From positions 2,216,132-2,280,131 of the forward strand of contig OY282519.1 in assembly GCA_958296405.1 (NCBI GenBank): a stretch of DNA of 64,000 nucleotides, in the 5' to 3' direction. The notes under the pieces are model-generated. The model was not told the DNA's origin and made no database searches. It worked only from the letters and a program-made list of their open reading frames with translations. Of the stretch, positions 1 through 64,000 are shown in pieces. The stretch's first letter is position 1. Each line of letters opens with the position of its first letter. The position numbers and the translations under genes are program-made. This DNA comes from an uncultured Pseudomonadales bacterium. Its GTDB lineage: Bacteria > Pseudomonadota > Gammaproteobacteria > Pseudomonadales > Azotimanducaceae.

Positions 1-2007
1 GCACCAACGCCGGATGCGCCGCGTCGCGTTGCAGCCTGGCTCACGCCGGGGCGCGGGGCGCTGCTCGTCGCAGCGGCCGCGACGGCGTGGTTCCTGTGGT
101 TTTTGTTCACCGCCAAGTCCGTGCGGTTCGACATCGACCCACCCACCGCGGCCGTGACCGTAAGCGGCGGCTTCGAACTGCAGTTCTCCGGCATCCGGCT
201 GTTGCGTGAGGGGCGTTACCAATTGCAGGCCACGGCGGCTGGCTATCACCCGCTGGAGGCCGAGGTCGATGTGGCGGCGCCGCGCAACCAGACACTCTCC
301 TTCGCCCTTGCGCCATTGCCAGGCCGGGTGACATTTCAATCCACGCCCCCCGGCGCCACCGTGCGCGTGGATGGCGAGGCCTTTGGCGTGACGCCGTTGG
401 TCGCGGATGTTGCCGCTGGAGCACGGGCCGTTGAGATGATCTTGGACATGCACCAGCCGGCGCAGGCGACGGTCGATGTGATCGGCCGCGAAGTCGCCCA
501 AACCGTCGCGCACACGCTGCGTCCAGACTGGGCATCGGTGACGCTGGTCACGTCGCCGCCGGGTGCTGGGATTTATGCGGACGACGTGCTGGTCGGCGCC
601 GCGCCGGGCCCAGTGCGTGTGCCGAGCGGCGAGCGGCGCATCGAGGTGCGGCTCGACGGCCACAAGACTTGGCGCGATGTTTTGCATGTCGTCGCGGAGC
701 AGCAACTGACACTGCCGCCGGTGACCCTTGCCCGCGCCGATGGCCTGCTGACGGTGCGGTCAACGCCGCTTGGCGCCGGCGTGACGGTCAATGGCGCGTA
801 TCGGGGCGTCACCCCCACCCAAATCGAGGTGGCGCCGGGGCGTTCCCATCAAGTTGAGGTATCTCTGGCAGGACATGCGCCGGTGACGCGCCGCGTCCGC
901 GCGCAGTCGAGCCGAGAGATGTTCGTGGACGTAGAGTTGGCGCCGCTGACGGGCGAGTTGGCCGTGACGCTTGCGCCGCCGGACGCGGAACTGTGGATCG
1001 ACGGTGCATTGGTCGGCGCGGGGTCGCGTACGCTGGCCTTGCCGGCGCGGGCACATGACGTTGAGGTGCGCAAGGAAGGGTACGCCGGCTACCGCCGCGC
1101 AGTGACGCCGCAGCCGGGTTTCATGCAGGAGCTCAAGGTGCGCCTGCTCACCTTGGAGGAAGCGCGCGTCGCCCGCTTGACGCCAACCGTCACTACCTCC
1201 GCGGGCCAAGTGCTGCTGCTCCTGAAGCCGTCGCCGATTCGCTTGGGCGCTTCGCGCCGGGAGCCGGGCCGCCGCGCCAACGAGGCGTTGCGGGAAGTTC
1301 AGCTCACGCGGCTCTATTACCTTGGCGCGCGGGAAGTGACAAACGCCGAGTTCCGCGAGTTCGCCGGCGGCCACGCCTCCGGCGAGTTCGAGACGCTCGA
1401 CATCGACAAAGACGCGCAGCCGGTGGCCAACGTCGCTTGGGAAGAGGCGGCGCTGTACTGCAATTGGCTTTCAGAGCGCGACGGTCTCGTGCCCTTTTAC
1501 TTGGTGGAGTTCGGCAAGGTGACGGGCTTCGTCGACAGCGCCGTGGGCTATCGCTTGCCCACCGAGGCGGAGTGGGCTTGGGCCGCGCGCCATGCGGGCG
1601 AAGACGAGCCGCTGCTGCGCTTTCCGTGGGGCGACCAACTGCCGCCGGAGAACCGGCACGGCAACTATGCGGACGCTTCGGCGCGGCATGTGGTGGGGCG
1701 CATCGTCTTCGGCTACAACGACAACCACATCGTCAGCGCGCCCGTGGGCACCTTCAAGCCGAACGCCAAGGGCCTGTATGACTTGGGCGGCAATGTGGCC
1801 GAGTGGGTACACGATTACTACGACATTCCGGAGCCGGATGCGCCAACGAACCCGCTTGGCCCCCCAACGGGCGACTACCACGTCATCAAGGGCTCAAGCT
1901 GGATGCACGGCGCCATCTCGGAACTGCGCCTCGCGTTTCGAGACTATGGCGCCAAGGGGCGGCCCGATGTCGGCTTTCGCATCGCCCGCTTCGCGGAGGC
2001 GCAATGA
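1..2007 (+). CDS. PEGA-repeat protein with C-terminal formylglycine-enzyme-like (SUMF1) domain, 5' end outside window
   Basis: The frame is open from base 1, so the N-terminus lies upstream. The first visible codons form a membrane segment (about residues 20-36, rich in Leu, Ala, Trp and Phe). About five PEGA-type repeats of roughly 70 residues follow (signature S/TPPGA...VDG...G.TP), then a domain of the FGE-sulfatase/C-type-lectin fold over about the last 230 residues, with YRLPTEAEWAWAAR, GLYDLGGNVAEWV and VGFRIAR. PEGA domains are usually extracytoplasmic, so the protein is probably a membrane-anchored periplasmic sensor or scaffold. The Cys residues needed for formylglycine formation are absent near the C-terminus (ELRLAFRDYG), so catalysis is unlikely. 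It overlaps the next gene by ATGA and heads the VWA/TolQ-like operon. Confidence 0.85.
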   Translation, partial: APTPDAPRRVAAWLTPGRGALLVAAAATAWFLWFLFTAKSVRFDIDPPTAAVTVSGGFELQFSGIRLLREGRYQLQATAAGYHPLEAEVDVAAPRNQTLSFALAPLPGRVTFQSTPPGATVRVDGEAFGVTPLVADVAAGARAVEMILDMHQPAQATVDVIGREVAQTVAHTLRPDWASVTLVTSPPGAGIYADDVLVGAAPGPVRVPSGERRIEVRLDGHKTWRDVLHVVAEQQLTLPPVTLARADGLLTVRSTPLGAGVTVNGAYRGVTPTQIEVAPGRSHQVEVSLAGHAPVTRRVRAQSSREMFVDVELAPLTGELAVTLAPPDAELWIDGALVGAGSRTLALPARAHDVEVRKEGYAGYRRAVTPQPGFMQELKVRLLTLEEARVARLTPTVTTSAGQVLLLLKPSPIRLGASRREPGRRANEALREVQLTRLYYLGAREVTNAEFREFAGGHASGEFETLDIDKDAQPVANVAWEEAALYCNWLSERDGLVPFYLVEFGKVTGFVDSAVGYRLPTEAEWAWAARHAGEDEPLLRFPWGDQLPPENRHGNYADASARHVVGRIVFGYNDNHIVSAPVGTFKPNAKGLYDLGGNVAEWVHDYYDIPEPDAPTNPLGPPTGDYHVIKGSSWMHGAISELRLAFRDYGAKGRPDVGFRIARFAEAQ

Positions 2008-2318
2008 ATGTGGGCAGCGCGGCTTGGTTCGCGTTGCTGGCGGCTTTGGCCGGCGGCGCGACGTTCGCAGCGGATGCCGACGGCGATGCGCCGGCGCCGG
2101 CGGACGCCGCGGCGCAACAGGCCGAGCCGGAGGAAGCAAGCGACCGCGGCGCCGCCAGTGAACAAACCGAGCCGCCCCCCACAGCGGCACCGCAACCCGC
2201 GGCAGAACCCGAACCGGCTCTAGATGCCGCCGCCGATGCAGCCCACTCGCCGGAGGTGTTCGTTCCCACCGAGGACATCTCCGAAGACCTTTCCGTGCGC
2301 TTTCCGGTGGACATCTAG
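2004..2318 (+). CDS. small exported Ala/Pro/Glu-rich protein
   Basis: This 104-residue protein starts at ATG 2004, overlapping the upstream stop codon by four bases (ATGA), which implies translational coupling. Residues 1-23 look like a Sec signal peptide (hydrophobic core AWFALLAALAGGATF, then AADAD). The mature part is a low-complexity Ala/Pro/Glu linker ending in a more ordered acidic tail (TEDISEDLSVRFPVDI). I recognise no family. Its place between the PEGA protein and the channel gene suggests an envelope accessory or tether for that system. Coding status is supported by the overlap and signal peptide rather than by homology. Confidence 0.6.
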   Translation: MNVGSAAWFALLAALAGGATFAADADGDAPAPADAAAQQAEPEEASDRGAASEQTEPPPTAAPQPAAEPEPALDAAADAAHSPEVFVPTEDISEDLSVRFPVDI

Positions 2319-2319
2319 C

Positions 2320-2346
2320 TTGGCTGGCCGGCGCCGGCGCTATACT
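2320..2346 (+). promoter_or_regulatory. candidate internal promoter before the channel gene
   Basis: TTGGCT (2320-2325) and TATACT (2341-2346) are separated by 15 bases holding the palindrome GCCGGCGCCGGC. They lie in the only sizeable gap (81 bp) of the operon. The -10 match is good and the spacing is short. The palindrome could also act as a weak attenuator. Confidence 0.3.
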
Positions 2347-2399
2347 GTCGCGGCTCCGGCAGGAGGCCGCCGCGCCGCTCCCACTGGTGTGATGCCGAA

Positions 2400-3197
2400 A
2401 TGAAAAGAAGCCTGCCGTTCGAATCCATCTATCAGGCCGCCGCGCTGATCCTCGCCATCATCGTGGTGCATCTGGTGTACGTCACCGCGGTGCGCCCCAA
2501 CGCCGATGCCATTCTTGAGGCGCGCGCGGCGCAATCCGCCGCCGGCGAGGCGGTGAATCAGCAACGCTCGCTGTATGTGGTGCTGCGCGATTACGAGCAG
2601 GAATCCTGCTTTGTGCTCGGCTTATGGGCCATCGCGATCATCGGCTTCAAGGCGCGTAACTCCCTGCGCGAGCGGCGCCTGCTGGATGCGAACTTGGTGC
2701 AGGTGAGCGAAGGCATGAGCATCCTGCCCGAAGACACGCGCGAATATGCGCGCTCGGTGCAGGCGCTGCCGCCGGACGCGCAGAATCAACTGTTGCCGCG
2801 GGCGCTGTTGGCCGCGTTGCAGCGCTTCGCCTCCACCCGCAACGTGCATGACGTCTCCGAGGCCGTGCGCCAAGTGTGCGAGGCGGAATCTGACCGGTTG
2901 GACAGCGAACTCTCAATGGTGCGCTACATCACTTGGGCCATCCCGTCCATCGGCTTCATCGGCACGGTGCGCGGCATCGGCGACGCGCTCGGCCAAGCCT
3001 ACGAGGCAGTGGGCGGCGACATCGCCGGCGTCACGGAGAGCTTGGGCGTGGCGTTCAACTCCACGTTCGTCGCCCTCGTCATCAGCATCTTCATTCGCTT
3101 TTTGGTCGATCAAGGGCAGCTCATCCAAGAACGCTTGACGCTGGATGTGCAAACCTGGTGCGACCGCCAGCTCATCCGCCACATGCAGGTGCGCTGA
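2400..3197 (+). CDS. MotA/TolQ/ExbB-family proton channel protein
   Basis: The protein has 265 residues with predicted membrane segments near 11-31, 70-85, 178-198 and 217-236. The last two carry the family signature: IPSIGFIGTVRGIGDAL, equivalent to the TolQ/ExbB GLLGTVxGI segment with T189, and VAFNSTFVALVIS with T222. Family members form pentamers around a dimer of TolR/ExbD/MotB-type partners and convert proton flow into mechanical work. No TolR, ExbD or MotB gene adjoins it; instead two VWA proteins with a single Asp-bearing helix follow downstream. It is separated by one base from the next gene. The long loop between segments 2 and 3 (about 90 residues) should be cytoplasmic, as in TolQ. 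Confidence 0.85.
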   Translation: MKRSLPFESIYQAAALILAIIVVHLVYVTAVRPNADAILEARAAQSAAGEAVNQQRSLYVVLRDYEQESCFVLGLWAIAIIGFKARNSLRERRLLDANLVQVSEGMSILPEDTREYARSVQALPPDAQNQLLPRALLAALQRFASTRNVHDVSEAVRQVCEAESDRLDSELSMVRYITWAIPSIGFIGTVRGIGDALGQAYEAVGGDIAGVTESLGVAFNSTFVALVISIFIRFLVDQGQLIQERLTLDVQTWCDRQLIRHMQVR

Positions 3198-3198
3198 C

Positions 3199-4467
3199 GT
3201 GTGGACGCTGGAGTTGAACGACGCCGAGCTGGCGCTCTCCCGCGATGGCGAGGTGGTGTTTCAGGAGCCGGGCGTGGCGTCGCTGGCTGGGCGCGAGCCC
3301 GTGTTCGGCGCCGCCGCCTTGGCCGTCGCGCGCCTGCATCCGCGCCAGAGCCACAGCCAATATCTGGGGCGCATGAATGCAGACCCGGTGGCCCCCGCCG
3401 CACCGGGCATCGCCAATCAGGCAGACCTCGTCTATCGGCACCTGCAGCGCATGAAGGCGGCGGCGAACTTGGGCGATGGCGAGCCAGTGCGGATATTGGT
3501 GCCGAGCGCGAGCACTCCAGAGCAATTGGCGCTATTGCTTGGCATTGCACAGGAAGTGCGCCTCAACGTGGTGGCGCTCATCGACGCCGCGGTGGCTGCC
3601 GCCGCGGCGATCCCCCTTGCAGGGGCGGCGCAACTCGTGGACGTGGCGTTGCACCGAGCGCAGCTGACCAAGTTGGCCGTGGCCGACGACGTGCAGCGCC
3701 AAGACGCGGAGGAGGAGGCCGAGGCGGGCCTCATGCGCCTGCTTGAAGGTTGGGTGGATGCGGTGGCAGACCACTTTGTCGCGGAAACCCGCTTCGACCC
3801 GCTGCGCGTTGCGGCGACGGAACAGCAGGTATTCGACCAAGTGTGCGCCGCCATCGCCGATGCGGCGGGGCAAGGTGCGCGGGAGCTCGTGGTGGAGACG
3901 GAGCACCGCGGCGAGGTGCGCGCCGTGGGGATGCCTTGGAGCGTGCTGTGGGAAAAATCCCGGCAACGTTATGAGCGCTTGGAGCAACGCTTGAACCCGG
4001 CGGCGCAGGTGCTTTTGACGCAGCGCGCGGCGCGGTTGCCGGGGCTTTTGGAACTGTTGCGCGAAGCGGGCCACGAAACCCAGATATTGCCGGGCGCGGC
4101 GTCCCGCAACGGCGCCCGAAGCGTGGTGGCGACGCCGGCAGCGGAGGACGGGGTGAGCTTCGTCACTGCGCTGCCGCGCCATGCCGGCGCTGCGCCACCG
4201 GCGGTGAATCCGTTGGGCACGCATCTGCTCTGCGACGCGGTGGCGGTGCCGCTCGCCGATGCGTTCGACGCGCGCCGCTGCCCGGAGGCCGCCGGCGCTG
4301 CGTTCCGCATCGTCAAGCGCCCGGACGGGCACTATGTGCTGCCGAATGGCGCAGCGCCCGTCACCATCGATGGCCGGCGCGTCGATGGCGAGGCGCCAGC
4401 CGCGCTGGGAGCGAGAATCGCCAGCGACGGGCGCGAGTTCCGCATCGTGCGCGTCATTGAGGAATGA
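3199..4467 (+). CDS. unrecognised cytoplasmic protein, possibly degenerate actin/Hsp70-like with FHA-like C-terminus
   Basis: It starts at GTG 3199, one base after the channel gene stop, and encodes 422 residues with no signal peptide or membrane segment. The N-terminus (MWTLELNDAELALSRDG) and the LNVVALIDAAVAAAAAIPLAG segment resemble strands of the actin/Hsp70 ATPase fold, but I see no clear phosphate-binding loops. The last 50 residues (VTIDGRRV, then ALGARIASDGREFRIVRV) resemble the final strands of an FHA-like sandwich. These are weak resemblances, not assignments. Its position between the proton channel and the two VWA genes, with near-zero spacing, implies a cytoplasmic component of the same machine. 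Confidence 0.7.
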   Translation: MWTLELNDAELALSRDGEVVFQEPGVASLAGREPVFGAAALAVARLHPRQSHSQYLGRMNADPVAPAAPGIANQADLVYRHLQRMKAAANLGDGEPVRILVPSASTPEQLALLLGIAQEVRLNVVALIDAAVAAAAAIPLAGAAQLVDVALHRAQLTKLAVADDVQRQDAEEEAEAGLMRLLEGWVDAVADHFVAETRFDPLRVAATEQQVFDQVCAAIADAAGQGARELVVETEHRGEVRAVGMPWSVLWEKSRQRYERLEQRLNPAAQVLLTQRAARLPGLLELLREAGHETQILPGAASRNGARSVVATPAAEDGVSFVTALPRHAGAAPPAVNPLGTHLLCDAVAVPLADAFDARRCPEAAGAAFRIVKRPDGHYVLPNGAAPVTIDGRRVDGEAPAALGARIASDGREFRIVRVIEE

Positions 4468-4470
4468 GAC

Positions 4471-5553
4471 GTGGCGCGGCGGCGGCGCTTCGAGGTCTTT
4501 TCGTTGGCGTTCTTGGATGTGATGTCCTGCGGCTTCGGCGCCGTGGTGCTCATCTTTCTCATCATCGAGCACTCCGTGAGCGACTCGGTGCATGCGCTGG
4601 ATCGGGATCTCCTCTCCGAAATACGCCTGCTGGACTACGAGCTCGACGCCGGCAAGCCTAATCTGGTCGATCTTGAACAGCGCTCGGAAGCGCTGCGGCG
4701 GCGCCTTGGGCAAACACGGCAGGAGCGTGTCGCAGTGGTCGCGGATGCGGAGCGCAAGCGCGAGGAACTCGATGATTTGGAGGCGCTCACCATTGCGAGC
4801 GAGGAGAGCGTCGAAGATCTGAAGACGGATGTGGAGACGCGCCGGCGCGAGGTGGAGCGCTTGCGCGCCATCGAGGAGGAGAACGCCGGCCGCGCCCCGA
4901 TCTTCGTTGAGGGAGAAGGCGATCGGCAGTACCTCACGGGTCTCTTCGTCGGCGGCACGCACATCCTCATCGCGCTGGACGCTTCCGCGAGCATGCTCGA
5001 TGTCACGCTGGTGAACGTCATTCGGCGTCGCAACATGCCCATTGATCGGCAACTGCGCTCGCCCAAGTGGCAGCGCGCCGTGCGCACCGTGGAGTGGTTG
5101 GCGGCGCAGCTACCCATCGACAGCGCCTTCCAGATACTCCTCTTCAACACCGAAGCGAAGAGCGCATTCACTTCGCCCGCGTGGCGGAACGCGACGGATG
5201 CGGACGCGCTGGCGGATGCCATTGAACGCATCGGCGGCACGGCGCCGAGCGGCGGCACCAGCTTGGAGAACTTGTTCGTCGCCGTCAGCCGCATGAACCC
5301 GCCGCCGGACAACCTGTTCCTCATCGTGGACAGCTTGCCGACGCAGGGCGCTTCGGCCCCCCGCGCCGCCACGGTGACGGGCCGCCAACGCATGGCGCAT
5401 TTCGAGGATGCGACGGCGCGCGTGCCGCCGCAGTTGCCCGTGAACGTCATCATGTTCCCAATGGAGGGCGACCCATCGGCTTCGGCGGCGTATTGGTCGC
5501 TGGCGCAGAACACTGGCGGCACCTATTTGGCGCCTTCGGAGGACTGGCCGTGA
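4471..5553 (+). CDS. membrane-anchored VWA-domain protein (first paralogue)
   Basis: The 360-residue protein starts at GTG 4471, three bases after the upstream stop. It has a basic N-terminus (MARRRR), then a single membrane helix over residues 11-33 with an early acidic residue (FSLAFLDVMSCGFGAVVL, D16). A charged, probably coiled-coil region spans about 65-137. A von Willebrand factor A domain from about residue 155 carries the metal-site motif D170-A-S-A-S174. The helix layout resembles MotB, TolR and ExbD, whose Asp near the cytoplasmic end of the helix is the proton-binding residue. With the adjacent channel gene this suggests a stator-like unit whose periplasmic domain is VWA instead of OmpA-like. 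Its paralogue follows with a GTGA overlap. Confidence 0.85.
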   Translation: MARRRRFEVFSLAFLDVMSCGFGAVVLIFLIIEHSVSDSVHALDRDLLSEIRLLDYELDAGKPNLVDLEQRSEALRRRLGQTRQERVAVVADAERKREELDDLEALTIASEESVEDLKTDVETRRREVERLRAIEEENAGRAPIFVEGEGDRQYLTGLFVGGTHILIALDASASMLDVTLVNVIRRRNMPIDRQLRSPKWQRAVRTVEWLAAQLPIDSAFQILLFNTEAKSAFTSPAWRNATDADALADAIERIGGTAPSGGTSLENLFVAVSRMNPPPDNLFLIVDSLPTQGASAPRAATVTGRQRMAHFEDATARVPPQLPVNVIMFPMEGDPSASAAYWSLAQNTGGTYLAPSEDWP

Positions 5554-6560
5554 AGCGCGGCAAACGCCGCTTGGTGGAGGAGTTCAGCTTGTCCTTCTTG
5601 GACGTGATCTGCTGTGGCTTCGGCGCCATCGTGCTGCTGCTGATCATCACGTCCACGCTGCAGCAAACCGTGTTTGAGGAAACGGATCTGGACCTCGACG
5701 GTCAAGTGGCGCAGCGCCGCGACGCCGTGCATGTGCTGCGTGGCCAAACGCGCACGCTGACGCGCCAAGTCGAGGATCGTCAGGCGCAACTCGACAAGGA
5801 GTTGCAGGAGCTTGCGAAGAACCGCCGCGAGTTGTCGGAGATCCTGGGCCAGTTCACCGCCACTGCCGAGCAAGCCGACACCCAAGCCGAGGCGCGCAGC
5901 GAGTTGGCCGCCGCGCGCCAGAGCCTCACCGATGAGATGACGCGCCTGCTCGGCGCCGGCTTCGAGCGCCAAGACAACGTGATCGGCGGCATCACGGTGG
6001 ATTCGGAGTACATCATCTTCGTCATCGACACATCCGGCAGCATGCAGCGCTTCGCGTGGGGCGCGGTGGTGCGCAAACTCGGCGAGACGCTGCAGATCTA
6101 TCCGGAGGTGAAGGGCATCCAAGTGCTGAACGACATGGGCGACTATATGTTCAGCAACTTTCGAGACCGCTGGATTCCCGATTCGCCGACCCGCCGCGAG
6201 GCCATCACGCGGCGTTTGGAGACATGGGCGCCGTTCTCCAATTCAAGCCCGGTGGAAGGCATCGAGAAGGCCATCACGCAGTTCTGGGCGCCGGACAAGA
6301 AAATCAGCGTCTACGTGTTCGGCGATGATTACAGCGGCGGTTCCATCGAGGAAGTGGTGGACACCGTGGATCGCATGAACCGCGCTGACGCATCGGGCGA
6401 GCGCCGGGTGCGCATTCATGCGGTGGGCTTCCCGGTGATCTTCATGGCCGCTTCGCCGCGCCAACAGCAATCCGCCTATCGCTTCGCCGCGCTGATGCGT
6501 GAACTGACGTGGCGCAACAACGGCACTTTCGTGGGGCTTGGGTTGGACGTGCTGCGTTAG
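5550..6560 (+). CDS. membrane-anchored VWA-domain protein (second paralogue)
   Basis: The GTG start at 5550 overlaps the TGA of the preceding gene, giving 336 residues. The design matches its neighbour: a basic N-terminus, a membrane helix over about 13-34 with the same signature (FSLSFLDVICCGFGAIVL, D18), a long predicted coiled coil (about 50-130), and a VWA domain with a perfect metal site D160-T-S-G-S164. The shared FSLxFLDVxxCGFGA segment is the best-conserved stretch between the two proteins and is probably the part that packs against the channel. A heterodimer of the two VWA proteins in the channel pore is an attractive model. The gene ends the operon; 171 bp separate it from the efflux genes. 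Confidence 0.87.
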   Translation: MKRGKRRLVEEFSLSFLDVICCGFGAIVLLLIITSTLQQTVFEETDLDLDGQVAQRRDAVHVLRGQTRTLTRQVEDRQAQLDKELQELAKNRRELSEILGQFTATAEQADTQAEARSELAAARQSLTDEMTRLLGAGFERQDNVIGGITVDSEYIIFVIDTSGSMQRFAWGAVVRKLGETLQIYPEVKGIQVLNDMGDYMFSNFRDRWIPDSPTRREAITRRLETWAPFSNSSPVEGIEKAITQFWAPDKKISVYVFGDDYSGGSIEEVVDTVDRMNRADASGERRVRIHAVGFPVIFMAASPRQQQSAYRFAALMRELTWRNNGTFVGLGLDVLR

Positions 6561-6731
6561 GGGCAGGTGGCCCGGGCGCCGGGCCGCCCCGCTTGGCGCG
6601 GGTGGTGCCGAAGCGGCGGCCGGCCACAGGCGCACTAGGAGTGCCGCTCGTCGCGCCGCGTGACGCCCCGGTTGGCGCACGGTGCTAGCATCACGTCTTT
6701 GGCCCACTAGCGAAGCAGGACAGCCCGCCGC

Positions 6732-7868
6732 ATGGCAGAGGTCGCGCGCATCGAACCGGAACGCCCCGCCCGCCCCGCGGGCGTGCGCCGGCGGCGCATC
6801 TCGGCGCGGGCAGCACTGCTCGTGGCTGGCGGCGCCTTGGGCGCGGCGCTGGGCGGCTGGTGGCTCTATGACCGCCTCGCCAATGTCTATGTCGTCGATG
6901 CCCGGGTCGGCGCGACCATGGTGTTGCTGAGCAGCCGCGTCGCTGGTTGGGTGACTGCGGTGCCGGCGAGTGAGGGGCAGCGCGTGGCGGCCGGCGCGCC
7001 GCTGATCGCGGTGGACGATCGCCAAGCACGGCTGCGCCGCGACGAACTGCAGGCGCAACTGGCCACCCTCGATGCGCGCATCGAGGCGGCGCAAGCGGAG
7101 ATCGAGTTCGTGCAGGCGCGCACGGCAAGCCGCATCGACGCCGCGGCATCTGCCTTGCAGGGCGCCCAGTCAGACTTGGAGGCGGCGGGTTCCATGCGCG
7201 AAACCCTGCACGACGAATGGCGGCGCGCTGATGCGCTGCGCAAACGCGGTCTGCTCTCCGATCAAGATTGGGCCTCGCGCCGCAATGCCTTCCGCACCGC
7301 GGAACAGGGCGAGGCGAGCCGCGAAGCGGAACTGCGCGGCGCCGCGGCGGGCCTGGCCGCGGCGCGCTCGGAGCAGGCGCGGATGGACATGCTGCGCGCG
7401 GACCTCACCCGGCTCAACAGCGAACGCCGCGCTGTCGTCCTGCAGGAGCAGCGCGCCGGGGAGGAACTGAACGACCACGTCGTCAAAGCGCCCATCGGCG
7501 GCATCATCGACGAGACGTTCATCGACCCAGGGGAGTACGTGGCCGCCGGCCAGCGCGTCTTGATGCTGCACGACCCAGGGGACATCTGGGTAGCGACGCG
7601 GGTGAAGGAGACGGATCTGCGCCACTTGCACGTCGGCAAGCGCGCCGAGGTGCGCGTGGACGCGTTCCCGGATGCGGTTTACTCGGCCGAGGTGTCGCAC
7701 ATCGGCCACGCCGCCACCAGCGAGTTCGCGCTGTTGCCCAATCCGAATCCCAGCGGCAACTTCACCAAGATCACCCAGCGCGTGGAGGTGAAGCTCACCT
7801 TCGACGAGCCGGATCCTAGGCTGCGCCCCGGCCTCATGGTGGAGGTGAAGGTGCCCAAGGGGGAGTGA
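6732..7868 (+). CDS. HlyD/EmrA-family membrane fusion protein
   Basis: The 378-residue protein has a short Arg-rich cytoplasmic tail, one membrane helix (about 26-46), then the membrane-fusion layout. This is a first half lipoyl motif (VGATMVLLSSRVAGWV), a long alpha-helical hairpin (about 95-240), the second lipoyl half (VKAPIGGIIDETFIDPGEYV) and a beta-barrel (GDIWVATRVKETDLRHL). The family bridges an inner-membrane exporter to an outer-membrane TolC channel. It lies 40 bp before a 14-helix DHA2-type MFS gene, the usual EmrA-EmrB arrangement. No TolC gene or regulator is present nearby, so the substrate cannot be predicted beyond a likely toxic hydrophobic compound. Confidence 0.92.
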   Translation: MAEVARIEPERPARPAGVRRRRISARAALLVAGGALGAALGGWWLYDRLANVYVVDARVGATMVLLSSRVAGWVTAVPASEGQRVAAGAPLIAVDDRQARLRRDELQAQLATLDARIEAAQAEIEFVQARTASRIDAAASALQGAQSDLEAAGSMRETLHDEWRRADALRKRGLLSDQDWASRRNAFRTAEQGEASREAELRGAAAGLAAARSEQARMDMLRADLTRLNSERRAVVLQEQRAGEELNDHVVKAPIGGIIDETFIDPGEYVAAGQRVLMLHDPGDIWVATRVKETDLRHLHVGKRAEVRVDAFPDAVYSAEVSHIGHAATSEFALLPNPNPSGNFTKITQRVEVKLTFDEPDPRLRPGLMVEVKVPKGE

Positions 7869-7908
7869 CCGCGACTCGGCGCCGCCGACGCGAAGAGGGG
7901 CAAGCCGC

Positions 7909-9609
7909 ATGGACATGCAAGCGCTTTGGCGCCGCCTGAAGGCGTTTGGCCGTGCGCCGGCACCCACGCCCGCCGGCGCCGCGGCGCCGGTGTCTGCGCC
8001 CGATGTGCCCCCAACAGGCAGCGCCGTTCCGCCGGGCCTTGAGGCAACGCCGGGCATCATCCGGCTGTACGAGCAGGTCGGGCCGAGGTATCCGTGGTAC
8101 GTGAGCATCGTCAGCGTGCTTGGCTCATTCGCCACGCTGCTCACCGCCACCATCGTCAACGTGGCCATCCCAGACATCATGGGCAGCCTCGGCATGACCA
8201 TGGACGAAGCGCAAACCTTGGTGAGCGCGTTCTTGGCCGCCGGCACGGTGACGATGCTGATGACGGCGTGGTGCATCCGCGCCTTCGGCATCGCCCACAC
8301 CTACGTCTTTTGCCTCTGCGTCTTCATCGCCTCCTCGGTGCTTGGCGGCATCGCCGCGACGGCCGAGACGCTGTTCATCGCCCGCCTCCTGCAGGGCGCC
8401 GCTTCCGGGGTGGTGACGCCGCTCACCATGGTGTTGATCGCGCAGGTGTTTCCGGTGTCGAAGCGCGGCATGGGGATGGGCCTCATGGGCGTCGGCACGG
8501 TGCTCGCCCCGGCCCTCGCCCCCGCCATCGGCGGTTATCTGGTGGACAACCTTTCGTGGCGGTGGGTGTTCTACATGGCCATCCCATTTGCCGCGGCGAG
8601 CTTGCCGTTTGCGCTTGCCTTGTTTCCAGCCCGCGAGGAGCGCGGCCCGCGGCCGCCGTTCGATTGGGCCGGCTTGGTGCTGTGCTCCACGTTTCTGACG
8701 ACGCTGCTCATCGCCTTGACCGAAGCGCAAAGCGAAGGCTGGCACGACGATCGCGTCGTCATCGCGCTGGCCGTGAGCGTTGTCGCCCTCGTGGCGTGGA
8801 TTGCGTGGGACATGCGCGCGGCACAACCGCTGTTGAACTTGCGGCTGCTGCGCAATGGCCGTTTCGCCAGCGCCGCGCTCGTCACCTTCACGGTGGGGGC
8901 CGGGCTGTACGGCTCCACCTACGTGTTTCCCTTGTTCCTGATGGAGGTGTCGCGCCTCATCCCGACGGATGCAGGGTTGAGCATGGCGCCGGCCGGGTTC
9001 GCGATGGCGGCGATGTTCCCGCTTTCGGGCTACTTGGCAGACCGGGTGTCCGCGCGCAGCTTGGTCACGGTCGGCTTGGCGATGGTGGCGTGGGCCTGCT
9101 GGCTGATGCGCGATGCGGACGCCTTCACCCCGATCGTTGACATGCTGGGGTGGTACATCATCGGGCGCGTCGGCATGGCGCTCATTTTTCCGGGCTTGAA
9201 TGCCGCCGCCGTGAATGCCCTGCCGCTGGAACTCATCCCCGCCGGCAGCGGCATGATCAACTTCCTGCGCCAATTTGGCGGCGCGTTGGGGGTGAGCGCC
9301 CTGTCGTTCGTGCTGATTGAACGCAGCGCGGAGCATCAGCTGCGCGTGATGGAAACGCAAACGTGGGACAACAGCGCCATGATGGAGCTCATGCGGCTGG
9401 TGCAAGAGCAGCTCGCCTACGTCGGCTTGGTGGGCTACCAAGCGTTCGAGATGAGTTTCACCTATGTGCTCGCGGTGGTGAACACGCAAAGCGGCATGCT
9501 GGGCTACCGCGAGAGCTTCATCGCCTTGGCGGCGGTGCTGGCCTTGTCCATCCTGCCGACTTGGACCATGGGGCCGAACCGCTCGCTAGCCGCGCGCCCT
9601 GGCCGCTAG
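7909..9609 (+). CDS. DHA2-family (EmrB-like) MFS drug exporter
   Basis: The 566-residue polytopic protein has about 14 predicted membrane helices after a 60-residue Pro/Ala-rich cytoplasmic extension that is longer than usual. Family signatures include TATIVNVAIPDIMGSLGM in the first helix pair, RLLQGAASGVVTPLTMVLI, and the antiporter motif in helix 5 (LMGVGTVLAPALAPAIGGYL). It should use the proton gradient to pump substrates into the upstream HlyD-like adaptor. Its stop codon shares the tetranucleotide CTAG with the stop of the convergent CoA-transferase gene. Confidence 0.92.
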   Translation: MDMQALWRRLKAFGRAPAPTPAGAAAPVSAPDVPPTGSAVPPGLEATPGIIRLYEQVGPRYPWYVSIVSVLGSFATLLTATIVNVAIPDIMGSLGMTMDEAQTLVSAFLAAGTVTMLMTAWCIRAFGIAHTYVFCLCVFIASSVLGGIAATAETLFIARLLQGAASGVVTPLTMVLIAQVFPVSKRGMGMGLMGVGTVLAPALAPAIGGYLVDNLSWRWVFYMAIPFAAASLPFALALFPAREERGPRPPFDWAGLVLCSTFLTTLLIALTEAQSEGWHDDRVVIALAVSVVALVAWIAWDMRAAQPLLNLRLLRNGRFASAALVTFTVGAGLYGSTYVFPLFLMEVSRLIPTDAGLSMAPAGFAMAAMFPLSGYLADRVSARSLVTVGLAMVAWACWLMRDADAFTPIVDMLGWYIIGRVGMALIFPGLNAAAVNALPLELIPAGSGMINFLRQFGGALGVSALSFVLIERSAEHQLRVMETQTWDNSAMMELMRLVQEQLAYVGLVGYQAFEMSFTYVLAVVNTQSGMLGYRESFIALAAVLALSILPTWTMGPNRSLAARPGR

Positions 9610-10793
9610 CGGACGCTGCCGCTCTCCCGCAGCGCCGCGATTTCCGCGGTGGCAAAGCCGGCTTCGCGCAGCACCTCTTCGGTGTGCTCGCCGAGGCCGG
9701 GCGAAGGGCGGGAAAGCGCCGCCGGGGTGTCGCCAAAGCGCCCTGGGGGACGCGGCTGACGCATTCGGCCACCGACGGGATGTTCGAACTCGATGAGCGC
9801 CTCCATCGCCTGCACCTGCGGGTCTTCAATCACCTCGTCGCGGGTGTTGATCTTCGCGTAAGGCACTTGGTTGGCATCAAGGCGCTCGCACAGGGCCTCG
9901 GTTGAGAACTTGGCGTAGGCATCGTTCAAGAGCGCTTGAAACACGCCGGTGTTGGCTTGCCGCGCCGGCGGCGTGGAGAAGCGCTCGTCCTCCATCAGGT
10001 CGGGCAGTTCAAGGGCGCGGAACAGCCCCGCCCACTCGCCAGCTTTCACGGGCATCGTCGCAACGTGGCCGTCCGCTGTCTTGCGCACGAAGTAGGCGTG
10101 GTTGCCGAACGGAAACCGGGGCACGTCGTCGCCGACGAAGTGGAAGTTGGCCATGCTGTCTGGCCACAGGAAGAAGAGGCTCGCGTCCAGCATGGACACC
10201 TCGACGCGCTGGCCGGCGCCGGTGCGGCCGCGCGCCACCAACGCGGAGCAGATGGCTTGTGCCGCCGTCATGGAGGTGATCTTGTCGCAGATGAGCGTGT
10301 TGATCATCACCGGCGTCTCGCTGGCGGGGTCTGCCTGCAGCGAGGCGATGCCAGAAATAGCTTGGATGACGGCGTCGTAGACGCGCCGCCCCGCGTAGGG
10401 GCCGCTGCGCCCGACGCCGTTGATGGAAGCGAACACCAAGCCGGGGTTGAGGGCGCGCAACGCGTCGTAGCCAAAGCCCAAGCGCTCCATCACGCCGGGA
10501 CGAAAGTTCTCCATCAGCACATCCGCTGCGGCGATCAAGCGCCGCAAGGCATCCTTGCCGGGTTCCGTTGCAAGGTCGATGACGATGGAACGCTTGTTGC
10601 GGTTCATTTGCGCGAACGAGCCGTTCAGGCCATTGCGCGTATTGCGAAACGGCGCCCGCATGGCGTCGCCATCGGGTGGCGCTTCCACCTTCACCACGTC
10701 TGCGCCCTGATCGCCCAGAATCGCCGCGGCAATGGGGCCTGAGTAAATCGTGGTCATGTCGATGACCCGTATGCCGTCCAATGACCCTGCCAT
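9606..10793 (-). CDS. CaiB/BaiF-family (class III) CoA-transferase
   Basis: The 395-residue protein starts at ATG 10793 (MAGSLDGIRVIDMTTIYSGP). This class moves CoA between acids by a ping-pong mechanism through an Asp-linked acyl intermediate. Visible signatures are the N-terminal AAILGDQGADVVKVEAP, RNKRSIVIDLATEPG, LMENFRPGVMERLGFGYDAL and the catalytic segment GQRVEVSMLDASLFFL, which retains the nucleophilic Asp. Length is normal for the family. It is convergent with the MFS gene and divergent from the response regulator. The substrate is unknown; nearby acyl-CoA and hydroxyacid genes suggest organic-acid activation. Confidence 0.92.
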   Translation of the reverse strand: MAGSLDGIRVIDMTTIYSGPIAAAILGDQGADVVKVEAPPDGDAMRAPFRNTRNGLNGSFAQMNRNKRSIVIDLATEPGKDALRRLIAAADVLMENFRPGVMERLGFGYDALRALNPGLVFASINGVGRSGPYAGRRVYDAVIQAISGIASLQADPASETPVMINTLICDKITSMTAAQAICSALVARGRTGAGQRVEVSMLDASLFFLWPDSMANFHFVGDDVPRFPFGNHAYFVRKTADGHVATMPVKAGEWAGLFRALELPDLMEDERFSTPPARQANTGVFQALLNDAYAKFSTEALCERLDANQVPYAKINTRDEVIEDPQVQAMEALIEFEHPVGGRMRQPRPPGRFGDTPAALSRPSPGLGEHTEEVLREAGFATAEIAALRESGSVR

Positions 10794-11038
10794 GCTGCCG
10801 TTCCCGCTCGCCTCGTTGCGGCCAATTATGCGATGGGAAGGCGGTTGCGGTGCAAACCGCGGGCTGCCGCCACTTGCCATAGACTTGGATGCAGTCCGGC
10901 ATCCGCCGGCGCCGTAGCCATTGGTTCGTTCGGTTCGGCTCGGTGGGTGCCGCGGCCGCGCCGCAAGCCTGCCATGCCGCATCGGGCTCGTGGACAGCGC
11001 GGCCATGTTCGCAGCAGCAGAGGGTTGAGCCTTGAGCC

Positions 11039-11716
11039 ATGCGTAAGGTGTTGGTGGTGGACGACCACGCGCACATCCGCGATGTGGTGGCGTTCGCCTT
11101 GCGGCGCGGTGGCTTCGAGCCGGTGGAAGCAGGCGATGGGCGCGTGGCGTTGGATGCGTTCGAGCGCGAATCGCCAGACCTCATCATCCTTGATGTGCTG
11201 ATGCCGGAACTCGACGGCATGGCGGTGTGCCAAGCGATTCGGCGCGTGTCGAACGTGCCGATCCTGCTGTTGTCCTCCAAGGACGCTGAACCGGATCGCA
11301 TCGCAGGTTTGGAAGCCGGCGGCGACGACTACATGGTGAAGCCCTTCAGCCCTCGCGAATTGGTGGCCAAAGTGCGCGCCATGTTCCGCCGCATGGACGC
11401 GCTGCTCGAGGGTGATGGCCGCCCGCTCACGGTGGGGGCGCTGGTGATCGACACGGCAGCGCGGCGGGTGGAGGTGCGCGGCCACGCCGTGACGCTCACG
11501 CCCATCGAGTTCGGCTTGCTCGCCACCTTGGCGCGCCGGGCGGGCAATGTCGTCGCCCGCGAGATGCTGATGCGCGGCGCCTACGCCCCACGCCGCATCG
11601 TCAGCGACCGCACCATCGACAGCCATGTGCGCCGCCTGCGCGAGAAACTCAAGGTGAGCGGCGGCGACCCCATCGAAACGGTGTACGGCGTGGGGTACCG
11701 GCTGACGTTTGATTAG
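11039..11716 (+). CDS. OmpR/PhoB-family response regulator, orphan
   Basis: The 225-residue protein has an N-terminal receiver (acidic pair D8-D9, phospho-acceptor D52 in LIILDVLMPELDG, conserved K101 in VKPFSP) and a C-terminal winged-helix DNA-binding domain (TLTPIEFGLLATLARRAG and IVSDRTIDSHVRRLREKL). On phosphorylation such proteins dimerise and bind direct repeats at promoters. No histidine kinase adjoins it, so its partner is elsewhere or it works without one. The upstream 245-bp gap is divergent with the CoA-transferase gene, which is a plausible target. A hairpin follows the stop. Confidence 0.93.
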   Translation: MRKVLVVDDHAHIRDVVAFALRRGGFEPVEAGDGRVALDAFERESPDLIILDVLMPELDGMAVCQAIRRVSNVPILLLSSKDAEPDRIAGLEAGGDDYMVKPFSPRELVAKVRAMFRRMDALLEGDGRPLTVGALVIDTAARRVEVRGHAVTLTPIEFGLLATLARRAGNVVAREMLMRGAYAPRRIVSDRTIDSHVRRLREKLKVSGGDPIETVYGVGYRLTFD

Positions 11717-11727
11717 GGGTTGGCGCT

Positions 11728-11750
11728 GGCAGTGGGGCTGCCCCATTGCT
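11728..11750. terminator. hairpin between convergent genes
   Basis: CAGTGGGG-CTG-CCCCATTG forms a stem of about eight pairs with a three-base loop, 12 bases after the response-regulator stop and before the end of the convergent dehydrogenase gene. There is no T-run, so termination is inferred from position only. Confidence 0.4.
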
Positions 11751-11820
11751 TGCCACAGGGTAGAGAGCACAGCCGGCAACGCTGCGTCGCGCACCAAGGC
11801 GTGGGCGCACCGCCCCGCAA

Positions 11821-12792
11821 TCAGTAACCCAGCGCTTTGTCGACCACGCCTTCCAATGGGGCGCCGGCCACGAGGTTCTCCAGATTGCGGACGAAGCGAT
11901 CCATGTTGCGGCTGGCGCGGAACTGGCTCGCGCCGGCGGTGTGGGGCGTCATGGCGACGTTCGCCAATGCCCACAGGCGGCTCTCGGCCGGCAGCGGCTC
12001 ACGGGGTGCCACGTCGAGCGCGGCGCCGCGCAGTTGGCCGCCCTCAAGGGCCGCGATGAGGTCTTCTTCCACCATCACCTCGCCGCGCGTCACATTGACG
12101 AGCCACGCGCCTGGCTTCATCTGCGCGAAGGCGCCGGCGTTGAACTTGGCGCGCGTCTCTGGCGTCAGCGGGCAGCAGATGGCGAGCACATCCGAGGTCG
12201 CCAACAGGTTCGCAAAGCCATCCGGCGGCGCGACCGCATCCACTTCGGCGGAACCCGGCACGGCGTCCCGGTCTAGCGCCTGCACCCTCATGCCGAACGC
12301 CGCGGCGCGACGCGCCATCGCGCGGCCCGTGCCGCCGAAGCCGAAGATGCCCATGGTCAAGCCCGTGAGCTCGACCTCCTGGCGGCGCATCTCGGGCCGA
12401 TGGTTCCAAGCGTCTGGCCCCAACCGCTGCGCTGTGGCCAACTGGCGGGTGAGCATCAACAGCAGGCCAAAGGCGTGATCTGCCAGATGCTCTCCCACCA
12501 GCCCCTTCTCGCTGGTGAGAACGACATCGCTCGCCTTGAACTCGTCGTAGAGGAAGGCGTCCACGCCGGAAGCGATGGCATGCACCCAGCGCAGCCGCGG
12601 CGCCGCCAAGAACATTTCGCGAGAGACGAAGCCGAGCACGACATCCGCATCCGTGATGTGCGTCAGCGCGTCCCGATAGCTCGACGTCACCACCTCGGCG
12701 CCTTCGGCGGCGGCGCGGATGTGCGCCAGATCGGCCGCGGACACCTCCGGCAGCGTGAGCCCGGGAATGATCAAAACCTTGCGTGGCACCAT
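11821..12792 (-). CDS. D-2-hydroxyacid dehydrogenase (NAD-binding)
   Basis: The 323-residue protein starts at ATG 12792. The nucleotide-binding signature is GIFGFGGTGRAMARRAAAFG (about residues 155-175). Catalytic elements appear in order: the Arg in VNVTRGEVMVEEDL, the Glu in DVAPREPLP, and the His in TPHTAG. The family reduces 2-oxoacids or oxidises D-2-hydroxyacids with NAD(P)H. The gene lies 78 bp downstream of the hydratase gene on the same strand, and the two probably share a transcript in a small organic-acid pathway. The exact substrate is not predictable. Confidence 0.9.
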   Translation of the reverse strand: MVPRKVLIIPGLTLPEVSAADLAHIRAAAEGAEVVTSSYRDALTHITDADVVLGFVSREMFLAAPRLRWVHAIASGVDAFLYDEFKASDVVLTSEKGLVGEHLADHAFGLLLMLTRQLATAQRLGPDAWNHRPEMRRQEVELTGLTMGIFGFGGTGRAMARRAAAFGMRVQALDRDAVPGSAEVDAVAPPDGFANLLATSDVLAICCPLTPETRAKFNAGAFAQMKPGAWLVNVTRGEVMVEEDLIAALEGGQLRGAALDVAPREPLPAESRLWALANVAMTPHTAGASQFRASRNMDRFVRNLENLVAGAPLEGVVDKALGY

Positions 12793-12870
12793 GTTTACCT
12801 CAACTCTTCCTGTCGCGCGGCGCACCCTTGGACGCCGCATCCAACCCTTCGGCGCCAACGCCGGCCGGCT

Positions 12871-13554
12871 TCATGCGAACACCACCTCCACCTTGCCCAA
12901 GGCCGCGCCGAAGTCTCCCGACCAGCGTGAGGGCGCGGTGACGCGCTGACGCCCGAAGGCGCCGGTGATGACACGCTGGCCGGGTTCCAAGCGCCGCCCG
13001 AAGCGGCCAAGCTGCGCGGCGAGCGCGGCGATGGAGGCGAAATGGTCATCGATGTGGCCGCGGGCGGGCACGCTCACCTGCGCTGCCCCATCGCGGGCGA
13101 GCGTCACTTCCAAGCCGTCCAAGTCGATCCCTTCAAGGGGGCGCTCGGCACCGGCGACGATGCCCCATTGCGAGAGGTTGTCTGCAAGCCGAGCCGCCAT
13201 GGACGCATTCGCCGAAAGCCGCGGCTCGTTGATCTCGAACCCTGCCGCCACGCTCGCCACCGCCGCCTTGGCGGCCGCGGCGGACACCTCGCCCGCAAGC
13301 TCGGCGCCTATCGTGAAGCACACCTCGTTCTCAACCCCGATGGACTTGAACTCGGCCAAGCTCAGCGTGGCGCCGCTCGCGAACACGCGCTCTGCCAAGA
13401 TGTGGCCAAAGGGACGGAAGCCCGCGCCCATCGCATCTTTCGATGCGCCGGAAGTGAGTCCCACCTTCCAGCCCGCCAAGCGAGCACCGTTGGCGAGCTT
13501 CGCATCCAGCGCGTCAAGTTGCCGCTGCAAACCTTGGTCGCGTTCGTCGCGCAT
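12871..13554 (-). CDS. 2-keto-4-pentenoate hydratase-like (fumarylacetoacetase superfamily) protein
   Basis: The 227 residues match the MhpD/HpaH-like hydratase and decarboxylase branch: GWKVGLTSGASKDAMG, the metal-ligand region SIGVENEVCFTIG, ASVAAGFEINEPRL, and the C-terminal GQRVITGAFGRQRVTAPSRW. Such enzymes hydrate 2-hydroxy-alka-2,4-dienoates after aromatic ring cleavage or decarboxylate 4-oxalocrotonate. The N-terminus is slightly short compared with MhpD. It begins 98 bp from the divergent amidohydrolase gene. Co-occurrence with a hydroxyacid dehydrogenase fits meta-cleavage product metabolism, though no ring-cleavage dioxygenase is present. Confidence 0.85.
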   Translation of the reverse strand: MRDERDQGLQRQLDALDAKLANGARLAGWKVGLTSGASKDAMGAGFRPFGHILAERVFASGATLSLAEFKSIGVENEVCFTIGAELAGEVSAAAAKAAVASVAAGFEINEPRLSANASMAARLADNLSQWGIVAGAERPLEGIDLDGLEVTLARDGAAQVSVPARGHIDDHFASIAALAAQLGRFGRRLEPGQRVITGAFGRQRVTAPSRWSGDFGAALGKVEVVFA

Positions 13555-13652
13555 TGTCCTGCTTCAACCCTTTAGAACCGCGGGGGCGCCCGGCAGACGC
13601 TCACGCAGAATACGATAAGCTACCGCGCAGTTCGAACGCTGGGGGAGCCACC

Positions 13653-14768
13653 ATGCGCAATGGCTATCGGATCATCGACACGGACGCACACCAGATGGAG
13701 CCGCCGACCATCTGGCGAGACTACATCGATTCTGCCTTTGCAGACCGGGCGCCGAAGATTGGCGACATCGGCGGCGGCCGCCCGGGCATGGTGGTGGAAG
13801 GCGCGCCGATCACCAAACAGGACGGCAACTATCCCATGCACTCCAAGGAGTTCTTGGAAGCCGCCGCCCGCGGCATGGAAAAGCATGAGGCGGCGCGGGC
13901 CGCCGGGTTCAATCCAGACAGCCGCTTGCAGGACATGGACGAGCACGGCGTGGATGCCCAAGTGATCTACCCCACCGTCGGCGGGCAGATGCTCGGCAAG
14001 CCGTTTGAAGACACCGAACTGCTGGCCGCGGTGTGCCGCGCCTACAACGATTGGAGCTTGGAGTACTGCTCGGCGGCGCCGAAGCGGCTGCGCATGGCGG
14101 CGATGCTGCCGGTTCAAGCGCCAGACCTTGCCATCGAGGAAGCCCGCCGCGCCGCCGAGCGCGGCGCCGCGTGCTTCTATGTGCGCCCCAACCCGACGGC
14201 CGGCCGCAACCTCTACCACGCGGATTACGAGCCGTTGTGGAGCGCGTTGGAAGGCTTGGGGCTGCCGATGTGCATCCACGATTCCGGCTCCCCGTACCTG
14301 CCGTCCTACGGCGACCGCATGGAAACCCACACGTCCGGGCACATCATCGCGCACCCCTTCGAGGCGATGGTGGCGATGATGAGCCTCATTTGGTTCGGCG
14401 TGATCGAGCGCCACCCGCGGCTCGCCGTGGTGCATGTGGAAGCGGATGCCGGGTGGCTGCCGTACTGGCTGCAACGGATGGAGCAGCATTGGGAGTTCTC
14501 CGGCAACGCGGAGCATCCCGAGCTCACGCAGCGCCCAACGGATTACTTCAAGTCCAACTTCTTGGTGGCGTGCCGGGGCGATGAGATGACGCTGCCTTCG
14601 GTGTGCGACCTCGTTGGCGACGATTACGTCACCTTCAACACAGACTACCCGCACCCAGACGGCACTTGGCCCTTGGGCTTGGAGCATCTCGAACGCCAGC
14701 CGCTGCCCGAAGCGAGCATCCGCAAGATTTTCTGGGACAACGCGGCGCCCGTGTTCGGCGTGGCGTGA
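13653..14768 (+). CDS. amidohydrolase-2 family metal-dependent hydrolase or decarboxylase
   Basis: The 371-residue TIM-barrel protein starts at ATG 13653 after a strong GGGGGAG site. It opens with RIIDTDAHQMEPPTIW, where the usual first HxH is replaced by DAH, as in many members of this branch. Other landmarks are DMDEHGVDAQVIYPTVGG, MCIHDSGSPY, VHVEADAGWLPYWLQRMEQHW and a C-terminal active-site Asp in FNTDYPHPDGTWPLG. Related proteins (ACMSD-like) decarboxylate or hydrolyse ring-derived acids. A paralogue of the same superfamily lies at 54.2-55.4 kb. Confidence 0.87.
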   Translation: MRNGYRIIDTDAHQMEPPTIWRDYIDSAFADRAPKIGDIGGGRPGMVVEGAPITKQDGNYPMHSKEFLEAAARGMEKHEAARAAGFNPDSRLQDMDEHGVDAQVIYPTVGGQMLGKPFEDTELLAAVCRAYNDWSLEYCSAAPKRLRMAAMLPVQAPDLAIEEARRAAERGAACFYVRPNPTAGRNLYHADYEPLWSALEGLGLPMCIHDSGSPYLPSYGDRMETHTSGHIIAHPFEAMVAMMSLIWFGVIERHPRLAVVHVEADAGWLPYWLQRMEQHWEFSGNAEHPELTQRPTDYFKSNFLVACRGDEMTLPSVCDLVGDDYVTFNTDYPHPDGTWPLGLEHLERQPLPEASIRKIFWDNAAPVFGVA

Positions 14769-14834
14769 GGGCAGGGCGTGGGCTTCGGGCAGCGCGGGCG
14801 GCTTTGGGCTTGGCGATGCGGCTGCCAGCCCCGC

Positions 14835-15149
14835 TCAGTGTGGCCGCTTGGTCGGGTAGTAGCGTTGGCCGTCGAACTTGTCGAAGTAGGCGCCGAGCCA
14901 AGGATGGTTGATCTGCGTTGAATCTTTCGCGGGGTCGAGGTGCCGCTCCGCCACGTAGGTGGCTTGGGGCGCGCCATCCACAAGGACGTGATACCACGGC
15001 CGGTCTTTCGGCGGGCGGCTCTTCGCCATTTCCTCGTACCACGCTTCGCTCAGGTTGAATTCCGCGTCCACGCCGCAGACCACGCCTCGATAGTCGAAGC
15101 GGTTGTGCTCTACGAGCTGTCCAACGAAGAACCGGGCACCCGCACTCAT
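14835..15149 (-). CDS. hspQ: heat-shock protein HspQ
   Basis: The 104-residue protein has family hallmarks: FFVGQLVEHNRFDYRGVV near the N-terminus, the central PWYHVLVDGAPQATYVAERH, and the C-terminal NHPWLGAYFDKFDGQRY. HspQ (YccV) promotes degradation by acting as a Lon specificity factor and was first described as binding hemimethylated DNA. It stands alone, convergent with the amidohydrolase gene, with 215 bp upstream in which I see no clear heat-shock promoter. Its length is normal. Confidence 0.9.
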   Translation of the reverse strand: MSAGARFFVGQLVEHNRFDYRGVVCGVDAEFNLSEAWYEEMAKSRPPKDRPWYHVLVDGAPQATYVAERHLDPAKDSTQINHPWLGAYFDKFDGQRYYPTKRPH

Positions 15150-15364
15150 GCTATGTGGTTGGCTGCTTCCTTTCCTGTGCTCGCATTATCGCCCGCTGGG
15201 ACGCGGCGGGGCGGCCAGCGAGGGTGGCGGCAGCCATGCCGGCCACCTCCCCGGGCCGCCGCTCGAGCTAGGGCTTAAGCGCAGCAAGCCGACGCGGCCC
15301 GCCCCCCGCAAAGGCGTGGAGGGCGAGGCGGCCCGCTTGTGCGCGACCGCCACGCACCAACGCT

Positions 15365-15694
15365 TCAGCCTTTGATGCGCGTGTACACCCGCGTCACCAC
15401 GATCGCCACAATGGAGCTCAGGTAAAGTAGCTGGAGCTGATCGATGATCGCATCCAGGTGATTCCCAATGAACTGGATGTGAGACAGCACGTTCGCGTCC
15501 GCCGCGACGTGCAGGCCGATGGCCACGACCACGAACATTGTGGAATCTTCCGCATCCAGCGTCATGAAGCCGTACGCGAGCCCTAGGACGACGAGCACTA
15601 GCGGCAGCAACGCCATTGGCACCGTGCCCGGTGCCAACCCCTCAATGATTGCCGCGAGCGCGCCCAAACCGAAGATGATGCGCATTTCCATCAT
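15365..15694 (-). CDS. small integral membrane protein
   Basis: The 109-residue hydrophobic protein has about four predicted helices (about 5-25, 27-47, 52-70, 85-104) and no recognised family. It has no catalytic motif, and charged residues are confined to loops. The ATG at 15694 is preceded by a weak ribosome site. It is flanked by HspQ and by an insertion-sequence end remnant. Confidence 0.55.
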   Translation of the reverse strand: MMEMRIIFGLGALAAIIEGLAPGTVPMALLPLVLVVLGLAYGFMTLDAEDSTMFVVVAIGLHVAADANVLSHIQFIGNHLDAIIDQLQLLYLSSIVAIVVTRVYTRIKG

Positions 15695-15849
15695 TCAATC
15701 CCCTGTCTCCGATGTGAAGCCACAGTGCGCCTTGCGCCGGCCAACGGAGATCGAGCCTGATGCTGCCTAGGCCACGAATCGCCGATGACAGACAACGCAC
15801 CGACAGGCACCGTAACACAAGACAGCGGCTGGGGTAGCGCGGCTTCATG

Positions 15850-15880
15850 TGTGAGCGCAAAGTAGAAATGTCCCCTTCTG
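15850..15880 (+). repeat. solitary insertion-sequence terminal repeat (remnant of the IS at 27.4 kb type)
   Basis: TGTGAGCGCAAAGTAGAAA and the following ATGTCCCCTTCTG match the left terminal repeat of the complete element at 27374 in 22 of the first 25 bases. No transposase sequence or opposite end lies nearby, so this is a solo end. It sits in the 317-bp gap 15695-16011, which otherwise holds only the promoter region of the EthD gene and a CTCGAG inverted pair. Confidence 0.75.
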
Positions 15881-16011
15881 CCGGCGTCGCAGCCGATGAA
15901 GCGCCGGTGCGAGTCCAGCCCCCAAGGTCTCGAGGCGATCAACTCACTCGAGGGAGGCTTCATGCGCGGGCGACGTATCATCCCCCCAAGCATCGTGGCG
16001 GAGGCACGTCG

Positions 16012-16665
16012 GTGATTAAGCAAACGAGTTTCTTCAAACGTCGGCGAGACCTTGCGCCGGATGACTTTCGGGCGTACTGGCGGGGGCGCCATGCGGATGT
16101 GGTGCGCCGCATCAAGGGGCTCGTGCGCTATGTGCAGAACCATGCGGTGGGCGGGGACGCGGAGCGCGGGTTCGATGGCATCGCGGAGGTGTGGTTCGAG
16201 GACAAGGATGCGATGCGGGCCAGCGCTGGCTCGCCGGAACTGGCCGCGGTGCGGGCGGACGAGGCGAACTTCATCGATGCAGACAGCATGGCCGCCATCA
16301 TCTGTGACGAGTGGGTGCTCAAGGATGGCGAGGTGCCGCCGGGTGCCGCCAAGCTGATGGCGCTGGTCTCACGCCGCGCGGACAAGGCGCCGGAGGCGTT
16401 TCAAGCCATCTATCGGGACGAGTTTGGCCCCATGGTGGCGGCGGTGCCCGGCGTTGCCCGCTATGTGCAGGCGCACTGCCGGCCCGGCATCTATCGCGCC
16501 GGCGGCGAGCCGGCCCGGGATGCGGTGGCGTCTCTGTGGGTAGCCGGCGGAGCGCCCGCGCTCGCCACGCCCGAAATGGCGGAAGTGGTGGCATTCGAGC
16601 GCAACTTCATCGACGTTGGGCGCACCAGCGCCAGCTGGGTGGAGGAGGTTGAAATCCCGCTTTGA
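16012..16665 (+). CDS. EthD-domain protein (two ferredoxin-like halves)
   Basis: The 217-residue protein starts at GTG 16012, preceded by GGAGG about eight bases upstream. Each half reads as an EthD-type dimeric alpha-beta barrel: IKQTSFFKRRRDLAPDDF with YWRGRHADVV and a VRYVQNH strand, then KLMALVSRRADKAPEAF with GVARYVQAH. EthD proteins accompany degradation pathways (ether cleavage, polyketide cyclisation) and often act as small lyases or product chaperones. The duplicated domain suggests it forms an intramolecular dimer. A longer frame upstream runs through the IS remnant and is not credible as coding. Confidence 0.82.
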   Translation: MIKQTSFFKRRRDLAPDDFRAYWRGRHADVVRRIKGLVRYVQNHAVGGDAERGFDGIAEVWFEDKDAMRASAGSPELAAVRADEANFIDADSMAAIICDEWVLKDGEVPPGAAKLMALVSRRADKAPEAFQAIYRDEFGPMVAAVPGVARYVQAHCRPGIYRAGGEPARDAVASLWVAGGAPALATPEMAEVVAFERNFIDVGRTSASWVEEVEIPL

Positions 16666-16738
16666 GCAGCGGGGTTCGCTAAGCGCCTCCGCGTCTCGTC
16701 GCAGCTTGATGTAGACAGGTGCCTTGAACGTCAGAACG

Positions 16739-17689
16739 TCAAGGCCGGAGCACTTGATGGTGGTGCCAGCGAAGAAACTCTGGAGCCGGTCGCTCCGTGC
16801 TCATCGTGGGCACCACGGGCAGCCTCGCGCCGTCGAAGCGGCCCAATGATTCGCGTCGCCCTCGCCCCTTGGCTTTCGTGGACACGCGGATCACTAGGCT
16901 GTCGTCTAACCCAAAGGCGCCGCGGTCGAATAAGCGATGATGCAACGAACACAAGGCGAGGCCGTTGCGCACCACGGCAGGTCCAGCATGGTTGTGCCAG
17001 CGAACGTGGGCTGCCTCGACGGCAACGACAGCACCTTCTAGGCGCACCGAAAACTCGCACACCGCGCACCGTTCGCAATAGGCCTTGAGCACGGCCTGCC
17101 GGAAGGCTGCATCGCGGGGCCGCTGCAGGGTGGTCTTGTACACCTTGCCTTCCGCGTCGGCGACTTCGGCCACTTGCCGAATGTCTTGGTGCGGGGATGC
17201 GCCAGCCCCGAAGTGCCCGATGCCAGTGGCCTGCAACAGGTCCGCGTGATACGTCTCAGGAAAGTGTGCATGCAAAATTGCATTGGCCAATTCGTGCGCG
17301 AGCGACGGATTGGCCCGTAGCGTGGTGTAGTCCGCAGCCAAGAAGCCTCCTGCGATGCTGTGCTCACGCAAGTCGCGCACATATGCATCGCGACTCGTGG
17401 TCTGCCGCACCAAGTGAGGTCGGTCGATCTCCCAAATGCGGTCTTTTCGTAGACGCCAGAAAGGGAACTCGGGGTGCAGTGTCTGACGGGGCGGACCGAA
17501 GGTGGCCAGCAATTCCTTGAGTTTCTGTTCCACGATTGCGAACGGTGCCAGCCGTTCCTCGCCGCGCAGGCAGCGCCCGATGGCCAGCAGCAAAAGGAGC
17601 GGTTTGTGGGGCGCTCGCCGCCCGCTCTCGCTGCGCCACCGCCGAAGCGAGAGAAATCGCTCTCGCAGGTCCGCCAAGTCGGCGCTCAC
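16739..17689 (-). CDS. HNH restriction endonuclease with sulfur-binding (phosphorothioate-DNA) domain
   Basis: The 316-residue protein starts at GTG 17689. The N-terminal half (RRAPHKPLLLLLAIGRCLRG, with GPPRQTLHPEFPFWRL) matches the domain of ScoMcrA-like enzymes that reads phosphorothioated DNA. The C-terminal half is an HNH nuclease: Cys pair CERCAVC, the His of VEAAHVRWH, then NGLALCSLHHRLFDRGAFGL. Such enzymes cut DNA carrying foreign backbone sulfur modification. No dnd or ssp modification genes are visible in the window, as expected for a modification-dependent defence enzyme that must not coexist with the modification. Confidence 0.85.
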   Translation of the reverse strand: MSADLADLRERFLSLRRWRSESGRRAPHKPLLLLLAIGRCLRGEERLAPFAIVEQKLKELLATFGPPRQTLHPEFPFWRLRKDRIWEIDRPHLVRQTTSRDAYVRDLREHSIAGGFLAADYTTLRANPSLAHELANAILHAHFPETYHADLLQATGIGHFGAGASPHQDIRQVAEVADAEGKVYKTTLQRPRDAAFRQAVLKAYCERCAVCEFSVRLEGAVVAVEAAHVRWHNHAGPAVVRNGLALCSLHHRLFDRGAFGLDDSLVIRVSTKAKGRGRRESLGRFDGARLPVVPTMSTERPAPEFLRWHHHQVLRP

Positions 17690-17729
17690 TCGCCTGCCAA
17701 CCTCAGCGTCGCTTGGCTATGCGCAACAC

Positions 17730-20102
17730 TCACTCTCCCCCGCCCACGTCCCTGAACGCCTCCCCAAAAGCCCCGTCCCCAGCGAACCGCGAAATCTCCG
17801 CTGCCGACATGCCCAGCATCTCCCGCATCACTTGCGCGTTGTGTTGGCCGAGCGTGGGTGCGGCGGACCGTAGGTGTTGCGGGGTGGCGGAGTAGCGGGT
17901 GGCGGGGCCGTCGTAGGGGGTTGGCCCCATCTCGGGGTGGTTGAGCGTCACGAAGAACTCGCGGTGGCGAAGCTGCGCGTCCTCGTACAGGTCGCTGGGG
18001 CGCAGCACGGCGTAGGCTGGCACGCCGGCGCGTTGCAGGCGCTCGGCGGCGGCGAAGGGTTCCAAGTCCGCAAGCCAAGCGGCGAGGGCGGCGTTCACCG
18101 CGTCCGCGTGGTGGAAGCGGTCGTCGAAGGCGCAGCCCAAGTCCACGCTGTGCGCCAGCGCGTTCCAGTGCGCGGGCGTTTCCACTGCCACTGCCACGTA
18201 GCGCTCCTGCCCGGCCGCGGGGAACACGCCGTGCGGGCAGGCGAGTGGCGAGCCTTGGCCGAGAGCTTGGGCGATGTGGCCGTTGGCGGCGTAATCCAAG
18301 ATGGCTGGGGCGAGGAAGCGCGTGCCGCATTCCACTTGGGAAAGATCGATGTATTGGCCGAGCCCGGTACGGCGGCGATGGCGCAACGCGGCCACCAAGG
18401 CCGCGGTGCCGAAGCGGGGCGAGATGAAGTCTGTGTAGGCGCCCCAAGGCCCGCAGGGCGGCCGGTCTGGCCAGCCGACCAAGTTGAAGAGGCCCGCCAC
18501 CGCCGCGCCTTGGTTGCCGAAGCCGGAGTAGCCGCGCTCCGGCCCGAATTGGCCGCGCATGCAGGTGGAGAGCATCACCAAGTCGTCACGGTCGGCGGTG
18601 AGGGTGGCGTAGTCAAGGCCGAAGCGTGCCATGGTGCCGGGCGTGAAGCTCTCGATCACCACGTCTGCCCAACCCGCCATGCGCGTGGCGAGTTCGCGCC
18701 CCGGTGCCGTCTTGAGGTCTAAGGTCATGCCTAGCTTCGAGGTGTTGAAGTTGGCATAGAACTGCGAGCGATTCGGCCCCGGCACGCCGTCTTTGAACGG
18801 GGGCGCCTCGCGCAACAGGTCGAGCCGCCCTGGAGATTCGATGCGCACCACCGTGGCGCCGTGGTCTGCCAGCGCCTTGCCCATCATCGGCCCCACGCCC
18901 ACCCAGCTGAAGTCCGCCACTTTGATCCCGGCGAAGGGCGACGCGGTGCTCCGGCCAACATTTGGGCGCGGCGGGCGCGGTGCAGGTTTGTCCAATTCGC
19001 CTAGGGCGGGTGCCGCCGAGCCGCGCTGAAGCGGTGTCCGCGAGAGCTTTGCGAAGGGACCTGGGTGCGGAAGGCCATCGATCTCGACAATGAACTCCCG
19101 CGCCTTGAGGTGCGGGTCTGCGAGCAGATCCGCCACATCGTGAATGGCAGCGAGGGTGAGGCCACGCTCCGCCGAAAAGCGCTGCAGCGCTTGCTTCGTC
19201 TGGGTGGAGACGAAACTGCGGCACACCTCGGCGGCGGCGCTCGCCGTCGCGGCATCCAAGGTGCCGTCTCGCAGTTCGCTGAGCCACCGGTCGAAGCTCC
19301 GCCCGCGCACCGCGGCCGGCACCTCCGCGCCAGCTTCCTCCGCCGAGCGCAACAGGTCGTTCATGGTGCGTTCGCCGAGAATGGGCATCTGCAAGCGGAG
19401 CATGGCGTAGCCATCTGCGCACCGCACGATGCCGGGTAGCTTGAGCCCTGCGGCCACCAACGGCGGGCCGTTGCCCCGCAACTCGCTTGTGCCGGGCGGG
19501 TTGGCGCCGGTGTTGGGCGGGAAGCCAGTGGCGTTCATCAGCGTCCACACCACCGCCGCCTGAGCAGACACATCCAGATGCTGGCCAGCGCCCGAAACGT
19601 CCCGCCAATAAAGCGCGATGGCGATGTCCGCGGCAGCTTGCGCACCGACGTGGAACGCCGCTTGCGGCATGGCGCCCATGGGCAGCGGCGGCCGGTCTGG
19701 ATTGCCTTGCAGCCCGATCAAGCCGCCGGCCGCTTCGATGGTGAGCTCGGTGGCGGGCAGCTGGGCCGCCGGGCCCTCGCATCCGAACGGCGTGATGGAG
19801 GCATGCACAACGTGGGGGAATCGCTCCGCCACGCCGGGCGTGAAGCCGGATTCGATGAACACATCCGCTTCGCTGAGGAACGCCGTGGCATCTTCTGCCA
19901 CCACGCTGCGCTTGCCGACGCCGAGCGCCGCCCAATACAGCGAATCGCCGTTGGCGAAGGGCGGCAGCCGCCGGCTTTCGCACCCTCCCGGCGGCTCCAC
20001 CTTGATCACTTCCGCGCCGAGCTCCGCCAAAATCCGGCCGGCGAGCTCGCCCCAACGGCTGGTCGTGTCGATGACGCGAATGTCGTTGAAGGGCGCGGCC
20101 AT
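17730..20102 (-). CDS. fused tandem CaiB/BaiF-family CoA-transferase
   Basis: The 790-residue protein starts at ATG 20102 and is twice the normal family length. Half 1 (about 1-375) has GRILAELGAEVIKVEPPGG and FIESGFTPGVAERFP; half 2 (about 395-790) has GKALADHGATVVRIESPGR and VIESFTPGTMARFGLDYATL. Known class III enzymes are interlocked homodimers, so a fusion can supply both chains in one polypeptide. At the catalytic segment the usual SMxDA reads SAQAAVV in half 1 (Ala) and SQVECGT in half 2 (Glu). A standard Asp-linked transferase mechanism is therefore doubtful; a racemase-like or altered activity is possible. Confidence 0.87.
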   Translation of the reverse strand: MAAPFNDIRVIDTTSRWGELAGRILAELGAEVIKVEPPGGCESRRLPPFANGDSLYWAALGVGKRSVVAEDATAFLSEADVFIESGFTPGVAERFPHVVHASITPFGCEGPAAQLPATELTIEAAGGLIGLQGNPDRPPLPMGAMPQAAFHVGAQAAADIAIALYWRDVSGAGQHLDVSAQAAVVWTLMNATGFPPNTGANPPGTSELRGNGPPLVAAGLKLPGIVRCADGYAMLRLQMPILGERTMNDLLRSAEEAGAEVPAAVRGRSFDRWLSELRDGTLDAATASAAAEVCRSFVSTQTKQALQRFSAERGLTLAAIHDVADLLADPHLKAREFIVEIDGLPHPGPFAKLSRTPLQRGSAAPALGELDKPAPRPPRPNVGRSTASPFAGIKVADFSWVGVGPMMGKALADHGATVVRIESPGRLDLLREAPPFKDGVPGPNRSQFYANFNTSKLGMTLDLKTAPGRELATRMAGWADVVIESFTPGTMARFGLDYATLTADRDDLVMLSTCMRGQFGPERGYSGFGNQGAAVAGLFNLVGWPDRPPCGPWGAYTDFISPRFGTAALVAALRHRRRTGLGQYIDLSQVECGTRFLAPAILDYAANGHIAQALGQGSPLACPHGVFPAAGQERYVAVAVETPAHWNALAHSVDLGCAFDDRFHHADAVNAALAAWLADLEPFAAAERLQRAGVPAYAVLRPSDLYEDAQLRHREFFVTLNHPEMGPTPYDGPATRYSATPQHLRSAAPTLGQHNAQVMREMLGMSAAEISRFAGDGAFGEAFRDVGGGE

Positions 20103-20169
20103 GGTCACGTTCTGGCCGGGTGGCGCCCGTGCGTCAGGCGTTGCCGACGCCCAACCAGCATCTTGGGCG

Positions 20170-20793
20170 TCATCGTGGCGCAGCGACGCCCCGATAGGTG
20201 AAGGTGGCGAACTTCGGCCCCGGCAGGTAGCCCGTCTCCAATTCGTCGATGCGGAAGCCGGCGGCGGCGATCAACTGATCCACTTGCCGCGAAAGGTGGC
20301 AGCCACCGCCTATCACCTTCCACGCCGGCTCGATTCGCCGCTGCCAGTTCAGCCACTGCCGCTCCGGGCTGGCGCCGTGTTCGGCGAAGATGAGCCGCCC
20401 CTTGGGCTTCAGCACGCGCCGCAGCTCGGCGAGAGCCCGATAGACGTTCGGCACCGAACACAGCGTCCAAGTGGAAACGACAGCGTCGAAGGCGTCGTCT
20501 TCGGCGGGAATCTCTTCCGCGGAGGCGGCGGTGACATGCACGGGAAACTGCGCGGCGCCCAAGCGATCGGAGGCTAACTCCACGATGTCCGGCGATGGTT
20601 CGATGGCCGTCAGCGCTTCCGGCGCTGCGTCGCCGGCGCCGTAGTGGGGCAGGTTCAGCCCAGTGCCAAAGCCGATCTCGAGCACGCGCCCTTGCGCCTT
20701 CGGCACCAATCGCGCCCGCACTTCAGACATGGGTTTTTGTGCGCAAGCCATGTTGATCAGCTTCGGCAGCACATGTCGCGCGTAAAGGCCCAT
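20170..20793 (-). CDS. class I SAM-dependent methyltransferase
   Basis: The 207-residue protein starts at ATG 20793 behind a strong AGGAGG, overlapping the upstream stop (ATGA). The SAM-binding loop is VLEIGFGTGLNLPHYG; motif II is the acidic LTAIEPSP. AEEIPAEDDAFDAVVSTWTL and the LRRVLKPKGRLIFAEH segment follow as in UbiE/METTL7-type methyltransferases. The closest architectural match is the METTL7-like group, which methylates small thiols or lipids. The substrate is unknown. Confidence 0.87.
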   Translation of the reverse strand: MGLYARHVLPKLINMACAQKPMSEVRARLVPKAQGRVLEIGFGTGLNLPHYGAGDAAPEALTAIEPSPDIVELASDRLGAAQFPVHVTAASAEEIPAEDDAFDAVVSTWTLCSVPNVYRALAELRRVLKPKGRLIFAEHGASPERQWLNWQRRIEPAWKVIGGGCHLSRQVDQLIAAAGFRIDELETGYLPGPKFATFTYRGVAAPR

Positions 20794-21266
20794 CACTCCT
20801 CCTTCGCCGCGCTCGGCAGAACAATTCTGGGCGCGGTGTTGTCGTCTCCATCGCACTCGGCGCCGGCGGCGTTCGCAGCGCCGCCCGCGGCCTTGCGCGT
20901 GGGCGCCACCGATGTGTCCGCGCTCTCTTGCGCCGACGTGGCGAACAGCTTCACTTCGCCGCTCGCGTAGCCGCGAAACTTCAGGTACTCCACCAGCGCA
21001 CGGTCCACGGCGCGTTCGATGTCCCCCTCTAGCCAAGCGGCGTCCAAGCGCGGGAAGCGGCGCAGCAGGGCGGGGCGGTTGTAGAGGACATTGCGTGAAA
21101 GGGTGCCGGCAACGAAGCGCTCCGCGTTGAGCGCAAACTCAAAGCGCACCCGTATCGGAACCTCCACCAGCGCCGCGCCAGCCCGCACCGTGTGCTTCAC
21201 CACCTTCTTGTCGACTACCCAGAGCACCGCAAGCGCTCCGACCATCGCGTAAGCCCGAAGATACAC
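20793..21266 (-). CDS. hypothetical membrane-anchored protein
   Basis: The 157-residue protein starts at GTG 21266, or at ATG 21245 if the first seven residues are not used. One N-terminal membrane segment (VGALAVLWVV) precedes a basic, helical soluble region with many Leu, Arg and Glu residues and a low-complexity Ala-rich tail. No family is recognised. Its stop overlaps the start of the methyltransferase gene, so the two are translationally coupled and likely work together. Confidence 0.6.
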   Translation of the reverse strand: MYLRAYAMVGALAVLWVVDKKVVKHTVRAGAALVEVPIRVRFEFALNAERFVAGTLSRNVLYNRPALLRRFPRLDAAWLEGDIERAVDRALVEYLKFRGYASGEVKLFATSAQESADTSVAPTRKAAGGAANAAGAECDGDDNTAPRIVLPSAAKEE

Positions 21267-21534
21267 GAAAACGCGCTGGTGCCGCTCCGTGCCCGCTGGG
21301 AGGGTGGGACGCGGGTGTTGAGGCCCACTAAGCCGGCCTGTTTCAACGCGGATGCGTGTCGCAGGCGTGGCTCGCCCGTTTCGCCGGCCAGTGAACGGCT
21401 AGCGCCGAATCAAACGACAGCCTCGCCAGCGGAGTGGCTGAGCCGCGCCGCGGGGGATGCAGCGAGTGGATGCGCCCGAACGGCGCTTCGCAAGTGTGGT
21501 TCGCCCGCTAACCCCGGTGGACGACCGCGGGCCG

Positions 21535-22173
21535 CTACTGCCCGTAACGCTCGGCGTTTTGCAGATACTCGCGTTCGTCGGCGCTGCTCACGCGGTTCAA
21601 CACGGCATTGCGGTGCGGGAATCGGCCAAAGCGGGTGACAACGTTGCGATGGCGCTTGGCGTAGTCTGCAACGCGGCCGACGTACTCGCGCCACTCTTCC
21701 GGCACGGTCTCCGCCAACTCGCTGGTGAACCCCACATAGTGGCGCTGCGCGGCGATGGATTCGCTGTGGTGGAACGGATGGTGCAGGAAGAGCCGTGCTG
21801 GGATGGACAGCGCGGCGTCATGGCCGGCCGCCACGGCGCGTTGCGCCACTTTGAGCGCCAGCGCGTCGTTGGCAAACGCGCCGGCTTTGCCGCGGAAGCA
21901 ATGGCGCGAAAATTGATCGAGCAAGATGACGAGCGCCAACGCGCCCTCGGCAGTTGCCTCCCATTGTTCGCGCTCGCTTTGCGCGGCCGGCGAATCTGCC
22001 GAGAGGCGCGCCAAGAGCTTGCCGAAGCGATCGCGAATTTCTTGATCCAGCGCTTTGCCGCCCTCATACCAGCGCTCGGCCTGCTGCGCCGCGGCCGCCG
22101 GGTTGTCGTGGTCGTCGCCAAGCCAGAATGTCACGACATCTTCGGGCGTGATTTCCACCGTGTCCCGCACCAC
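21535..22173 (-). CDS. DUF924 family protein
   Basis: The 212-residue protein matches DUF924, an all-helical TPR-like fold of unknown function. Landmarks are VVTFWLGDD near the N-terminus, ALALVILLDQFSRHCFRG, RLFLHHPFHHSESIAAQ and a C-terminal YAKRHRNVVTRFGRFPHRN. The start is GTG 22173, with further GTG codons just downstream, so the exact N-terminus is uncertain. It stands alone; the 268 bp downstream hold no gene. Confidence 0.88.
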   Translation of the reverse strand: MVRDTVEITPEDVVTFWLGDDHDNPAAAAQQAERWYEGGKALDQEIRDRFGKLLARLSADSPAAQSEREQWEATAEGALALVILLDQFSRHCFRGKAGAFANDALALKVAQRAVAAGHDAALSIPARLFLHHPFHHSESIAAQRHYVGFTSELAETVPEEWREYVGRVADYAKRHRNVVTRFGRFPHRNAVLNRVSSADEREYLQNAERYGQ

Positions 22174-22462
22174 TATCGCACCCGCCCCGCTCGGGCCGAG
22201 CCGTCCGCCCGCGCCGTACGCTTGAACAGCGTCCCGATGGCCCCGGCCGTTGGCACGAGTTCCCCAGCGTTCCTAGCCACGCATTGTGTGCCGAGGAGGC
22301 CAAATTGCATTCGCATGGGCACCCAACACTCCCTCGAAAGGCGGCAACATGAGCCCTTGGAGTGACGCTTCGCGCTGCATGCGTTGGCGCCGAGTAAGGC
22401 ATCATTATACATGCGCAGTCGGCGCTGGCGCGCCGGCCGGCCAACGAGACCAAAGGAGGATG

Positions 22463-22906
22463 ATGGCCAAAGAAGAGAAGTACCCGTTCTGCAGCGACGC
22501 TTGGGTCGACGTGGCTCGGACATACGTTGAAGGGCAATGCGCGGGGCAGGACTTAAGCGGCGTCACCCTGCGGTTTTGCGAGAAGTTCACAGACGCGCCG
22601 GCGGAACTCGCCACGGAGCCGGGCAACGTCACTGGCTGGTTCATCCGCATCGAAGGCGGTGAAGTGGAGGTGGGGCGCGGCGTGCTGGCGGATGCGGACG
22701 TCGTCATCACGGCGGACTATGCAACCGTGGTGCCGCTGGCGCGGCTTGTGTTCGAGGGCAACCCCGAGGGCGCCGAAGCCGCGCAGAAGGCGGTCACCGA
22801 GGCCATGGCGCAGGGCAAGATGAAGCGCGAGGGCGACGCCGCCGCGATGGCCTCGGCATCGTTCCTCGCCGGGCTGCACGACGCGCTGGCAAAGCGCACC
22901 GCCTGA
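22463..22906 (+). CDS. SCP2-like sterol/lipid-carrier domain protein
   Basis: The 147-residue protein starts at ATG 22463 (a second ATG at 22460 abuts the AGGAGG site and is too close). The fold is SCP2-like: CEKFTDAPAELATEPGNVTGWFIRIEGGEVEVGRG, a DADVVITADYATVVPLARL strand-helix region and a C-terminal helix. Such proteins bind acyl-CoA or sterol-like lipids in a hydrophobic tunnel. It is monocistronic and convergent with the MFS gene. Confidence 0.75.
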   Translation: MAKEEKYPFCSDAWVDVARTYVEGQCAGQDLSGVTLRFCEKFTDAPAELATEPGNVTGWFIRIEGGEVEVGRGVLADADVVITADYATVVPLARLVFEGNPEGAEAAQKAVTEAMAQGKMKREGDAAAMASASFLAGLHDALAKRTA

Positions 22907-23016
22907 AACTGAGGCGGAGCACCGCTGGGAAGCCGCACGCTAAGCTGTCTACGGGGCTTGGCCTCGCACCTCGCCCGCGCACACGCACCTCGCCAGTGCC
23001 GTCGAGCAGAAGCCAC

Positions 23017-24486
23017 CTACGCGGGCTTGGCTTGGCGGCGCGCTTCCAACTCGCGCAGGATTTCCTCGTGGCGCTTCTTGTCGATGCGGTACATGAATGC
23101 GAAGCCCATGCCGCCATAAACAATGATGTAGTAGAGCGGCCCCATCATGAACAAGAGGCCGTCGATGGCCTCCTGAGAGACGCCTTGCGTCGCCGCGTCT
23201 TGCGGAAAGCCGATGATTTCCAAGCCAAAGCCGCCGATGAGCCCGCCCAAGCCCTGGGTCATCTTGATGGCAAACGTGCGGATGGCGAAGATCGCCCCTT
23301 CGGCCCGGTTGCCGGTTTTGAGCTCATGCTCGTCCGCCACGTCCACGAGCTGCGAATCGATCACCACGGGCACCACGGCCAAGGTGATGAAGCCGAGCCC
23401 CCAGATGCCGAAGAACGCCAGCAGCAGCCAGATGGTGCCGTTCTCTGGGAACCAGCCCAACAGCCGCAGGCAATAGGGCAGGCCGATGAGGAACGCCGTC
23501 ACGGCGATGGTGAAGATCACCGTGTACTTCTTGTCCATCAAGCGCGTGAGCCACGCCGCCACCACCACCACCAACAGGGCGCCGGGCAGCCGCACAAAGT
23601 CCCGCAGGGCGATCTGCTCCGTCGTGAAGTCGAAGGCGTAGACGAATGTGTAGGTGGCCACCACCGAGATGACGCCGCCAGAAACCGCGAGGATCAGCCA
23701 GCACAGGCATACCGACAGATAGGAAGGGTTCACCAGCAGCGAACGGAAGTTCACGAACGTGTCGCGGAAGAAGCGGCGGTAGTAGCTGCCGGCCCGCTGC
23801 ACTACGCTCTGCTCGCCATGCAGAAGCGGAATCTGATCGGCGGTCATCAAGGCGCAGGCCATGATCGCCACGAAGCAGAAGGCGCCGCCGAACATGGCCA
23901 GCAAGCGGTACCGCTCCGGGTCCAGCAGGCCGTTGGCGTAGTGCGGCGTGGAGGGGAAGATCACCCACAGCACAAAGGCGCCGAGCGCCACCAAGCCCAC
24001 CGTGAGCACCACCCAGTTCCAGCCGAAGATGGAGGTGCGCTCGTCGTAATCGTCCGTGAGCTCGGCACCGAGGGCGCTGTGCGGCACGGAATAGAAGGTC
24101 TTCGCCAGCCGTAGGCCCACCATCGTGAGGGTGAACCACAGGAACAGGGCGTATTCGGAAAGCCCATCCGGCGGCTGGTACATCAGGTAGAAGCAGAGCG
24201 CCAAGGGCAGCGCGGAGGCGAACATGAAGGGATGGCGCCGCCCCCAGCGCGTGCGCACGCTGTCCGACAGGGCGCCCACCAGCGGATCTGACACCGCATC
24301 CACGATGCTGGCGATGAGAAACGCCGTGCCGCACAAGGCTGGGGAGACGCCCAGCACTTGGTTGTAGTAGATCATGGTGGCGACGCCAGCGGCGCCGACC
24401 ATGGCTTCTTCCAAAGACCCAACGGAAAACGCGAACTTCGTGCGTGCGCTCACGCGACGCCGGCGTTCGTTGGGGGCGGCTGTCAT
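23017..24486 (-). CDS. GPH/MelB-type MFS sugar:cation symporter
   Basis: The 489-residue protein has about 12 predicted helices. The N-terminus (KFAFSVGSLEEAMVGAAGVATMIYYNQVLG) and DAVSDPLVGALSDSVRTRWGRRHPFMF match the glycoside-pentoside-hexuronide:cation symporter signature, including the Asp that binds the coupling ion and the RWGRRHP loop. The family imports sugars or related glycosides with Na+ or H+. It lies 188 bp downstream of the D-aminoacylase-like gene on the same strand. Substrate unknown. Confidence 0.88.
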   Translation of the reverse strand: MTAAPNERRRRVSARTKFAFSVGSLEEAMVGAAGVATMIYYNQVLGVSPALCGTAFLIASIVDAVSDPLVGALSDSVRTRWGRRHPFMFASALPLALCFYLMYQPPDGLSEYALFLWFTLTMVGLRLAKTFYSVPHSALGAELTDDYDERTSIFGWNWVVLTVGLVALGAFVLWVIFPSTPHYANGLLDPERYRLLAMFGGAFCFVAIMACALMTADQIPLLHGEQSVVQRAGSYYRRFFRDTFVNFRSLLVNPSYLSVCLCWLILAVSGGVISVVATYTFVYAFDFTTEQIALRDFVRLPGALLVVVVAAWLTRLMDKKYTVIFTIAVTAFLIGLPYCLRLLGWFPENGTIWLLLAFFGIWGLGFITLAVVPVVIDSQLVDVADEHELKTGNRAEGAIFAIRTFAIKMTQGLGGLIGGFGLEIIGFPQDAATQGVSQEAIDGLLFMMGPLYYIIVYGGMGFAFMYRIDKKRHEEILRELEARRQAKPA

Positions 24487-24673
24487 CCGTGCGCCTGGCT
24501 TGGCCGGCGCTTCAGGCTAGGGCGTGGCGCCGCGGCGTTGGCCGGCCAGCCAAGCCGCGCATGGGGCATCCACAAGCTGCCACAGCATCGCCGTGGGCTG
24601 TGCGTTTCGCATCGCGTTGCCCGCGGCCCCAAACTCGCTGGCGGCAAGCCGGGGCCGCCGACGCCGCAGCGGC

Positions 24674-26347
24674 CTACCCGCAGGTGGCTGGATTGCGCAA
24701 CACGCGGCCCGCCCGCGCGCCCGTGAGCTCGTCGTCGCGCAGGATCACGTCGCCGTTGCACACGGTGGCGAGATAACCCTTGGCTTTCTGAATGAGCCGC
24801 GGCGCGCCGCCGGGGAAATCATGCACCAATTGCGGCTGCCGCTCCGCCACGCGGTCCACGTCGATGACGTTCACGTCCGCGCGCTTGCCCACTTCCAGTG
24901 CCCCGCGGTCGTTGAGCCCCAGAATGCGGGCTTGGGCGCTGGTGAGCTTGCGCACGGCTTCGGCGAGGCTGAAGTGGCCCTTGTCGCGGTGCCAGTGGGA
25001 GAGCATGAAGCTCGTCCAGCCGGAATCCATGATCTGGCTGACATGGGCGCCGGCGTCGCCGATGCCCGGCAACACCCAGTCTTCCTCCAGGAACTTGCTC
25101 ACGGCCTCCAAGTCGTGGTTGAAGAAGCGCACGTGGAAAAGGGCCAAGCCGTCGCTGCGGTCCATGTAGCGCAGCCATGTCTCCACGGGTTGTTCCCCGG
25201 CCTGCGCCGCGAGGCTTGCGAGGCTCTGTTCCGGCCCGCGCGTGTAGGCCGGCCGGTCTTCATCGCCTAGCCAGAAGTATTGCTTGGCGCCTTCGGCAAT
25301 CTGCGGGTTGTCCCGGGTTTCCTCGATGAGCTTGCGCCGCACCTCGGCATCGCGGATGGCGGCCAAGCGGGCGTCGAAACCCAGCTCGCGGAGTTCGCGC
25401 CACGCCGGCGTGGGGAACAGAATGTCCGTCTTCAAGCCGGAGAGGAAGCCGCCGCTGCGCGGCAGGGTGAGGCCGGCCACGTCGATGCCCTCCGCTTGCA
25501 TGGCGGCGATGGCGCCGTCGTAGCGCGTGCGGCCATCTTCCGCAGGGATGAGGGGGGCGCTGAACAGGAGGCGGGTGCCGGCATTGCGCGCCTGTTCGGC
25601 GATGAGCGCCATCTCGGCGTCGATCTTCGAGTAATTCAGCACGAACTGCAGGATGCCGCCGCCTTGGCCCACGGCCTTCGCAATCGCCGCCAACTCGTCG
25701 CTCTTGGCGAAGGTGCCCGGAATGGAGCGTCCGTCCGGCAGCACATGCCCAGGCAGGCGGTTCGACGAGAACCCGACGGCGCCGTCGCGCACGGAGGCGC
25801 CGGCCAACTCGGCGATGCGGCGGATTTCGTCCTCGGTGGGATCTTCCTCGATGGCGCGTTCGCCCATCACGTAGAAGCGCGAGGCGCAGTGGCCGACCAA
25901 CCCGATCACGTTGATGGCGGGGTTCAGCTTCTCCACCGCGTTCAAGTATTCGCCGTAGGACACCCAGTCCCAGGAGAGACCATTCAAGATGGCGTCCTTG
26001 GGAATGTCTTCCACGGTTTCCATCATGCCGGCGAGGAACTCGCGGTCTGCCGGTTTGCAGGGCGCGAAGGTGACGCCGCAGTTGCCGAACAGCGCCGTGG
26101 TGACGCCGTGCCAAGACACCGGCGTCAACAGCGGATCCCAACCCGCCTGGGCGTCGAAGTGGGTGTGCAGGTCCACGAAGCCGGGGGTGATGGCCGCGCC
26201 GTTGGCGGCGATCTCTTCGCGCCCTTTGCCGGGCGCCGCGCCCACCGCGGCGATGCGGTCGCCATCGACGGCTACGTCGCCGTGAAACGGTTCGTTGCCG
26301 AGGCCATCGACGATGAGGCCGTCGCGAATGACAAGATCGTGAGCCAT
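24674..26347 (-). CDS. N-acyl-D-amino-acid deacylase-like amidohydrolase
   Basis: The 557-residue protein starts at ATG 26347. Metal-site landmarks: ITPGFVDLHTHFDAQAGWDP (HxH), FGNCGVTFAPC (the bridging Cys typical of D-aminoacylases), and the C-terminal DAGAHVSQIMD with the catalytic Asp. These enzymes hydrolyse N-acyl-D-amino acids or related amides with zinc. The length is longer than classic D-aminoacylase (about 480) but normal for the amidohydrolase-3 group. No signal peptide is present, so it acts in the cytoplasm. It is followed by a symporter that could supply substrate. Confidence 0.87.
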   Translation of the reverse strand: MAHDLVIRDGLIVDGLGNEPFHGDVAVDGDRIAAVGAAPGKGREEIAANGAAITPGFVDLHTHFDAQAGWDPLLTPVSWHGVTTALFGNCGVTFAPCKPADREFLAGMMETVEDIPKDAILNGLSWDWVSYGEYLNAVEKLNPAINVIGLVGHCASRFYVMGERAIEEDPTEDEIRRIAELAGASVRDGAVGFSSNRLPGHVLPDGRSIPGTFAKSDELAAIAKAVGQGGGILQFVLNYSKIDAEMALIAEQARNAGTRLLFSAPLIPAEDGRTRYDGAIAAMQAEGIDVAGLTLPRSGGFLSGLKTDILFPTPAWRELRELGFDARLAAIRDAEVRRKLIEETRDNPQIAEGAKQYFWLGDEDRPAYTRGPEQSLASLAAQAGEQPVETWLRYMDRSDGLALFHVRFFNHDLEAVSKFLEEDWVLPGIGDAGAHVSQIMDSGWTSFMLSHWHRDKGHFSLAEAVRKLTSAQARILGLNDRGALEVGKRADVNVIDVDRVAERQPQLVHDFPGGAPRLIQKAKGYLATVCNGDVILRDDELTGARAGRVLRNPATCG

Positions 26348-26458
26348 GGGTGTTCCCCTCCGGTGAAGCGATTGCTCGACTGCGGGCGATGATGCCACTT
26401 CTATAAGGCTCGCGCAGGGGCTGGGCCGGGCGAGGTGGCGTGCGCGCCCGCGCGTGGC

Positions 26459-27259
26459 CTACAGCGCGTCTGTCAGCTTGCGCAGCCCTGCGCCTAAGTC
26501 CGCCAGTGCGGAGCGCAGGATGAAGCGATCCCAGCCGATGCAGAAATCCCGCACACCGAGATCGATGTAGCGTTGCGCCTGCTCAACGGCGCCGATCTCG
26601 ATGCGCGGACGAATGTCATGCTCCAGAGACTTCTTGATGACCAGCTCCTCGAACGGCCGAATGTCCGGCGTGGCCATGAGCCGGGGCGTGCCGCGTGAGA
26701 AGCTGAAATCCGCGGGGCCCCATTGCGTCATGTCCACGCCGCGCGCTTTGGCGCGCTCCAGCACGGCGTCGATGTGCTCCACCGTGACGTCCTTCTCCAC
26801 CATGATGGCGAACACGGCGCCGCGCAGATCGTCGAGATAACGCTCGGTGTCGTAGGCCGCCAACGCCGGGCGGCGCAGCTTCACGCCCATGAAGCCGCCG
26901 CTTTCCGGCGTGTCGGGCGCGATGGAGCGGTGGCAGGCATCGACATCTTCCGGCGTGCGCACGTCCGTGAACAGCACCGCCTTGAAGCCGGCGCCCAACG
27001 CCGCCTGCGCCCAGAACGCTTGGCTCGCCTGATCCGGCTTGATCATCAGCGGCAAGCCGCCGCCGCACTGCGCCGCCCGCGCCATGTGGTAGAGCAGGCT
27101 CATGTCGAACGTGGCGTATTCGGCGACGAACTCGGCGTAATCGAAGAGGCCGGAATCGCCCACCATCTCGGCGACGTCCGGGTCCGCGAACATGATGTGG
27201 GTGCCGACTGTCGGCTCGTCGCGGTCGAGCTTCTCGCGCAGCGTGTTGGGCGCAATCAT
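26459..27259 (-). CDS. HpcH/HpaI-family aldolase (intact copy)
   Basis: The 266-residue protein starts at ATG 27259 (MIAPNTLREKLDRDEPTVGT). The barrel enzyme family cleaves or forms 2-oxo-acid aldols with a divalent metal. Visible pieces are THIMFADPDVAEMVGDSG, QAALGAGFKAVLFTDVRTPE, SGGFMGVKLRRPALAAYDTERYL, FAIMVEKDVTVEHIDAVL and a C-terminal GVRDFCIGWDRFIL. Its first 148 codons and promoter are duplicated 4 kb away at 30811-31325. The start-proximal region is directly followed by the IS element, so the present promoter is short, about 90 bp before the target duplication. Confidence 0.85.
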   Translation of the reverse strand: MIAPNTLREKLDRDEPTVGTHIMFADPDVAEMVGDSGLFDYAEFVAEYATFDMSLLYHMARAAQCGGGLPLMIKPDQASQAFWAQAALGAGFKAVLFTDVRTPEDVDACHRSIAPDTPESGGFMGVKLRRPALAAYDTERYLDDLRGAVFAIMVEKDVTVEHIDAVLERAKARGVDMTQWGPADFSFSRGTPRLMATPDIRPFEELVIKKSLEHDIRPRIEIGAVEQAQRYIDLGVRDFCIGWDRFILRSALADLGAGLRKLTDAL

Positions 27260-27358
27260 TAGGCGTTGTCTCTGGTGGGGGCAGCGTGACCATACCGCGC
27301 ACGGCGCAAACCGCAAGGGCGGCAACGGCGGGTTGGGGCGGTGCCATCCAGAAGGCGC

Positions 27359-27373
27359 TGAGCCCGTTCAGTG
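27359..27373 (+). repeat. 15-bp target-site duplication, left copy
   Basis: TGAGCCCGTTCAGTG directly precedes the left terminal repeat and is repeated without mismatch at 28960-28974 after the right end. A perfect copy on each side marks the exact element borders and a fairly recent insertion. Confidence 0.92.
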
Positions 27374-28959
27374 TGTCAGCGCAAAGCAGTAATGTCCCCT
27401 TTCTGCAATTCTAAAGTGTCCCCTTTTGACGACTTCTCCGGGGTGGGAATTGAAGTTCGAAGGGATGATGACGATGGCGGAGGCGGACAGGGCGTTGGTG
27501 GTGCAGGCGGTGTTGGAGAGGCGGCTGAAGCAGCGTGAGGCGGCGGAGCGCCTGGGCCTGAGCGTGAGGCAGGTGAAGCGCCTGGCGAAGCGGCTCCGGG
27601 AACGCGGCGTGGCGGGAGTGGCGTCGGGTCGCCGCGGCAAGCGCCCGAACAACGCGCTGGCCGCGGAGGTTCGGCAGGCGGCGACGTCGCTGGTTCGCGC
27701 GCGCTACGCGGACTTCGGGCCGACGTTCGCGGCGGAGAAGCTGTCGGAGGAGCACGGCCTGTCGCTGTCGCGCGAGACGCTGAGGAAGTGGATGGCGGAG
27801 GACGGCCTGTGGCGCCCGAAGCGGCGGCGGGAGGCGCGCGTCCACCAGAGCCGTCCGCGCCGGGCGCGGGTCGGGGAGCTGGTGCAGGTCGACGGTTCGC
27901 CGCACGACTGGTTCGAAGGGCGGGGGCCGCGCTGCGCGCTGATCGTGTTCATCGACGACGCGACGAGCCGGCTGCTGGCGCTGCGGTTCTTCAGGTCGGA
28001 GACGACGCAGGCGTACATGGAGACCTTGCGGAACCATCTGGCGGAGCACGGCCGGCCGGTGGCGCTCTACTCGGACCGCCACAGCGTGTTCCGCGTGAAC
28101 CGCAAGGACGGCGAGGACGCGCTGACGCAGTTCACGCGGGCGCTCAAGACCTTGGACATCGAGCCGATCCACGCCAGCACGCCGCAGGCGAAGGGGCGGG
28201 TGGAGCGGGCGAACCTGACGCTGCAGGACCGGCTCGTCAAGGAGATGCGGCTGCGGGGGATCGACGGCATGGAGGCGGCGAACAGCTATCTGCCGGAGTT
28301 CATGGCGGACTTCAACCGGCGCTTCGCGGCGCCGCCGCGGGACGCGGTGGACGCGCATCGCCCGGTGCTGCACGACGCCGAGGAGTTGTCGCTGATCCTC
28401 TGCGAGCAGGCGACGCGGAAGCTGTCGAAGAACCTGACGTTCAAGTTCGAGCGGCGCGAGTTCCAGCTGGTCGGGGAAGGCAAGGGCCGCCGGCTCCGCG
28501 GCGCGGCGGTGACGGTGTGCAAGGGCTTCGACGGCGCGGCGTCGGTGCTGCTGAAGGGGCGCAGGCTGGCGTTCCGGGTGCTGGCGGAAGGCGAGGCGGC
28601 GGTCGCGGTCGCTGGCGAGAAGGACGTCCGGGACCGGGTGGACGAGGCGAAGGCGGCGCAGGCCGCGCGCCCGGACTGGAAGCCGGCGCCGGACCATCCG
28701 TGGCGCCGGCCGTTCAAGCCGGCGCGCGCCGCGGCATGAGGGCCGCGCCGGGCCGGGGACGGCGCGTCCGAAGCGGCGCCGCGTTTGCCACCGTCTTCCC
28801 ACCGCCGCTCTTTTGGGTGGGGGGACCGCGCCCGTGGAAAGACCGTGGAAAACGCTGCTCGGACGGGCTCGGCGGCTCGGCCGTTCAGGGGCTGCGTCGC
28901 CGGCAAAAGGGGACATCTCTGCTTTGCACAAAAAGGGACATCTCTGCTTTGCGTTGACA
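27374..28959 (+). mobile_element. insertion sequence of IS1202/ISNCY type, 1586 bp, intact
   Basis: The element is bounded by imperfect 25-bp terminal inverted repeats (27374-27398 and 28935-28959, 22 matches; outer end TGTCA then CGCAAAGCAG). It carries one transposase gene and is flanked by a perfect 15-bp duplication. The right end holds two copies of the motif GGACATCTCTGCTTTGC in tandem (around 28905-28926 and 28936-28953). The left end has a second partial motif (GTGTCCCCTTTT). Subterminal repeats like these usually bind transposase. Confidence 0.9.
27465..28739 (+). CDS. DDE transposase of the IS1202/ISNCY type
   Basis: The 424-residue protein starts at ATG 27465 after AAGGG. An N-terminal helix-turn-helix (QREAAERLGLSVRQVKRLAK) precedes an integrase-like catalytic core. 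Its acidic residues are the Asp in LVQVDGSPHDWFEGRGP, the Asp of ALYSDRHSVFRVN and the Glu of QAKGRVERANLTLQ. VFIDDATSRLLALRFF also matches this transposase family. A C-terminal beta-rich domain follows. The frame is intact and codon use is extremely GC-rich, so the element is probably active. Confidence 0.88.
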   Translation: MMTMAEADRALVVQAVLERRLKQREAAERLGLSVRQVKRLAKRLRERGVAGVASGRRGKRPNNALAAEVRQAATSLVRARYADFGPTFAAEKLSEEHGLSLSRETLRKWMAEDGLWRPKRRREARVHQSRPRRARVGELVQVDGSPHDWFEGRGPRCALIVFIDDATSRLLALRFFRSETTQAYMETLRNHLAEHGRPVALYSDRHSVFRVNRKDGEDALTQFTRALKTLDIEPIHASTPQAKGRVERANLTLQDRLVKEMRLRGIDGMEAANSYLPEFMADFNRRFAAPPRDAVDAHRPVLHDAEELSLILCEQATRKLSKNLTFKFERREFQLVGEGKGRRLRGAAVTVCKGFDGAASVLLKGRRLAFRVLAEGEAAVAVAGEKDVRDRVDEAKAAQAARPDWKPAPDHPWRRPFKPARAAA

Positions 28960-28974
28960 TGAGCCCGTTCAGTG
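28960..28974 (+). repeat. 15-bp target-site duplication, right copy
   Basis: This is an exact copy of 27359-27373 immediately outside the right terminal repeat. Confidence 0.92.
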
Positions 28975-29004
28975 TTGGCGGGAGGCAAGCAGTTGTGCTA
29001 GGTT
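28975..29004 (+). promoter_or_regulatory. candidate promoter of the ATPase gene
   Basis: TTGGCG (28975-28980) and TAGGTT (28999-29004) are 18 bases apart, just outside the IS, in the only gap before the ATPase gene. Matches to consensus are modest. Confidence 0.25.
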
Positions 29005-29138
29005 CCGATCTGCTGTCCGTTCCAGCAGCAGGTGCCGGTCGGATGTGCAGCGCCCAAATGGGCGCAGGGTGAGCAGGCGTGCTCCGGGAAGGCATGACAC
29101 GTTTGTGTTGCTTGGCTAGGAAAGTGCCGGGGGGCGGC

Positions 29139-30701
29139 ATGTCGCTGATCGCAAGCCAACTTAGAGATGTGTGGGACGCCCTTAGGGCGAGCCGTGCCGA
29201 GCGGGACTATTATTTGGAAGAGGTCCGCATCAAGAAGCTGCGCGGCATCAAGGACCTCAGAGTTCCGTTCACCTACCCCGTCTCTGTGCTAGCGGGCCCC
29301 AACGGCTGCGGAAAGTCCACCGTCCTCCTTGCTTGTGCCACTGCCTATCGCGTACCTAATCGAGGGCCTAGAGAGTTCGTCCCTAGCACTCTATTTCCAA
29401 ACTTCACGGACCGGCTTCAGGGGGAGCTTTCGGACCCCGCAGACCGGACGGAACTTGCGTTCGGCTATTTGCATGATGGCGAACGGTTGTCCATGGCTTG
29501 GCGACGAGGAAAGTCTTGGACCCGCAGCTATATGGGGCGTAAAGGGGGCCGGCAGCCGAAGAGGGAACTGTATCTTCGAACTCTAGCCAATCTCACCAGC
29601 CCTTCCGAAGTTCGCGGCGTCCTGCAGATAATGCGCAAACAATACAAATCCGCCCGTCTCACCACCGATCTGCTCGTATTCGCGCATCGCATCTTGAAAC
29701 ACAGATACAATGACGTTTCGATCATCAGCGCAGAAACACGCGATATCCTGTTCGCCGAAGCGGAGGGGCCCGATGACGTTCGCTACTCGGAGTTCCATAT
29801 GTCGTCGGGCGAACGCACCATCTTGCGTATCTCCAAGGACATTGCGGGTCTCCACAACGCCCTCATCCTCATCGATGAGGTGGATACTGGATTGCACCCC
29901 TACACCCAACAACAAGTCATGTTGGAGTTGCAGCGAATTGCTCTGCAGCAGCAGTTGCAGATCGTGGTGGCATCGCATAGCCCTGTGGTCTTGGACAGCG
30001 TTCCCCCAGAGGGCAGGAAGTTCTTGGATCGTGATGAGACTACCACCGACGTGAAGTTAATGCCCGCATACAGGGACATCTTTCAGAAGTCTCTCTATGG
30101 CCAGTCCCGAGAGAAGCTCTCGATACTTTGCGAGGACGAAGTGGCGGAGGGGATGATTCTCGGTATGCTTGATGTGTTGCAACCCAAGCTAGGGCTCCGC
30201 CACGAGGACTTTGTGATTGGCAGGAACACCGGGCGAACAGAATTCCCCTCGCATATTCACATGCTTGGCAAATTTGGGAAACTGGGGGACTTCATTTTTG
30301 TTCTTGATGGTGATGCAAGCGACATGACGCCTAAGGTCCGACAAGCCGCCAGAGAGTACGATCATATCGTCGAGCCGCTATTCCTACCGGGGGGTGAGTC
30401 TCCAGAGCACTGGATTTGGCAACGGCTGGGACAGGATGTCGAAGTCTTCGCTAGCCTGTTGGGGCTGTCCGTCGCCGAGATGAAACGCCTGATGCAAGAG
30501 GTCAAACAGACCATGGAAGGTGCTGTTCGCGGGCGGGATGCCGCCAAGGGGAGGTTTGAGGCATTTGCGGCGGAGGTAAGAAGGTCGTGCGCGGACCTTG
30601 GGCGCATTGTCGGGAGGCACGATGCGGAAACCAATCATGAGGGCGCGACGGAGTTACTCATGAAGCTGGAGGAACAAATCAGCACTTGGCGAAGAATCTG
30701 A
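29139..30701 (+). CDS. AAA ATPase with C-terminal Toprim-like domain (OLD-family-like nuclease)
   Basis: The protein has 520 residues from ATG 29139; upstream ATGs at 29094 and 29079-frame starts are alternatives. The ABC/RecF-type ATPase parts are all present: Walker A GPNGCGKST, signature SSGERTILRISKDIAGL, Walker B ALILIDEVDTGLHP, and the switch His in VVASHSPVVLD. The C-terminal part reads as a Toprim-type site with an acidic LCEDEVAEGM and a DxD in FVLDGDASD. Lone OLD nucleases and PARIS-type ATPases are phage-defence proteins. No UvrD-like (Gabija GajB) partner is present. Base composition is visibly less GC-rich than neighbours, and the gene lies between an IS and a broken duplicate, all indicating acquisition. 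Confidence 0.85.
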   Translation: MSLIASQLRDVWDALRASRAERDYYLEEVRIKKLRGIKDLRVPFTYPVSVLAGPNGCGKSTVLLACATAYRVPNRGPREFVPSTLFPNFTDRLQGELSDPADRTELAFGYLHDGERLSMAWRRGKSWTRSYMGRKGGRQPKRELYLRTLANLTSPSEVRGVLQIMRKQYKSARLTTDLLVFAHRILKHRYNDVSIISAETRDILFAEAEGPDDVRYSEFHMSSGERTILRISKDIAGLHNALILIDEVDTGLHPYTQQQVMLELQRIALQQQLQIVVASHSPVVLDSVPPEGRKFLDRDETTTDVKLMPAYRDIFQKSLYGQSREKLSILCEDEVAEGMILGMLDVLQPKLGLRHEDFVIGRNTGRTEFPSHIHMLGKFGKLGDFIFVLDGDASDMTPKVRQAAREYDHIVEPLFLPGGESPEHWIWQRLGQDVEVFASLLGLSVAEMKRLMQEVKQTMEGAVRGRDAAKGRFEAFAAEVRRSCADLGRIVGRHDAETNHEGATELLMKLEEQISTWRRI

Positions 30702-31244
30702 AGCAGTCGGTCTGAATGTCTTGAGTAGCTCGGAAGACTGATCGTCACCACCAGTCGCGATTGCGTCAACAAAGGCGACGTAGCTGCTCCGGAAAGAGCT
30801 TGCTCCCTTCGTCTCGTCGAGATAGCGCTCGGTGTCGTAGGCTGCCAACGCCGGGCGGCGCAGCTTCACGCCCATGAAGCCGCCGCTTTCCGGCGTGTCG
30901 GGCGCGATGGCGCGGTGGCAGGCATCGACGTCTTCCGGCGTGCGCACGTCCGTGAACAGCACCGCCTTGAAGCCGGCGCCCAACGCCGCCTGCGCCCAGA
31001 ACGCTTGGCTCGCCTGATCCGGCTTGATCATCAGCGGCAAGCCGCCGCCGCACTGCGCCGCCCGCGCCATGTGGTAGAGCAGGCTCATGTCGAACGTGGC
31101 GTATTCGGCCACGAACTCGGCGTAATCGAAGAGGCCGGAATCGCCCACCATCTCGGCGACGTCCGGGTCCGCGAACATGATGTGGGTGCCGATGGTCGGC
31201 TCGTCGCGGTCGAGCTTCTCGCGCAGCGTGTTGGGCGCAATCAT
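30654..31244 (-). pseudogene. truncated second copy of the HpcH/HpaI-family aldolase gene
   Basis: From ATG 31244 the first 140-odd codons are almost identical to the intact aldolase gene at 26459-27259, differing at a few residues (TIGTH for TVGTH, RAIAP for RSIAP). Homology stops at DTERYLDE (about 30811), after which the frame runs into unrelated sequence overlapping the 3' end of the ATPase gene. Half of the barrel, including the C-terminal catalytic loops, is missing, so the product cannot be a functional aldolase. Confidence 0.9.
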
Positions 31245-31325
31245 GAGGCGTTGTCTCGGGCGGGGGCAGCGTGACCATACCGCGCAGGGCGTAACCCGCA
31301 AGGGCGACAACGGTGGTGACTGGTG
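30811..31325 (-). repeat. about 515-bp direct repeat of the aldolase 5' end and promoter
   Basis: This segment matches 26821-27347 (start region and about 85 bp of upstream sequence) in the same orientation with very few differences. The two copies bracket the IS and the ATPase gene, as expected if the intervening DNA entered by recombination or integration through this sequence. Confidence 0.88.
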
Positions 31326-31367
31326 CCGTGCGTACCCGCTCAGGGGCTATCCGCTTTGTTTTGGGGG

Positions 31368-31392
31368 TTGACGGGGGGGGGGGGGGTACTCT
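31368..31392 (+). promoter_or_regulatory. putative promoter with G14 tract between -35 and -10
   Basis: TTGACG (31368-31373) is followed by an uninterrupted run of 14 G (31373-31386) and then TACTCT (31387-31392). The spacer is 13 bases, shorter than the 16-18 optimum. Slippage in the run would change spacing and therefore promoter strength, as known for porA and opc in Neisseria meningitidis. It lies about 36 bp before the lipoprotein start. The tract length could also reflect sequencing or assembly error. Confidence 0.5.
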
Positions 31393-31428
31393 CGCCGTCA
31401 GCTTTTGGGGAGACGGAAGGGGATCACT

Positions 31429-32217
31429 GTGAGAGCCGCCAATTTCAAGGCCGCGGCGCGCATCGCGCTGGCAATTGCTGTCGGAGCGCTTGTCGTGGGA
31501 TGCATGATGCCAGCGCCAACTGGCCCGGTGACGCCACGCACCATGCCGAGGTTCGACTACCAGCCGGAAGAGGCGACTCCGGCGTCCACGAACATCACCT
31601 TCGCCGTCGTCGGCAGCGGTTTCGAGACTCCTGTTCCGCTGTTCGAGCGGTTTTCGAGCAACATGGCGGGAGACTTTGTCGAGATCCTCACGGCGCGGGG
31701 CTTTCGAATTCGCGGCCCCTTCCTCACATACGACGAGATGACGTTCCCAGACAAGGAGGGCAGCAATCTCGTGCTGTCCGCTAGGGTCAATTTCGACTGC
31801 GACGCGACCGGGCTCGAACCCGTCGCCGAGGGGTCGTTGCTGGGCGCGCTGGGCGCGCTCACTGGATCGCCCCGGTCTGCTGAAGCGACGAGGTATCGAC
31901 TGGCAGGCACGGTGAGGGTGGATGGCCGCGTCACGCTGGTCGTCGCCGAGAGCCTCACGAACGAAAAGATGTGGACGAAAAGCGTGAACATCGAGCCCAT
32001 CAGCGTCTAGCTGGAAGGAACGCACGTCTACGCCTCGATGCCGTCGGACCTGTCCGGCGTGCTGGCCAACGAGGATCAGTTCTTCAACGACTTAGGCAAG
32101 GAACTGGACGGCCAGTACCAAGAGATCATGCGACGCACCTTCGCGTATCTGGACCCGAAGGAGATGGCCATCGTGGACCGGCAAGCGGACAGCCTGCGGG
32201 AGAAGAAGGTCTACTAG
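31429..32217 (+). pseudogene. HpaA/NLBH-like outer-membrane lipoprotein interrupted by an amber codon
   Basis: From GTG 31429 (GGAAGGGG upstream) the protein has a lipoprotein signal ending LVVGC. Next is a domain resembling the neuraminyllactose-binding hemagglutinin family (MAGDFVEILTARGFRIRGPF, YDEMTFPDKEGSNLVLSA). TAG at 32008-32010 stops it after 193 residues. The same frame continues without another stop for 68 codons (LEGTHVYASMPSDLSG to LREKKVY), a stretch expected of the family's C-terminus. A single C-to-T change from CAG would explain the break. Full length would be about 262 residues. The G14 tract lies just upstream. Confidence 0.78.
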
Positions 32218-32333
32218 GGTGGGCGTGAAGGCTGCGCGTGGCGTCGTTGGTCTCCCAATGGAAGCCAACCACCGAGCCGAAAACGAAGCCAGCCGATTGG
32301 GCCGGCCAAGCGCCGGACTCTGCTAGAAGGCCA

Positions 32334-33827
32334 ATGCGTCTCTTGGAGTTCAGCGCCGCACTGCGGGTCTTCGTCTTGTCCGTCGCGGTTGGCGGCGGCG
32401 CGTCCGTGGCGCACGCCGTCGAACATCAAGTCCCTTTGTTCATCCGCGCAGCCCACGAGACCCAGCAGGGCTTCGTGCGCATCATCAACAGGTCGAACCA
32501 AGCGGGGAACATTCGCGTCACCGCCATAGATGACGAGGGCATGGCGTTTGACCCGTTCACGCTCTCGATGGCGTCTTGGGAGACGCGGCACTTCAACTCC
32601 AACCACTTGGAGAACGGCGACGTGGATAGGGGCTTGCCCGGAGTCGGCAGAGGGAACGGGGACTGGCGGCTGGTGCTGGACAGCGACTTGGACTTGGAGG
32701 TCCTCGCCTACGTCCGCACCCACGACGGCTTCCTGACGGCAATGCATGACACGGCGGACAAGCCGGCAGAGACCTATGTCGTCCCGATCTTCAATCCCGG
32801 CAGCAATACCAGGCAAGTCAGCAAGCTGAGGATCATCAACCCGAGCGACGGCGCGGCGTCAGTCTTGGTGAACGGCGTGGACGATGAGGGCGAAGTGTCC
32901 GAAGCGGTGAGTTTGACGGTGCCGGCCGGCGCCGCGCGGACCTTCACGGCGCTCGACTTGGAGCAGGGCCACCGCCAGCTCGAAGGGCGTTTAAGAGACG
33001 GCACGGGGAAGTGGTCGCTGTTCGTGTCGTCCGAGCGGGACATCGTGGTGATGAGCTTGTTGGAAGGCGCCACGGGGCACCTCACGAACTTGTCAACCAC
33101 CACGGCCGCCGGGGATCGCGCGATTCCGGGGCAGGTTTCCACAACGTACACATACAACGACCTTTTCGCGCTTGATGGGGAACTAGAGGAACCGGCGGGC
33201 ATCGCCCACGCAAGGGGGAGGCTGTATGTGTTGGACAGCTCTCCATCTGTAATAGGCACGCGAGTTGGCCGAAGCGGAGTTTTCGTATACACGTTGGGGG
33301 GACGCAGGACAGCATCCGAAGACTTCCTTTTGGATGACTTCGCCGATGATGTGGGTGCCTTGACCTATGGACGCGATCGTCTCCTTGTAAAGGAGCTCAG
33401 GTTCGACTTGGCAGTGGATGCGTACACGACTGCGGGTGAACGCGACCTCGCTGGGGGGTTCGCCAGCACGATCGGCGGTGCGGACGGGATCGCTCATGCC
33501 GGCGACCGGGTCTACGCCTTCGGCTTCCGCAGGGTTGACGCCTATACAACGTCCGGCAGGCGTATGGTCGATTGGGAGTTTCGTCTTGACCAACAGAACC
33601 GCGATTCGACCGGCGCCGTTCACGTCAACGGTCGGCTCTATGTAGTGGACGCCGCCGACTACAAGGTCTACGCCTATCTGCCGGACGGGAGCCGGGACGA
33701 AGCAGCGGACTTCCCGCTGTTCGAGGGCAACAACGATCCAGTCGGCATCGCATACGCCTCGTCCACCGGGAGCTTCTATGTCTTGGACCGAGCAACCTTG
33801 AGCGTCTTCAGATATGCCGCCAACTAA
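32334..33827 (+). CDS. secreted protein with paired beta-sandwich repeat and beta-propeller-like C-terminus
   Basis: The 497-residue protein starts at ATG 32334 with a Sec signal (residues 1-28, ending VAHA). Residues 30-265 form one repeat unit (QQGFVRIINRSNQAG, DGFLTAMHD, then LRIINPSDGAASVLVNG and GHLTNLST), homologous to the tandem units of the protein at 38232. Residues 275-497 contain five or six blades of about 40 residues (AGIAHARGRLYVLD, DGIAHAGDRVYAF, GAVHVNGRLYVVDA, VGIAYASSTGSFYVLD), suggesting an NHL- or SMP30-like propeller. Likely role: surface or periplasmic binding, ligand unknown. Confidence 0.8.
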   Translation: MRLLEFSAALRVFVLSVAVGGGASVAHAVEHQVPLFIRAAHETQQGFVRIINRSNQAGNIRVTAIDDEGMAFDPFTLSMASWETRHFNSNHLENGDVDRGLPGVGRGNGDWRLVLDSDLDLEVLAYVRTHDGFLTAMHDTADKPAETYVVPIFNPGSNTRQVSKLRIINPSDGAASVLVNGVDDEGEVSEAVSLTVPAGAARTFTALDLEQGHRQLEGRLRDGTGKWSLFVSSERDIVVMSLLEGATGHLTNLSTTTAAGDRAIPGQVSTTYTYNDLFALDGELEEPAGIAHARGRLYVLDSSPSVIGTRVGRSGVFVYTLGGRRTASEDFLLDDFADDVGALTYGRDRLLVKELRFDLAVDAYTTAGERDLAGGFASTIGGADGIAHAGDRVYAFGFRRVDAYTTSGRRMVDWEFRLDQQNRDSTGAVHVNGRLYVVDAADYKVYAYLPDGSRDEAADFPLFEGNNDPVGIAYASSTGSFYVLDRATLSVFRYAAN

Positions 33828-33975
33828 GGATGACGGAACCTGGCCGATGGCTAGCGCCAATGCGCCTTAGCGTGGAAGAGCGTTGGATGTTTGCCCTTCT
33901 CTTGCGCAAAATGGCACATTCGGCCCCGCGCGACGTTGGACATTACAGTTTTCGATCGGAACGGGGAGGCACGCT

Positions 33976-34476
33976 GTGGCCAAGAAAGTCAGGGTAGTCA
34001 GCCAAGACGAAGAGCTGGTGGGGAACATTGTCTGGCTGGCGGTGGTGGGTGGATCTATCTATTTTCTCTATGTGTTCGTCAGCACTTATTGGGAGTCCTT
34101 GTTGATGATCTTGGCTATCGCGTTAGGTGGCTACCTTCTGATTGCGGACAAGCTCTATAGAGGACGTTTGAAAAACAGACTGGCGCGAAGAGATGCTCGT
34201 CTCACGCCGCTTGAGGATGGACGGGAGGATGAGTTCAACCGGTGTATAGCCGAAGTCAACGATCTTGCTCAGGCAGGAATTCAGTTTGACGACATACGTC
34301 GCCGCTTGCTGCTTGATGAAAAGTTCAAACGCGAGGAAGCCTTGGCGGCGCTGGAGGAAGCGCAGGACAAGTGGCCCCGTGCGTCTCTTTTTCTTCTGTG
34401 GCGCGAAGAGAGCATTAAACGCCAGATGTATCCGAACTACAAACACGCGCCGGCGGGTTTCGCGAAATCCAAATGA
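33976..34476 (+). CDS. unknown membrane protein, first gene of envelope operon
   Basis: The 166-residue protein starts at GTG 33976 after GGGGAGG. Two closely spaced membrane helices (about 16-36 and 40-56) precede a charged soluble region of about 100 residues. It has no recognised family. Its last codons overlap the ATG of the OmpA-like gene (ATGA), so the two are translationally coupled. Base composition is more AT-rich than the flanking catabolic genes. Confidence 0.72.
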   Translation: MAKKVRVVSQDEELVGNIVWLAVVGGSIYFLYVFVSTYWESLLMILAIALGGYLLIADKLYRGRLKNRLARRDARLTPLEDGREDEFNRCIAEVNDLAQAGIQFDDIRRRLLLDEKFKREEALAALEEAQDKWPRASLFLLWREESIKRQMYPNYKHAPAGFAKSK

Positions 34477-35483
34477 TTGGAAAAGGACGATCCTGCCCGT
34501 CAATCCGCCGGCTTCGATGCCGACTCTGGGGTTCATGCCTCGCCGTCGTCATCGTCGCAGGCGAAGCCATCGCAGAGGGCGTGGCGCGTCCGTTTTTGAT
34601 TTCCGTGCCGTCTACCGCGGGCGCTCCATCGCGCAGCACCGGGATGGCAGCGCCCGAAGACGCTGCGCTCGAGGCGGACCGTCCCGGGAAGGAGACGAAT
34701 CGGTCCAGCCAAGAGACGCCGGCCGTGAACTGGAGAACCGCGTGCGCCCCCATGCCCCGGTCTTATGCGAAGGATAAGGAGAACATCCGCTTCGAGCACT
34801 GCCTGCGTTCCCTCCGTTTCCTTCGACTAGCCGGAGAACGAGACGTGGCAGCGCCCTTGATAGAGGCTCTCGACCTGACGGCCGGTGCAATTCCCGGAAT
34901 CGACTACGATGTGCCCGCGCTTCGCTTGGCTTGGGAAAACCAGACCTTTTTCGACTCGGACGACGATCAGCTGATCGAAGGCGTGCTGCCGATCCTCGAT
35001 TTCGTCGCCAGCGCTGTGGGTCGAGACATCGGCGACGTGCAACTCTACGTGGTCGGCCACACCGACAGCCGCGGTGCCGACGATTACAACCAAGACCTCT
35101 CACGTCGCCGCGGCAGAGCCGTGGTCGAACGTCTTGGCGTCGCTGGAATCCCCTATCACCAGATGACCTACACCGGGATGGGCGAGCGCCAGCCCGTAGC
35201 GTCCAACAGCACTGAGGCGGGGCAGGCGTTGAATCGACGCGTCGAATTCGTGATTTCGGCCTTTCGCAGGGCAAACCACGAGCTGGTGGCGTTGCGAACT
35301 GCCAACGAAGCTTGGTTGAACGATCACCCCACCCACATCTTGATCCACGACCTGTCTTACAACAGAAGGGTGGAAATTTACGACCTTTCGAACGTCGACG
35401 AGCCCCATGAAGTCTTCGATCTGCCAGAGCCTGTGACGCATTCGATCGAGGAAGGATCATTCGAAGGAGACGCATCCACATGA
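34473..35483 (+). CDS. OmpA/MotB C-terminal domain protein
   Basis: The 336-residue protein has an N-terminal hydrophobic segment (about 17-33, ending AIAEG) that may be a signal or anchor. An unstructured linker follows. The OmpA-like peptidoglycan-binding domain spans about 155-265: FDSDDDQLIEGVLPIL, VVGHTDSRGADDYNQDLSRR and MGERQPVASNSTEAGQALNR. This domain grips diaminopimelate in peptidoglycan. A C-terminal tail of about 70 residues is unassigned. The ATGA overlaps on both sides place it inside a coupled operon with two membrane proteins. Confidence 0.87.
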   Translation: MIGKGRSCPSIRRLRCRLWGSCLAVVIVAGEAIAEGVARPFLISVPSTAGAPSRSTGMAAPEDAALEADRPGKETNRSSQETPAVNWRTACAPMPRSYAKDKENIRFEHCLRSLRFLRLAGERDVAAPLIEALDLTAGAIPGIDYDVPALRLAWENQTFFDSDDDQLIEGVLPILDFVASAVGRDIGDVQLYVVGHTDSRGADDYNQDLSRRRGRAVVERLGVAGIPYHQMTYTGMGERQPVASNSTEAGQALNRRVEFVISAFRRANHELVALRTANEAWLNDHPTHILIHDLSYNRRVEIYDLSNVDEPHEVFDLPEPVTHSIEEGSFEGDAST

Positions 35484-37495
35484 GCGATGAACTATCGCTG
35501 ACCCGCGCGCAGAAAGTGAGAGGCGAGAAGCTTGGCAATGCTCTCGGCGTCGCAGAGAAGAAGAGGGACGACGCCAGCGCAATTTTCGAGGGAGACGAAC
35601 TCTACTCGGAATACACAGAGCGTCACGCTCGGAAAACACACTGGTTGTACGGCCCGCTCCTCCTCGTCGTCGTCGGCCTCGAGTGGATGATCAATTACGC
35701 ATCATTTCTTGCCTTCCTCAATGTGCCGATGTTTGCCGCGGGGTCCACGATCTTGGTCGCCGGCATAGTCGCCTGGGCGAGCCATGTCCACGGCACTCTG
35801 ACTAGGCAACCACTCGAGCGCGAGAAGGTCACTCCACACCACGAAAGACATGACAGCGGTAAGGTGACCATCTTTATCGTCGCGTCCGTTTTGCTCTTGC
35901 TCGCGTTCTTCCTAGTTGGAGGAACACGGTACTTCTGGATCAAGGACTTGAGTGAACTCGGCGTCGCGGTATCCGTTTGGCCTAAGGTTGGGATGACTGT
36001 AATCACCAACGTGCTCGTCTGGGCGGGCGGTGGCTTTGTTGCATACCATTTCCACAGCGAAGGTCAATACACGAAACTGCAAAATGACTACGAGAAAGCC
36101 CAACGTGCCTACGAGATCCAAAAGGAGAAGTTCGATAGGTTCCGTAGCAAGTTAGTCGCCAGTCGACCCGACGAGCAGAAAGAAGAATTGCAAAAGCGCA
36201 CTATAGAGTGGGTCAAGAACGCATACGCAGATAGCGCATATGCAAATGCCATGCTCTTGTGTGCTTTTGCGATGGTCTTCTTTGGGGCGGCGGCAGAAGC
36301 GCAGCTGCTCGGCGGGGAGTACGACATCGACCAATTCTGCGCCGATGAGAATGTTGCCGCGGCTGCGCCATTCCGTCGCACTGTCGTGTACATCGATCAG
36401 GCTATGGTGGTCCCATCGGGCATCGAACCCGCCCCGTCGTCCCCATCGGAGCAAGAAGATTGGCAACGATCCCTTGCTGTGGCGCTGTCAGACAGCGATT
36501 GGTACCAGCAGCTCGAGGCGAAGCTCCGCGCCAGCCTGCTGCCATCGGAACATGTGTCGGTGGTTGGCGTGGCGGCACACCAAGGCGCAACGCACGAACT
36601 TGCTGAGTTTTGCTGGCCGGGATACAGCAGAACGCAACAGTTGGAGATTGAGTCGAGGGGCTTTTTGCGTTTCTTCGAATCCGACCCAATCGACGATCTG
36701 AAGACCCAACGCCAAGTCGCGTTTGCGCGGATTCGTCAAGCGATCGCGGAACGAATGTCGGGCTCGGCTCCAACCGCAACGACGAGACAGTATGTGAAGG
36801 CGCTATCCCGTGATGAAGGGCGCCTGCGCAGCCAGCGCGGCGACTTCGTGCGGGCGATTTGGCACGCGGGCATGATCGAGGAGTCGGAATACGGCTCGAT
36901 TGCCAAGACCAACGCGCCACGCGAGCTCGCCAAGCAGGCAGTGGAACGCACTTCGCTGCGGCTAGGAGGTGCCGCCTTCCACGTCTATGGCGTTGAAGAT
37001 GGTGGACTGCGCGACAAAGCGCAGACGTTTTGGGAAGAGCTCATCAACGCCGGCGGCGGATACCTCGCCACCTTTGGTCGGGATCTGGCGCTTGTTGGGG
37101 AAGTGCCGGAAGCGATGCATGAACTGCGGCTTGAAATCGAAGTGCCGTCCCCTGGCAAGCCCGTCCGTCGCGGCCGAGCCGCCTTGCTTGTCGCGCAGGG
37201 AGGGGAGATCGTCGACGGTTCGGTGGTGGTCGCCGGTGCGTTCAGGTCGGCTCTCGGAGGCGTTTTCACCTGCGAGGCGGCGCAGACGGCCTGTGCCGCA
37301 AGCTGCGCTTTGCGGGCGGAAACCAAGCGATCCGTCCTCTTCAAGAGCCTGCCACACGAAACCATCGAGCTCGACGGCACCGCGGGTGACCTGCGCGGCT
37401 ACATCGGCGAACCAGACGAGGGGGGCGCCAACAGTGCCCACGCCGCGATGACGGCAAAGACGGCTGGCTGCGAGGAAGCGCCTCCAGAAGCGTAA
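35480..37495 (+). CDS. large polytopic membrane protein of unknown family
   Basis: The 671-residue protein has predicted helices near 55-75, 78-100, 128-147, 166-190 and 256-273, with a charged coiled-coil segment (about 195-245) between the fourth and fifth. The remaining 400 residues look globular and extracytoplasmic; RRTVVYIDQAM and HVSVVGVAAHQG are beta-alpha-like. The tail contains four to five Cys (FTCEAAQTACAASC) and ends near TAGCEEA. I recognise no known domain. It is coupled to the OmpA-like gene by a four-base overlap and followed 44 bp later by a lipoprotein gene. Confidence 0.75.
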   Translation: MSDELSLTRAQKVRGEKLGNALGVAEKKRDDASAIFEGDELYSEYTERHARKTHWLYGPLLLVVVGLEWMINYASFLAFLNVPMFAAGSTILVAGIVAWASHVHGTLTRQPLEREKVTPHHERHDSGKVTIFIVASVLLLLAFFLVGGTRYFWIKDLSELGVAVSVWPKVGMTVITNVLVWAGGGFVAYHFHSEGQYTKLQNDYEKAQRAYEIQKEKFDRFRSKLVASRPDEQKEELQKRTIEWVKNAYADSAYANAMLLCAFAMVFFGAAAEAQLLGGEYDIDQFCADENVAAAAPFRRTVVYIDQAMVVPSGIEPAPSSPSEQEDWQRSLAVALSDSDWYQQLEAKLRASLLPSEHVSVVGVAAHQGATHELAEFCWPGYSRTQQLEIESRGFLRFFESDPIDDLKTQRQVAFARIRQAIAERMSGSAPTATTRQYVKALSRDEGRLRSQRGDFVRAIWHAGMIEESEYGSIAKTNAPRELAKQAVERTSLRLGGAAFHVYGVEDGGLRDKAQTFWEELINAGGGYLATFGRDLALVGEVPEAMHELRLEIEVPSPGKPVRRGRAALLVAQGGEIVDGSVVVAGAFRSALGGVFTCEAAQTACAASCALRAETKRSVLFKSLPHETIELDGTAGDLRGYIGEPDEGGANSAHAAMTAKTAGCEEAPPEA

Positions 37496-37539
37496 GTGCA
37501 TCAAGGACTCTTGAGACGGAAAAAGACGGAGAGATAAGG

Positions 37540-38091
37540 ATGAGGAAACGATTTGCAGGCGCAGCCATGATGCTAGGCGTGAGCATGGTTTTGCTGAGCG
37601 GGTGCGCAACCACCGGACGCTCGAACGCTGAGGTGGCTTGCACGACGGCGTTGCTGCTCGGCGCTGTCGCGGGGGCCGTCATCGACGACGAGAAAGGGGC
37701 GCTCATAGGCTTGGCGGTCGGTGGGTTGGGTTGCGCTGTCTACCGCTACCTCAATGAAAGGCAGGTCGCCGAGATGTCTGATCGCACCCTCGAACTGCTT
37801 GCCGAGTCGGAGCCCGAGGAAACCATTGACGCGCAGTTCATGCTGTCGGCGGCTGATGGGGCCTCGCGCCCGGTTGTCAGTTTCAGCGCCGGCGCGGCGG
37901 TTGAGCCGTCGGCCTTGCTTGACGACCAGACTATCGCCCGTGCGGGAGGCAGCGACTTTGTTTACTGCCGGGAAGCGAGCAGGGAAGTGCGGCCGAGCCT
38001 AGGTGCGACGGATGCCCTAGTAGATGAATCCGTCGACTGTCTCAAAGCCAACGGCGAGTTCGTGACAGTTTCCCGAAGAGATGCGGTTTGA
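37540..38091 (+). CDS. glycine-zipper-type lipoprotein
   Basis: The 183-residue protein has a lipoprotein signal (MRKRFAGAAMMLGV to LLSGC, Cys at 22). A Gly/Ala-rich hydrophobic stretch over about 40-66 (LLGAVAGAVIDDEKGALIGLAVGG) is of the glycine-zipper type seen in outer-membrane lipoproteins. The rest is an acidic soluble domain. It probably ends the four-gene envelope operon. Confidence 0.72.
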   Translation: MRKRFAGAAMMLGVSMVLLSGCATTGRSNAEVACTTALLLGAVAGAVIDDEKGALIGLAVGGLGCAVYRYLNERQVAEMSDRTLELLAESEPEETIDAQFMLSAADGASRPVVSFSAGAAVEPSALLDDQTIARAGGSDFVYCREASREVRPSLGATDALVDESVDCLKANGEFVTVSRRDAV

Positions 38092-38231
38092 TTTGAGGCA
38101 TGGGCCACATTCCAGCCAAGGGGCGTGGGCAGGCAAGCGGACTGGGCAGGCAAGCGGACAGCCTTCGCGCCGCTTTGGACACGCGCGGCGCGGCTCTTCC
38201 CGCACATTTGACGAAATGGACACTTGAACCG

Positions 38232-40844
38232 ATGAAACGCACCGTCGCAACGGCCGTGTTCGCTTTGGCGGCCGCGTTGCCGCCGGCGACGGCTCACGCG
38301 CAAGATGCGTCGTCGGCGGTTTCCGTTCCGTTGATGCTGCCGGCCTCCGATGCCGTGCGGCAGAGCTTCGTGCGCCTCATCAACGAGTCCAGTGAAGCCG
38401 GTGCCGTGCGCATCGTCGCCGTGGACGACGGCGGGAACGCCGCAGACCCGATTGAGGTTCGCTTGGCGGCCAACTCCGTCCTTCACTTCAATTCCGGCGA
38501 CCTCACCAACGGGAACGCGAGCAAGGGCATCAACGATGGGATCGGCTCGCCGCGTGAGGGAAGCTGGCGGCTGCGCGTCGAAACCGCCTTGTCCCAAGTT
38601 CGGGTGTTTTCCTTCATTCGCACGAGGGACGGGTTCCTGACGCCCATGCAGGGCGTGTTGCCGAGGGACGCCCAAGGGCGGCTGTTGGCGCGGACGATCA
38701 ATCCGGCCAGCAACCGCAACCAGCGCAGCTCCCTGCGCCTCGTCAACGCTGGCGCAAGCCCCGAACGGGTGAGCATCGCCGGCGTCGATGATGCGGGGCG
38801 CCGCGCCGGGCCGGTGACTTTGACGTTGGCGGCCGGGCAGTCCCGCACCCTGTCGGCGGTTGAGCTTGAGGAAGGCGCACCGGGCATGGAAGGAACGCTC
38901 GGTGACGGCGCGGGCAAGTGGCAACTGCTGGTGACCGCTTCGCAGGCTGTCATGGGCATGGCCCTGCTGGAAACGTCCGGAGGGCACATCACAAACCTTT
39001 CGACGGCAGGCGTTTTGGCAGCGGAAGGCGACGGCACATCGGGCGGCGCCGGTGGCGTTTCCGTTCCGTTGATGCTGCCGGCCGCCGATGCCGTGCGGCA
39101 GAGCTTCGTGCGCCTCATCAACGAGTCCGATGAAGCCGGCGCCGCGCACATCGTCGCCGTGGACGATGGCGGGAACGCCGCGGGGCCGATCACCATCCGC
39201 TTGGCCGCCGACTCCGTCCTTCACTTCAATTCCGGCGACCTCACCGACGGGAACGCGAGCAAGGGCATCGACGACGGGATTGGCGTGCCGCGTGAGGGAA
39301 GCTGGCGGCTGCGCGTCGAGACGGCGTTGTCCCAAGTTCGGGTGCTTTCCTTCATTCGCACGAGGGACGGATTCCTGACGGCCATGCAGGGCGTGTTGCC
39401 AAGGGACGCCCAAGGGCGGCTGTTGGCGCGGACGATCAATCCCGCCAGCAACCCCCGCCAGCGCAGCTCGCTGCGCCTCGTCAACACTGGCGCAAGCGCC
39501 GAACGGGTGAGCATCGCCGGCGTCGATGATGCGGGGAGCCGCGCCGGGCCGATGACTTTGACGTTGGCGGCCGGGCGGTCCCGCACCCTGTCGGCAGTTG
39601 AGCTTGAAGAAGGCGCGCGGGGCATTGAGGGAATGCTCGGCGACGGCGCGGGCAAGTGGCAACTGCTGGTGACCGCTTCGCAAGCGGTGATGGGAATGGC
39701 GCTGCTGGAAACGTCTGGGGGGCACATCACAAACCTTTCGACGGCAGGCGTTATGGCCGCGGAAGGCCTCGGCACATCGAGCGGGCCGGTGGTGGTGACG
39801 GTGATGCCCAACCGTTCTCTAGCCAGTGGCGAAGACGCCACCTCGGATCTATCCGTCCACTTCTCCGACGATCAAGCGCTCGTCTACGAGGCGTCTTCCA
39901 GCGACGCGGAAGTGGTGCGCGTGAGCGTGACGGGTATTGCGCTGACGTTGATGCCGGTGGCGGAGGGGAGCGCGACGGTGACAGTGACGGCTCGCGACCC
40001 CGACGGCAACTCCGTCTCACAGACGTTCTCGGTGACGGTGAGGTCGTCGCAAGGGCTCGGAATCGGGGAGAGGTTCCGCGACTGCGACGCGTGCCCGGAG
40101 ATGGTGGTGGTGCCAACGGGGACGTTCATGATGGGCGCGCCGGTGTCGGAGGTCGGTTCGGAAGACAGGGAGCGTCCGGTGCATGCGGTGTCGGTTCCGT
40201 CGTTCGCGGCGGGCGTGTACGAGGTGACGTTCGCGGAGTGGGACGCGTGCGTGGCGGATGGCGGCTGCGGCGGCTACCGGCCTCACGACGGGCCCTTGCA
40301 CGAAGAAGGCTCGGGCCGCTGGGGCCGCGGCAACCGGCCAGTGATCAATGTGAGTTGGCACGATGCCAAACGCTACGTTGAGTGGCTGTCGGGGAGGACG
40401 GGCGAGTCGTACCGTTTGCTGAGCGAGTCGGAGTGGGAGTATGCGGCTCGCGCGGGCACCAGCACGGCGTACAACTGGGGGAACGAGGTCGGCGTCAACC
40501 GGGCCAACTGCTGGGGCTGCGGCAGCCGGTGGGACGATGACAGGACTGCGCCGGTGGGCAGCTTCGACGCGAACGCTTGGGGTCTGCACGACGTGCATGG
40601 GAACGTGTGGGAGTGGACGGAGGACTGCTGGAACGAGAACTACGTGGGAGCGCCGAGCGATGGCAGCGCGTGGCTGACGGGCGATTGTGGCGCGCGCGTC
40701 TGGCGCAGCGGTTCTTGGAACGACCATCCCTCGGGCCATTCCTCGGATCTTCGCGCCGCGACCCGAAGCGGGATTTCCACCGACGCCGACATCGAAGATT
40801 ACGGGGACATCGTCGGGTTCCGTGTGGCCCGGATGCTCCGATGA
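38232..40844 (+). CDS. secreted multidomain protein: two large repeats, Ig-like domain and FGE-like domain
   Basis: The 870-residue protein starts at ATG 38232 with a signal peptide (cleaved near THAQ, residue 23). Residues 30-275 and 276-518 are near-identical repeat units, each built of two related beta-sandwich subdomains (RQSFVRLINES and SSLRLVN). Residues about 520-605 look like an immunoglobulin/cadherin-type domain (SVHFSDDQALVYEASSSD). Residues about 612-870 form an FGE-sulfatase-type domain (YRLLSESEWEYAARAGTS, HDVHGNVWEWTEDCW, VGFRVARML). The catalytic Cys pair of true formylglycine enzymes is missing (DLRAATRSGI), so it is probably a binding fold. One repeat unit is shared with the protein at 32334. 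Confidence 0.87.
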   Translation: MKRTVATAVFALAAALPPATAHAQDASSAVSVPLMLPASDAVRQSFVRLINESSEAGAVRIVAVDDGGNAADPIEVRLAANSVLHFNSGDLTNGNASKGINDGIGSPREGSWRLRVETALSQVRVFSFIRTRDGFLTPMQGVLPRDAQGRLLARTINPASNRNQRSSLRLVNAGASPERVSIAGVDDAGRRAGPVTLTLAAGQSRTLSAVELEEGAPGMEGTLGDGAGKWQLLVTASQAVMGMALLETSGGHITNLSTAGVLAAEGDGTSGGAGGVSVPLMLPAADAVRQSFVRLINESDEAGAAHIVAVDDGGNAAGPITIRLAADSVLHFNSGDLTDGNASKGIDDGIGVPREGSWRLRVETALSQVRVLSFIRTRDGFLTAMQGVLPRDAQGRLLARTINPASNPRQRSSLRLVNTGASAERVSIAGVDDAGSRAGPMTLTLAAGRSRTLSAVELEEGARGIEGMLGDGAGKWQLLVTASQAVMGMALLETSGGHITNLSTAGVMAAEGLGTSSGPVVVTVMPNRSLASGEDATSDLSVHFSDDQALVYEASSSDAEVVRVSVTGIALTLMPVAEGSATVTVTARDPDGNSVSQTFSVTVRSSQGLGIGERFRDCDACPEMVVVPTGTFMMGAPVSEVGSEDRERPVHAVSVPSFAAGVYEVTFAEWDACVADGGCGGYRPHDGPLHEEGSGRWGRGNRPVINVSWHDAKRYVEWLSGRTGESYRLLSESEWEYAARAGTSTAYNWGNEVGVNRANCWGCGSRWDDDRTAPVGSFDANAWGLHDVHGNVWEWTEDCWNENYVGAPSDGSAWLTGDCGARVWRSGSWNDHPSGHSSDLRAATRSGISTDADIEDYGDIVGFRVARMLR
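38319..39785 (+). repeat. tandem 738-bp coding repeats
   Basis: Unit 1 starts at 38319 and unit 2 at 39057 with an exact period of 738 bases (246 codons). The two are visibly near-identical at nucleotide level, indicating recent duplication or ongoing gene conversion. Homologous recombination between them could delete or amplify units. Confidence 0.9.
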
Positions 40845-40951
40845 GTCTTTGCCTCCTTGCCACGGGTCTCGGACGCGCCTTAGGGGCCGACCGCGCAGCC
40901 GCTTCCAGCCAGACTGTGCCACGAAACGGAGCCACAGAAGGACGTCAAACC

Positions 40952-41290
40952 ATGAGAAGACGAATCGCGGAGACGCTGGCGCTTGTGCTTGTTCCACTGC
41001 TCAGTGGGTGCGGGACAAGTGCTGGCGACGAGTACGTAGGTGAATGGTCACACGGAGCACGTCAGAGACTCGAAATCACTCGCCAAGGTGAGAGCACGTT
41101 CGAGGTTGAGACCCGTTACAAGGATACCTTCGTCGGCCTGTGGCACAAAAATTGGCACAAGGCGACATTGAACGACGACGGAACGCTGATGATGCGAGTG
41201 TACGGCCGGGACGTGCCGCTAGTCATCGACGAAGTTTCGGGGAAACTCACTCGGGGTGGTGACGAGTACATACGGTCACCGCGCTCATGA
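40952..41290 (+). CDS. small lipoprotein
   Basis: The 112-residue protein starts at ATG 40952 with a lipoprotein signal (MRRRIAETLALVLVPLLSGC). The mature part (VGEWSHGARQRLEITRQGES, TLMMRVYGRDVPLVIDEVSG) looks like a small beta-barrel or lipocalin-like sandwich; no family is assigned. Its stop overlaps the ATG of the next small gene (ATGA). Confidence 0.7.
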   Translation: MRRRIAETLALVLVPLLSGCGTSAGDEYVGEWSHGARQRLEITRQGESTFEVETRYKDTFVGLWHKNWHKATLNDDGTLMMRVYGRDVPLVIDEVSGKLTRGGDEYIRSPRS

Positions 41291-41451
41291 TTGCCAGCAA
41301 GCAGGGCCGCACCGAAGCAGCCGAGGCGCTGTGGGAAGCCGGCGCCGACGTTGACGCCCAAGACTCCAATGGCCGTACCGTGCTCATGTGGGCGGCCATT
41401 GTAGGCAATGCCGAATCTGTCAAATCGCTACTGGAAGGAGTCGACCAATGA
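41287..41451 (+). CDS. 54-residue ankyrin-repeat mini-protein
   Basis: The short gene starts at ATG 41287 inside the previous stop and ends at TGA 41449-41451, itself overlapping the next ATG. The product carries one and a half ankyrin repeats (GRTEAAEALWEAGADVDAQD, then GRTVLMWAAIVGNAESVKSL). It has no signal peptide. The four-base overlaps on both sides support real translation. It could instead be a remnant of a longer ankyrin gene. Ankyrin repeats mediate protein binding. Confidence 0.65.
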   Translation: MIASKQGRTEAAEALWEAGADVDAQDSNGRTVLMWAAIVGNAESVKSLLEGVDQ

Positions 41452-41819
41452 ACCAACCGTCAACCTGGTCGGCGCGGGGCATGTCCAAGGGCGTGTTCCT
41501 CGCGATGTTCCTGATCCCGTTCGTTCTCACCTACGTCGTCGGCTGGTTGAGCCCTCTGATCGGACTGGTCGGAGTCGCGACCGGGGACGGAGGCGGCTGG
41601 ATCGCCTCGAAGCTCGTGCATGCCGTCTTGTACATCTGGATGGCGGGCGCGTCGTGGGCGCGGGGCGCTGCCAACGGCAGCAAGTGGGCCGCCGCACTTC
41701 CGCTCACGGCAGGGGTGTTCGACGTGTTCCTCGCCTTTGTGCCGTTCGTGCCCACGGTCTTGAACATCGTCGCGCTGGTGGTCGGCGTGCAAAACGGCCG
41801 CGCTGCCGCCGCCAGATGA
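41448..41819 (+). CDS. small membrane protein
   Basis: The 123-residue hydrophobic protein starts at ATG 41448 (MNQPSTWSARGMSKGVFLAM). It has three or four predicted helices (about 15-35, 50-70, 76-110) and no recognised family. It is translationally coupled to the ankyrin mini-protein and is the third member of a three-gene unit. Confidence 0.62.
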   Translation: MNQPSTWSARGMSKGVFLAMFLIPFVLTYVVGWLSPLIGLVGVATGDGGGWIASKLVHAVLYIWMAGASWARGAANGSKWAAALPLTAGVFDVFLAFVPFVPTVLNIVALVVGVQNGRAAAAR

Positions 41820-41971
41820 TCCCATAACGGCCGCTTGAAGCTCGGCTTTTGCTCCGTTGACGGCGAGGCATAGCCGCGGCGTTTGAGCGGCCCAGCCGCG
41901 GTCGTGCGCGACCTCCATTGGTCTTACCGCGATTGCGTCGGTGCCCGCGCACCTGCTGGTGCCATTTCATT

Positions 41972-42003
41972 GCGATAACTTGACAATGTATAGTTGTTAT
42001 CGC
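41972..42003 (+). promoter_or_regulatory. promoter/operator of the AbiE pair: inverted repeat
   Basis: GCGATAAC (41972-41979) and GTTATCGC (41996-42003) form a perfect 8-bp inverted repeat with a 16-base centre containing TTGACAATGTATAGTT. The right arm ends one base before the ATG at 42005. AbiEi antitoxins are known to bind inverted repeats in their own promoter and repress it. The position suggests a short or leaderless transcript with TATAGT (41989-41994) as the -10 element. Confidence 0.65.
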
Positions 42004-42004
42004 C

Positions 42005-42640
42005 ATGAACTTCCGGGAACTCGTCGAAATCGTCGGTTCGTCGCCGGTCTTCGAAACTGGTTTGCTGGTCGCTGGCGCGGTGGATCCGGATGGCATTCGC
42101 TCCCAGCTTTCCCGGTGGACACGCGAAGGCCGCATTCTGCAGCTCCGGCGCGGGCTTTACGCGCTGGCGCCGCCTTGGCGGCAGTGCATTCCGCATCCGT
42201 TCCTAGTGGCGAATCGGCTCGCCCGTGGTTCCTATGTGAGCGGCGCCGCGGCGCTGGCCCACGCCCACGCCATTCCGGAGTATGTGGCGGAAGTCACCAG
42301 CGTCACCACCGGTCGCCCACAGAGCCGAACGAATGCTTATGGCCGCTTCTCTTTTCGCCACCTGAAAGGAGACCTGTTCTTCGGCTATCGCCTGCTGGAT
42401 TTGGGCGGCGATCAGCAAGCCTTCGTCGCCACTCCGGAAAAGGCGCTGCTCGATGTCATCCACCTGCACCCGGGCGGAGAAAATCGCGCCTACCTTGAAG
42501 CGTTGCGTCTGGACTACGGCGTGTTCTGCTTGGAAACCTTGGCGCAACTCGCCGCTCGCAGCCGCTCTCCGAAACTCGTGCGCGGCGCCGAGGGCGTTCG
42601 CCGCTTGGCCGCTGCGACGCCCAGTTACCGGCCGCTGTGA
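42005..42640 (+). CDS. abiEi: AbiEi-family antitoxin / transcriptional autoregulator
   Basis: The 211-residue protein has an N-terminal winged-helix region (about 1-55, QLSRWTREGRILQLRRGLYA) and the C-terminal AbiEi antitoxin domain (YVSGAAALAHAHAIPEYVAEV, FVATPEKALLDVIHLHPGG, ALRLDYGVFCLETLAQLA). It should neutralise the AbiEii toxin without direct stable binding (type IV system) and repress the operon through the inverted repeat upstream. Its stop overlaps the toxin gene start (GTGA). Confidence 0.88.
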   Translation: MNFRELVEIVGSSPVFETGLLVAGAVDPDGIRSQLSRWTREGRILQLRRGLYALAPPWRQCIPHPFLVANRLARGSYVSGAAALAHAHAIPEYVAEVTSVTTGRPQSRTNAYGRFSFRHLKGDLFFGYRLLDLGGDQQAFVATPEKALLDVIHLHPGGENRAYLEALRLDYGVFCLETLAQLAARSRSPKLVRGAEGVRRLAAATPSYRPL

Positions 42641-43437
42641 AGGACTATCTCAAAGAACTCGTGCAAGACGGCTCGCCCGTGCAGGGGCGGAACCTCGTGC
42701 GCGAATACTTGCAGGCTCGCATCCTGCGCGCGATGCAGGGGGCGTGGGCCATGATGTCGCTCGCCTTGCAGGGTGGCACCTGCTTGCGCTTTCTTTATGC
42801 GCTGCCGCGCTATTCGGAAGACTTGGGCTTTGCCTTGGAGCAGCACCGAGAGCGCTACGACCTGCCGAGGTATCTGAAGGCAGTTCAGCACGAACTCGCT
42901 CCAGAGGGCTATCGGGTTGAGTTGCGCGTTCGGGAACAGCGTGCCGTTCACAGCGGTCTGGTGCGCTTTCCGGGGCTGCTTCACGAGCTCGGTCTATCGC
43001 CGCATGTGGACGAAGCGCTCGCCATCAAGGTCGAAGTGGACACCAATCCGCCGCAGGGCGCGGGCACCGACGTCAGTTTGGTGCGTCGCCATGTGATGCT
43101 GCGGCTGCATCACCATGACAAGGCCAGCCTGCTTGCCGGCAAGCTGCACGCTGTGCTGCAGCGCGGCTACCCCAAGGGGCGAGACCTTTACGATCTGATC
43201 TGGTACTTGAGCGATCCGGACTGGCCAGCGCCCAATCTCGATCTGTTGAACGCAGCGCTGCGGCAAAGTGGCTGGCAACACGGTGCCATGCGCCCGAACA
43301 CTTGGCGGGAGGCTGTGCGCGAGCGGCTGGACGCGACGGATTGGAGCAAGGCCGCGATGGATGTCGGCCAGTTTCTGGAGAACCAAGGCGATTTGGTCCT
43401 TGTCGCCAAAGACAACGCCCTGCGCTTGCTGCGGTAG
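42637..43437 (+). CDS. abiEii: AbiEii-family nucleotidyltransferase toxin with altered active site
   Basis: The 266-residue protein overlaps abiEi by four bases (GTG start). Family landmarks are the GGTCLRFLYALPRYSEDL motif, IKVEVDTNPP, and KLHAVLQRGYPKGRDLYDL. AbiEii toxins are nucleotidyltransferases that need the DxD of motif I. Here the motif reads D62-L-G64 (codon GGC at 42826-42828), so the second metal-binding Asp is missing. The rest of the frame is full length. It may be a detoxified or altered toxin still paired with its antitoxin. The pair typically gives abortive phage infection. Confidence 0.87.
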   Translation: MKDYLKELVQDGSPVQGRNLVREYLQARILRAMQGAWAMMSLALQGGTCLRFLYALPRYSEDLGFALEQHRERYDLPRYLKAVQHELAPEGYRVELRVREQRAVHSGLVRFPGLLHELGLSPHVDEALAIKVEVDTNPPQGAGTDVSLVRRHVMLRLHHHDKASLLAGKLHAVLQRGYPKGRDLYDLIWYLSDPDWPAPNLDLLNAALRQSGWQHGAMRPNTWREAVRERLDATDWSKAAMDVGQFLENQGDLVLVAKDNALRLLR

Positions 43438-43517
43438 CTGTCCGCGGTCATTGGCTGTCAGCGCGGCGCGCCGAATCGGCAGATTGCTTGACGCCTAGCT
43501 TCGCTGCGGCCGATACT

Positions 43518-43534
43518 CGCCCCGTTGCGGGGCG
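43518..43534. terminator. GC hairpin after the AbiE operon
   Basis: CGCCCC-GTTGC-GGGGCG is a perfect six-pair stem with a five-base loop about 80 bp after the toxin stop, without a T-run. Confidence 0.3.
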
Positions 43535-43594
43535 GGCGCTTGGCGCCTCGAACCCGTGCGGGCCTGGCGTTCGGCGCTGGCTCCAACGTGCCGC

Positions 43595-43628
43595 GGTTCA
43601 CCGCGACGACAGGTTCACCGCGACGACA
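43595..43628. repeat. two tandem copies of a 17-bp unit
   Basis: GGTTCACCGCGACGACA occurs twice head to tail (43595-43611, 43612-43628) just before the PhyH gene. Its function is unknown; slippage is possible. Confidence 0.7.
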
Positions 43629-43656
43629 ACTGAGGAGCCGTAGAGCGAAACAAGCG

Positions 43657-44505
43657 ATGCAAACCCTAACACCAGCGCAGCGGAAACAGTGGCAAGTAGA
43701 TGGCTACCTTCATCTTGAGGGTGTGCTGGACGCGGAGGAGGCGGCCTTCTACGCGAGCGAGATGGATCGCATCCGGCAATTGCCGGGCTACGAGCCGGAT
43801 CGGCGCCCCGGTCTGCCCATTGGCCACTACGCCTTCATGGAGCACACGCCGGATCGCGACCCGGCCGGCTTCATGGATCGCCGCGAGCTCTTGAGCTACG
43901 GCCAACCCTTCATCGACCTGATCGACCGCGCCCCCATCTTCGACTACATCGTGGACATCATGGGGCCGAACATCCTGCTCAGCATGACGCAAGCCATCAC
44001 CCGCCCCAGCGGCGATGGCTTCCCCGGCTACACGCACACGGACGGCGGCGAATCGCTGCGCCGCATCCGGGTTGCGGAATCCAGCCCGCCCATCGCCGTG
44101 AAAGCCATGTTCCTGTTAAGCGACGTGAACGAGCCGAACAGAGGCAATCTCACCGTGTTTCCGGGCAGCCACATGCGCCCGATTCCGCTGCCGGACGAGC
44201 GGCAGATCACGCCGTACTCCGCGGGCGCCGCGCAGCTCATGGGCAAGGCCGGGGACGTTTACCTGTTCCCCCATGCGCTGTGGCATGGCCCGTGCCAGAA
44301 CCATTCCGGGCAGGCGCGCAAATGCTTGCTGTACAACTACTGCCAGCTTTGGGTGCGTTGCTACGATTACGACGCCGTGCCGGACATCGCCGAGCGCTGT
44401 ACGCCCCGGCAGCGGCGCCTGCTCGGCAACTTGGGTTACGACTTTGTGCCCGGCTCTTACTTCTATGTGCCAAAGGATCAGCCAGAGGTGATCGCGGGGG
44501 CGTGA
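43657..44505 (+). CDS. phytanoyl-CoA dioxygenase (PhyH)-family Fe(II)/2-oxoglutarate oxygenase
   Basis: The 282-residue protein starts at ATG 43657. Iron ligands are visible: the HTD triad start in YTHTDGGESL and the distal His in LWHGPCQNHSGQARKCLL, whose Arg binds 2-oxoglutarate. FPGSHMRPIPLP is typical of the family. Such enzymes hydroxylate alkyl or acyl substrates or secondary metabolites. It stands alone after the AbiE pair; the substrate is unknown. Confidence 0.9.
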   Translation: MQTLTPAQRKQWQVDGYLHLEGVLDAEEAAFYASEMDRIRQLPGYEPDRRPGLPIGHYAFMEHTPDRDPAGFMDRRELLSYGQPFIDLIDRAPIFDYIVDIMGPNILLSMTQAITRPSGDGFPGYTHTDGGESLRRIRVAESSPPIAVKAMFLLSDVNEPNRGNLTVFPGSHMRPIPLPDERQITPYSAGAAQLMGKAGDVYLFPHALWHGPCQNHSGQARKCLLYNYCQLWVRCYDYDAVPDIAERCTPRQRRLLGNLGYDFVPGSYFYVPKDQPEVIAGA

Positions 44506-44574
44506 CGGCGATGGCGCCTAAGCGGCTTCCGGTTCGCATGAACTCTGCTTTGCACGGTCAGTGAGGACAGGAAC

Positions 44575-45162
44575 ATGGATGCGGTTGATGTGATCACGAT
44601 CACAGCCCTTGTCATTGTTTTTACGGTCTTCCCGGCCATTGCAATTTGCTGGTGGCATTGGGATAGCGTGAAAGTACAAGTCCAAAGTGGAATCAACGAC
44701 GACGAAGCGGCGGCGATGATGTTCATTGACGTCCTAAAGCAGGCGAAAAGAACTCTAGTCATTTACGATGACGGCAACAAGATGGATCGTTCAGTTTACG
44801 ATAACGAGCGGGTGATCGAGGCTGTTCGCAATCACTTGAGTTGCAACGAAGCGCTTGTCATCAGGTGCCTTTTCAACGACAAGGAAGACATTGACATAGT
44901 GCAACAGATGCAGTCCGAGTATCCAACTCGCTTCAGGGTGTGGTACCGCAGCGGCCCGAGGCCACAGGGCGACGTTCACTACAAGATCGCAGATGACGGC
45001 GTGATCGGCCACCTCTCGTCGCACGGCTACGCTCAACCCGAACGGCGGTTCAAGCTACTGGACGGCTCCGCGGCCAAACCAAGAACAAGGAAAATGGCTC
45101 TCGGAAAGTACTTGGAACGGTTTGAAACGGACATTAGAGACCATGCAGTGACCGCGGCGTGA
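44575..45162 (+). CDS. membrane-anchored protein with half phospholipase-D-like motif
   Basis: The 195-residue protein has an N-terminal membrane helix (about 6-27) and a soluble domain. RTLVIYDDGNKMDRSVYDNE and the HYKIADDGVIGHLSSHG segment resemble the HxK(x)4D core of the PLD superfamily, present once. Single-motif members dimerise to form the active site. The gene is AT-richer than its neighbours. Its TGA overlaps the GTG of the broken membrane gene that follows. Confidence 0.65.
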   Translation: MDAVDVITITALVIVFTVFPAIAICWWHWDSVKVQVQSGINDDEAAAMMFIDVLKQAKRTLVIYDDGNKMDRSVYDNERVIEAVRNHLSCNEALVIRCLFNDKEDIDIVQQMQSEYPTRFRVWYRSGPRPQGDVHYKIADDGVIGHLSSHGYAQPERRFKLLDGSAAKPRTRKMALGKYLERFETDIRDHAVTAA

Positions 45163-45508
45163 CCGAGTGCTTTCCTCCGATCCCACTCTACATTGTGACC
45201 GGAATCATCATGGCAGTGTTCACGACTGTAACGTCGGGAATCCAAAGCGAGGGCAACAAGGGCCTTGGTGACGTCGCCTATTCCTGCTATTTGTGCTGTC
45301 AATCGCTTCCACGATGCTGCTGAGCTTGCTCATCTACGCTGTCGTTTCTGACCAACATTGTTCGGTAGGCGGCTGTCAAATGAACACTGGCGGCCGTTGG
45401 ATATTGGCGCTGCATGCTGTCACGATAGCGCCGCTGGCGACTGGAGCCGCGTACTGGTTCTGGCGGCGTAACCATGCCGGCGTGGCGCAACGATTCGACA
45501 TTCAGTAG
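45159..45508 (+). pseudogene. small membrane-protein gene with a frameshift
   Basis: From GTG 45159 the frame reads a hydrophobic start (PPIPLYIVTGIIMAVFTTVT) and a soluble loop, then hits TGA after a Cys-rich run. A second frame continues the expected membrane helix from 45281 (FLLFVLSIASTMLLSLLIYA) to the stop at 45508 and has no usable start of its own, because a stop lies at 45269-45271. One indel at about 45272-45290 reconciles them into a roughly 116-residue protein with three to four helices. Confidence 0.55.
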
Positions 45509-45590
45509 CCGTCCACCGTTTGTAGTGTCTTCGCCTGTCTGCCCAAGGCTTCCTTCGCGCCGCCCTTCACCGAGCGCCCTCGCTCGCGTA

Positions 45591-46020
45591 TTGGCGAGCA
45601 TCACGCTCTTCATGTGCCGTGCCGCGGCGGAGCCGTCCCCCGCGCTCCCCAACATCGTCCTCATCGTCCCAGACGATCTTGGCCGCAACGATGTGAGCTT
45701 CAACGGCGGCGGCATCGCCACGCCGAACATCGACCTCATCGCCAAGGAGGGCGTGCGGCTGTCGCGGTTCTACGCGGCGCCCGTCTGCTCCCCCACCCGC
45801 GCTGGGCTGATGACGGCGCTATCCCATTCGCTACGGGCTGATGCGGTCTGTGGTGGCGCCGTGGCGGCACTACGGGCTGGATACCGCGGAAGTGACGCTG
45901 CCGACAGCGCTGGCGGAGGCCGGCTATGCACACCGGGCCATCTTCGGCAAGTGGCACTTGGGCCACTTCGAGCGCAAGTGGCACCCGCTGCGGCGCGGCT
46001 TCACGGAGTTCGTCGGCTGG
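45591..46020 (+). pseudogene. N-terminal remnant of a type I sulfatase, frameshifted
   Basis: The first frame gives a signal-like segment, PNIVLIVPDDLGRNDVSFNG and the sulfatase core FYAAPVCSPTRAGLMT with the CxPxR motif whose Cys is converted to formylglycine. At about 45813-45818 the frame shifts; the continuation RYPIRYGLMRSVVAP, then HRAIFGKWHLGHFERKWHPL, is standard arylsulfatase. Homology stops at GFTEFVGW (about 46020), where TonB-receptor sequence begins. More than half of the enzyme is gone. Confidence 0.85.
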
Positions 46021-46572
46021 CTGCCGTCGGTGAACCTCAAGTTCGAGCTGCGGGAAGACTTGCTGCTGTGCGGGGCGTGGGGCAAGACGATGGCGCAGCC
46101 GAACTTTGATGAGCTGAAACCCGGGCGGCTTCAAGCTGGCTTCCACGCGCCGCGTGCAGGAAGGCAACCCGTATCTGGAACCCCATGTGGCCGAGCAGCT
46201 GGACATCTCGCTGGAGTGGTATCTCTCGGAAAGCTCCGTCGCAGCCGTTGCCGGCTTCGGCAAGTGGGTGGAATCGTTCGTGACCACGATGACCAGGCTG
46301 GAGGACGTTCTCCATCCGACCACGGGCCAACCCATTGAAGACCAAGAGAGCGGCGGCAATGTGCGCGCTTCACGCGCAAGTACTCGCAGATTGACGCCGG
46401 CTTCAGCTACAACGTAACGGAGAAGATCTCCGTGGTGTTCGAGGGAATCAACTTAGGCGACGACAACGTCGTTCAGTACAACATCGTCGGCCCCGTCTCG
46501 AACCTGGAGCAGCTGCGCCAAACCAGCAACACCGGGCGGCGCTTCCAAGCGGGTGTGCGCGTCTCGCTGTAG
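46021..46572 (+). pseudogene. C-terminal remnant of a TonB-dependent receptor, two frameshifts
   Basis: Three frame segments together read as the last strands of an outer-membrane receptor barrel: LPSVNLKFELREDLLL with AQPNFDELKPG, then GNPYLEPHVAEQLDISLEWY, and finally SQIDAGFSYNVTEKISVVFE to a terminal GVRVSL. Frameshifts lie near 46120 and 46355. The N-terminal plug and most of the barrel are absent. It is joined directly to the sulfatase remnant, so a deletion fused the two genes before further decay. Confidence 0.82.
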
Positions 46573-46729
46573 CGCCGGCATCGCGGCGCGAGCCTTCCTC
46601 GGCGCCGCCCGCCTTTGTGCCCCGCCCCCGCTCTCAAACCAGTGGCGGGGGCAAGGCCATGCTGGCCCGATGTCGGCGTGCGCTAAGCCATGCACCCCGC
46701 CGAGCCGCGAATGGTCGCGGGTGCCGCCC

Positions 46730-47911
46730 TCAGTCGATGCCGGCCAACCAGTCGCGGATGCTCTGGCCGATGGGGTCCGGCGAATCTTCTTGGATGAAAT
46801 GCGAACCGGCGACGGTGATCTCCGTCTGATTCGGCCACTGTCGGCATAGTTCGCGTTGGGGGCCGGTGAGGATGGCGCCGGGCTCGGCGTTCACGAACAG
46901 CTTGGGCACATCTGAAGCGCCGAGCCATTGGGCGTAGTCCGCGGCGATTTGCGTCACGTCTTCCGGTTCGCCGGCAATGGGAATCTGGCGCGGCCAAGTG
47001 AGCGTCGGGCGGCGGTCCTCGCCGGGTTCCATGAACGGCCGCCGGTAGGCGTTCATCTCCGCCTCGCCGAGCTTGCGCATGATGGAGCGCGGCAGCATGT
47101 TCTCGACGAAGGCGTTGCCTTGCAGGACGATCTCCTCCCCCTTTGGTGAGCGGAACCCTTGGAATGCGCCGCGCGCCGCGGCCGGCCAATCCTCCCAGTT
47201 CGCAATGGGCGCCACGATGGCTTCCATGTAGGCGATGCCGCGCACGGCATCCCGATGCCGGTTCGCCCAGTCGAAGCCGAGCGCGGAACCCCAGTCATGC
47301 ACCACCAAGGTGACGTTCTTCGAGATGCCGAGGGCGTCGAGCAACCCGTCGAGATATTCGCGGTGCTCGACGAAGCGATAGCTCTTTGCGCCGGGGTTGT
47401 CGAGCTTCTCGGAATCTCCCATGCCGATGAGGTCTGGCGCGATGCACCGGCCCATCCCCTCAAGATGGGGAATGACGTTGCGCCAGAGGTAGGACGACGT
47501 GGGGTTGCCGTGCAGGAAGACAATGGGGTCGCCTGCGCCCACGTCCACATAGGCCATGCGCTTGCCCAGCACCTGCGCGTGGCGCTTCGGATAGCGTTCT
47601 AGGCCGGACACGTCCCCATCCGGCCCCAGCCCTTGCACGAACATCGCCGTGGCGCCCGGCCCATGCTCGTGGCGGATGGGGATGATCTCCTTGTAGGCAT
47701 CGGATTCCCACCAACCCCGCGCATCGGCCATGGTGGGGAAGCGGATGATGACGTTATGGTTCGGCGGCGCATCGCCCTCCAAAGGGTTGGCCGGCCCCGC
47801 CGCGAGCACCCAGCCCTTGAACGGTTTGATGGTGCGGATGACGCCGCGTTCGTACGGGCGAAAGGCGTCGCGGTCCTGAACGGGCACATGGGCGATGAGG
47901 AAAGCCGGCAT
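46730..47911 (-). CDS. DUF1330-like domain fused to haloalkane dehalogenase (LinB/DhaA type)
   Basis: The 393-residue protein has residues 1-100 resembling a DUF1330 ferredoxin-like domain ([39 protein letters not shown]). Residues about 105-393 are a subfamily II haloalkane dehalogenase. Catalytic residues can be placed: nucleophile D206 in [14 protein letters not shown], acid E230 in IAYMEAI, base H371 in AGSHFIQED, and halide-binding N136 (HGNPTSSY) and W207. The enzyme hydrolyses carbon-halogen bonds to an alcohol. Known dehalogenases are about 300 residues, so the N-terminal domain is an addition. Confidence 0.9.
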
Positions 47912-48031
47912 GGGTACACACTCCTAGGGCGGTTGGATGGCGGCAATGCTTGCACAAACGGGTGCAGCCCGTCATCTGCAGCGCTGCGTCCGCCCTTAAC
48001 ATTGGCGACGCTCGGAACGTGGCGGCAACTG

Positions 48032-48445
48032 ATGAACGGCGAGTTTGAGATTCCCGTGCGGGGGCAGGGGCTTTACGAAATCACCGCCAAGGTGGAGGAA
48101 GCGGTGCTGGCGGCCGGCAAGCGCGAAGCGCTGGCGACGGTGTTCATCCGGCACACTTCCGCGAGCCTCGTCATCCAAGAGAATGCAGACCCCGCCGTCT
48201 TGCGCGACCTGCAGATGTTCCTGCAGCGCCTAGTGCCGGAAGACGAGCCTTGGTACACGCACGTGGAGGAAGGCGCGGACGACATGCCGGCGCACATCAA
48301 GGGGGCGTTGACGCAAACGCACCTGTCGATTCCGGTGGTGGATGGGCGCTTGGCGCTCGGCACTTGGCAAGGCATCTTCCTGTGGGAGCATCGCCATCGG
48401 CGCAGCAGCCGGCGCGTTGTGGTGAATGTGTTGGCCGGCGGCTGA
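48032..48445 (+). CDS. yjbQ: YjbQ/UPF0047-family protein
   Basis: The 137-residue protein starts at ATG 48032. The family core is present: FIRHTSASLVIQENADPAVL, then YTHVEEGADDMPAHIKGALT and LGTWQGIFLWEHR with conserved His, Glu and Asp residues. YjbQ proteins are trimeric and some show thiamine-phosphate synthase activity. The gene is divergent from the dehalogenase and convergent with comF. Confidence 0.93.
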   Translation: MNGEFEIPVRGQGLYEITAKVEEAVLAAGKREALATVFIRHTSASLVIQENADPAVLRDLQMFLQRLVPEDEPWYTHVEEGADDMPAHIKGALTQTHLSIPVVDGRLALGTWQGIFLWEHRHRRSSRRVVVNVLAGG

Positions 48446-48482
48446 GCGGCGCAGTGCCTGTGCCTTGGCGAGCGACGCCGCG

Positions 48483-49160
48483 TCACACAAGAGGTGTGTA
48501 GGCAGCCGTCCACACGCGCACATTGCTTGCCCCCGCCGCCAACAGGGCGAGCGCCGCGGCGCGGGTGGTGGCGCCGGTGGTGAGCACGTCGTCCACGAGG
48601 GCGATGTCCCGGTCGGCCACTGCCGCGGACGCTTGGAAGGCGCCGCGCAGGCTGCGGCGGCGCGCCCGCGCATCCAGCGATTGCTGCGGCTTGGTGTGGC
48701 GCACGCGCCTGAGCGCCCGGTAGTCCACCGGCGCATCCACTTTGCGGGCTAGGCGCGCCGCGAGGAGCGCCGCTTGGTTGTAACCGCGGTGCGTGCGGCG
48801 TCGCCACGACAGCGGCACCGGCGCAATCATGTCCGGGGGCGCTTCCGCGAGCACGGCGGGGGCCATCAAGGCGCCGAGGATGCGCGCCTCGGTGAGGCCA
48901 TTGCCGCGCTTCAGCCCGTGGATGAGGCGTGTCATGGGCGGCGTGTACAGGAACGGCGCCAGCGTGCGCGATTGCGGCGGCGGCGTGACGAGGCAGGCGA
49001 GGCAATCCCCATCCAGGCGCGGCGTGGGCTGTCCGCAGCGCCGGCAAGCGCCGACGTTGCGCTTCAGGTCTTCCTCGCAAGGGGCGCACAGGTCCAACGC
49101 CCGGCGCGTTGCGCTGCGGCACAGCACGCAGAGGCCCGGCCACAGCCATGTGAGGAGCAT
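48483..49160 (-). CDS. comF: ComF-family phosphoribosyltransferase-like protein
   Basis: The 225-residue protein has an N-terminal zinc finger (CVLCRSATRRALDLCAPC and CRRCGQ) and a C-terminal phosphoribosyltransferase-type loop (DIALVDDVLTTGATTRAAA). The middle APFLYTPPMTRLIHGLKRGN and HRGYNQAALLAARLA are typical. ComF (GntX) is required for DNA uptake in competent species and is otherwise widely conserved. It stands alone on the minus strand. Confidence 0.93.
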   Translation of the reverse strand: MLLTWLWPGLCVLCRSATRRALDLCAPCEEDLKRNVGACRRCGQPTPRLDGDCLACLVTPPPQSRTLAPFLYTPPMTRLIHGLKRGNGLTEARILGALMAPAVLAEAPPDMIAPVPLSWRRRTHRGYNQAALLAARLARKVDAPVDYRALRRVRHTKPQQSLDARARRRSLRGAFQASAAVADRDIALVDDVLTTGATTRAAALALLAAGASNVRVWTAAYTPLV

Positions 49161-49283
49161 CGCTCAATGCTCGCGGTTGCCAAAGAGCCCCGCTTTGTAT
49201 CGCAGCGGGTCGTCTCGGTCTGTAGGACATCGGCGCCGCTTGCGGCCAGCCGCGGCGCACCTTGGTTGCCGGCCGCGCCGCCG

Positions 49284-50222
49284 TCAGCGAATGGCGACCG
49301 GATTGATCACCGCTTGCACGGCGCCTTCGAAGCGCGGCTGGCCGAGCACGAACAGGAACTCCCACGCCTCATCGGCCGCAAGTTCCGCCGTGTTCATGTT
49401 CTCCAGAATGTAGATGCCGTTCTTGGCCAGCAGTTCCACATGCACCGGGAAGGCGAGGGCTGCGTCTTCGCCGGGCAGCACCTCCACGGCCCAACTGTCG
49501 GCCCCCACCGCCACCACGTCGAGGCTGGCGAGGTGCTGCGCGCCATCGAGGCCCAAGCCCGGTTCGCCGCCCATGAAACGCTCGGCGTCGTCGGCGACGG
49601 ACAGCCAGCCGGTGTGGAACAACACGATGTCGCCTGTGCCGATGGCAACGCCCTGCGCCTTGGCTTGCGCCATGATGTCCGCGCTGTTGAACGCTTTGCC
49701 CGCCGGCAGCGGGTGCTCGCCGAAGTGGCGCGTCATGTCCAGCAGCACGCCGCGGCCGACGATGGGAGGCAGCTTGTCGATGGACAGCGCCTTGAGGCCG
49801 GTGGCGGTGACGATGTCCTGCGCCTTGTGGCCGTTGTAGTACACATGGTTCACGCCGATGTGGCCGAGGCCATCGAGTTGGCTGCCGATGCCCATCCACG
49901 TGTAGAGCAGGTCGTCGTTGCCGGTGGCGAGGTTGGCGCCCATCGTCGGGCCGTTGTCTTGGCCCGGCTGGATGATGGTGATGGCGTACTGCCGGGGCGG
50001 ATACGCCGGCGTGTCCCGACCGGTCACCACGCCCAAGGGGTATGCCTTGCCGGTGGTGACGAGGCGCGCGGCGGCCAGCACCTGCTCCGCGGAGAGGTGA
50101 TTGATGGCGCCCAAGGTGTCCCCAGCGCCGTGCTTGGAGGGATGCCAATCCTCCGCGACGGCGAACGGCGCCCAAACGGCGAAGAGGGCGGCAAGCAGCA
50201 TCGACAGGCAGCATTTCGGCAT
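49284..50222 (-). CDS. exported cyclase-family hydrolase (isatin hydrolase/kynurenine formamidase-like)
   Basis: The 312-residue protein has a signal peptide (residues 1-23, ending PFAVA). Cyclase-family landmarks follow: GAINHLSAEQVLAAARLV and the metal-binding segment GIGSQLDGLGHIGVNH, where the usual HxGTHxD is replaced by SQLDxLGH as in isatin-hydrolase relatives. GDIVLFHTGW and the C-terminal ILENMNTAEL complete the pattern. These manganese or zinc enzymes hydrolyse cyclic amides or formamides. A periplasmic location implies an external substrate. Confidence 0.87.
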   Translation of the reverse strand: MPKCCLSMLLAALFAVWAPFAVAEDWHPSKHGAGDTLGAINHLSAEQVLAAARLVTTGKAYPLGVVTGRDTPAYPPRQYAITIIQPGQDNGPTMGANLATGNDDLLYTWMGIGSQLDGLGHIGVNHVYYNGHKAQDIVTATGLKALSIDKLPPIVGRGVLLDMTRHFGEHPLPAGKAFNSADIMAQAKAQGVAIGTGDIVLFHTGWLSVADDAERFMGGEPGLGLDGAQHLASLDVVAVGADSWAVEVLPGEDAALAFPVHVELLAKNGIYILENMNTAELAADEAWEFLFVLGQPRFEGAVQAVINPVAIR

Positions 50223-50474
50223 CAGGCGTTCCCCTTGGGATGTGTCATCGAGCTTGGATGATACTCATGGGCGGCGCGCTTGGAAGTTGGCTCGGCGCCG
50301 TCGCTCGCTTCCGCCCGCGGCGGCGACGGTGTAACCTTTCCTCGCGTTGCGCCGCATTGCGTGCCCGCGCCGCCGGCAGGAGCCTCTGGCGGCCGTCGTT
50401 CGGGTCGGGATTGGTCGCGATCGCGCCGTGAGACGCGGTAGAGAGCAGCCGTGAAGAGCAGAGGAATCAAGAGC

Positions 50475-50927
50475 ATGAACCCCTTGGCGGCCAAGCTGAC
50501 GCGCCGCTCGTTCGCCGCGCTCTGCAGCGCCGTGCCGGCCGTGGCCGCGCTTGGGGCCACAGAGCCGGAAGCCGAAGAGGTGGAAACGTTCTTGGCTGTG
50601 TCGGCGCGGTTGACGGGCTTTGCCGCGGCCGAGTTGGACGCGAGCTTCGCCGCCGGCCTGTTGGCGGCGCTCCGTGCCTCCGAACAGCGCCCGCAACTGC
50701 TGGCCCTGCTTGGCGGCGAAAGCGTCGCGGCGCTGGAAGAAGACATCATCTCGGCTTGGTACACGGGTGCGCTGCCGCTTGCCAGCGGGCCGGTGATCGC
50801 AGCGTTGCAGGGCGCCTTGGTGTGGCAGGCTGCCGCGTTCGCCATGCCGCGCGGCGTTTGCGCCGGCGCCGGCACTTGGGGCGGGCCGCCGCAGGGCGCG
50901 GCCACGGCACGTCCTCGAACGCCGTGA
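50475..50927 (+). CDS. Tat-exported small subunit of a GMC dehydrogenase (FAD-sorbitol dehydrogenase type)
   Basis: The product has 150 residues from ATG 50475; GTG 50451 is an alternative. The N-terminus carries a twin-arginine signal (KLTRRSFAAL). The rest matches the sugar or gluconate dehydrogenase small subunit (FLAVSARLTGF, AWYTGALP). The last residues are Pro/Gly-rich. The stop overlaps the GTG of the flavoprotein gene. The small subunit carries the Tat signal so the folded partner is co-exported to the periplasm. Confidence 0.82.
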   Translation: MNPLAAKLTRRSFAALCSAVPAVAALGATEPEAEEVETFLAVSARLTGFAAAELDASFAAGLLAALRASEQRPQLLALLGGESVAALEEDIISAWYTGALPLASGPVIAALQGALVWQAAAFAMPRGVCAGAGTWGGPPQGAATARPRTP

Positions 50928-52558
50928 GCGCAGAGGACATCCACGCCGACGTCATCATCGTTGGTTCGGGCGTTGCCGGGGCGCTGGTGGCGGAGCGCTT
51001 GGCGGGGCAGGGCGTCAGCGTGGCCATCTTGGAAGCCGGCGGCGCGGTGGACCGCAGCGCGGCGGTGCGCCGCTACCTCAGCACGCCCATCAAAACGCTT
51101 GAGAGCCCCTACGGGGTCGGCGCGGACGCCGAGCATCCACTCAGCCACGACGGCGATCATTGGTATCGGCAAGCCGGCCCAGACAAGTTCAAGAGCACCT
51201 ATCTGAAGCTCGTCGGCGGCACCACATGGCACTGGCTGGGCACTTGCCTGCGTTTCCTGCCGAACGACTTTCGCCTCCAGACCCGCTACGGGCGCGGCGT
51301 GGATTGGCCAGTGGACTACGCCACCTTGGAGCCGTTCTATCTTGAAGCGGAACGCGAGCTCGGCGTGGCGGGAGACTCGGAGGAGCACTTGGGCTCTCCC
51401 CGCTCTGGCGGTTTTCCGATGCCGCAGGTGCCAACCACCTATCAAGACCAAGTGTTTGCCAAGGCCTTGGCGGGCTCGCCATACCAAGTGGCGGCCACCC
51501 CCCAAGCCCGCAACTCCATCGCCCACGCTGGCCGCCCGCTATGTTGCGGCAGCGCGAGCTGCATCCCGATTTGCCCGGTGGGGGCGAAGTACGATGCCGC
51601 GGAGCATGTGGCGCGGGCGCAACGCCACGGCGCCACGCTGCACGAGTGGACCACCGCGACGTCCGTTGAGGTGGACGCGGCGAACCGCATCTCAAGCATC
51701 GCTTGGCATCGTCCGGACGGCTCCGCCGGCCGCGCCACTGGCCGCGCCTATGTGATCGCCGCCCATGCCATCGAGACGCCGCGGCTCCTGCTGCATTCGC
51801 GCTCGCAGCAGAACCCAGCGGGGCTGGCAAACCGTTCTGGGCAGGTCGGCCGCAACCTGATGGATCATCCCATCCAGCTGAGTTGGGCCCTCGCCGCCGA
51901 GCCGGTGTGGCCGTACCGCGGCCCCATCTCCACATCCGGCATCGAGAACCTCCGCGACGGAGCGCAGCGGCGTGAGCGCGCCAGCTTGCGCATCCAGATT
52001 TCCAACGACGGTTGGAACTGGCCCACCGGCGGCGCCGAGACGCTGGCTCGGCATCTGGCGGAAGAAGGGCTGCGCGGGCCGGCGCTGCGGGCGGCGGTGG
52101 CGGACAACGCTTCGCGGCAGGTGCAGTTGGCGGCGCTCACCGAGCAGTTGCCATCTGCAGACAACCGCGTTGTGCTGGACGCGGCGGACAGCGATCGTTA
52201 CGGCATGCCGCTGCCGCGCATCCACTATGACATTGGCGGTTACTCCCGCGGCGGCCTCGCTGCGGCGCGTGCCGCGCACAACGCCGTGTTCGCCCGCTTG
52301 AACGCCACCGCCGTGCAGCACGGGGCAGACTTCGACGGCGCCGGCCACATCATCGGCACCTGCCGCATGGGCGCGGACGGCGGCGCGTCCGTGGTGGACG
52401 CAGACTTGCGCTGCCACGACCATGCCAACCTCTATCTCGCCGGCTCCGCGGTGTTTCCCACCTCCGGCACGGCGAACCCGACGCTCACCATCGCGGCGTT
52501 GAGCCTGCGCCTTGCCGAACAGGTGCGGGCGGATTTGCAGCGGCGTTTGGCGGCGTAG
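50924..52558 (+). CDS. GMC-family FAD dehydrogenase large subunit
   Basis: The 544-residue protein starts at GTG 50924, overlapping the small-subunit stop. The FAD-binding dinucleotide fold (VIIVGSGVAGALVAERLAG) is at the N-terminus. LVGGTTWHWLGTCLRFLPND and the C-terminal IIGTCRMGADGGASVVDADL with SAVFPTSGTANPTLTIAAL are GMC signatures. It has no own signal peptide, matching co-export with the Tat subunit. The usual third, multiheme cytochrome c subunit is absent in the flanks, so electrons must pass to another carrier. The oxidised substrate is unknown (alcohol or sugar type). Confidence 0.9.
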   Translation: MSAEDIHADVIIVGSGVAGALVAERLAGQGVSVAILEAGGAVDRSAAVRRYLSTPIKTLESPYGVGADAEHPLSHDGDHWYRQAGPDKFKSTYLKLVGGTTWHWLGTCLRFLPNDFRLQTRYGRGVDWPVDYATLEPFYLEAERELGVAGDSEEHLGSPRSGGFPMPQVPTTYQDQVFAKALAGSPYQVAATPQARNSIAHAGRPLCCGSASCIPICPVGAKYDAAEHVARAQRHGATLHEWTTATSVEVDAANRISSIAWHRPDGSAGRATGRAYVIAAHAIETPRLLLHSRSQQNPAGLANRSGQVGRNLMDHPIQLSWALAAEPVWPYRGPISTSGIENLRDGAQRRERASLRIQISNDGWNWPTGGAETLARHLAEEGLRGPALRAAVADNASRQVQLAALTEQLPSADNRVVLDAADSDRYGMPLPRIHYDIGGYSRGGLAAARAAHNAVFARLNATAVQHGADFDGAGHIIGTCRMGADGGASVVDADLRCHDHANLYLAGSAVFPTSGTANPTLTIAALSLRLAEQVRADLQRRLAA

Positions 52559-52703
52559 GGCGGCGGCACGTCGATTCCGCAGCGCTGGCGCACTGCCCGG
52601 CGGATAGCCCACTTATGCTGCTTCCCTGCTTCCCCAAGGCGGTACTCAGCCGCGTCTTGACCCGCTACGATGGCGGCAGCCACCAAGCCACTGTGCCGCG
52701 TTG

Positions 52704-53339
52704 ATGCCAAAACTCGAACAGATGCCGGAGCCGCTCATCTACCAAGCCTATGGGCTGTATCTGTTGCGCTCGCAGCATCGCTTCGTGCGCCGCCTGCAGC
52801 GCGCTTACAAGCCCTGCATCCACGGCCACAAAACGTGGGAGTCCAGCTTCTTGTTGATGGACTATCTGCAAACGCGCCCGCCCGGTGACAGCCGCCGCAT
52901 CATGGAGATCGGCTGCGGCTGGGGTGCCGCGGGGGTGTTCTGCGCCAAGGCGTTCGGCGCCAAAGTGACGGCGGTGGATGTGGACGGCAACGTGTTTCCG
53001 TTCATGGAACTGCTTGCCACCCTGAATGGGGTGGAAGTGGCGCCGCTCAGGCGGCGCTTCGAGCAGCTCAGCACGGCGCGGCTCGGCGAGGAAGAGGTGT
53101 TGGTGGGTTCGGACATCTGCTTTTGGCAGCGCATGGTGAAGCCGTTGGCGAATCTGGTGTCCCGTGCCATGCGCGGCGGCGTGCAGCGGGTGGTGTTCGC
53201 AGATCCTGGCCGCTCCACCTTCTACGAACTGGCGGAGCGGTGCGCCCGGCGCTGGCATGTGGAGTTGACGGAGTGGTATGCCGCAGACCCGCGCCGCGCC
53301 GTCGGCGAGGTGCTGGAAGTGCGGCCGCGGACGGGCTGA
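52704..53339 (+). CDS. class I SAM-dependent methyltransferase
   Basis: The 211-residue protein starts at ATG 52704. The SAM-binding motif is RIMEIGCGWGAAGVFCAKAFG, then the acidic VTAVDVDGN, and VLVGSDICFWQRMVKPLANL as in lysine or nicotinamide-type methyltransferases. The N-terminal PEPLIYQAYGLYLLRSQHRF helical lid is typical of the ETFB/NNMT-like group. The substrate is unknown. It is followed 33 bp later by a phosphoesterase. Confidence 0.85.
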   Translation: MPKLEQMPEPLIYQAYGLYLLRSQHRFVRRLQRAYKPCIHGHKTWESSFLLMDYLQTRPPGDSRRIMEIGCGWGAAGVFCAKAFGAKVTAVDVDGNVFPFMELLATLNGVEVAPLRRRFEQLSTARLGEEEVLVGSDICFWQRMVKPLANLVSRAMRGGVQRVVFADPGRSTFYELAERCARRWHVELTEWYAADPRRAVGEVLEVRPRTG

Positions 53340-53372
53340 CGGCGCCGCCGCGAGGCTTTTGGAATCGCCGAA

Positions 53373-54140
53373 ATGAACATTCAAGTGCTTTCGGACCTGC
53401 ACGTCGAGGCGGGCAATCCGCTGCCGACGCTCTGCGCCGATGCGGACGTCGTGGTGCTCGCCGGAGATTTCGCGCCTTACGAGCCGGAGCGCTTGCAGGC
53501 CCTCGCCCAAGCCTTGGCTGGCGCCCCCATCCTCTATGTGCCTGGCAACCATGAGTTCTATGGCCACGACATCGATGCCGCGCTCGAAGGCATGCGCGAC
53601 ACCTGCGCGGTGTTGGGCATCGAGCTGTTGGACCGGCGCGCCATCGCCATCGACGGGGTTCGGTTCATCGGCGCCACGCTGTGGACGGACTTTTGCTTGA
53701 ATGGCTTGGCCGAGGCGGTGTGGGCGAAGGTGGACGCGGAGCGGAGCATGCGGGACTTCGTGGGCGCCATCCGCCACCGCGGCGGGCGCTTCACGGCGAC
53801 GGAGGCGGCGCGCCGGCATGTGGACGATCTTCGCTTCATCGAAGGTGCGCTGATGGCGGCGCGAGCGGCTGGCGAGGCGCCGGTGGTGGTTACCCATCAT
53901 GCGCCGACGCCACGCTCCATCCGCCCGTGGTACCAAGGCCATGTGCTGAACGCGGCGTTCGCGTCGGATTTGGAGCGCTTCATCGCCCGCCATGCGCCGC
54001 CGCTGTGGATTCACGGCCACATGCACGACAGCATCGACGAGCGTTTGGGCGCCACGCGGGTGGTGGCCAACCCAGGGGGCTACACGCCCACCGAGAACCC
54101 GAGCTTCAACCCCGATCTCATCGTGCGGATTGATGAATGA
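53373..54140 (+). CDS. calcineurin-like metallophosphoesterase
   Basis: The 255-residue protein carries all metal-site motifs in order: LSDLHVEAG (residues 6-14), VVVLAGDF, LYVPGNHEFYG, VVVTHHAP and IHGHMHDS. Such enzymes hydrolyse phosphodiesters or phosphomonoesters with two metals. No signal peptide, so cytoplasmic. The substrate is unknown. It probably shares a transcript with the methyltransferase upstream. Confidence 0.92.
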   Translation: MNIQVLSDLHVEAGNPLPTLCADADVVVLAGDFAPYEPERLQALAQALAGAPILYVPGNHEFYGHDIDAALEGMRDTCAVLGIELLDRRAIAIDGVRFIGATLWTDFCLNGLAEAVWAKVDAERSMRDFVGAIRHRGGRFTATEAARRHVDDLRFIEGALMAARAAGEAPVVVTHHAPTPRSIRPWYQGHVLNAAFASDLERFIARHAPPLWIHGHMHDSIDERLGATRVVANPGGYTPTENPSFNPDLIVRIDE

Positions 54141-54241
54141 AGCAGGGCCGCTGCGTTGGCCGGCGACGGGTGTCGTCGAGTCGCGCCGCGCATGGCGGGC
54201 GGTGGTAGTCTGCCGTCGAAACACCGCGCCGGAGGCTTGAG

Positions 54242-55351
54242 ATGGCCGTCATCGACTGCGACTCCCACGTCATGGAACCGGCGGACTTGTGGCAGCGTTA
54301 TCTGGAACCGAAGCACCGCGACCGCGCCATCCGCATCGAGGAGGAGGACGGCGTCGAGAAGCTCATCATTGGCGAGAAAGTGGTGCTCGAAGGGGTGCTC
54401 GCGGCCCTCGGCGGCGCCCACATCGAACGCCCCAAGCTGTTCTCCGGCGGGCTGCGCTACGCTGATGGCTGCGAACCCGCCAGCTACGACCCACACGCCC
54501 GCGCCGCGCTCCTCGACGCATGGGGCGTGGACCGGGGCGTGCTGTTCCCCACCATCGGCATCCTGCCGTTTCCAACGGACGACATGGCCCTCGCCAACGC
54601 CTATTGCCGCGCCTACAACACTTGGCAGGCGGAGTTCCTGCAAACGGTGCCGGATCGAGTGGTGGCCATCGCCGCGGTGAACTGGGGCGATGTGGACGCC
54701 GCGGCGGCGGAGCTGGATCGATGCCTCAAGCTCGGCTTCCGGGGCCTCTTCGTGCCGCCGGAAACGATTGCCGGCAAGCGCCCGGGCGAAGCGCATTTCG
54801 ATCCCATCTGGGCGCGTTTGCAAGACGCCGACGCCCCCGGCTGCCTGCACGTCATCGTGCGCTTCGAGGGCGCGGCGGCGCCGTTTCGGACTTGGAGCGA
54901 GAGCGGCGCGGGGATGGTGTTCGGCTTCAGCATGGGCGCCACCGGGCAACTTATTCCGGCCCTCGCGAGCATGGTGCTCGATCAACTCTTCGAGCGGTTT
55001 CCGCGCCTGAAGGTGGGCAGCGTCGAAGCCGGTTGCGGCTACGCGGCCTACCTGATGGATCGGCTGGACGAGAAGTTCCACTTCTTCCGCGCCATGTCGC
55101 CGCTGCCGATGAAGCCGAGCGATTACATCCGCCGCAACTGCTACTTCGTGGCCGAGCCGGAGGAGCGCTGCATCGGCGCCATGCTGGAACTCGTCGGTGC
55201 GGACAACATCCTCTGGGGCAGCGATTACCCGCATGTGGACTCGCGCCTCGATGCCCCAGCGCTGATTCGCGCGTCGGTTGCCGGGCTTGGCGCCTCGGCC
55301 CGCGCACAGGTGATGGGCGAGAACGCAATGCGGCTCTTTGGCCTCGGCTGA
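54242..55351 (+). CDS. amidohydrolase-2 family metal-dependent hydrolase or decarboxylase
   Basis: The 369-residue TIM-barrel protein starts at ATG 54242 after GGAGG. It opens with VIDCDSHVMEPADLWQRYLE; later landmarks are RGVLFPTIGILPF, FRGLFVPPETIAGKRPGE, VGSVEAGCGYAAYLMDRLDE and the C-terminal NILWGSDYPHVDSRLDAP with the catalytic Asp. It shares domain type and layout with the protein at 13653-14768 but is clearly diverged. The substrate is probably an aromatic or ring-derived carboxylate by family. Confidence 0.87.
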   Translation: MAVIDCDSHVMEPADLWQRYLEPKHRDRAIRIEEEDGVEKLIIGEKVVLEGVLAALGGAHIERPKLFSGGLRYADGCEPASYDPHARAALLDAWGVDRGVLFPTIGILPFPTDDMALANAYCRAYNTWQAEFLQTVPDRVVAIAAVNWGDVDAAAAELDRCLKLGFRGLFVPPETIAGKRPGEAHFDPIWARLQDADAPGCLHVIVRFEGAAAPFRTWSESGAGMVFGFSMGATGQLIPALASMVLDQLFERFPRLKVGSVEAGCGYAAYLMDRLDEKFHFFRAMSPLPMKPSDYIRRNCYFVAEPEERCIGAMLELVGADNILWGSDYPHVDSRLDAPALIRASVAGLGASARAQVMGENAMRLFGLG

Positions 55352-55438
55352 GTGCGCCGCGTTGGGGAAGGGCAACGCGCTGCGCCCCGTCCCGCGCACC
55401 CCATCCAAGGCCTCGGCGCCCGACGATTGCCAATTGAA

Positions 55439-55609
55439 GTGGCGGGGCATGTCGTCCGGAAACTTCAGCGTCGTCGCGCAACCTTGATAAAGCTCGACGA
55501 GATCGTTGAAAAGCTGATTTGGCTTTGCACTTGGGGCTTGATGAAGTTGCTTCTCTTCATCTGCCTGGCGTCCTATCTAGTCCATAGCTGCCGTGCGGGC
55601 ACGCTGTAG
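55439..55609 (+). CDS. possible 56-residue membrane peptide in a gene-poor gap
   Basis: The 370-bp gap 55352-55721 holds one frame with sense-like features. From GTG 55439 a basic N-terminus is followed by a hydrophobic helix (WGLMKLLLFICLASYLV) and a stop at 55607-55609. There is no clear ribosome site and no family. It may be non-coding; I see nothing else in the gap. Confidence 0.25.
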   Translation: MAGHVVRKLQRRRATLIKLDEIVEKLIWLCTWGLMKLLLFICLASYLVHSCRAGTL

Positions 55610-55721
55610 ACGCGTGCGCGTTCGGTGATCTGCCAGTCTGCTTGGCGTCGTCGCGGTCGTCGTCCCGCCGGTCGCCCGGCTCCGCGTGCCGACGAGGCTG
55701 GGCTCCTTGACGCCTGCCCCG

Positions 55722-57482
55722 TTAACGCTTGGCACCCTCCCGCTCATGGACGATGCGCCCAGCCAGCATCGTCATGTCCACGCGCGCGGCGTGAATGTGA
55801 TGCGGCGGCGCGGCGAACAAGTCGCGTTCCAGCACGATGAGATCCGCGGCCTTGCCCACCTCGATGCTGCCGGTCTGTTCGGCTAAGCCGAGTTGGCGCG
55901 CGCCGTTGATGGTGTAGCCCGTCAGGAGCTGCGGCAGCGTCAAGCCTTGGCCTGCCGGCGGGAGCGGTGCGCCGGCGGTGACGCCGGGCGCCCGCCGCGT
56001 GAGGCCGATCTCGATGCCGTGCAGCGGCGAGGTCTCTTGGAACGCCAAGCCGGTGGCGGGGTAGTCTGCCCCGAACGACACCAGCGGCGCTGCCTCCCAT
56101 AGGTCTTTCAGACGCATGACGTTGGCGCCGCGTTCGGCATCCAACAGCCGCGAGTAGAGCGCCAAAGAGCCGCTCAAGTCGTGTGCCCAATGCGGCGTCG
56201 TCTGCACCATGACGTCGAGCGCGCGCAGCCGCTGCAGGTCTTCCGGCGCCGCCATCATCACATGGGCGATCACCACCTTGCTAGTGGCCGCTGGGTGCGC
56301 CGCGCGGGCCTTGGCGTGGGCATCCAGCGCCGTGCGCACGGCGCGGTCGCCGATGGCGTGGATGTGCGCGTCCAAGTTGGCTTCCCGCAGACTGGACAGG
56401 AAGGCGGCGAGGGGCTCTGTGGGCAGCATCACCGCACCCGTCGCTCCGCTGGCGTAGGGAGCGAGCGTTGCCGCCGTCTCGCCCTCGATGGTGCCATCGT
56501 TGCCGATTTTGACCGTGCGCAAGCCCACCAACGGCGAGGCGATGGCTTGGCGCATGGCGGCCGCCCGTTGCGCCATCTCGGCGCCGGTCACGCCGGTGCG
56601 GTTCAAGTAGGCGCTCGCCTGCACGCGCATGGGCAAACGGCCTTCGCCGGCCAACCCGTCCAGCGCCGCCAGGGCGTTGCGCACCAAGGCATCGCCGCCG
56701 GGGATGCCGGCGTCGAAAAGGGTGGTGATGCCCATTGCGGACATTTTCGGCAACATGGCGTCGAAGGCAGTGCGGAAGTCGTCCTCCGTGCCCACGCCGA
56801 AACGCGGCAAGAGTGGCCAGAAAGCGCCCCCTTCCACCATCCAGCCCGTCGGCTCGCCGTCCGCGTCGCGCTGGTAGTAGTGGACGCCGGGGAGCGGGTC
56901 GGCGCTGTCTTTGTCGATGCCGGCGACGCTGAGCGCCTTGCTGTTGAGCCAAGCGCTGTGGGCGTCTATGGCGATCAACATCACTGGGCGATCCACCACC
57001 ACCGCGTCTAAGTCCGCGCGGTGCGGCCCGGTGACGCCGGCGCGGTTCACCGCAGTGTTCAGGGCGCTCGGAAAACCGAAGCCGAACAGCACCGGCTCAT
57101 CCGGATGCGCAGCAGCGTAGTTCGAGAGGGCCTGCTGCACATCGGCGACGGTGCGGGTGCCGATGAGTTGCAGCTTGGCGCCCAAGAGGCCGGCCACTGC
57201 CGGGTGCGAGTGGCTCTCCACGAAGCCGGGCAGCAACATTCTGCCGCTTAGCCGGACCACTCGCGCCGCGGCGCTCGCCCGTTCGGCAGTCTCCTCGCTC
57301 GTGCCCACAAAACCGATGTGGCCAGCGCGCACCCAAACGGCTTCGGCGCGCGGTTGCGCTGGGTTGGCGGTCCACACGATGCCGTCGAGGAACAGCGTCT
57401 CCTCGGCGCCGGCCTCCGTTGGCCCCATGAAGGTGGCGGCGATGGCCAAGGCGATGCCGGGCGGGATGCGGCGTGGGCGCAT
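55722..57482 (-). CDS. exported YtcJ-like amidohydrolase
   Basis: The 586-residue protein has a signal peptide (residues 1-25, ending AGAEE). Metal-site landmarks: LLPGFVESHSHPAVAGLLGA (HxH), TTLFDAGIPGGD, HIHAIGDRAV, MVQTTPHWAH, and VSFGADYPATGLAF with the catalytic Asp. Domain order and length match YtcJ-type amidohydrolases acting on amides or lactones. The periplasmic location parallels the exported cyclase. It is adjacent to an MFS gene on the same strand, 54 bp downstream of it. Confidence 0.9.
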   Translation of the reverse strand: MRPRRIPPGIALAIAATFMGPTEAGAEETLFLDGIVWTANPAQPRAEAVWVRAGHIGFVGTSEETAERASAAARVVRLSGRMLLPGFVESHSHPAVAGLLGAKLQLIGTRTVADVQQALSNYAAAHPDEPVLFGFGFPSALNTAVNRAGVTGPHRADLDAVVVDRPVMLIAIDAHSAWLNSKALSVAGIDKDSADPLPGVHYYQRDADGEPTGWMVEGGAFWPLLPRFGVGTEDDFRTAFDAMLPKMSAMGITTLFDAGIPGGDALVRNALAALDGLAGEGRLPMRVQASAYLNRTGVTGAEMAQRAAAMRQAIASPLVGLRTVKIGNDGTIEGETAATLAPYASGATGAVMLPTEPLAAFLSSLREANLDAHIHAIGDRAVRTALDAHAKARAAHPAATSKVVIAHVMMAAPEDLQRLRALDVMVQTTPHWAHDLSGSLALYSRLLDAERGANVMRLKDLWEAAPLVSFGADYPATGLAFQETSPLHGIEIGLTRRAPGVTAGAPLPPAGQGLTLPQLLTGYTINGARQLGLAEQTGSIEVGKAADLIVLERDLFAAPPHHIHAARVDMTMLAGRIVHEREGAKR

Positions 57483-57536
57483 GTCGGCTCTTCTCAGCGG
57501 GGCGTCGTGGGATTGTTGGAGGAGCGCGGCGCTTCG

Positions 57537-58808
57537 TCAACGCTTGCCGCGGCGTCGCCGCCGCCGCTCTAGAGGCAGCGTCTCCGGCACGAACGCCACC
57601 AGCAACAGCACGCCGACGAGGGCCAAAGCGCCGGTGCCGGCGCAGGCGATGGCAAGGGTTGCGCTCTGGGCGACGGCGCCCATCACGAACGGCCCGCCGG
57701 CGGCGCCGGCGTCTCCCACCAGCCGCCATACGCCCAAGAACTCGCCGCGCCCGCGTTGCGGCGAGAAATCCCCGCCCAAGGTCATGAAGATGCCAGTGCC
57801 GAAGCCATTGCCGAGGCCCGCGAGGAGCGCGGCGGCAACGAACGTGGCAAAACTGTCTGCCAGCGGCAGCACGGCGATGCCGGCGCCCAGCAACAGCAAC
57901 GCCGGAGTGAGCGCCCACTTGCGGCCCACGCCGTCCAAGATGATGCCGGCCGGGTAGAACATGGCCATGTCGATGGCTGCAGAGAGGCTGAAGGCCAACC
58001 CGATCTGCCCCGCGGAGAGGCCCAGCTGAGACCCCACCAAGGGAATCATCAACAGTCGCCCGGCGCGCAGGAACGACAGGATGACCATCACGCTGCCGGC
58101 GGTGGCGAACGTCTTCGCGTTGCGCCGGGTGACGAGGGCAAGGCGTCTGCGCCCGCGCCCGGCCCAACGCGGCTGCGAGTTGGCAGTGAACGCCAGCACG
58201 AGGGCGAGGGCCGCCGCGAACAGGACAGTGGTGCCGATGAGCACGGCGCGAAAGCCCACCAACTCCGCCCCGACGCCGGCGATGAGCGGCCCCAGCAAGG
58301 CGCCGGCGCGCTGCAACCCGGCCATCAAGGAGATCACGCGCCCGCGTTGCTCGATGCGCACCGCGGCGGTGATGAACGAGAGCCGCGCCAACAGCCACAC
58401 GCCGATGCCGGCGCCGAGGCCCAAAGCCGCGCAGCCGAGCAGCACGGCGCCGTCGGCCAGCGCCGCGGTCACCGTCGCGGCTGCGGCGAGGCACAGGCCG
58501 GTGACCATCACGCCCTTGTCGCCCAAGCGCGCCACCAACATGCCGGCCGGCACGTCGCCGAGCATGGTTCCAACGCCCCGAAGCCCCACCACCGCAGCGG
58601 CCAAGGCGGCGCCGCCACCGATCTCAAGCGCGTACAGGGGCAGCAGAATCTGCACGGCGTTTTGCGCGATGGCGGCCAAGAAACTCGGCGCATACACGGG
58701 CAGGGCGATGCGCCGCATCACCGCGGGCAAGGCGTCCTCGCCTAAGGCAGCGCCCTCGCCAGCACTGGTCTTGGCGGGAACGCGCGGCTGGTGCGACGGT
58801 GTGGACAA
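57537..58808 (-). CDS. MFS transporter
   Basis: The 423-residue protein has about 12 predicted helices. The first-loop signature is DVPAGMLVARLGDKGVMVTG, and RGRVISLMAGLQRAGALLGPL is typical of drug-exporter-like members. The codon at 58808 is TTG; an ATG at 58718 (MRRIALPVYAP) is a likely alternative start and would still include all helices. The C-terminus is strongly basic (RRRRRRGKR). It precedes the exported amidohydrolase, so transport and hydrolysis may be linked. Confidence 0.87.
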   Translation of the reverse strand: MSTPSHQPRVPAKTSAGEGAALGEDALPAVMRRIALPVYAPSFLAAIAQNAVQILLPLYALEIGGGAALAAAVVGLRGVGTMLGDVPAGMLVARLGDKGVMVTGLCLAAAATVTAALADGAVLLGCAALGLGAGIGVWLLARLSFITAAVRIEQRGRVISLMAGLQRAGALLGPLIAGVGAELVGFRAVLIGTTVLFAAALALVLAFTANSQPRWAGRGRRRLALVTRRNAKTFATAGSVMVILSFLRAGRLLMIPLVGSQLGLSAGQIGLAFSLSAAIDMAMFYPAGIILDGVGRKWALTPALLLLGAGIAVLPLADSFATFVAAALLAGLGNGFGTGIFMTLGGDFSPQRGRGEFLGVWRLVGDAGAAGGPFVMGAVAQSATLAIACAGTGALALVGVLLLVAFVPETLPLERRRRRRGKR

Positions 58809-58961
58809 ACGGCGAACGCGGGGTTCAAGCGAAGCGCACTATGGTATGCGGGTCAGCCGTCCGTGGGGCCTTAAGGCGGCCGGGTTGCGCCCGCCGCCTC
58901 GCTTGATTTAGTGTCCACTGAGCCGACGCCGAAGTACGGTGCGCCGCCTGGAGCCCAGCCC

Positions 58962-59798
58962 ATGCAAGCCACTCATGCGCAAAGCGCAATTCCCACCCTT
59001 GGCAGCGACGCCGACCCGGATGCGCTGTACGCGACGCTCGCCGACGCTGGCTGCTTGGTCGTCACCGATGCGTTGCCGCTGGCTGAATGTCGGCGGATCG
59101 AGCGGGAGTTGGCGAGCGAAATGGAAGTGGCCCATGTGGTGGAGCAGGACGATCCGGCGCATTTCTATCCCGGCCGCACCCGCCGCGTCATCGGCCTCGT
59201 GAGCCAGTCTGAGACGGTGCGCGAAGTGGTCCTGCACGACCTGTCGCGCGAACTGTCGGAACGCCACCTGGGCGCCAACTGCGAGCGGGTTCAGCTGCAC
59301 GTCACCGCGGCCGTCTCCATCGGCCCCGGCGCCCGCTCCCAAGTGCTGCACCGAGAGGAGGATTTGTTCCCGTTCTTCCCCGTGCCGCGGCCCAATCTCA
59401 TTCTCGCCTCCATGTGGGCCATCAGCGACTTCACCGCAGACAACGGCGGCACCCTGCTGGTGCCGGGCAGCCACACTTGGGGCGCGGAGCGTGAGGCGCT
59501 GCCAAACGAAGTGGCTTCTGCTGAGATGCCGGCCGGTTCAGTGCTCTATTGGCTGGGTGGCACCCTGCATGGCGGTGGCGCCAACACATCGAACGCTTGG
59601 CGCTACGGCATCATCCTCACCTACTCCTTGGGGTGGCTGCGCCAAGAGGAGAACCAATACCTAGACATTCCGTCAGCGGTGTTGGCGACGCTGAAGCCGG
59701 AGCTGCAAGCGCTCACTGGCCATGTGATGCACGGCGGCCTGGGCTTCTCGACGGCGAACGTGGCGGAGGCGGTGGAGGCGGCCGCAGGGGCGTCTTGA
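58962..59798 (+). CDS. phytanoyl-CoA dioxygenase (PhyH)-family oxygenase
   Basis: The 278-residue protein starts at ATG 58962 (GGAG eight bases upstream); an upstream GTG at 58911 is possible. Landmarks are the first iron-ligand region VLHREEDLFPFF (H-x-E rather than H-x-D), LLVPGSHTWG, and the distal LHGGGANTSNAWRYGIILTY with His and Arg. It is a diverged relative of the enzyme at 43657. Its last codons lie within the first of two 80-bp direct repeats. Confidence 0.87.
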   Translation: MQATHAQSAIPTLGSDADPDALYATLADAGCLVVTDALPLAECRRIERELASEMEVAHVVEQDDPAHFYPGRTRRVIGLVSQSETVREVVLHDLSRELSERHLGANCERVQLHVTAAVSIGPGARSQVLHREEDLFPFFPVPRPNLILASMWAISDFTADNGGTLLVPGSHTWGAEREALPNEVASAEMPAGSVLYWLGGTLHGGGANTSNAWRYGIILTYSLGWLRQEENQYLDIPSAVLATLKPELQALTGHVMHGGLGFSTANVAEAVEAAAGAS

Positions 59799-59863
59799 GC
59801 GCGTCGTCCGATCCTCCCGCCACGCCGGAGATGGGGAATCCGGCTAGTTGCGGGAGAAATCCA
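59784..59863 (+). repeat. 80-bp direct repeat, left copy
   Basis: The repeat begins GCAGGGGCGTCTTGAGCGCG and ends GGGAGAAATCCA. It recurs at 60562-60642 with only a few differences. The left copy includes the last codons and stop of the PhyH gene and, on the other strand, what looks like the old 3' end of the PPOX-type gene. Confidence 0.9.
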
Positions 59864-60004
59864 CAGTGCAGGATGCGCCCTCACCGTGGCTTCGGACAGC
59901 GGCCGCTCCGGGCGCCGCTCGGCCAGCCAAAACGTAGGCCGGCGCGGAATACACAGACGGTACCGTGAACTCACGCAAGCTCTAAAGGCGAGGATTGACT
60001 AGCT

Positions 60005-60517
60005 ATGACGCGATCGACCGCGGCTGACGCCAATGCGACCGAGCACTGCATCGGTGTTGCCGATCTTCAACGTTACCTCGCGGGGCTAGCGGACCTCCAG
60101 CGCGACAGCAGAACGGGCAACGTTGCTCTAGCCGCGGCCATACGGTCCTTGGTGGATGCTCTGAAACCGTATCGATCTCGATCAGCGCTGGAACTGCCCG
60201 AGCTGCTTGCTGGCTTGGTCGCTCCTAGACAGCCGAAGCCGACGCAAAGGAAACCACCTGTCGAGTTGCCTTCCGGTCTGACGACCCTGACCGAGTCGGC
60301 CGTCGAGCGCGTGCTTGCAGACAACCGCTACTCAAAGAGTCAACTCGCCGATCTAGGCTTCCAGCGGTTCGGAATATCTCGCAGCAGGCTATGTCGATTG
60401 CCAAAGGTCGAAGCTGTAGAAGCTATTCGAGCCGCTCTTGAGCATCAGCGCTCGCTCGACGCAATTAGTCAGCAGGCGCAAGCAGCTGGCAGGAGACGAT
60501 CTGCGGGGTACACTTGA
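60005..60517 (+). CDS. unrecognised protein carried between direct repeats
   Basis: The 170-residue protein starts at ATG 60005. It is mostly helical by composition, with a Pro-rich middle (PRQPKPTQRKPP) and a C-terminal segment that could form a helical DNA- or protein-binding bundle (ESAVERVLADNRYSKSQLAD, RFGISRSRLCRLPKV). No signal peptide, no family recognised. It is visibly less GC-rich than its neighbours and lies in the roughly 700-bp insert between the 80-bp repeats, so it was probably acquired. Confidence 0.6.
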   Translation: MTRSTAADANATEHCIGVADLQRYLAGLADLQRDSRTGNVALAAAIRSLVDALKPYRSRSALELPELLAGLVAPRQPKPTQRKPPVELPSGLTTLTESAVERVLADNRYSKSQLADLGFQRFGISRSRLCRLPKVEAVEAIRAALEHQRSLDAISQQAQAAGRRRSAGYT

Positions 60518-60561
60518 GACACGCTGCCGGACCTCTACGCTCCATGCATTGCGGCATGGCT

Positions 60562-60642
60562 GCAGGGGCGTCTTGAGCGCGTCGTCCGATCCTCCCGCCA
60601 CGCGGGAACTGGGGAAACCCGGCTAGGTGTGGGAGAAATCCA
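60562..60642 (+). repeat. 80-bp direct repeat, right copy
   Basis: This is the second copy of 59784-59863, with a one-base length difference. It contains the intact 3' end of the PPOX-type gene on the minus strand. Confidence 0.9.
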
Positions 60643-61045
60643 TGGCGAGCCAAGTTTCCGGCTGAACCGTGACGAGCTTCGCCTTCTCTGCTCCCGGCAA
60701 GCTGTTGGCATACTGCTCGCCATCCTTCGCGCCGAGATAGCGCACTGCCATTTCCTTGAGCGCCTGTTCAGTGCAGACCTCGATGGCGGACACCGGCCCC
60801 TCAACGGAGACATAGGCATAGGGCGGCGCCTCGTTCTGCACGCAGAGCGACACTCGCGTGCCTTGGGCGAGCAGCTTCGCTTTCCGGCTATCGGGCCCCA
60901 TGATGAACCGAACTTGCTGGCCCGGCTCGTAGGCGTACCAGATGGGGGCCAGAAGCGGCCCCTTGCCGGGTTGCGGGATGGCGAGCGTGCAGACATGCAG
61001 CTCACTCAGAAAGGCTTGCTTGTCTGCTTGGGTGAGTTGGCTCAT
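60623..61045 (-). CDS. pyridoxamine 5'-phosphate oxidase-family (split-barrel flavin) protein
   Basis: The 140-residue protein has the split-barrel pattern PLLAPIWYAYEPGQQVRFIM, KAKLLAQGTRVSLCVQNEAP and YVSVEGPVSAIEV. Members bind FMN, F420 or heme and reduce or oxidise small substrates; the ligand cannot be told from this sequence. Its stop codon lies inside the right direct repeat. It is convergent with the inserted gene and followed on the same strand by no other gene. Confidence 0.87.
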   Translation of the reverse strand: MSQLTQADKQAFLSELHVCTLAIPQPGKGPLLAPIWYAYEPGQQVRFIMGPDSRKAKLLAQGTRVSLCVQNEAPPYAYVSVEGPVSAIEVCTEQALKEMAVRYLGAKDGEQYANSLPGAEKAKLVTVQPETWLAMDFSHT

Positions 61046-61087
61046 CGCATGGTTCCCAGTGTCTGTTAGCGGCGTTGGCGGCGGCGT

Positions 61088-61567
61088 TCAAGGCGCGCCT
61101 TGCTGGATCAACGCCTGCGTCGCATCCAACGACGTAGCGCCGTCGCCGGCTTCCTCGCGCTCGACGAAGGTGAGGATTGCCCGTTCATGGTCTACCAAGA
61201 ACTGCACCGCATCCCGCTCGGCTGCCGGCGCTTCGGCGAGCAACGCCTCGAAGCGTTCGATGGCGGTGTCCAGTATTGGCCGCATGGCAGACACCGCTTG
61301 GACGAACGGCATCTGGGCGTAGGCATCCACCGCCTGCAGCAGTTGCCGGGGCGTCTCCGGCGCGTCGAGGGGCATCTTCCGCGACTGCAGCAGCGCTGCC
61401 ATGCGCCGGCCGGTGACGCGCTCCAATTCAGCCAAGGTCTCCCACTTGGCGCGGGCGTCACCCTCGGCCTTTTGCGCCACTTGCTGGAAGAACGCCTCGC
61501 CCTGCAGCTCGCCGACCCAGGCTTCGTGGAGGCCGTCTGCATAGGAGACGGTGGCTTGTTCAGTCAT
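61088..61567 (-). CDS. helical protein, possibly ferritin-like
   Basis: The 159-residue all-helical protein has Glu and His positions reminiscent of a ferritin-like four-helix bundle (ELQGEAFFQQVAQKAEGD, ETLAELERVTGRRMAALL, FLVDHERAILTFVEREEAGD). The family assignment is tentative, because a complete di-iron ligand set (two ExxH) is not evident. It lies 42 bp before the PPOX-type gene on the same strand, and the two may form an operon of redox or stress proteins. Confidence 0.6.
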   Translation of the reverse strand: MTEQATVSYADGLHEAWVGELQGEAFFQQVAQKAEGDARAKWETLAELERVTGRRMAALLQSRKMPLDAPETPRQLLQAVDAYAQMPFVQAVSAMRPILDTAIERFEALLAEAPAAERDAVQFLVDHERAILTFVEREEAGDGATSLDATQALIQQGAP

Positions 61568-61648
61568 GGTGGTCTCCTCCGTATCCCTGCCGCCTGTATC
61601 CCTAGCTGCTTTTGTTGCCCTGGCTGCCTGTGAGGTGGCCCGGCGCAG

Positions 61649-62083
61649 TCAGTCCAACTGCCATTGCACAAGGGTGAACGCCGGGTCATCGTCTGCGTGG
61701 TGCTCGAACACCGCGTGCGCTGCAGCGCCGATGCGCACGGCTTGGCGCGGGTTCCCCAACAGGTTGCCAACCATGCGGATGCCGTCGCACTGCGGCAGCT
61801 CCACCAGTGCGACGAGGTACGGGCCCTGCTCCTGCAAGGCCGGATGCACCGGGTGCCAGACGCGCTCGTAGCTATAGATGCGCCCGGTTGGCGCCACCGC
61901 CTCGAAGCCCACGTCGTCGCTTAGGCAGCGGTGGCAGATCCACTCCGGCCCCCACTGCCAGCCCTTGCAAGCGTTGCAGCGCTGCACCTTCAGCACATCC
62001 TGCGCCGCGGCTTCCCAATAGGCGGCGTCCAACCCATCCGGGCGCGGCATGGGCTTCGGTAGCCCGGCGTGCAGATAACTCAC
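61649..62083 (-). CDS. DUF35 (zinc-ribbon/OB-fold) acyl-CoA-associated protein
   Basis: The 144-residue protein starts at GTG 62083, overlapping the thiolase stop. A zinc ribbon (CNACKGWQWGPEWICHRC, four Cys) precedes an OB-fold (GRIYSYERVWHP, YLVALVELPQCDGIRMVGNL). DUF35 proteins pair with lipid-transfer thiolases; in steroid side-chain degradation the pair acts as a retro-aldolase. The four-base overlap supports such a complex here. Confidence 0.88.
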   Translation of the reverse strand: MSYLHAGLPKPMPRPDGLDAAYWEAAAQDVLKVQRCNACKGWQWGPEWICHRCLSDDVGFEAVAPTGRIYSYERVWHPVHPALQEQGPYLVALVELPQCDGIRMVGNLLGNPRQAVRIGAAAHAVFEHHADDDPAFTLVQWQLD

Positions 62084-63258
62084 AGCGTTGCCTCCGAGCC
62101 AAAGATGGAGGAACTCACGGGCGTCACCATCGGGCCGGAACCCACCAAGGCGACGTCCGCGTCCGGCACTTGATTCGTTGAATCTCCCCGAATCTGGCGC
62201 ACGGCCTCGATGTTCAGCCCCAAGCCATGCATGTAGCACTCCGCGAGGTTGCCGCCGCTGGTGTTGGTGGGCAGCTTGCCGGTGGGCGCGATGAGGTTCT
62301 CCTTCACGAAGAACTCGTTGCAGGCGTCCGGCTCGCAGAAGCCGTGCTCCACCATGCTCATCAGCACGCCGCCGGTGAAGTTCTCATAGGACTGCAGCAC
62401 GTCCACGTCCGCTGGCTTCACCCCAGCCATCTCATAGAGGCGCGGCGCCACCGTCTTGAAGCAACTGGTGGCGTAGTCCGGTGTGTTGTGGGCGCTGGCG
62501 CCGGCGCGATAGTGCGAGCCAGAGACCGCGCTCAACAGGTAGGTGGGGCGATGATTCGTTTCCTTGGCGCGCTCCGCCGGCACCAGCACCATCGCCGCGG
62601 CGCCGTCGTTCTCTTGGCAGCAGTCATAAAGGCGGAAGGGTTCGACGATCCAGCGCGAGGCGTCGTACTTCTCCGCATCGAGCGGGCGGCCATGCATCAC
62701 CGCGCGCGGGTTGTTTTGCGCATGGTGATAAGAGGCGAGGGAAATGGCGCGCAGGGCGGCGGCGTCCACCCCGTGGTCGTGCATGAAGCGCGTCACGCGC
62801 ATGGCGAACATCTGCGCGGGGGACATCAGGCCGTAGGGCGCGGTGAACGCCATGTCGCCGAAGATGGCGTTGCGGCGCGGCCCTTGGCCGAAGCGCCCGA
62901 ACTGGCCTTGGGCGAGGGCGCGGAACACCACCACGCACTCCGCCATACCGGTGGCGATGGCCGCCGCGGCGTTGCCCACCGCGGCCGAACCGCCGCCGCC
63001 ACCGCCGCCCCACTGCATGTTGGCGAAGCGCAAGTCTTTGATGCCGAGCGCCGCTGCCAACCGCGACGGATCGTTCTGGTCGTTGGAGAAGGAAGCGAAG
63101 CCGTCGACGCTCTTCGGCGAGATGCCGGCGTCCTCGCAGGCCGCGATGATGGCCTGCAGGGCGAGTTTGCCTTCAGCCTCCGGCGCGCCGCCGCGCTTGT
63201 AGTACGTCGTTTCGCCGACGCCGAGCACGGCCACCTTGCCGCGCAGCGAACGTGTCAT
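62080..63258 (-). CDS. lipid-transfer-type thiolase (Ltp2/SCP-x-like), probably an aldolase
   Basis: The 392-residue protein starts at ATG 63258 after GGAGGAGAG. The thiolase fold is recognisable (VAVLGVGETTYYKRG, SGSHYRAGASAHNTPDY, YENFTGGVLMSMVEHGFCEP, TSGGNLAECYMHGLGLN). The nucleophilic Cys region is replaced by a run of glycines (GGGGGGSAAVGNAAAAIATG). YENFTGG and ECYMHG hold Tyr residues at places equivalent to the catalytic tyrosines of Ltp2 retro-aldolases. With the DUF35 partner it should cleave beta-hydroxyacyl-CoA thioesters rather than 3-ketoacyl-CoA. Confidence 0.87.
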   Translation of the reverse strand: MTRSLRGKVAVLGVGETTYYKRGGAPEAEGKLALQAIIAACEDAGISPKSVDGFASFSNDQNDPSRLAAALGIKDLRFANMQWGGGGGGGSAAVGNAAAAIATGMAECVVVFRALAQGQFGRFGQGPRRNAIFGDMAFTAPYGLMSPAQMFAMRVTRFMHDHGVDAAALRAISLASYHHAQNNPRAVMHGRPLDAEKYDASRWIVEPFRLYDCCQENDGAAAMVLVPAERAKETNHRPTYLLSAVSGSHYRAGASAHNTPDYATSCFKTVAPRLYEMAGVKPADVDVLQSYENFTGGVLMSMVEHGFCEPDACNEFFVKENLIAPTGKLPTNTSGGNLAECYMHGLGLNIEAVRQIRGDSTNQVPDADVALVGSGPMVTPVSSSIFGSEATL

Positions 63259-63406
63259 GTTCTCTCCTCCCCCTGCAAAACTGCCGCTCTCCCCCCTTCC
63301 AAACTGCCGCGCTGCGCCGAGGCTGGATGTGTGCGCCGGCGAGCGAGCTTTCGCGTTATTCTCGCACCGATCATCGTGCAACGGAACTTGCAAGGGGGAG
63401 CCTCAC

Positions 63407-64000
63407 ATGCCCATCAATCCAGAAGCCGTTGGCGCCGCCGGCGGCCCATCGCAGCGCAGTTGGACGTCCAAGGACGCGCTCTTGTACGCCGTCGGCATCG
63501 GCGCCGGCGTGGACGAGCTGGCCTTCACCACGGAGAACACCAAGGACACGCCGCAGCGCGTCTTTCCCACGTTTGCCGTGATCTTGGGCGGTGGCGGGGT
63601 GCCGATGGACAAGATCGGCAGCTTCAACCCAGCGCTCATGGTGCATGGCGAGCAGGGCATCGAACTGTTGGGCGAGATTCCGCCGGACGGCTCGCTGGAG
63701 AGCCGCGGCAAAATCGCGGCCATCTGGGACAAGGGCAGCGCCGCCGTGGTGGAGATGGAATCTGAGGCTTCAGACGCAGCCACCGGCAAGCCGCTGTTTC
63801 GGGCGCGCTCGTCGATCTTCTGCCGCGGCGAGGGCGGCTGGGGCGGCGATCGCGGGCCGTCCGCGAAGGTGGTGTTCCCAGACGCGGAACCGACGCACCA
63901 AGTCACCTACAACACGCGTGGCGACCAAGCCCTCACCTATCGCCTCTCGGGAGACCGCAATCCGCTACATTCAGACCCAGCGTTCGCGGCCTTGGGCGGC
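63407..64000 (+). CDS. MaoC-like (R)-enoyl-CoA hydratase, 3' end outside window
   Basis: The 198 visible residues start at ATG 63407 after AAGGGGGAG. They match the N-terminal half of a double hot-dog MaoC-type hydratase (DALLYAVGIGAGVDELAFTT, VHGEQGIELLGEIP, IAAIWDKGSAAVVEMESEA). The start of the second half (YRLSGDRNPLHSDPAFA) carries the catalytic Asp and His of the hydratase-2 motif. It is divergent from the thiolase/DUF35 pair, suggesting a shared acyl-CoA degradation module. Confidence 0.88.
   Translation, partial: MPINPEAVGAAGGPSQRSWTSKDALLYAVGIGAGVDELAFTTENTKDTPQRVFPTFAVILGGGGVPMDKIGSFNPALMVHGEQGIELLGEIPPDGSLESRGKIAAIWDKGSAAVVEMESEASDAATGKPLFRARSSIFCRGEGGWGGDRGPSAKVVFPDAEPTHQVTYNTRGDQALTYRLSGDRNPLHSDPAFAALGG

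Follow-up and report, generated by a model that had tools for sequence, protein, structure and literature searches.

A channel and VWA-pair cassette in an uncultured Pseudomonadales bacterium and its likeness to TPH-vWA motors

The cassette that opens the window (the whole 64,000-nucleotide stretch of contig OY282519.1 analysed here) probably encodes a 5:2-type motor of the inner membrane, driven by the PMF, in which two VWA proteins, VWA1 and VWA2, would form the axle in place of ExbD, TolR or MotB. Well-studied 5:2 ion-driven motors have axles of the ExbD/TolR/MotB type. The sequence features tested place the cassette among the TPH-vWA motors that Williams-Jones et al. predicted (2025; Mol Biol Evol msaf138; PMC12204202). 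The TPH-vWA section of that paper describes loci in which vWA genes adjoin a TolQ-like gene and tolR/exbD is missing, a partner made of a heterologous vWA pair whose transpore helix carries a conserved Asp, modelling that predicted a 5:2 complex, and a reference locus in Idiomarina. Likewise, in the cassette the TolQ-like gene has vWA neighbours but no tolR/exbD beside it, the vWA pair is heterologous with an Asp-bearing N-terminal helix in each protein, and the channel threonines are conserved. An earlier note on this DNA had proposed the VWA proteins as the equivalent of ExbD, TolR or MotB, and conservation and co-occurrence speak for this part of its claim; its terms "undescribed" and "new type" do not hold, because a VWA axle was published in 2025 (PMC12204202, TPH-vWA section).

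Gene content and extent of the operon

The six genes run head to tail on one strand in the order of Table 1, and ORF coordinates and Pfam matches bear out the composition, order and strand claimed earlier. The spacing described in the earlier note (zero- to one-base gaps or overlaps and one 81-bp gap) is correct except at VWA1, which is preceded by a 3-base gap. The PEGA/FGE stop, at 2007, lies in an ATGA overlap with the small-protein ORF, an 81-base gap separates this ORF from the channel, a single base separates the channel from the 422-aa ORF, and VWA1 and VWA2 meet in a GTGA overlap. The boundaries given for the gene set are not those of the operon. The proposed upstream extension was run and placed the PEGA/FGE start 48 bases upstream of window base 1, with a further four co-directional genes 5' of it. 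The start of the operon lies 5.7 kb or more upstream of base 1.

Table 1. Genes of the cassette within the window
Feature	Position	Strand	Remarks
Protein with PEGA repeats and FGE-like domain, one N-terminal TM	1..2007	+	684 aa in all; 5' end outside window
Small exported protein, 104 aa	2004..2318	+	signal-like N-terminus by eye; tail SEDLSVRFPVDI-COOH
TolQ/ExbB/MotA-type channel subunit, 265 aa	2400..3197	+	MotA_ExbB (PF01618, Pfam) 8e-13
Cytoplasmic protein, 422 aa	3199..4467	+	probable degenerate Hsp70/actin-like domain, then putative C-terminal FHA-type domain
VWA1	4471..5553	+	transpore-type helix FSLAFLDVMSCGFGA, stalk, VWA domain with MIDAS DxSxS
VWA2	5550..6560	+	transpore-type helix FSLSFLDVICCGFGA, stalk, VWA domain with MIDAS DTSGS

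The PEGA/FGE protein matched PEGA (5.6e-44) and FGE-sulfatase (1.1e-39) in Pfam and, by profile search against PDB, FGE (1.2e-29) and PorK (2.5e-25). The catalytic cysteines of formylglycine-generating enzyme are C-terminal; here, the human SYCYRYRC region aligns with cysteine-free sequence. The conserved gene set also includes a TPR protein and putative lipoproteins. Two further putative lipoproteins usually lie just downstream of the cassette and are found 104 kb away here. No convincing Pfam family was found for these two or for LP3, and LP3 searched against PDB gave nothing below E 1.

The small exported protein matched no Pfam family and consists of an Ala/Pro/Glu-rich linker between the N-terminus and the C-terminal tail. 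Position alone was enough to find it in 67 of the 70 named loci and in 28 of 30 others. The P-x-D-I ending is kept in almost every locus, and the form P[VAIT]DI stands at the C-terminal end of all 74 distinct recognised homologues. The idea that this tail is a general export tag was rejected for the organism's own genome, because the pattern F-P-(V/A/I/T and a few others)-D-I-stop, with no mismatches allowed, occurs there once, within the cassette. This tiny companion with its near-invariant tail, together with the wider machine, appears undescribed in a literature search that took in few subscription papers and no bioRxiv preprints and listed one paper on vWA motor partners (PMC12204202); another of the papers listed may mention the cassette.

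Channel, VWA and cytoplasmic proteins

The channel aligned weakly with TolQ in profile comparison (0.03) and also scored weakly against the MotA profile (0.1). Four hydrophobic segments can be seen by eye (about 11-31, 68-86, 176-198 and 214-236), and a hydropathy scan returned 5-32 and 214-232 only. P182, G188, T189, N220 and T222 are present in all 109 distinct sequences. T189 and T222, which align with TolQ threonines, may line the pore. Sister channels without ExbD are also encoded in the organism's own genome, one of them with a related helix and a different head.

In the VWA proteins, the transmembrane Asp is invariant (D16 in 125/125 distinct sequences of VWA1 and D18 in 127/127 of VWA2). 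The MIDAS residues are kept to a similar degree, with D170 in 140, S172 in 141 and S174 in 141 of the 141 rows for VWA1, and D160, S162 and S164 in 144/144 rows for VWA2. Pfam VWA models stayed below cut-off on both proteins (VWA_2 at 0.001 on VWA1 and 0.13 on VWA2). Both stalks are coiled-coil-like in composition, and coiled-coil chains were the sole PDB matches of the VWA2 profile. A stop read-through within VWA2 of some relatives (five rows marked "1 TAA/TAG/TGA inside") was rejected because the frame ends at the natural C-terminus in three of these loci (L124, L127 and L134); the scan also covered L130, which gave no row.

The 422-aa protein, called unrecognised in the earlier note, has no Pfam match of its own, but 5 of 37 homologues match FHA clearly (to 4.7e-13). 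We read its C-terminus as a putative FHA-type domain that is degenerate in the window protein, where the region aligned to FHA lacks the FHA motif residues by eye and has no FHA profile match of its own. The degenerate Hsp70/actin-like domain that probably precedes it is suggested by HSP70 matches in 3 of 37 homologues (2.5e-4) and by a profile search against PDB Hsp70 (8e-4 for the chain, 0.08 for the best single stretch). In hhalign, the alignment to Hsp70 had P 2e-4 over 255 columns, yet a probability of 47% (MreB 5%). A second profile did not match Hsp70 up to E 10, and the glycines of glycine-rich phosphate-binding loops were absent from the alignments by eye. The protein is a lineage-dependent accessory.

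Co-occurrence of the genes and partners of the channel

In all 60 named loci whose upstream DNA was long enough, channel, VWA1 and VWA2 stand together, and their association is thus beyond chance. TPR, PEGA/FGE, LP3 and the 422-aa protein are each present in 59 of the 60. These counts are conditional, as the named loci were selected by VWA2 similarity (the best 80 of 537 confirmed).

We also searched genomes of the class, scoring only some first-look candidates per genome. The channel subfamily, isolated by a profile cut-off of E<=1e-40 that we chose for this purpose, was present in 31 of 369 genomes. A channel usually placed with ExbD or MotB, and VWA genes occurring independently of it, was the pattern sought as contrary evidence; instead, every one of the 31 channel genomes matched the VWA2 profile. 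In 28 the match was VWA2 itself (6e-76 or better) and in three VWA1 only (G144, G155 and G346, where VWA1 adjoins the channel near a contig end). VWA2 at this level was found without the channel subfamily in none of the 369 genomes. Weak VWA2-profile matches without the channel subfamily occurred in G089 (2e-6), G147 (5e-9), G337 (1e-4) and G379 (1.5e-4), and in G147 the related VWA protein adjoins a different channel. Channel and VWA pair lie on separate contigs in G269, which has retained both. The cassette motor was also found in cultured Microbulbifer.

The channel might instead be an ordinary TolQ/ExbB that borrows an unlinked ExbD, with the VWA proteins binding at its side as force transducers like TonB or TolA. 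ExbD was found elsewhere in all 31 genomes (in G200, G312 and G408, all of one genus, at a distance of about 7-8 kb), and one of the five ExbD matches in the organism's own genome has no channel match nearby. PMC12204202 also describes a vWA family that binds at the side and has an SHLS motif. The other four own-genome ExbD sites, however, adjoin channels of their own, all five lie more than 500 kb from the operon, and no ExbD match falls inside any of the 31 cassettes (by eye on the listing), nor was an ExbD/TolR partner (PF02472) found adjoining the channel in these genomes or the organism's own. As the earlier note stated, TolR, ExbD and MotB are missing from the cassette; the MotB plug (PF13677) had no match in the organism's own genome (0 of 1), and Pfam placed no OmpA family on the cassette proteins it was run on. 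The invariant Asp in both VWA helices also speaks against borrowing, which we consider improbable.

Motor reading, alternatives and known systems

In the motor that we favour, the stoichiometry, rotation, heterodimer, MIDAS engagement and outer-membrane target that we infer would be as follows. Five channel subunits would form a ring around an axle that most likely combines one VWA1 with one VWA2, with the two N-terminal helices inside the pore and Asp16 and Asp18 facing the ring threonines. Ion flow would rotate the VWA pair, and the stalks would turn or pull the periplasmic VWA heads. The MIDAS metal sites of the heads may then engage a dedicated periplasmic or outer-membrane assembly of the same cassette, comprising the TPR protein, the PEGA/FGE scaffold, the putative lipoproteins and the PxDI-tailed peptide. 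The Hsp70-like/FHA protein could act as a cytoplasmic adaptor or switch in some lineages.

A bolder version, which we regard as unlikely, is an unrecognised trans-envelope machine in which the metal-binding heads of a heterodimeric VWA axle would be a clutch catching the acidic P-x-D-I-COOH tail of the dedicated exported peptide, so that force would reach an outer-membrane lipoprotein assembly only with the tail bound. It would be part of a wider set of motors that combine a channel and a transpore helix with exchangeable heads in the periplasm, and one sub-type would be under the control of Ser/Thr phosphorylation that FHA domains read.

As improbable as ExbD borrowing is the view that the cassette drives gliding or surface motility in the manner of Myxococcus Agl-Glt or Bacteroidota GldKLM. 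The parts are alike (a motor, a TPR protein, an FHA domain, putative lipoproteins and an FGE-like scaffold near PorK/GldK), Agl-Glt sharing the motor and its TPR and FHA partners, and Agl-Glt core genes are reported from Gammaproteobacteria too (PMC3169522). AglQ and AglS of the Agl-Glt motors, however, are of the ExbD/TolR family (PMC3169522), where the cassette has VWA proteins. The likeness is one of domain kinds without demonstrated orthology, and no cassette protein scanned with Pfam matched an outer-membrane barrel or adhesin family.

Zorya likewise joins a MotA-like channel to a periplasmic partner that carries an Asp, but anti-phage defence of the Zorya kind, with VWA proteins replacing ZorB, is very improbable: PADLOC, whose library we take to include ZorA/ZorB, gave no match on the channel and weak ones on the VWA proteins (best 0.0036) among eight cassette proteins, no nuclease or helicase was seen among the Pfam-scanned cassette proteins, and 34 of the 37 genomes sampled from the organism's own family carry VWA2, with identity dropping with kinship, unlike patchy defence islands. 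As to the cellular role, this near-universal presence favours envelope upkeep over defence.

We know of no phenotype for any cassette member. Its spread through the family and its presence in cultured Microbulbifer make this VWA-headed motor a tractable system, and the wider parts list, with its near-invariant-tailed small protein, makes it possible to ask directly what such motors pull on.

The TPH-vWA motors share the TolQ-like channel, the heterologous Asp-bearing vWA pair and the lack of tolR/exbD. The PEGA/FGE protein, lipoproteins, Hsp70/FHA protein and PxDI peptide are absent from the text of the TPH-vWA section and the Fig. 4 legend of PMC12204202, whose Fig. 4c may show neighbours; a TPR gene is mentioned there for the other vWA family. 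In T9SS, the FGE-like scaffold PorK/GldK also adjoins a proton motor (GldLM); the cassette scaffold differs in its single N-terminal TM and PEGA repeats, and the GldK model scores 81 bits on it, far below the 350-bit cut-off. MotAB shares the PF01618 channel, perhaps the four membrane segments and an Asp-bearing partner, and differs by the MotB plug and the weak MotA score noted above. ExbBD and TolQR share the channel family, the conserved threonines and an Asp-bearing single-pass partner, which is ExbD/TolR (PF02472) in those systems and a VWA protein in the cassette.

Extent and conservation of the cassette

The operon of the source genome, a single contig of 3.8 Mb, extends upstream past window base 1 in the 10 kb that we examined there (locus L003; see table). 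Our ORF check agreed with the earlier note on frames, gene order and near-zero spacing; the one exception is that 3 bases separate VWA1 from the preceding gene. An enzyme/DUF2063 gene pair lies upstream of the operon.

Coordinates of the upstream operon genes and of other loci discussed in the text (L, DNA stretches cut from genomes; G000, source genome)
Feature	Coordinates	Remarks
MbnB/TglH/ChrH-family enzyme and DUF2063 protein pair	L003:2235-3860	same strand as operon; about 6.1-7.8 kb upstream of the window
TPR and TonB_C protein	L003:4290-5768	upstream operon gene
LP2	L003:5870-6967	Pro/Ser-rich putative lipoprotein
LP3	end at L003:8343	putative lipoprotein
TM-anchored TPR-like protein	L003:8386-9879	TPR scores under Pfam cut-offs
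PEGA/FGE gene	start at L003:9953	
Window base 1	L003:10001 (whole window, G000:C1:2216132-2280131)	
HlyD/EmrA-like and EmrB-like genes	window 6732-9609	named by eye from translation, no profile
Two downstream families, source genome	about G000:C1:2327062-2328475, within L207:5060-6519 (G000:C1:2327059-2328518)	adjacent; opposite strand
VWA1 and apparently two tandem VWA2 copies	L009:7298-10987	genome G004
Kinase/PP2C/FHA/trypsin operon	L208:3757-11419 (G000:C1:3073756-3081418)	outside window; ExbD-less channel
Third ExbD-less channel and 205-aa membrane protein	L209:5781-7224 (G000:C1:503780-505223)	outside window

Searching named genomes with VWA2 gave 537 confirmed loci, and the best 80 were retained. 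Most of these 80 came from gammaproteobacterial assemblies with Pseudomonadales or Gammaproteobacteria as their title; cultured members of Microbulbifer, Exilibacterium and Sediminihaliea were also represented, and one locus (L078) was titled Halobacteria archaeon, probably through mis-binning. In 60 of the 80 loci VWA2 starts at 9.8 kb or beyond, and in these the genes were counted by tblastn, using the proteins of the window as queries. The counts are conditional on VWA2. The channel, VWA1 and VWA2 were each found in 60/60 loci, the 422-aa protein, PEGA/FGE, the TPR protein and LP3 each in 59, LP2 in 46, and the small exported protein in 44. The TPR/TonB gene (29/60) was under-counted because loci end there. 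In a second sample of 40 stretches from class- and phylum-level genomes, many truncated by contig ends, the prevailing order was LP2-LP3-TPR-PEGA/FGE-(small)-channel-(422)-VWA1-VWA2. Two of these stretches (L200 and L201) do not represent this cassette, two (L181 and L183) have the channel after VWA2, unlike the usual order, the channel was not found within L182, and LP3 was unrecognised in L182 and L183. VWA2 was matched in 34 of 37 genomes of the window's own family versus 3 of 21 from the order's other families. Genome G004 has three VWA2-profile matches.

Two further gene families were found downstream in 68 of the 73 named loci having at least 2.5 kb of downstream DNA, both typically beginning within ~700 bases after VWA2. 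Both are absent after VWA2 in the window, where HlyD/EmrA-like and EmrB-like genes stand instead. Their position in the source genome, ~104 kb off and on the opposite strand, suggests a rearrangement in the window's lineage; neither was found in the 10 kb downstream in a near relative (L004). A simple lipobox pattern occurred in 103/116 and 86/108 rows for these two families, 82/90 for LP3 and 35/75 for LP2 (duplicates included), and the lipoprotein label is thus fair for the first three; for the LP2 family taken together it is doubtful.

The channel and its candidate VWA partners

The earlier note had proposed that the VWA proteins partner the channel in place of ExbD, TolR or MotB. The VWA2 profile matched 35 of 369 class genomes, and the channel profile (E<=1e-40) matched 31, all within those 35. 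VWA2 proper (6e-76 or better) was present in 28 of the 31; in the other three (G144, G155, G346; 2e-11 to 1e-9) the sole match was VWA1 adjoining the channel near a contig end. The remaining four of the 35 matches (G089, G147, G337, G379) were weak, G089 (L201) being a VWA1-type match and G147 (L200) carrying a different channel that has a VWA protein of its own. In G269 the channel and the VWA pair are on separate contigs, and both are kept. Among the 299 genomes searched at phylum level there were 17 with a match, 13 of them in one family outside the class and two weakly. All 31 channel-bearing class genomes also encode ExbD. By eye, none had it inside the cassette, within the limits set by contig ends; the nearest same-contig ExbD lay at ~7-8 kb (G200, G312, G408), ~13 kb (G416) and 37 kb (G223), and that of the source genome >500 kb away.

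Searched against the PDB up to 0.1, the channel profile matched only TolQ chains (0.03), and in this alignment T189 and T222 fall onto the TolQ threonines. P182, G188, T189, N220 and T222 are unchanged across 109 distinct channel sequences (leaving out L200, incomplete sequences and those <200 aa). The helix aspartates are likewise invariant, VWA1 D16 in 125/125 and VWA2 D18 in 127/127 distinct sequences (leaving out L014, L091, L200, L201, incomplete sequences and those <250 aa). Counting rows with duplicates, the MIDAS positions are D170 (140), S172 (141), S174 (141), T263 (127, with 13 Ser) and D287 (140) of 141 for VWA1, and D160, S162 and S164 (144 each) and D259 (143) of 144 for VWA2. 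A hydropathy scan found a single N-terminal TM per VWA protein, plus one stretch within the VWA1 domain, and two membrane regions in the channel versus four by eye. From weak library matches, the VWA stalks may be called coiled-coil-like.

Accessory, scaffold and tail proteins

The 422-aa gene was recognised in 17 of the 40 class/phylum stretches, and elsewhere VWA1 often directly follows the channel; the protein is therefore accessory to the cassette. Alone, the window's protein matched no family. Among 37 homologues, five have a clear C-terminal FHA domain (to 4.7e-13) and three an HSP70 match (best 2.5e-4; 2/66 in a closer set). A broad profile reached Hsp70 structures at 8e-4 per chain in the right order (best single stretch only 0.08), and a closer profile found no Hsp70 in the PDB up to E 10, matching FHA-like and other chains instead. 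With hhalign, the N-terminal 320 residues gave P 2e-4 (probability 47%) against Hsp70 (6 sequences) versus 0.008 (5%) against MreB (3 sequences) and 0.32 to 0.91 against six other cassette alignments; the full-length values were 3e-4, 0.013 and 0.053 to 0.91. By eye, the phosphate loops are without their glycines. We consider the protein a probable pseudo-Hsp70/FHA adaptor, its function inferred, with the FHA part firm in some relatives and the Hsp70 part tentative.

The nearest solved relatives of PEGA/FGE are FGE/SUMF1, and PorK/GldK is also among these relatives. The region aligned to the C-terminal FGE cysteines has no Cys, which makes a scaffold more likely than an oxidase.

The only strongly conserved region of the small exported protein is its tail: P[VAIT]DI ends 74/74 distinct homologues, whose recognition leaned largely on that tail. 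When ORFs were instead sought by position (at least 40 codons, lying between the PEGA/FGE and channel genes, with a P[VAITLM]DI end), the protein was detected in 67/70 named and 28/30 class/phylum loci; as background, across the same 120 loci, 108 of 24,011 such ORFs end likewise, expected ones counted in. In three of the five misses (L040, L041, L056) the extracted gap was too short for scoring, although L040 and L041 do carry the tail; L184 ends PSDI, and L204 has an FPADI end adjoining its channel. In the distant family the protein is reduced to a membrane/signal segment and a short FPVDI or FPLDI tail. The PxDI tail is most naturally read as a dedicated ligand tail with a putative partner.

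Sister systems and published motors

The source genome has nine PF01618 matches, six adjoining four of its five ExbD sites and three, the cassette channel and two others, without an adjoining ExbD. Eight of the nine channels were compared by locus, and of these the L208 channel is closest to that of the cassette (1.6e-23). The protein following it matches the VWA profiles at its N-terminus (7e-9; helix part alone 3e-5), its non-VWA head matches no Pfam family, and its neighbours carry kinase, PP2C, FHA and trypsin domains by Pfam. Pfam also confirms a related channel in G147 (L200) together with a helix-VWA protein (VWA_3, 1.4e-12); their neighbours are PP2C-, FHA- and trypsin-like by eye only. 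The ninth match (L209) adjoins a 205-aa membrane protein with, by eye, an Asp near or in its N-terminal helix; the VWA helix profiles do not recognise this protein. The periplasmic heads may thus be interchangeable.

The concept of a motor with vWA partners is already in print (PMC12204202), and we therefore file the locus under that predicted family, adding an extended description. PMC12505986 contains no occurrence of VWA. The vWA-motor section of PMC12204202 (section 8) mentions no extended cassette, Hsp70/FHA protein, PxDI tail or alternative heads. The motor itself is not new; the parts list renders the system testable.
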